Below, in pieces: positions 1 through 10,325 of a stretch of DNA of 10,325 nt. How positions within the stretch are numbered: the stretch's first letter is position 1; every line of letters begins with the position of its first letter. Both the position numbers and the translations under genes were made by a program. The notes beneath the pieces were generated by a model. The model did not search any database, was not told the DNA's origin, and worked only from the letters and a program-made list of their open reading frames with translations. Location of the stretch: positions 1 through 10,325 of the forward strand of contig CACZRY010000021.1 in assembly GCA_902783745.1 (NCBI GenBank), read 5' to 3'. Origin of the DNA: an uncultured Erysipelotrichaceae bacterium. GTDB lineage: Bacteria; Bacillota_I; Bacilli_A; Acholeplasmatales; Anaeroplasmataceae.

Positions 1-67
1 TGCAACCGATATAATTATTGCGAGTCTTTGGCATTTTATCTAATTCTTCTGCAAGTGTTAAAAACAT
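1..67 (-). CDS. 5' end of an unidentified gene, running off the left edge
   Basis: Only the first 22 codons are inside the window, beginning MFLTLAEELDKMPK and continuing without a stop to the edge. The ATG is preceded by AGGTGG at a spacing of 7 nt, and a near-consensus promoter lies about 85 nt upstream, so this is very probably a real gene start. There is no signal peptide or recognisable motif in the visible part, and I do not assign a function. It is a separate transcription unit: the terminator of the upstream GST-containing operon lies between the two genes. Confidence 0.6.
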   Translation of the reverse strand, partial: MFLTLAEELDKMPKTRNNYIGC

Positions 68-86
68 TATACTACCACCTAAAAAT

Positions 87-115
87 AAAAATATCTTACA
101 TATGTTGATATTTTT
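87..115 (-). other. AU-rich hairpin in the 5' UTR of the left-edge gene
   Basis: AAAAATATC and GATATTTTT form a perfect 9-bp stem around an 11-nt loop, and the minus-strand 3' side continues into a U-rich stretch. It sits between the promoter and the ribosome binding site, so it could be a weak attenuator. The stem is nearly all A-U pairs and may simply reflect base composition. Confidence 0.3.
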
Positions 116-150
116 TTGTTTTAAAAAACTTATATCGCTCTATTAAAAAT

Positions 151-179
151 ATTATATTTCTTTTATAAAGAAAAATCAA
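151..179 (-). promoter_or_regulatory. Promoter of the left-edge gene
   Basis: On the minus strand TTGATT (174-179) is followed after exactly 17 nt by TATAAT (151-156). The expected start of transcription is near 144, leaving a 5' untranslated region of roughly 75 nt before the ATG at 67. It begins directly after the terminator of the upstream operon. Confidence 0.7.
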
Positions 180-186
180 TTCTAGT

Positions 187-236
187 AAAATCAAAAAGGC
201 ATATTATATATTGTATAAAAACAATTCTAATATGCC
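187..236 (-). terminator. Intrinsic terminator of operon A (after GST-like gene 1)
   Basis: GGCATATTA (198-206) is the exact reverse complement of TAATATGCC (228-236). An inner 5-bp ATTGT/ACAAT stem (210-214 with 221-225) extends the helix. On the minus strand the hairpin is followed by TTTTTGATTTT. It starts 8 nt after the stop codon of the GST-like gene and ends the ABC transporter operon. Confidence 0.85.
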
Positions 237-243
237 AATCTTG

Positions 244-1476
244 TTATTCATTTTTTAATAAACCTTTTAATGGGTTAATAGATGGATCAGTTTTTAATTT
301 ATAATTCCAATCCGCTCTTGATGCTTGATCTTTATTATTCCATTTAGATTGTGATATAGGAGTAATATAATCTTCTACTGTTTCACCCTTAGGATGCTTT
401 AAGAATAGATTATTTGGATCACTTGAAAGTAATGCTCTCTTACCATCACTTTTTAACCATTCATCAAAATCTCTTGATGCAATCTTTTGGATATATCCAA
501 CAAATAAACCTTTATTTGATAAATCCTCTTTCTTTGGAATATTTGTATGATGCTTAAATGCAGGAATATTATATAATTCCTTAACATATTCCCAAATGTT
601 TTTATATTCACTAATTCTTTTCTTTTGTGGACCTACATTAACATAAAAATCAGTTTCCCATTTAATTAATGTTACATAAGCTCTAATATCTGAATCAGTA
701 ATATAATCACCAAATATAAATCTATTAGTCTCAAGTCTCTTATCTAATTGTTCTAAAGCCTTATGGAAATCTTCTTGAGATTCATCATAAATTTCTGGTA
801 CTAATGTAAAAGCTTGACGGTAATGACCATTATTTATATGTGGGAATAACCAATCATTAAAATCATCTATTACATCTCTATATTTTACAGGATATAAATC
901 AGGTGCATCCTTAGGCTGTAAACCTCTAAATGCTACCTCTATATAATTTGTTAATCTATGATAATCATTATTAACTGCAACTTTTTTATTAATATCTACA
1001 AAAGTAGGTGTTGTTGCACGACCTGTATAATTCTTATCAGCATTTAAATAAAATTCTGACAAGAAATGTACTCCTGTATATTTATCCTTAAATCCCTTTT
1101 CATCTGGAAATCCCCATCCATATTTATTTGTATCTCCAGTATGACCAACAACGTAATCAATAATAACATCATCAAGTCCTAATAATTCCTTTGCGATAAC
1201 AGGTCTATTACTCCAGTTGCATCCAAAAGACCAATATATTGCAAATTTAGAACTTTCTGCATATTCCTTTGAAATAGGTGCAGTAAAATAGTTTGGCTGT
1301 CTTACAAATGCGCCTCTTTCATCTTGTTCAGATACAGTTTCTTTGCCTCTTGGCTTTGCACCAACTTCTTCTGCAAAGAATTGTGCAATATTATCATCAT
1401 ATTTTACTTTATTTGTATTTTCTTCTACCTTCTTCTTATGTGCTTGAATTCCGCAACTTACTACAATATCACTCAT
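244..1476 (-). CDS. Xi-class glutathione S-transferase / glutathionyl-hydroquinone reductase-like protein (copy 1)
   Basis: This 410-residue cytosolic protein resembles the YqjG/ECM4/PcpF family, which uses an active-site cysteine to reduce glutathionyl-hydroquinones with glutathione. The thioredoxin-fold N-terminal half carries IYWSFGCNWSNRPVIA at about residues 80-95, where the family usually has C-P-W-A. Cys86 is the presumed catalytic residue, and Pro and Ala are replaced by Asn and Ser. The segment FIFGDYITDSDIRAYVTLIK matches the helical C-terminal GST domain. The protein is longer than the roughly 330 residues usual for YqjG, mainly through N- and C-terminal extensions. I chose the ATG at 1476 because GGAGGAA lies just before it; the in-frame TTG at 1491 overlaps that site. 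It is the last gene of the ABC operon, 38 nt after the ATPase, and a close paralogue lies at 4597-5841. The family call is solid; glutathione as the real co-substrate is inferred. Confidence 0.85.
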   Translation of the reverse strand: MSDIVVSCGIQAHKKKVEENTNKVKYDDNIAQFFAEEVGAKPRGKETVSEQDERGAFVRQPNYFTAPISKEYAESSKFAIYWSFGCNWSNRPVIAKELLGLDDVIIDYVVGHTGDTNKYGWGFPDEKGFKDKYTGVHFLSEFYLNADKNYTGRATTPTFVDINKKVAVNNDYHRLTNYIEVAFRGLQPKDAPDLYPVKYRDVIDDFNDWLFPHINNGHYRQAFTLVPEIYDESQEDFHKALEQLDKRLETNRFIFGDYITDSDIRAYVTLIKWETDFYVNVGPQKKRISEYKNIWEYVKELYNIPAFKHHTNIPKKEDLSNKGLFVGYIQKIASRDFDEWLKSDGKRALLSSDPNNLFLKHPKGETVEDYITPISQSKWNNKDQASRADWNYKLKTDPSINPLKGLLKNE

Positions 1477-1514
1477 TTTATTTTCCTCCAACTTTTATAT
1501 TTTTTTATATTTAA

Positions 1515-2300
1515 TTAAATAATATATTCTGGTTCCTTTAACATATGCATCTTTTTTAGGAATTGTCTTGTACGTTCATGCTTTGGATTTCTAAAAACTT
1601 GATCAGGTTTATCATCTTCTATAACGTGACCTTTATCTAAAAATATTACTCTATTAGATACTTTTCTTATGAAATCCATTTCATGAGATACTAAAATCAT
1701 TGTATATCCTTCTTTTGCAACCTTTCTTATAATGTCTAAAACCTCTCCAATAAGTTCTGGGTCTAACGCAGATGTAGGTTCATCAAGAAGAATAATCTCA
1801 GGCTTCATTGCAAGTGTTCTTGCGATTGCAACTCTTTGTTTTTGTCCACCTGATAAGTGTCTAGGATAATGATTTTGATGATCTAATAATCCAACATTTT
1901 CAAGTTCTTTTAACGCAATCTCTTTTGCTTCATCTTTTTTCTTTTTTTGGACTATAGTTAATCCACTCATTACATTTTTAAGTGTGTTTTTATGCTCAAA
2001 TAAATTAAAGTTTTGAAAAACCATTCCAGTTTTTTTCCTTAGCTTTAAAGAATTCTTTTTATTTTGCCCTTTTAATGGGAATTTAACATCTATTACATTT
2101 GATGAATCATTATCATCAATATATGTAATTTCACCTTCCTCAGCTGTTTCTAAAAAATTTATGCATCTTAATAATGTTGATTTACCTGTTCCTGATGGTC
2201 CTATAATTCCAATAATATCACCCTTATTAATTGTTAAATCAATACCATCTAATACTTGATTATTGTTGAACTTCTTCTTCAACCCCTTGATTTGTAACAT
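1515..2300 (-). CDS. Amino-acid ABC transporter ATP-binding protein (TcyC/GlnQ type, probably cystine or a related thiol)
   Basis: This is the nucleotide-binding subunit of a polar amino-acid importer, acting as a dimer on the inner face of the membrane; 261 residues is normal. Visible motifs are Walker A GPSGTGKST (34-42), the Q-loop VFQNFNLF (Gln96), the signature LSGGQKQRVAIA (149-160), Walker B IILLDEP with Glu174, the D-loop SALD and switch His206 in VSHEM. An acidic/basic insertion at about 62-87, between Walker A and the Q-loop, also occurs in TcyC/TcyN-type subunits. The gene overlaps the permease by 41 nt, so the two are likely translationally coupled. It is followed by the GST-like gene. 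ABC importer ATPase is near certain; the thiol substrate is inferred from the Cys/Met-rich leader peptide and the neighbours. Confidence 0.93.
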   Translation of the reverse strand: MLQIKGLKKKFNNNQVLDGIDLTINKGDIIGIIGPSGTGKSTLLRCINFLETAEEGEITYIDDNDSSNVIDVKFPLKGQNKKNSLKLRKKTGMVFQNFNLFEHKNTLKNVMSGLTIVQKKKKDEAKEIALKELENVGLLDHQNHYPRHLSGGQKQRVAIARTLAMKPEIILLDEPTSALDPELIGEVLDIIRKVAKEGYTMILVSHEMDFIRKVSNRVIFLDKGHVIEDDKPDQVFRNPKHERTRQFLKKMHMLKEPEYII

Positions 2301-3102
2301 CTAAATCACCATCCTTTTCATCAAGAATTTCTTTTTCGATATCTTTTTTCTTTAATACCTTATAAATAAACTTCTTAAACTTACTTTGCTTATTTGAATC
2401 CACTTGGTCAGGGATTGTAATATGCTTTTCTAATATTTTCAATAATCTTTCAATTATAAATGTAATTATCCAATAAATTATCGCAAGTGCAACATATCCT
2501 TCTAAATATCTATATGTTCTACCTGAAATAATTTGAGCTTGTGCTGTAATTTCAATAACTCCACATGCAAACGCAAGTGATGTTCCCTTAATTAAACCAA
2601 TTAAAGAATTTACAAGTCCTGGTACTGCTACCTCTGCAGCTTCAGGAATAATTATCTTAAATAATATTTGAGGATAAGTCATTCCCATCGCATGTGCTGC
2701 TTCTATTTCTCCTTTATTAACAGAAATAAATGCCGCTCTTATAGTTTCTGATGTAAATGCTGATTGATAAATACCTAATGCCATAAATGCATATATTATC
2801 TTTGGAATTCCTCTTATTATAGTATTATCAGCACCAAATGCTTGTAATATTAAAGGAACACCATAATATGCAACATATAACTGTATAATCATTGGGGTTC
2901 CTCTTATGATAGATAAGAATATTTTTGCTAGCTGTTCTAAAACTATAATTTTTTTGATTCTTACTATCGCAAGTAATAAACCTAATACTAATGAAATAAG
3001 CATTGCTACTAACGCAAGTTCCAATGTAATAGGGAGCTTATTTAAAAGCTCAGGCATTTGACCCCATACTCTTCCCCAATCAAATATAGATGAGAGTATC
3101 AT
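2260..3102 (-). CDS. Amino-acid ABC transporter permease (HisM family, TcyB/TcyL-like)
   Basis: This is the membrane subunit of a polar amino-acid importer. The hydrophobic segments typical of the family run from residue 24 to about 222. IIRGTPMIIQLYVAYYG (65-81) is the family hallmark, and GEIEAAHAMGMTYPQ (131-145) is the EAA loop that docks on the ATPase. The region ISGRTYRYLEGYVALAIIYW strongly resembles cystine permeases of the TcyB/YtmL group. An unusual charged tail of about 50 residues (231-280) follows the last membrane segment, and its coding sequence runs into the ATPase gene. The start at 3102 is supported by AAGGGGGGAT, which overlaps the stop codon of the small ORF upstream. No binding protein is encoded in this operon; the one at 5880-6734 is the obvious partner. 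Confidence 0.93.
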   Translation of the reverse strand: MILSSIFDWGRVWGQMPELLNKLPITLELALVAMLISLVLGLLLAIVRIKKIIVLEQLAKIFLSIIRGTPMIIQLYVAYYGVPLILQAFGADNTIIRGIPKIIYAFMALGIYQSAFTSETIRAAFISVNKGEIEAAHAMGMTYPQILFKIIIPEAAEVAVPGLVNSLIGLIKGTSLAFACGVIEITAQAQIISGRTYRYLEGYVALAIIYWIITFIIERLLKILEKHITIPDQVDSNKQSKFKKFIYKVLKKKDIEKEILDEKDGDLDVTNQGVEEEVQQ

Positions 3103-3116
3103 ATACTAATCCCCCC

Positions 3117-3227
3117 TTATCTTTGGTATTTAAAATTCATAGGAATTTTTAATACCTTATTATCATATAATTCTATATTTGTCTTACTATAAGACAATCC
3201 CATTTTTTTAATCATTTCTCTTTTCAT
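3117..3227 (-). CDS. Small 36-residue ORF of unknown function, first after the operon A attenuator
   Basis: An uninterrupted reading frame starts MKREMIKKMGLSYSK and ends with FKYQR and TAA. It has the strongest ribosome binding site in the window: AGGAGGAGA, 6 nt before the ATG. The peptide is basic and soluble-looking, with no membrane segment or cysteine, and I recognise no family. Its stop codon touches the permease ribosome binding site and lies 14 nt before the permease ATG, so it could couple permease translation to the transcript. It occupies the place that the binding-protein gene has in operon B. It might be a small functional peptide, a coupling ORF or what is left of a deleted gene. 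Translation is likely from the signals; function is unknown. Confidence 0.55.
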   Translation of the reverse strand: MKREMIKKMGLSYSKTNIELYDNKVLKIPMNFKYQR

Positions 3228-3250
3228 AATAAATCTCCTCCTAAAAACCT

Positions 3251-3285
3251 AAAAAAAATAACGGAGCCTTAGACAGCTCCGTTAT
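3251..3285 (-). terminator. Intrinsic terminator of attenuator A
   Basis: A perfect 10-bp stem (ATAACGGAGC, 3276-3285, with GCTCCGTTAT, 3258-3267) and an 8-nt loop are followed on the minus strand by a run of T. It lies between the leader peptide and the first structural ORF of its own operon, so it can only act as a conditional terminator there. Confidence 0.88.
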
Positions 3286-3333
3286 AATTTATAATCCATA
3301 TTTTATAAATTATTTATAGGATATAGTCCAAGG
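3267..3333 (-). promoter_or_regulatory. Predicted antiterminator pairing of attenuator A
   Basis: CCTTGGAC (3326-3333), inside codons 27-30 of the leader peptide, can pair with GTCTAAGG (3267-3274) through 8 bp including one G-U pair. TCC (3319-3321) can extend this with GGA (3278-3280) across an internal loop. The pairing takes up the loop, three bases of the 5' arm and the first base of the 3' arm of the terminator, so the two structures exclude each other. A separate perfect 11-bp AU hairpin (3284-3294 with 3303-3313) holds the leader stop codon and abuts the terminator. Confidence 0.6.
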
Positions 3334-3413
3334 TAAAAAACTGTATTATGCATATTACACATACAGCACATCATCATATTAATATTCATTGTAAATAAAT
3401 TAATATTTCTCAT
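3303..3413 (-). CDS. Cys/Met-rich leader peptide A (36 residues)
   Basis: This short ORF is the first on the transcript that begins at the promoter at 3464-3492. It starts MRNINLFTMNIN and then reads MMMCCMCNMHN at residues 13-23, giving three cysteine and five methionine codons within nine (codons 13-21). The site AAAGGA lies 10 nt before the ATG. The ORF is followed by an intrinsic terminator before the first structural gene, which is the layout of a ribosome-mediated attenuator. About 23 nt separate the last Cys codon from the predicted antiterminator strand, enough to leave it free when a ribosome stalls on the Cys codons. The peptide aligns without gaps to leader peptide B. By analogy with amino-acid leader peptides I infer that it senses charged tRNA-Cys and/or tRNA-Met. 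A metal-sensing or nascent-chain arrest peptide is the alternative. Confidence 0.75.
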   Translation of the reverse strand: MRNINLFTMNINMMMCCMCNMHNTVFYLGLYPINNL

Positions 3414-3424
3414 AATGATCAATT

Positions 3425-3454
3425 CCTTTCCTACTAATCCTACTATTTTACTAG
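3425..3454 (-). other. Conserved 5' UTR element, copy A
   Basis: Lying just after the likely transcription start, this 30-nt stretch matches copy B (6969-6998) at 23 positions, including the shared blocks CTAGT, TAGGA and TAGTAGG. It contains an imperfect CTA/TAG hairpin and ends at the leader peptide's ribosome binding site. Its role is unknown. Confidence 0.5.
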
Positions 3455-3463
3455 GTTAGATAT

Positions 3464-3492
3464 ATTATAGAACTATAATACTTATTTGTCAA
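3464..3492 (-). promoter_or_regulatory. Promoter of operon A
   Basis: TTGACA (3487-3492) and TATAAT (3464-3469) are both perfect consensus boxes with a 17-nt spacer. Transcription should begin near 3457, about 44 nt before the leader peptide ATG. A promoter this strong in front of a conditional terminator suggests that control is mainly after initiation. Confidence 0.88.
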
Positions 3493-3510
3493 CATAAAAA
3501 TAACAATTTT

Positions 3511-3541
3511 TAAAAATTAAAAAGCAGCTATAAAAAGCTGC
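3511..3541 (-). terminator. Intrinsic terminator of the aldo/keto reductase gene
   Basis: GCAGCT (3524-3529) pairs with AGCTGC (3536-3541) around a 6-nt loop, and on the minus strand TTTTTAATTTTT follows. It starts 8 nt after the stop codon of the reductase and lies about 20 nt upstream of the operon A -35 box, separating the two units. Confidence 0.85.
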
Positions 3542-3548
3542 CTTATAA

Positions 3549-4394
3549 TTATTCTTCATATTGAATTTTCCATGCTAAAAACTTCTCTAATTCTTCTTCA
3601 GTTCTTATATATCTTCTTGAATTACTATTTAGCTTTTCTATTTCCTTCATATCAGAATGGCATAAATTAAAATCAAATATATCGAAATTCTCTCTTATAT
3701 GATCTATATTCTTACTTCCAGGAATAACAATAAATCCCATTTCAGTATGCCATTTTAATATAATTTGTGCTGGTGTCTTGTCATATTTTTCTGCAATATT
3801 TTTTATAATATAATTTTCTCTTAATTCTAATGTTTGTCCTTTTCCACCTAATGGATACCAACTCATAAGCTTAATATTAAATTTATCAATTACTTTTCTT
3901 AATTCGGTTTGTGGAAATAATGGATGGCATTCTACTTGAATAACCTGAGGTAAAATATCAAATTCATGGATTAATTCATTAATATATTCACCTTCAAAAT
4001 TAGATACACCAATTGCTTTAATTTTACCTTCTTTATATGCTCTTATTAATTGCTTATATCCACTACGCCAATTCTTTGTTGGTTGATGAATAAAAAGTAA
4101 ATCTATATAATCTAATCCTAATCTTTTTAATGTTTCATCTACTGCATTATCATTTTCATATTCTGATGGCCAAAGCTTAGTTGATACAAATATTTCTTCT
4201 CTTTTAATCATAGATTCTTTTATACCAATTCCAACTGCCTTTTCATTTCTATATGCATTTGCAGTATCTATTAATCTATATCCCATTTTTAACGCTTCTC
4301 TTACGGAATTTTTAGCATCAGTAGGTTCAAGTAAATAAGTACCAATACCTATATTAGGCATTTTAATACCATTATTTAATAATATTTCCTTCAT
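3549..4394 (-). CDS. Aldo/keto reductase (AKR family, 2,5-diketo-gluconate reductase-like)
   Basis: This is an NADPH-dependent cytosolic reductase of aldehydes and ketones with a TIM-barrel fold; 281 residues is the usual length. The catalytic tetrad is complete: Asp43 and Tyr48 in LIDTANAYRNE, Lys73 in STKLWP and His103 in LFIHQP. IKAIGVSNFE, QVECHPLFPQ and the cofactor-binding segment IPGSKNIDHIRENFD are also present. The substrate cannot be read from the sequence. The gene has its own terminator and lies about 200 nt after the operon B GST-like gene, past that operon's terminator, so it is a separate unit set between the two attenuated operons. The region just upstream holds TAAAAT as a possible -10 box but no convincing -35. 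AGGTGAT precedes the ATG. Confidence 0.92.
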   Translation of the reverse strand: MKEILLNNGIKMPNIGIGTYLLEPTDAKNSVREALKMGYRLIDTANAYRNEKAVGIGIKESMIKREEIFVSTKLWPSEYENDNAVDETLKRLGLDYIDLLFIHQPTKNWRSGYKQLIRAYKEGKIKAIGVSNFEGEYINELIHEFDILPQVIQVECHPLFPQTELRKVIDKFNIKLMSWYPLGGKGQTLELRENYIIKNIAEKYDKTPAQIILKWHTEMGFIVIPGSKNIDHIRENFDIFDFNLCHSDMKEIEKLNSNSRRYIRTEEELEKFLAWKIQYEE

Positions 4395-4465
4395 AAAATC
4401 ACCTGCCTTTATTTTATTTTACCATATTTAATATTAATCTTATAATTTTAATTATTTTGAAGGAA

Positions 4466-4491
4466 GGAAAAAGGCACTTTGACGTGCCTTT
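4466..4491 (-). terminator. Intrinsic terminator of operon B
   Basis: AAAGGCAC (4484-4491 read on the minus strand) pairs with GTGCCTTT (4470-4477) around a 6-nt loop, followed by further T residues. It lies about 105 nt downstream of the GST-like gene. The AT-rich stretch between them shows no ORF that I can support. Confidence 0.8.
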
Positions 4492-4596
4492 CTAAGTGTG
4501 GGTTTTATTATTTATTTTATCGTTATTATGCCTAATTTTTTTATTTTTATTTTCGCTATAAGCTTTTACTATAACTCTTTATAATTTAAATATTTA

Positions 4597-5841
4597 TTAA
4601 TTTTTTAATAATCCTTTTAATGGATTAATAGAAGCATCTACCTTCAATTTAAAATCCTTATTAGCTCTAACCTCTTGTCTTGGATCATTCCAAATTGTCT
4701 TAGAAATTTCAGTTTGGTAATCTTCTACAGTTTCACCATTTGGATGGCGTAAATATATATTTTCAGGATCACTTGATAATTCTTTTCTCTTATGATCTGT
4801 TTTAAGTTCAATATCCCAATCAATCTTTGCTGCAATTCTTGGTAAATAAGTGCCAAATACTTTTGTTTCTAGTGATTTATCATTTTGTGGAATATTAGTA
4901 TAACGCTTAAATTCTGGAATACTATATAATTCTTTTACATATTCCCATACATTTTTATATTCAGATACTCTTTTCTTTTGTGGACCTACATTTACATAAA
5001 AATCTGTTTCCCACTTAACTAATGAAACATATGCTCTAATATCTGAATCTGTAATATAATCCCCAAATAAGAATCTATTTGTTTCTAATCTCTTATCAAG
5101 TTTTTCTAAAGCTTCGTGGAAAGCCTTTTGTCCGTCCTTATATCCTTCAGGTGATTGTGCAAATGCTTGACGATAATGTCCATCGTTAATATTAGGGAAT
5201 AGCCAATCATTAAATTCATCAATCTCTTTTCTATATTTTACTGGATATAAATCAGGTGCGTCCTTAGGTTGGAATTTTCTAAATTGTACTTCTAAATAAT
5301 TAGTTAATCTATGATAATCATTATTAACTGCTTTCTTTTCCTTGTAATCCGCTAATGTTGGTGTTGTTGCACGACCTTTAAAATCAGGGTCTACATTTAA
5401 ATATAAATCTGATAAAAAATGAACTCCTGTGTATTTATCTTTAAATAATGGTTCTTCTGGGAATCCCCAACCATATTTATTGCTTTCACCTGTGTGTGAT
5501 ACCTTATAATCTAAGATCACATCTTGTAATCCCAATATATCCCTCGCGATAACAGGTCTATTGCTCCAGTTACAACCAGGTGACCAGTAGATGATATATC
5601 TATCCTTATCTGCCTTAAATTCACCATCTTTATCCCCAAAAGGTGTAGTTAAATAATTAGCCTGTCTAACCCAGAATCCTCTTTCATCAATTTCTCCATT
5701 TTGAAGACCTGGTCTAGGCTTTGAACCATATTCTTTCGCAAAATATTCTGCTAAATTATCAGTATATTCAATTTCATTACTTTCTTTTAAAACTTTAGCT
5801 TTATGAGCCTTAATTCCACATTCTAATTTAATTTCTGCCAT
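4597..5841 (-). CDS. Xi-class glutathione S-transferase / glutathionyl-hydroquinone reductase-like protein (copy 2)
   Basis: This 414-residue paralogue is colinear with the protein at 244-1476, sharing long identical stretches such as VNNDYHRLTNY, FGDYITDSDIRAYV and KWETDFYVNVGPQKKR. The active-site segment IYWSPGCNWSNRPVIA keeps the cysteine (Cys90) and again has Asn-Trp-Ser in place of Pro-Trp-Ala. The family transfers or removes glutathione on quinone-like substrates; which low-molecular-weight thiol this organism uses is not visible. I prefer the ATG at 5841: it gives a 9-nt spacing from AGAGG and matches the paralogue's N-terminus (MAEIKLECG against MSDIVVSCG). The in-frame ATG at 5847 would leave only 3 nt. 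It follows the binding-protein gene by 38 nt and closes operon B, as copy 1 closes operon A. Confidence 0.87.
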   Translation of the reverse strand: MAEIKLECGIKAHKAKVLKESNEIEYTDNLAEYFAKEYGSKPRPGLQNGEIDERGFWVRQANYLTTPFGDKDGEFKADKDRYIIYWSPGCNWSNRPVIARDILGLQDVILDYKVSHTGESNKYGWGFPEEPLFKDKYTGVHFLSDLYLNVDPDFKGRATTPTLADYKEKKAVNNDYHRLTNYLEVQFRKFQPKDAPDLYPVKYRKEIDEFNDWLFPNINDGHYRQAFAQSPEGYKDGQKAFHEALEKLDKRLETNRFLFGDYITDSDIRAYVSLVKWETDFYVNVGPQKKRVSEYKNVWEYVKELYSIPEFKRYTNIPQNDKSLETKVFGTYLPRIAAKIDWDIELKTDHKRKELSSDPENIYLRHPNGETVEDYQTEISKTIWNDPRQEVRANKDFKLKVDASINPLKGLLKN

Positions 5842-5879
5842 TTTCATTTACCTCTTTCTTATCTTAAAAACTTACCCAA

Positions 5880-6734
5880 TTAATTTAAATAAACATAATC
5901 TGAATCAGATGGTGCTAAATCAACACCTGCGTATTGAATTGATAATCTTGTTAATGTACCATCATCATGTAATTCTTTAATTACATTAGATATTTCTTGT
6001 CTTAACTTAACACTATTTGCTGCAGCCTTACCAAATAATAAATGTGATGTTGCAGATGTAGTAATAAGCTTTGTCTCTTCATCAGATAAAATTGTCTGCT
6101 TTAATGTACCATATGTATCAGGATATTCCTTAGCCCATGCATTTAGAACAGGAATATCTCCTAATTCAACATATTCACCTGATAAATAGTATGGAATCTT
6201 TGCAGTAATATCAATTCCTGTATACTCAATTTCAATTTGCTTTGAAGGATTTGCCTCATTCCATCTCTCAATAGCGTTTGTTGCATTATTACCTTGTGAA
6301 CCAAATACCTTCTTACCTGCTTCTGCAACTTGGCTAAATGATGAATATGCAACACCATCACCTGATACAAACGCATATTTTGCTCTTGTATATGGATATG
6401 AGAAATAATAAGTCTCTGCACGACTTGAATTATAACTCCAGTTATTGATTGTAAAATCAATTGTTCCTGTTTGTGCATCAACTAATGCAGAATCTGAAAC
6501 TTGTAAATCAAGCTTATATTGTGGTAATCTATCAAAAACCTCATTAATTACTGCAATATCATATCCATCAAGATTACCTTGCTCATCTTGATAAATGAAT
6601 GGTGCTGGTGCTCCTTTTGTTTCAGCATAAATAATTGTTACACCATCATTCTTAGCGTTAGCGCATGATGCTAGCGCAATTGTTGTAGCTCCTACTGCTA
6701 CTGCACTAAAAAATACTTTCTTAAAAATCTTCAT
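5880..6734 (-). CDS. Family 3 extracellular solute-binding lipoprotein (cystine/glutathione-type ABC importer)
   Basis: This 284-residue protein would capture substrate outside the membrane and deliver it to the permease. The N-terminus MKIFKKVFFSAVAVG is a lipoprotein signal ending in the lipobox LASC, with lipid-modified Cys24. The mature part shows the SBP_bac_3 pattern: APFIYQDEQGNLDGYDIAV near the start, IDFTINNWSYNSSRAETYYF and KYAFVSG in the ligand-binding lobe, and a C-terminal VIKELHDDGTLTRLSIQYAG. The ATG at 6734 is chosen because it starts a proper signal peptide after AGAGAGG; an in-frame ATG at 6794 lies in the attenuator hairpin. No permease or ATPase is present in this operon, so it probably works with the pair at 1515-3102. 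The Cys/Met-rich leader points to cystine, cysteine, methionine or glutathione as ligand; this is inference. Confidence 0.9.
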   Translation of the reverse strand: MKIFKKVFFSAVAVGATTIALASCANAKNDGVTIIYAETKGAPAPFIYQDEQGNLDGYDIAVINEVFDRLPQYKLDLQVSDSALVDAQTGTIDFTINNWSYNSSRAETYYFSYPYTRAKYAFVSGDGVAYSSFSQVAEAGKKVFGSQGNNATNAIERWNEANPSKQIEIEYTGIDITAKIPYYLSGEYVELGDIPVLNAWAKEYPDTYGTLKQTILSDEETKLITTSATSHLLFGKAAANSVKLRQEISNVIKELHDDGTLTRLSIQYAGVDLAPSDSDYVYLN

Positions 6735-6769
6735 ATTAATAACCTCTCTTATCTTCTTTCTATCTAATA

Positions 6770-6798
6770 AATAAAAAATGGAATGCCCAAGCATTCCA
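6770..6798 (-). terminator. Intrinsic terminator of attenuator B
   Basis: TGGAATGC (6791-6798 on the minus strand) and GCATTCCA (6779-6786) form a perfect 8-bp stem closed by TTGG, followed by TTTTTTATTTATT. It lies between the leader peptide and the binding-protein gene, 45 nt before the latter's ATG, and so acts within its own operon. Confidence 0.88.
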
Positions 6799-6862
6799 AC
6801 ATAAAACTAATATTCTAACAAATCTACTGCTCTTTAAAATATGCTTTAGGTATGGAATACTT
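6789..6862 (-). promoter_or_regulatory. Predicted antiterminator pairing of attenuator B
   Basis: AAGTATTCCA (6853-6862), codons 30-33 of the leader peptide, can pair with TGGAATGCTT (6789-6798) over 10 bp with a single G-U pair. The second strand is the entire 5' arm of the terminator plus half of its loop, so antiterminator and terminator are mutually exclusive. The first strand can also fold on itself as GTAT-TCC-ATAC, which may help release it when no ribosome is stalled upstream. Confidence 0.72.
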
Positions 6863-6949
6863 CATGACGAAAAATGCTGTACGCATCATACAACAACCAA
6901 AACACATATTAGACATATTATTGTTATTTAATAAATTAATATTTAACAT
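6824..6949 (-). CDS. Cys/Met-rich leader peptide B (41 residues)
   Basis: This is the first ORF on the operon B transcript, with AAAGGAG 9 nt before the ATG and a TAG stop 25 nt before the terminator. It starts MLNINLLNNNN and then reads MSNMCFGCCMMR at residues 12-23: three cysteine and four methionine codons in eleven. Cys16, Cys19, Met15 and Met21 occupy the same positions as in leader peptide A. Residues outside the cluster match too (N3, I4, N5, L6, N10, T24, F26, Y31, I33). A ribosome held at Cys19-Cys20 would leave the antiterminator strand, 27 nt downstream, exposed. I infer cysteine and/or methionine attenuation of uptake; a copper-binding or arrest peptide is possible. Confidence 0.78.
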   Translation of the reverse strand: MLNINLLNNNNMSNMCFGCCMMRTAFFVMKYSIPKAYFKEQ

Positions 6950-6968
6950 AGTATCGGTCTCCTTTCAT

Positions 6969-6998
6969 CATTCCCTACTATTCCTAGTTATTCACTAG
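6969..6998 (-). other. Conserved 5' UTR element, copy B
   Basis: Here CTAGTGAATAACTAG (6984-6998) forms a perfect 5-bp hairpin, followed by the shared block GGAATAGTAGG. It matches copy A at 23 of 30 positions although the surrounding untranslated sequence has diverged. It starts within a few bases of the predicted transcription start. Function unknown. Confidence 0.5.
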
Positions 6999-7007
6999 AC
7001 ATTAATG

Positions 7008-7036
7008 ATTATAAATCCATAACTAAGTATTGTCAA
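7008..7036 (-). promoter_or_regulatory. Promoter of operon B
   Basis: Perfect TTGACA (7031-7036) and TATAAT (7008-7013) boxes are separated by 17 nt, the same geometry as the operon A promoter. Transcription should start near 7001, about 52 nt before the leader peptide ATG. Confidence 0.88.
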
Positions 7037-7057
7037 CACTTTTTTTAAAATTTTTAT

Positions 7058-7091
7058 AGAAAAAATAAGCACTAAAACTTTATTAGTGCTT
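7058..7091 (-). terminator. Intrinsic terminator of the repeat lipoprotein gene
   Basis: AAGCACTAA (7067-7075) pairs perfectly with TTAGTGCTT (7083-7091) around 7 nt, and the minus strand continues with TATTTTTTC. It starts about 10 nt after the stop codon and separates this gene from the operon B promoter. Confidence 0.87.
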
Positions 7092-7100
7092 AAAACCATT

Positions 7101-8141
7101 TTAATTATTTAATAAAACCCATTCTCCATCTACATATAAATAAGTATTCTCTTCTACTAGATTACCTATATCATCATATGTATATTCATGTTTCATTTTA
7201 TATACCCATATATCATTTTCATAATCATATTCTATTTCTATTAATAAATTTCCTAAACTATCATAATCAAATTCTTTTTTTGATTTAAAGGTATTATCAT
7301 CATTAAATTCTATTGAATAAACTGGTTTTGGAAAACCATTATAATTTTTAAAAATATTTTTTAATACCCATTCATCTTCAAAATAAAAATAAGATTTATC
7401 TTCTATCCATATTCCACTATCATCATATGTATAACTATATTTATTTATAGGCACCCATTCATCTATATATTCAAAATATATTTCATCTATTGGATTTCCG
7501 TTAACATCATATTCATATGTAAATTTAGCTTTAAATGTACCATCATCATTTAATTCTATTGTATAAAGTGGTTTAAAACTACCATTAATAACAACTTCTT
7601 CACTTGCAAGTATCCATTCATTATCATAATATCTATAAAATTTACCTTCTATTCCATTACCATATTCATCATACTTATATTCTTGTTTAAAACTATATGT
7701 ATAATCACTATTTAATGCTAAAAAATAAGTTTCTTTTTCTATATCATCTACATAAATATAATCTTCAACTACTACCCAATTAGATTTTATATAATAATAA
7801 ACAGTTCTTTTTTCTTTAACACCTAAATCATTAGTTATTAAAATATCTTTTGATTTAAAATTACCCTTTAAACCTACAGTAATACTTGATGATAAATATT
7901 TATATGTTATATCAACACTACTTTCTTGTTTTGTAGAATTTAATAAAAAATCATCATATGTTGCATCAGGAAAAGATTTTTTAAATTCTTCAAACACAAT
8001 CCTATTTATTGAATCTATATCCATAGTAGTTGTTTCTACATTTGATGAATTATTTGAATTACCATTATTACTACATGAAACTAAGCTATAAGTAATAAAT
8101 GATGCTATAATTAAAGTCTTTAATAATCTATTCTTTTTCAT
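7101..8141 (-). CDS. Lipoprotein with YD-like tyrosine/tryptophan repeats
   Basis: This 346-residue surface lipoprotein has a signal peptide MKKNRLLKTLIIASF and the lipobox LVSC with Cys23. An Asn/Ser-rich linker follows. From about residue 151 the chain is made of 28-33-residue units ending in -EW-, for example YKYDEYGNGIEGKFYRYYD and YTYDDIGNLVEENTYLYVDG. Five units are visible (about 151-183, 205-235, 235-263, 288-318, 318-345). A larger duplication of about 80 residues (186-267 and 268-346) is also evident, both halves opening with NG.FKP or NGFPKP and then Y-IE-ND. The units recall YD/RHS-type and similar beta-hairpin repeats of surface proteins, but I do not assign a family. The ATG at 8141 follows GGAGATC; a TTG at 8159 in the same frame would destroy the signal peptide. 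Function unknown; binding or adhesion is a guess. Confidence 0.85.
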   Translation of the reverse strand: MKKNRLLKTLIIASFITYSLVSCSNNGNSNNSSNVETTTMDIDSINRIVFEEFKKSFPDATYDDFLLNSTKQESSVDITYKYLSSSITVGLKGNFKSKDILITNDLGVKEKRTVYYYIKSNWVVVEDYIYVDDIEKETYFLALNSDYTYSFKQEYKYDEYGNGIEGKFYRYYDNEWILASEEVVINGSFKPLYTIELNDDGTFKAKFTYEYDVNGNPIDEIYFEYIDEWVPINKYSYTYDDSGIWIEDKSYFYFEDEWVLKNIFKNYNGFPKPVYSIEFNDDNTFKSKKEFDYDSLGNLLIEIEYDYENDIWVYKMKHEYTYDDIGNLVEENTYLYVDGEWVLLNN

Positions 8142-8168
8142 AATGATCTCCAATAACAATATATTAAT

Positions 8169-8197
8169 ATTATACTATATTTTTTAATTTAATTGAA
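8169..8197 (-). promoter_or_regulatory. Probable promoter of the repeat lipoprotein gene
   Basis: A perfect TATAAT (8169-8174) lies 17 nt downstream of a poor -35 box, TTCAAT (8192-8197). The 5' untranslated region would be only about 20 nt. The -10 box carries the call. Confidence 0.5.
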
Positions 8198-8213
8198 TAA
8201 TTTCACCTTTAAA

Positions 8214-8245
8214 ATGATTAAAAGGCCCTTAAAAAGGCCTTTTAA
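8214..8245 (-). terminator. Intrinsic terminator after the repeat-protein remnant
   Basis: TTAAAAGGCC (8218-8227) and GGCCTTTTAA (8236-8245) form a 10-bp stem with an 8-nt loop. The T run after the stem is short, part of it being inside the stem. It ends the unit that contains the 8414-9136 gene and the decayed fragment. Confidence 0.75.
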
Positions 8246-8265
8246 GCTTATTTTATTAGTATGGA

Positions 8266-8373
8266 TTAATATTCTTTAAGTTTCCATTCTCCATCAATAT
8301 AGTCATAATATATTGTATCTATCTTATTTCCTTCAGCATCGAATATATCTTCATATTTATAATTATAAATTTC
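8266..8373 (-). pseudogene. C-terminal remnant of a YD-like repeat lipoprotein
   Basis: Read on the minus strand in one frame this gives YNYKYEDIFDAEGNKIDTI and then YYDYIDGEWKLKEY with a TAA stop. It matches the last repeat of the lipoprotein at 7101-8141 (YTYDDIGNLVEENTYLYVDGEW) in order and spacing, with a small insertion. There is no start codon or ribosome binding site for it, and two TAA codons stand directly upstream in frame. It keeps its own downstream terminator. I read it as the tail of a former tandem paralogue whose front was deleted. Confidence 0.65.
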
Positions 8374-8413
8374 TTATTAATAATTCAAAAGCATTTTTTC
8401 TTTCAGTATAATC

Positions 8414-9136
8414 CTACATTCCACCTACAATATCATCTACTGATTTAGTATATTCATATGTAAAATCTCCAGCATCAACTGAATCTTCTAATGAATTATA
8501 AAAATCTTGATATATAGGATAGAAATCTTCAATTACTTCTTCTTCATAATTTCCTTTTAAAGAATAAAAAGAATCATCTTTATATGATTGAATAAGCCAT
8601 ACTTTTAAACTATCGCCTAAAACATCAAATAAAGATAAATCAAATGCCACTATTTCTTCCTTATCGAAATCATAATCTATTGATATATTAACATACATAA
8701 TGTTACTATATTCTTTTGTTCCAGAATAACCATACATTTCAAGATTTATTTTATTATTTTCTTTATCAATTGTATTTTTTAAATAAATATCATTATGCTG
8801 AAATACTTCTTCATTTTTTTTATAATCCATTGTGCATTTTACTGGTTTATTTACAATAGGATAATTTGTATTAGCATATAATAATTTAAAAAAATATACA
8901 TACGCTTTTGTTGCAGTTATATTATACTTATCTATTTCTTCTTTGTAATATTCTTTTGGGTATATCATTGATTTTACTTCTGGTTTATTTTCAGCTTGAG
9001 TTAACACATCAACAATTTCACCATATGCATCAACATAATATTCTCTATCATCTTTTAAAGTATCATTACTATTTCCTTTACAGCTAGCTAATAACAATGA
9101 TGATAATACTATAGGTACTAACAATTTCTTCTTCAT
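8414..9136 (-). CDS. Unrecognised lipoprotein, possibly truncated at its C-terminus
   Basis: This 240-residue protein begins with a clear lipoprotein signal, MKKKLLVPIVLSSLLLASC, with Cys19 as the modified residue, so it sits on the outer face of the membrane. The mature part is acidic and rich in Tyr, Asp and Asn, with no motif I recognise. The start is well supported: AGGAGAG lies 6 nt before the ATG. The reading frame continues after its TAG for 16 more protein-like codons (DYTERKNAFELLIRNL) to a TAA at 8363-8365, so the TAG may be a recent nonsense mutation. No good promoter boxes are visible upstream; a GTTTAA/TTAAAC hairpin (about 9165-9182) lies in the leader. Function unknown. Confidence 0.78.
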   Translation of the reverse strand: MKKKLLVPIVLSSLLLASCKGNSNDTLKDDREYYVDAYGEIVDVLTQAENKPEVKSMIYPKEYYKEEIDKYNITATKAYVYFFKLLYANTNYPIVNKPVKCTMDYKKNEEVFQHNDIYLKNTIDKENNKINLEMYGYSGTKEYSNIMYVNISIDYDFDKEEIVAFDLSLFDVLGDSLKVWLIQSYKDDSFYSLKGNYEEEVIEDFYPIYQDFYNSLEDSVDAGDFTYEYTKSVDDIVGGM

Positions 9137-9232
9137 AAAACACTCTCCTAATTAAATAATATTTAGTTTAACATCTATTAAACGGTTTTTATTATTGCAT
9201 GTTTTCACATAAATAATATAAAAAGTTAATGT

Positions 9233-9253
9233 AAAAGACCTATTAAGGTTTTT
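9233..9253 (-). terminator. Weak possible terminator after the metallophosphoesterase gene
   Basis: On the minus strand AAAAACCT and AGGTCTTTT can form a stem with one mismatch around TAAT, followed by a short T-rich stretch. It lies just after the stop codon, as a terminator should. The stem is weak and the tail short, so I hold it only loosely. Confidence 0.4.
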
Positions 9254-9256
9254 CAT

Positions 9257-10321
9257 TTAACTCTTTGGTTTTAAATTAATAATCTCAAATTGACATCCAA
9301 CCTCTGTTCTAAAAGGGATTAGCCATCCACTTGCTCCAGAGCTTACATTTAATATTGAATCATTATATTCATATTTTCCATAAGCATATATTTTAGTATC
9401 ATAAATCATTCTTAAAGGAAATAATTGTCCTGCATGAGTATGGCCAGATAATTGTAAATCAACTCCTGCCTTCAAGTTATCCTTAAATGTAGTTGGTTGA
9501 TGATCTAATGCAATTAAATAAGTATCTTCATATGGATTTACTAATTCATCTATACTAACTCTTTCTTTAACTGAATAATCTTCTCTTCCTAAGAGTGTTA
9601 AATCAGGCGCAAGACTAATAAATTCATCTCTAACAATTGCTATATCATTTTCAATTAAGCATTTTTTTAATTCATCATAATATTTTGATTCAACATCATG
9701 ATTACCATTAATATAATATTTAGGTACATCTATATTTTTAAATTCATTTAACACTACACTAATTTCATCTTTCTTAGTAAGTGTATCTATAATATCTCCA
9801 CCTAAAAACACAAAATTCGGATTTGCTTCTTTTATTTTATTTATAGTTCTTTTAGAAATCTCAAGTGATTGAGAATTTCCAATATGCATATCACTTATAA
9901 AAGCAACTCTATATTCATTATTTAATTTTAAGGATTCAATCTCAATATATTTAGGACTTACTACTTGCATATTTACAATTCCGTAAATTAAAAATATTAT
10001 ACTTAAAATAGTTGTAATAATAGATAAATACTTAAAATCATATTCTTTCTTAGAAATTAATACAAAAATTAAATATATTATTCTAGCAAAAGAATCCATA
10101 AATGTAACTATATATATTACAGATACTAACGGATCTATAATTGCAAATTCATTTGGAGTTGTCATTACAAAAAAAGCACATCCAAAAGAAAATAACAATT
10201 CAACAATTATCAAGATTATATCAATATATATTTTTCTTTTTAATTTTCTTAAGAAAAATCTAATTAAAATTAAATTTATAATCGCAAAAAGAAACCATAA
10301 AACATATACAAAAATATGCAT
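9257..10321 (-). CDS. Membrane-anchored metallophosphoesterase (YkuE/YaeI-like)
   Basis: This is a two-metal calcineurin-like phosphoesterase fused to an N-terminal membrane domain. Hydrophobic segments at about 3-24, 31-53, 60-90 and 99-120 would anchor it, and the catalytic domain starts near residue 125. Its metal-binding and catalytic motifs are complete and in order: ISDMHIG (Asp144, His146), GGDIID (Asp176), GNHD (Asn207, His208), DHQP (His274) and SGHTHAGQ (His294, His296). Proteins of this type act on phosphodiesters or lipid-linked phosphates at the envelope; the substrate here is not known. The ATG at 10321 gives a sensible first membrane segment, but only 4 nt of sequence precede it, so neither a ribosome binding site nor a start further upstream can be checked. 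Confidence 0.88.
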   Translation of the reverse strand: MHIFVYVLWFLFAIINLILIRFFLRKLKRKIYIDIILIIVELLFSFGCAFFVMTTPNEFAIIDPLVSVIYIVTFMDSFARIIYLIFVLISKKEYDFKYLSIITTILSIIFLIYGIVNMQVVSPKYIEIESLKLNNEYRVAFISDMHIGNSQSLEISKRTINKIKEANPNFVFLGGDIIDTLTKKDEISVVLNEFKNIDVPKYYINGNHDVESKYYDELKKCLIENDIAIVRDEFISLAPDLTLLGREDYSVKERVSIDELVNPYEDTYLIALDHQPTTFKDNLKAGVDLQLSGHTHAGQLFPLRMIYDTKIYAYGKYEYNDSILNVSSGASGWLIPFRTEVGCQFEIINLKPKS

Positions 10322-10325
10322 ATAA

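Follow-up and report, generated by a model that had tools for sequence, protein, structure and literature searches.

Two leader-preceded transcription units

The DNA analysed here (the window, 10,325 nt, to whose full length all coordinates refer) comes from a source whose nearest named genomes are rumen Acholeplasmatales. It carries two units, A and B, with leaders, promoters, terminators and downstream genes all on the minus strand. In both, a promoter matching the consensus at 12 of 12 positions (TTGACA-17-TATAAT) was followed by a ribosome-binding site, a short leader ORF with clustered Cys and Met codons and, between this ORF and the first gene, an intrinsic terminator. In unit A, an operator-like inverted repeat, TCTAGTGAATAACTAGGAATAGTAGGGA (6972..6999; found in a genus-wide repeat scan), lies just 3' of the -10 element of the promoter (7008..7036), and is followed by the ribosome-binding site GAAAGGAGACC (6956..6966) and a leader ORF of 41 aa, MLNINLLNNNNMSNMCFGCCMMRTAFFVMKYSIPKAYFKEQ (6824..6949; peptide-profile match E 3.3e-15, the leader A row being included in the profile). 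The Cys/Met codon cluster (CFGCCMM, 6884..6904) is overlapped by hairpin H1 (6875..6895), in which Cys codons pair with UACAGC ahead of a U-run; it resembles a pause site or early terminator and is weak alone (equalled by 33 of 200 shuffles). A putative antiterminator strand, AAGUAUUCC (6854..6862), pairs at 9 of 9 positions with GGAAUGCUU in the 5' arm of the terminator, UGGAAUGCUUGGGCAUUCCA-UUUUUU (6773..6798; terminator scan), and was equalled by 3 of 300 shuffles. The downstream genes encode an SBP_bac_3 solute-binding lipoprotein (SBP) of GshT/TcyA-like type (5880..6734; PF00497), with 4c0r and 4eq9, which we take to be GshT structures, as the best solved chains of its family profile, and a GST-like protein of the YqjG/Ecm4 kind (4597..5847; GST_C_2), which matched PDB entries 3m1g (best), 3r3e (YqjG) and 4uss (glutathionyl hydroquinone reductase).

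Unit B has the same layout: promoter (3464..3492), operator-like inverted repeat CCTAGTAAAATAGTAGGATTAGTAGGAA (3428..3455; same scan) and a leader ORF of 36 aa, MRNINLFTMNINMMMCCMCNMHNTVFYLGLYPINNL (3303..3413; profile match E 6.1e-14, leader B row included in the profile). Its hairpin H1 (CUGUAU...AUACAG, then UUUUUU; 3341..3366) was equalled by 16 of 200 shuffles. A candidate antiterminator strand, UACAGUUUUU (3336..3345), pairs with CGGAGCUGU (3281-3273) and is weak (73 of 300 shuffles equal it), and a second hairpin recognised by its pairing, H2 (AUAAUUUAU:AUAAAUUAU, 3284..3313), abuts the terminator (3251..3285; terminator scan). Downstream are a TcyB-like ABC permease of cystine type (2260..3102; best model NF011680 cystine permease, under cut-off), a TcyN-like ABC ATPase (1515..2300; best model NF008428 TcyN, under cut-off) and a second GST-like protein (244..1491; GST_C_2), for which the listed start is TTG at 1491 and an in-frame ATG may be the true start. 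The window thus holds the SBP, permease and ATPase of polar/cystine kind expected of a putative GshT/TcyBC-type thiol importer, the best permease and ATPase models being under the equivalog cut-offs. The description of A and B as two halves of one importer reflects a local arrangement: SBP, GST, permease and second GST lie within one block in genome G002, where one leader was detected.

Short ORFs preceded by a Shine-Dalgarno sequence (SD) were scored by their Cys+Met count within 12 residues. Among the 22 such ORFs in the window two scored 7 and 8 and the remaining 20 scored 0 or 2, and zero ORFs scored above 5 in 100 order-2 Markov simulations of the window. The two units with perfect promoter and Cys/Met leader ORF proposed in the earlier note were confirmed. 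The two leaders, proposed there to be homologous, are so, but are no recent duplicates: leader B is closer to SBP leaders of several other species (48-57%) than to leader A (29% identity).

Conservation of the leader ORFs in relatives

Ten strong same-genus SBP loci were read (the window's own counted), and nine of them were preceded by a Cys/Met leader ORF, the only leaderless one (L028) being operon-internal. A profile built from 9 same-genus SBP leaders, window rows included, gave 11 matches (E 2e-17 to 6e-6) distributed over 8 of 27 genus genomes; of these, the two with the poorest E-values were outside the profile's own rows. Leaders were also found ahead of GST/SBP operons in Lachnospiraceae (L061, L065, L069, L070/L071, L135, L137, L139, L150), where the detector demanded an SD, which is therefore no independent evidence in this family. 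Pooling of 21 predicted leaders gave a Cys+Met content of 26.5% of 711 residues (codons TGT 65, TGC 17), a conserved excess of regulated-amino-acid codons of the kind that marks attenuators. Conservation in relatives, named in the earlier note as a check, was borne out at the same-genus SBP loci, at 18 of 18 readable metY genes (see below) and at several Lachnospiraceae operons.

Terminators and antiterminators

The scan of 21 class-1 leaders yielded a terminator in 20 (overlapping the ORF end in L051) and none that passed in L007, and terminators were called by eye in four further leaders. Antiterminators were individually clear in 8 of 21 leaders (equalled by no more than 17 of 300 shuffles; unit A, L004, L073, L061, L069, L070, L137 and L150) and weak in 13 (equalled by 48 to 237 of 300 shuffles), namely unit B and L005, L006, L008, L009, L010, L011, L054, L068a, L116, L065, L135 and L139. 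When antiterminator strands were compared with their own and with permuted terminators (20000 permutations), the own pairing was matched by 461 permutations in Acholeplasmatales (n=13), by 603 after removal of two close relatives (n=11) and by 138 in Lachnospiraceae (n=8); the pooled value (0/20000, n=21) is confounded by GC. A predicted antiterminator competing for the terminator 5' arm was thus found for the group and for unit A. Of the antiterminator/terminator pair previously described in each unit, both terminators and antiterminator A stand, while antiterminator B is weak.

In a partition-function model, pre-pairing of the terminator arm was 0.61-0.64 with the ribosome stalled at Cys codons versus 0.58 with the ribosome at the stop (Wilcoxon p 0.10); 18 of 21 leaders changed in the expected direction when the better stall was taken, and units A and B showed no difference. 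In the Lachnospiraceae leaders, the distance between the last Cys codon preceding CGA-ATG (taken from its first base) and the start of the antiterminator strand was counted by hand; it was 14-23 nt in 7 of 8, an offset near that of the ribosome's leading edge.

A start-site repeat and a candidate Rrf2-type regulator

The inverted repeat shared by the two units occurred 23 times, with 17 of 27 genus genomes having it, compared to 2 sites for the reversed control (base counts drawn from 30 instances). It would constitute a second regulatory layer, absent from the earlier note, and may bind an Rrf2 protein. In other Firmicutes, CymR is paired with CysK. The genome of the window has an Rrf2 gene (PF02082 over cut-off) whose downstream neighbour is cysK and which is itself preceded by a repeat-like sequence; the genome thus combines an Rrf2 gene with a common inverted repeat at sulfur-gene promoters, as expected of an Rrf2 regulon. 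Assignment of the protein as a CymR or IscR equivalog by the NCBIfam models was rejected (IscR 118.7 bits with 207.55 needed, CymR 88.7 with 195), and by profile score it is classed to the Rrf2 superfamily only.

A probable two-layer switch and its alternatives

Each unit is likely to be a two-layer switch, in which a ribosome-mediated attenuator responding to Cys (probably Met as well) operates under an Rrf2-type operator. In the outer layer, the Rrf2-type regulator encoded beside cysK would bind the repeat over the start site. The inner layer would consist of the Cys/Met-cluster ORF, the strand near the ORF end that pairs with the terminator 5' arm, and the intrinsic terminator. With charged tRNA-Cys (probably also tRNA-Met) plentiful, the ribosome would complete the ORF and the terminator would halt RNA polymerase; when charging drops, the ribosome would stall in the cluster, the antiterminator would take the terminator 5' arm, and the importer and GST genes would be transcribed. 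The comparisons support the conserved frame, the Cys/Met content, the terminator and the group-level antiterminator matching. We infer that the ORF is translated, that the ribosome stalls, which amino acid is read, which way the switch works and which regulator binds the DNA. Cys/Met attenuation, as the earlier note read the locus, is supported in part: the presence of Cys/Met leader ORFs ahead of thiol-import genes has strong support from conservation in relatives, and the terminators and the group's co-varying antiterminators fit transcription attenuation, but the computed stall-versus-stop difference was non-significant.

Control by the start-site operator alone, with the ORFs being small functional Cys-rich proteins or passengers and the terminator setting a fixed ratio, would agree with the good conservation of the repeat and with the Rrf2 gene upstream of cysK and the similar sequence preceding it. 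It is nevertheless unlikely, given that in Lachnospiraceae a LysR-family gene lies upstream of leaders L061, L069 and L150 instead and the operator-pattern flag was negative at L061, L065 and L069-L071, that the order of ORF and terminator is constant although the peptides differ in length, tail and spacing of Cys, and that antiterminator strands follow their own terminators as a group. Sensing by the nascent chain, as proposed for some Cys-motif leaders in response to metals or thiol oxidation, is marginally less likely again. The peptide would bind copper or be oxidised on the ribosome and so set the stall, for which could be counted the MxCC and MCxC clusters, which presumably resemble Cu(I) ligands, the YqjG-type GSTs among the targets, and conserved non-Cys residues (NTAF; RM...RA in Lachnospiraceae) that exceed the needs of codon counting, although some of them fall in paired strands. 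The spacing of Cys is, however, unconserved (CC, CxC, CxxCC, CCCCCC, and a single Cys in the L054 cluster), and most nameable targets have to do with sulfur amino acids or thiols (cystine/GSH import, metY, cysK, PepV-like dipeptidase, GSTs); in reading these loci, a metal-transport gene was not noticed. It is very improbable that the leaders act purely as riboswitch-like or protein-bound RNA, open by chance and with an incidental peptide: strong RNA structure does occur in some (H1 in L005, L006 and L073; start-region pairing in metY leaders), but the leaders of Acholeplasmatales and Lachnospiraceae share the Cys/Met clustering although only 2 of 104 pairs match in nucleotides at E 1e-3 (both with L068a), indels in the two closest leader pairs keep the frame within the ORF (6, 15, 3, 3; flanks 2, 1, 1, 2, 6, 1), and there were zero Rfam matches at the loci searched.

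metY leaders and the wider proposed regulon

A Cys-containing leader ORF preceded all 18 readable metY genes (at least 2 Cys in 17, one Cys in L208), with Cys and Met constituting 10.4% and 11.5% of 480 residues, and the inverted repeat was present with 17 of the 18. A U-run terminator pattern was sought and was absent in 17 of 18, L212 having one weak case, and the same attenuation mechanism therefore cannot account for the metY leaders. In these leaders, the distal part of the ORF can pair with the leader's own start region (matched -14.4 vs permuted -11.8 kcal/mol, 0/20000, n=18). The least probable reading of the leaders generally, that their translation affects the downstream genes mainly by translation coupling, by releasing the RBS or through the stability of the mRNA, with the hairpins as ordinary structure, perhaps especially in the metY type, draws on this pairing, on the lack of a visible metY terminator and on the p of 0.10 for the modelled switch, but is opposed by the terminators of the class-1 leaders, scanned and by eye, and by antiterminator complementarity above permutations in both taxa.

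The regulon includes the thiol importer originally proposed, but is wider, extending to metY, further YqjG-like GSTs, GNAT genes and a PepV-like dipeptidase. More tentatively, and with slightly less in favour than against, a large, hitherto unrecognised Cys/Met leader-peptide regulon may span rumen Acholeplasmatales and Lachnospiraceae, with one peptide-coded sensor placed under Rrf2 regulators in the former and LysR regulators in the latter. It would act on genes for thiol import and YqjG-type GSTs, to which the Acholeplasmatales add metY. The metY leaders would then be a further device with a new mechanism: the distal ORF half pairs with its own start region, and the position of the ribosome on Cys codons decides re-initiation.

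Relation to known systems

Firmicutes are usually said to sense Cys and Met supply via T-boxes, S-boxes and CymR. T-box covariance models had no match in the window or at the 19 and 15 loci searched, nor were S-box/SAM-family or other Rfam elements found at these loci. The absence noted earlier thus holds locally, while away from the leader loci searched T-boxes are in use in this group, with 9-14 matches in each of the 27 genus genomes. The trp, his and leu/ilv attenuators share a codon-rich short ORF, antiterminator/terminator competition and target genes for the same amino acid; here, in contrast, the cluster is mixed Cys/Met, the targets are importer, GST and metY genes, there is an extra start-site repeat, and the host is a low-GC member of the Acholeplasmatales that also has T-boxes.

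The following comparisons draw on excerpts of the sources. Leader-peptide attenuation has been predicted or supported in Firmicutes, for His in Bacilli, Peptostreptococcaceae and Erysipelotrichales (PMC2965389, PMC9413887) and for Leu at S. aureus ilv, together with the DNA-binding regulator CodY (PMC5794164), these differing in amino acid, genes and lineage. In the related genus Acholeplasma it was proposed for aroF (uORFC-13-1, PMC8632094), with promoter, RBS, uORF and terminator alike, but with Phe codons (Phe-codon control being suggested) and no Cys/Met cluster mentioned in the excerpt. The novelty suggested for such organisms is therefore restricted to the Cys/Met version, which looks new; a Cys/Met leader-peptide attenuator on a cystine/glutathione importer was not found in print. 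Cys-codon runs ahead of cys operons also occur in the mycobacterial polycysteine sORFs (Canestrari 2020, cited in PMC9094748 and PMC13236596), by title leaderless and subject to cysteine-responsive attenuation, whereas the ORFs here are SD-led with Met mixed in, and in candidate Cys leaders (PMC1262725), for which the excerpt reports that a conserved terminator hairpin was not found, unlike the intrinsic terminators here. In Rhodobacterales, uORFC-8-2 before cysS (PMC8632094) likewise has tandem Cys codons, a terminator-like U-run and proposed ribosome-mediated attenuation, but is alphaproteobacterial, limited to cysS and usually has two Cys codons at 14-15, with no Met cluster mentioned in the excerpt. 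A separate GSH-binding lipoprotein serving a cystine importer is known from streptococcal GshT with TcyBC (PMC7733945), as described in the excerpt; in G002 and relatives the genes adjoin, and the substrate here is a predicted one.

The genus, whose genomes have 9-14 T-box matches each, seems to sense cysteine by way of leader peptides ahead of the thiol importer, GSTs and metY. The distant Lachnospiraceae appear similar, with a LysR-type gene nearby, and offer a natural comparison in which the sensor is kept and the outer regulator differs. The leader-peptide reading would explain unannotated Cys/Met-rich micro-ORFs, and suggests that rumen bacteria regulate their scavenging of thiols and glutathione.

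Leader-led units in the window

The anatomy that the earlier note had claimed for this stretch, namely two units each with a promoter, a Cys/Met leader, a terminator, and importer and GST genes, was confirmed in two transcription units (A and B), both on the minus strand. Unit A began with a sigma-70 promoter matching the consensus at 12/12 positions (7036-7008), followed by a start-site inverted repeat (6999-6972), a leader ORF preceded by a ribosome-binding site (SD) (6949-6824; MLNINLLNNNNMSNMCFGCCMMRTAFFVMKYSIPKAYFKEQ), a terminator (6798-6773), and genes for an SBP_bac_3 solute-binding lipoprotein (SBP; 6734-5880) and a GST-like protein (5847-4597). Unit B comprised a further 12/12 promoter (3492-3464), an inverted repeat of the same kind (3455-3428), a leader ORF (3413-3303; MRNINLFTMNINMMMCCMCNMHNTVFYLGLYPINNL), a terminator (3285-3251), a 36-aa ORF (3227-3117), a cystine-type permease (3102-2260), a TcyN-like ATPase (2300-1515) and a second GST-like protein (1491-244). 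The 36-aa ORF had no relative among the loci compared from other genomes and is possibly a remnant.

An aldo-keto reductase gene lay between the two leader-led halves. The split into two halves is a local arrangement, since in a related genome (G002) a single block with one detected leader held the SBP, the permease and both GSTs. The best solved chains for the SBP family profile were 4c0r and 4eq9, which we take to be GshT, the glutathione-binding partner of TcyBC. The action of GshT with TcyBC is described in PMC7733945. For the GST-like protein of unit A the best match was 3m1g, with further matches including YqjG and a glutathionyl hydroquinone reductase. As the importer components did not reach equivalog cut-offs, the substrate is left broad and may be cystine, glutathione or both.

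Leader ORFs relative to chance

SD-led short ORFs were scored by the number of Cys and Met residues within 12 residues. Of the 22 such ORFs in the window, 20 scored 0 or 2 and the two leaders reached 7 and 8; none in 100 order-2 Markov simulations scored above 5. Run over both strands of 562 kb of loci (overlapping sequence counted twice), this detector picked out 25 distinct ORFs and passed over the weaker leaders of L051 and L054. Judged by context, all ORFs scoring at least 6 preceded operons for an SBP, a GST or a dipeptidase, and the six unrelated-looking ORFs scored 5. When the cut-off was lowered in a later scan, a single ORF of score 6 appeared downstream of a GST (L155) and was taken for chance. 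In a frame test over all 11 pairs, indels in the ORFs were multiples of three in 27 cases vs 37 not (flanks, 14 vs 41); the divergent pairs give split 1+2 gaps and are unreliable, and we rely on the two closest pairs only.

Antiterminator and terminator pairing

In folds of the RNA lying downstream of a ribosome placed at the Cys codons, a strand at the end of the ORF (the antiterminator strand) paired with the 5' arm of the terminator, as in window A (AAGUAUUCC:GGAAUGCUU) and L004 (CCAUAUUCC:GGAAUGUGG). Further such pairs were identified in L073 (CAUAAUUCAU:AUGGAUUAUG), L069 (CUUCCAGGCA:UGCCUGGAAG), L137 (CUCCCGGACA:UGUCCGGGAG) and L150 (CUCCCGGGCG:CGCCCGGGAG). In a swap test, matched strands beat permuted ones both in Acholeplasmatales (461/20000, n = 13; 603/20000, n = 11, with two close relatives removed) and in Lachnospiraceae (138/20000, n = 8); the pooled test gave 0/20000 but was GC-confounded. 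The test left out L007 (no terminator found), L051 (terminator overlapping the ORF) and the duplicates L068b and L071, and the terminator strings of L135, L137, L139 and L150 were picked by eye; an earlier antiterminator comparison left out L071, L073, L051 and L068a. Taken individually, the antiterminator was clear in 8 of 21 leaders (17/300 shuffles or fewer: the five loci just listed other than window A, together with window A, L061 and L070) and not clear in the other 13, window B included (73/300). Of the antiterminator/terminator pairs proposed in the earlier note, both terminators and antiterminator A stood, but antiterminator B was weak.

In a partition-function model comparing a stalled with a terminating ribosome, 18 of 21 leaders changed in the expected direction (p 0.10), and the window units showed no difference. 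Because the model did not separate the two states, the direction of the switch rests on analogy.

Three further pairings were considered for the leaders ahead of SBP/GST-type operons (class-1 leaders). Pairing of the start region with the distal ORF was suggestive in Lachnospiraceae (256/20000); it was not general in Acholeplasmatales (1326/20000) and was rejected as a class-1 feature, single strong cases (0/200 shuffles) being L073, L054 and L135. A Cys-codon hairpin with a U-run behind it (H1) occurred in the minimum free energy structure of 12 of 13 Acholeplasmatales leaders, and was rejected as a general feature because it beat 95% of shuffles in only three of the 13 (L005, L006 and L073). 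The operator-like repeat UAGGAAUAG seemed able to pair with the antiterminator strand of several leaders (for example, L009), but its role as an anti-antiterminator was rejected, since true pairs scored no higher than permuted ones (9750/20000, n = 12).

Regulation by a known riboswitch-type element was also considered. The window, and likewise 19 loci from Acholeplasmatales and 15 others (8 from Lachnospiraceae), gave no T-box or SAM element, so that the absence of T-box and S-box held at the places searched, but the group does have T-boxes elsewhere, in 27/27 genomes of the window's genus. Nothing at the loci exceeded Rfam gathering thresholds save two tRNAs in L039, and weak STnc240, DLEU2, L20-leader and mir-15 matches were dismissed as chance-level.

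Distribution of the leaders

The nearest named records were rumen Acholeplasmatales genomes, others in the group being filed under Bacillales. Cys/Met ORFs ahead of SBP/GST genes, which the earlier note had proposed seeking in relatives, were found there. A leader-peptide profile matched 11 places in 8 of the 27 genus genomes (E 2e-17 to 6e-6); it was built from 9 of these leaders, the two weakest matches lying outside it. Among ten strong SBP loci in the genus, nine had a leader and the tenth was operon-internal; 18 weak matches (E 6e-8 to 2e-4; L026 from the same genus) were left out. Leaders also preceded GST or PepV-like dipeptidase genes (L068, L073, L116) and GNAT genes (L051, L054). Some GST/permease copies in draft genomes had interrupted frames (G024:C59, L097; G012:C57, L082 and L094), possibly through assembly error or decay.

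Outside Acholeplasmatales, a leader lay directly upstream in two of nine SBP loci and upstream of a GST preceding the SBP in three more (L069-L071), and no leader was found in L060, L062, L063 and L066; the partial locus L074 was left out. Through its relatives, the SBP also pointed to Lachnospiraceae operons headed by leaders of this type (L061, L065, L069, L070/L071). A GST search of 397 Lachnospiraceae genomes, with a match in 22, added four (L135, L137, L139, L150), the clear leaders among 27 new loci scanned. Between Acholeplasmatales (13) and Lachnospiraceae (8) leader regions, 2 of 104 pairs matched at the nucleotide level at E 1e-3. Both involved L068a (L068 1450-1527), the sole Acholeplasmatales region to match Lachnospiraceae leaders (L065, L070).

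A LysR-family gene was present upstream in L061, L069 and L150 (Pfam) and in L065 (by eye), and in the same four loci a GTGATAA...TTATCAC dyad stood ahead of the leader, which together suggest that the Lachnospiraceae versions are under a different outer regulator. An Arg-Met pair coincided with or immediately followed the Cys cluster in L061, L065, L069, L070, L137, L139 and L150, encoded by CGA-ATG in 7/7; the CGA may be slow to translate or may belong to an RNA element.

The start-site repeat and its candidate regulator

The start-site repeat, of the form CCTASTN7TAGGAA, was found at 23 sites in 17 of the 27 genus genomes, vs 2 for the reversed control. Most of 14 sites inspected were ahead of metY, cysK, GNAT or GST genes; one (L042) was inside an unrelated gene and another (L055) immediately preceded an operon-internal GST. 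Gene names were checked for one metY, which scored above cut-off as an OAH/OAS sulfhydrylase, for two cysK, likewise above cut-off, and for two GNAT genes and a dipeptidase.

In the window's genome a single Rrf2 protein passed the Pfam cut-off. Its gene lies immediately upstream of cysK and is itself preceded by a repeat-like sequence, and the IscR and CymR models matched the protein below their cut-offs. In L032 (1460-2875) the Rrf2 gene directly upstream of cysK had the operator-like ATAGTAAATTACTAGGAATTGAGG ahead of it. We infer, by analogy with the CymR-CysK pair, that this Rrf2 protein is a candidate for the regulator binding the repeat.

In Treponema zioleckii (L066, about 5845-5915), an SBP gene combined a TTGACA box with an operator-like CCTAGT...ACTAGG repeat, but a Cys leader was not found there; the operon may have been transferred without its attenuator.

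A separate type of leader ahead of metY

metY was sought in 55 genomes of the family, and 18 of the 30 loci examined had a readable start; the 12 without a start by the search pattern were L198 (at a contig end), L204 (whose metY, 83% identical, escaped the pattern) and the more distant L213-L222. Each of the 18 readable loci had a leader ORF containing Cys, with two to five Cys residues except in L208, which had one; 17 of the loci had the repeat. Cys and Met made up 10.4% and 11.5%, respectively, of the 480 leader residues. One such leader was in the window's own genome (L203, MAIMDSGCMDDCDCCMKNSHDVIYDLYK), and two genomes of a sister genus also had them (L201, L202).

In contrast to class-1 leaders, the metY leaders were marked by start-region pairing, and 17 of 18 had no U-run of the sought pattern between leader end and metY. 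Complementarity between the SD/start region and a distal segment of the same ORF was seen in the metY upstream regions L193-L212 (for example, L203, L195 and L211). The pairing averaged -14.4 vs -11.8 kcal/mol for permuted pairs (0/20000, n = 18), and was individually clear in 13/18 (10/200 shuffles or fewer) and clearly lacking in L209 and L210. One compensatory set was present, a GTG start in L195 with a changed partner.

Relation to known attenuation systems

Cys leaders were reportedly described for mycobacteria by Canestrari in 2020. Cys leaders have also been proposed in Actinobacteria (PMC1262725) and, for cysS, in Rhodobacterales (PMC8632094), and a Phe uORF has been suggested before aroF in Acholeplasma (PMC8632094). 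In Firmicutes, leader-peptide attenuation is known in kind, from this Phe uORF, from predicted His leaders (PMC2965389, PMC9413887) and from an experimentally supported Leu attenuator of S. aureus, combined with CodY (PMC5794164). For neither Acholeplasmatales nor Lachnospiraceae did the literature searched, partly available and with few subscription journals covered, yield a Cys/Met leader. The attenuation reading of the earlier note was right in kind, but its scope was too narrow and it missed the operator layer: the leaders of the window belong to a wider regulon.
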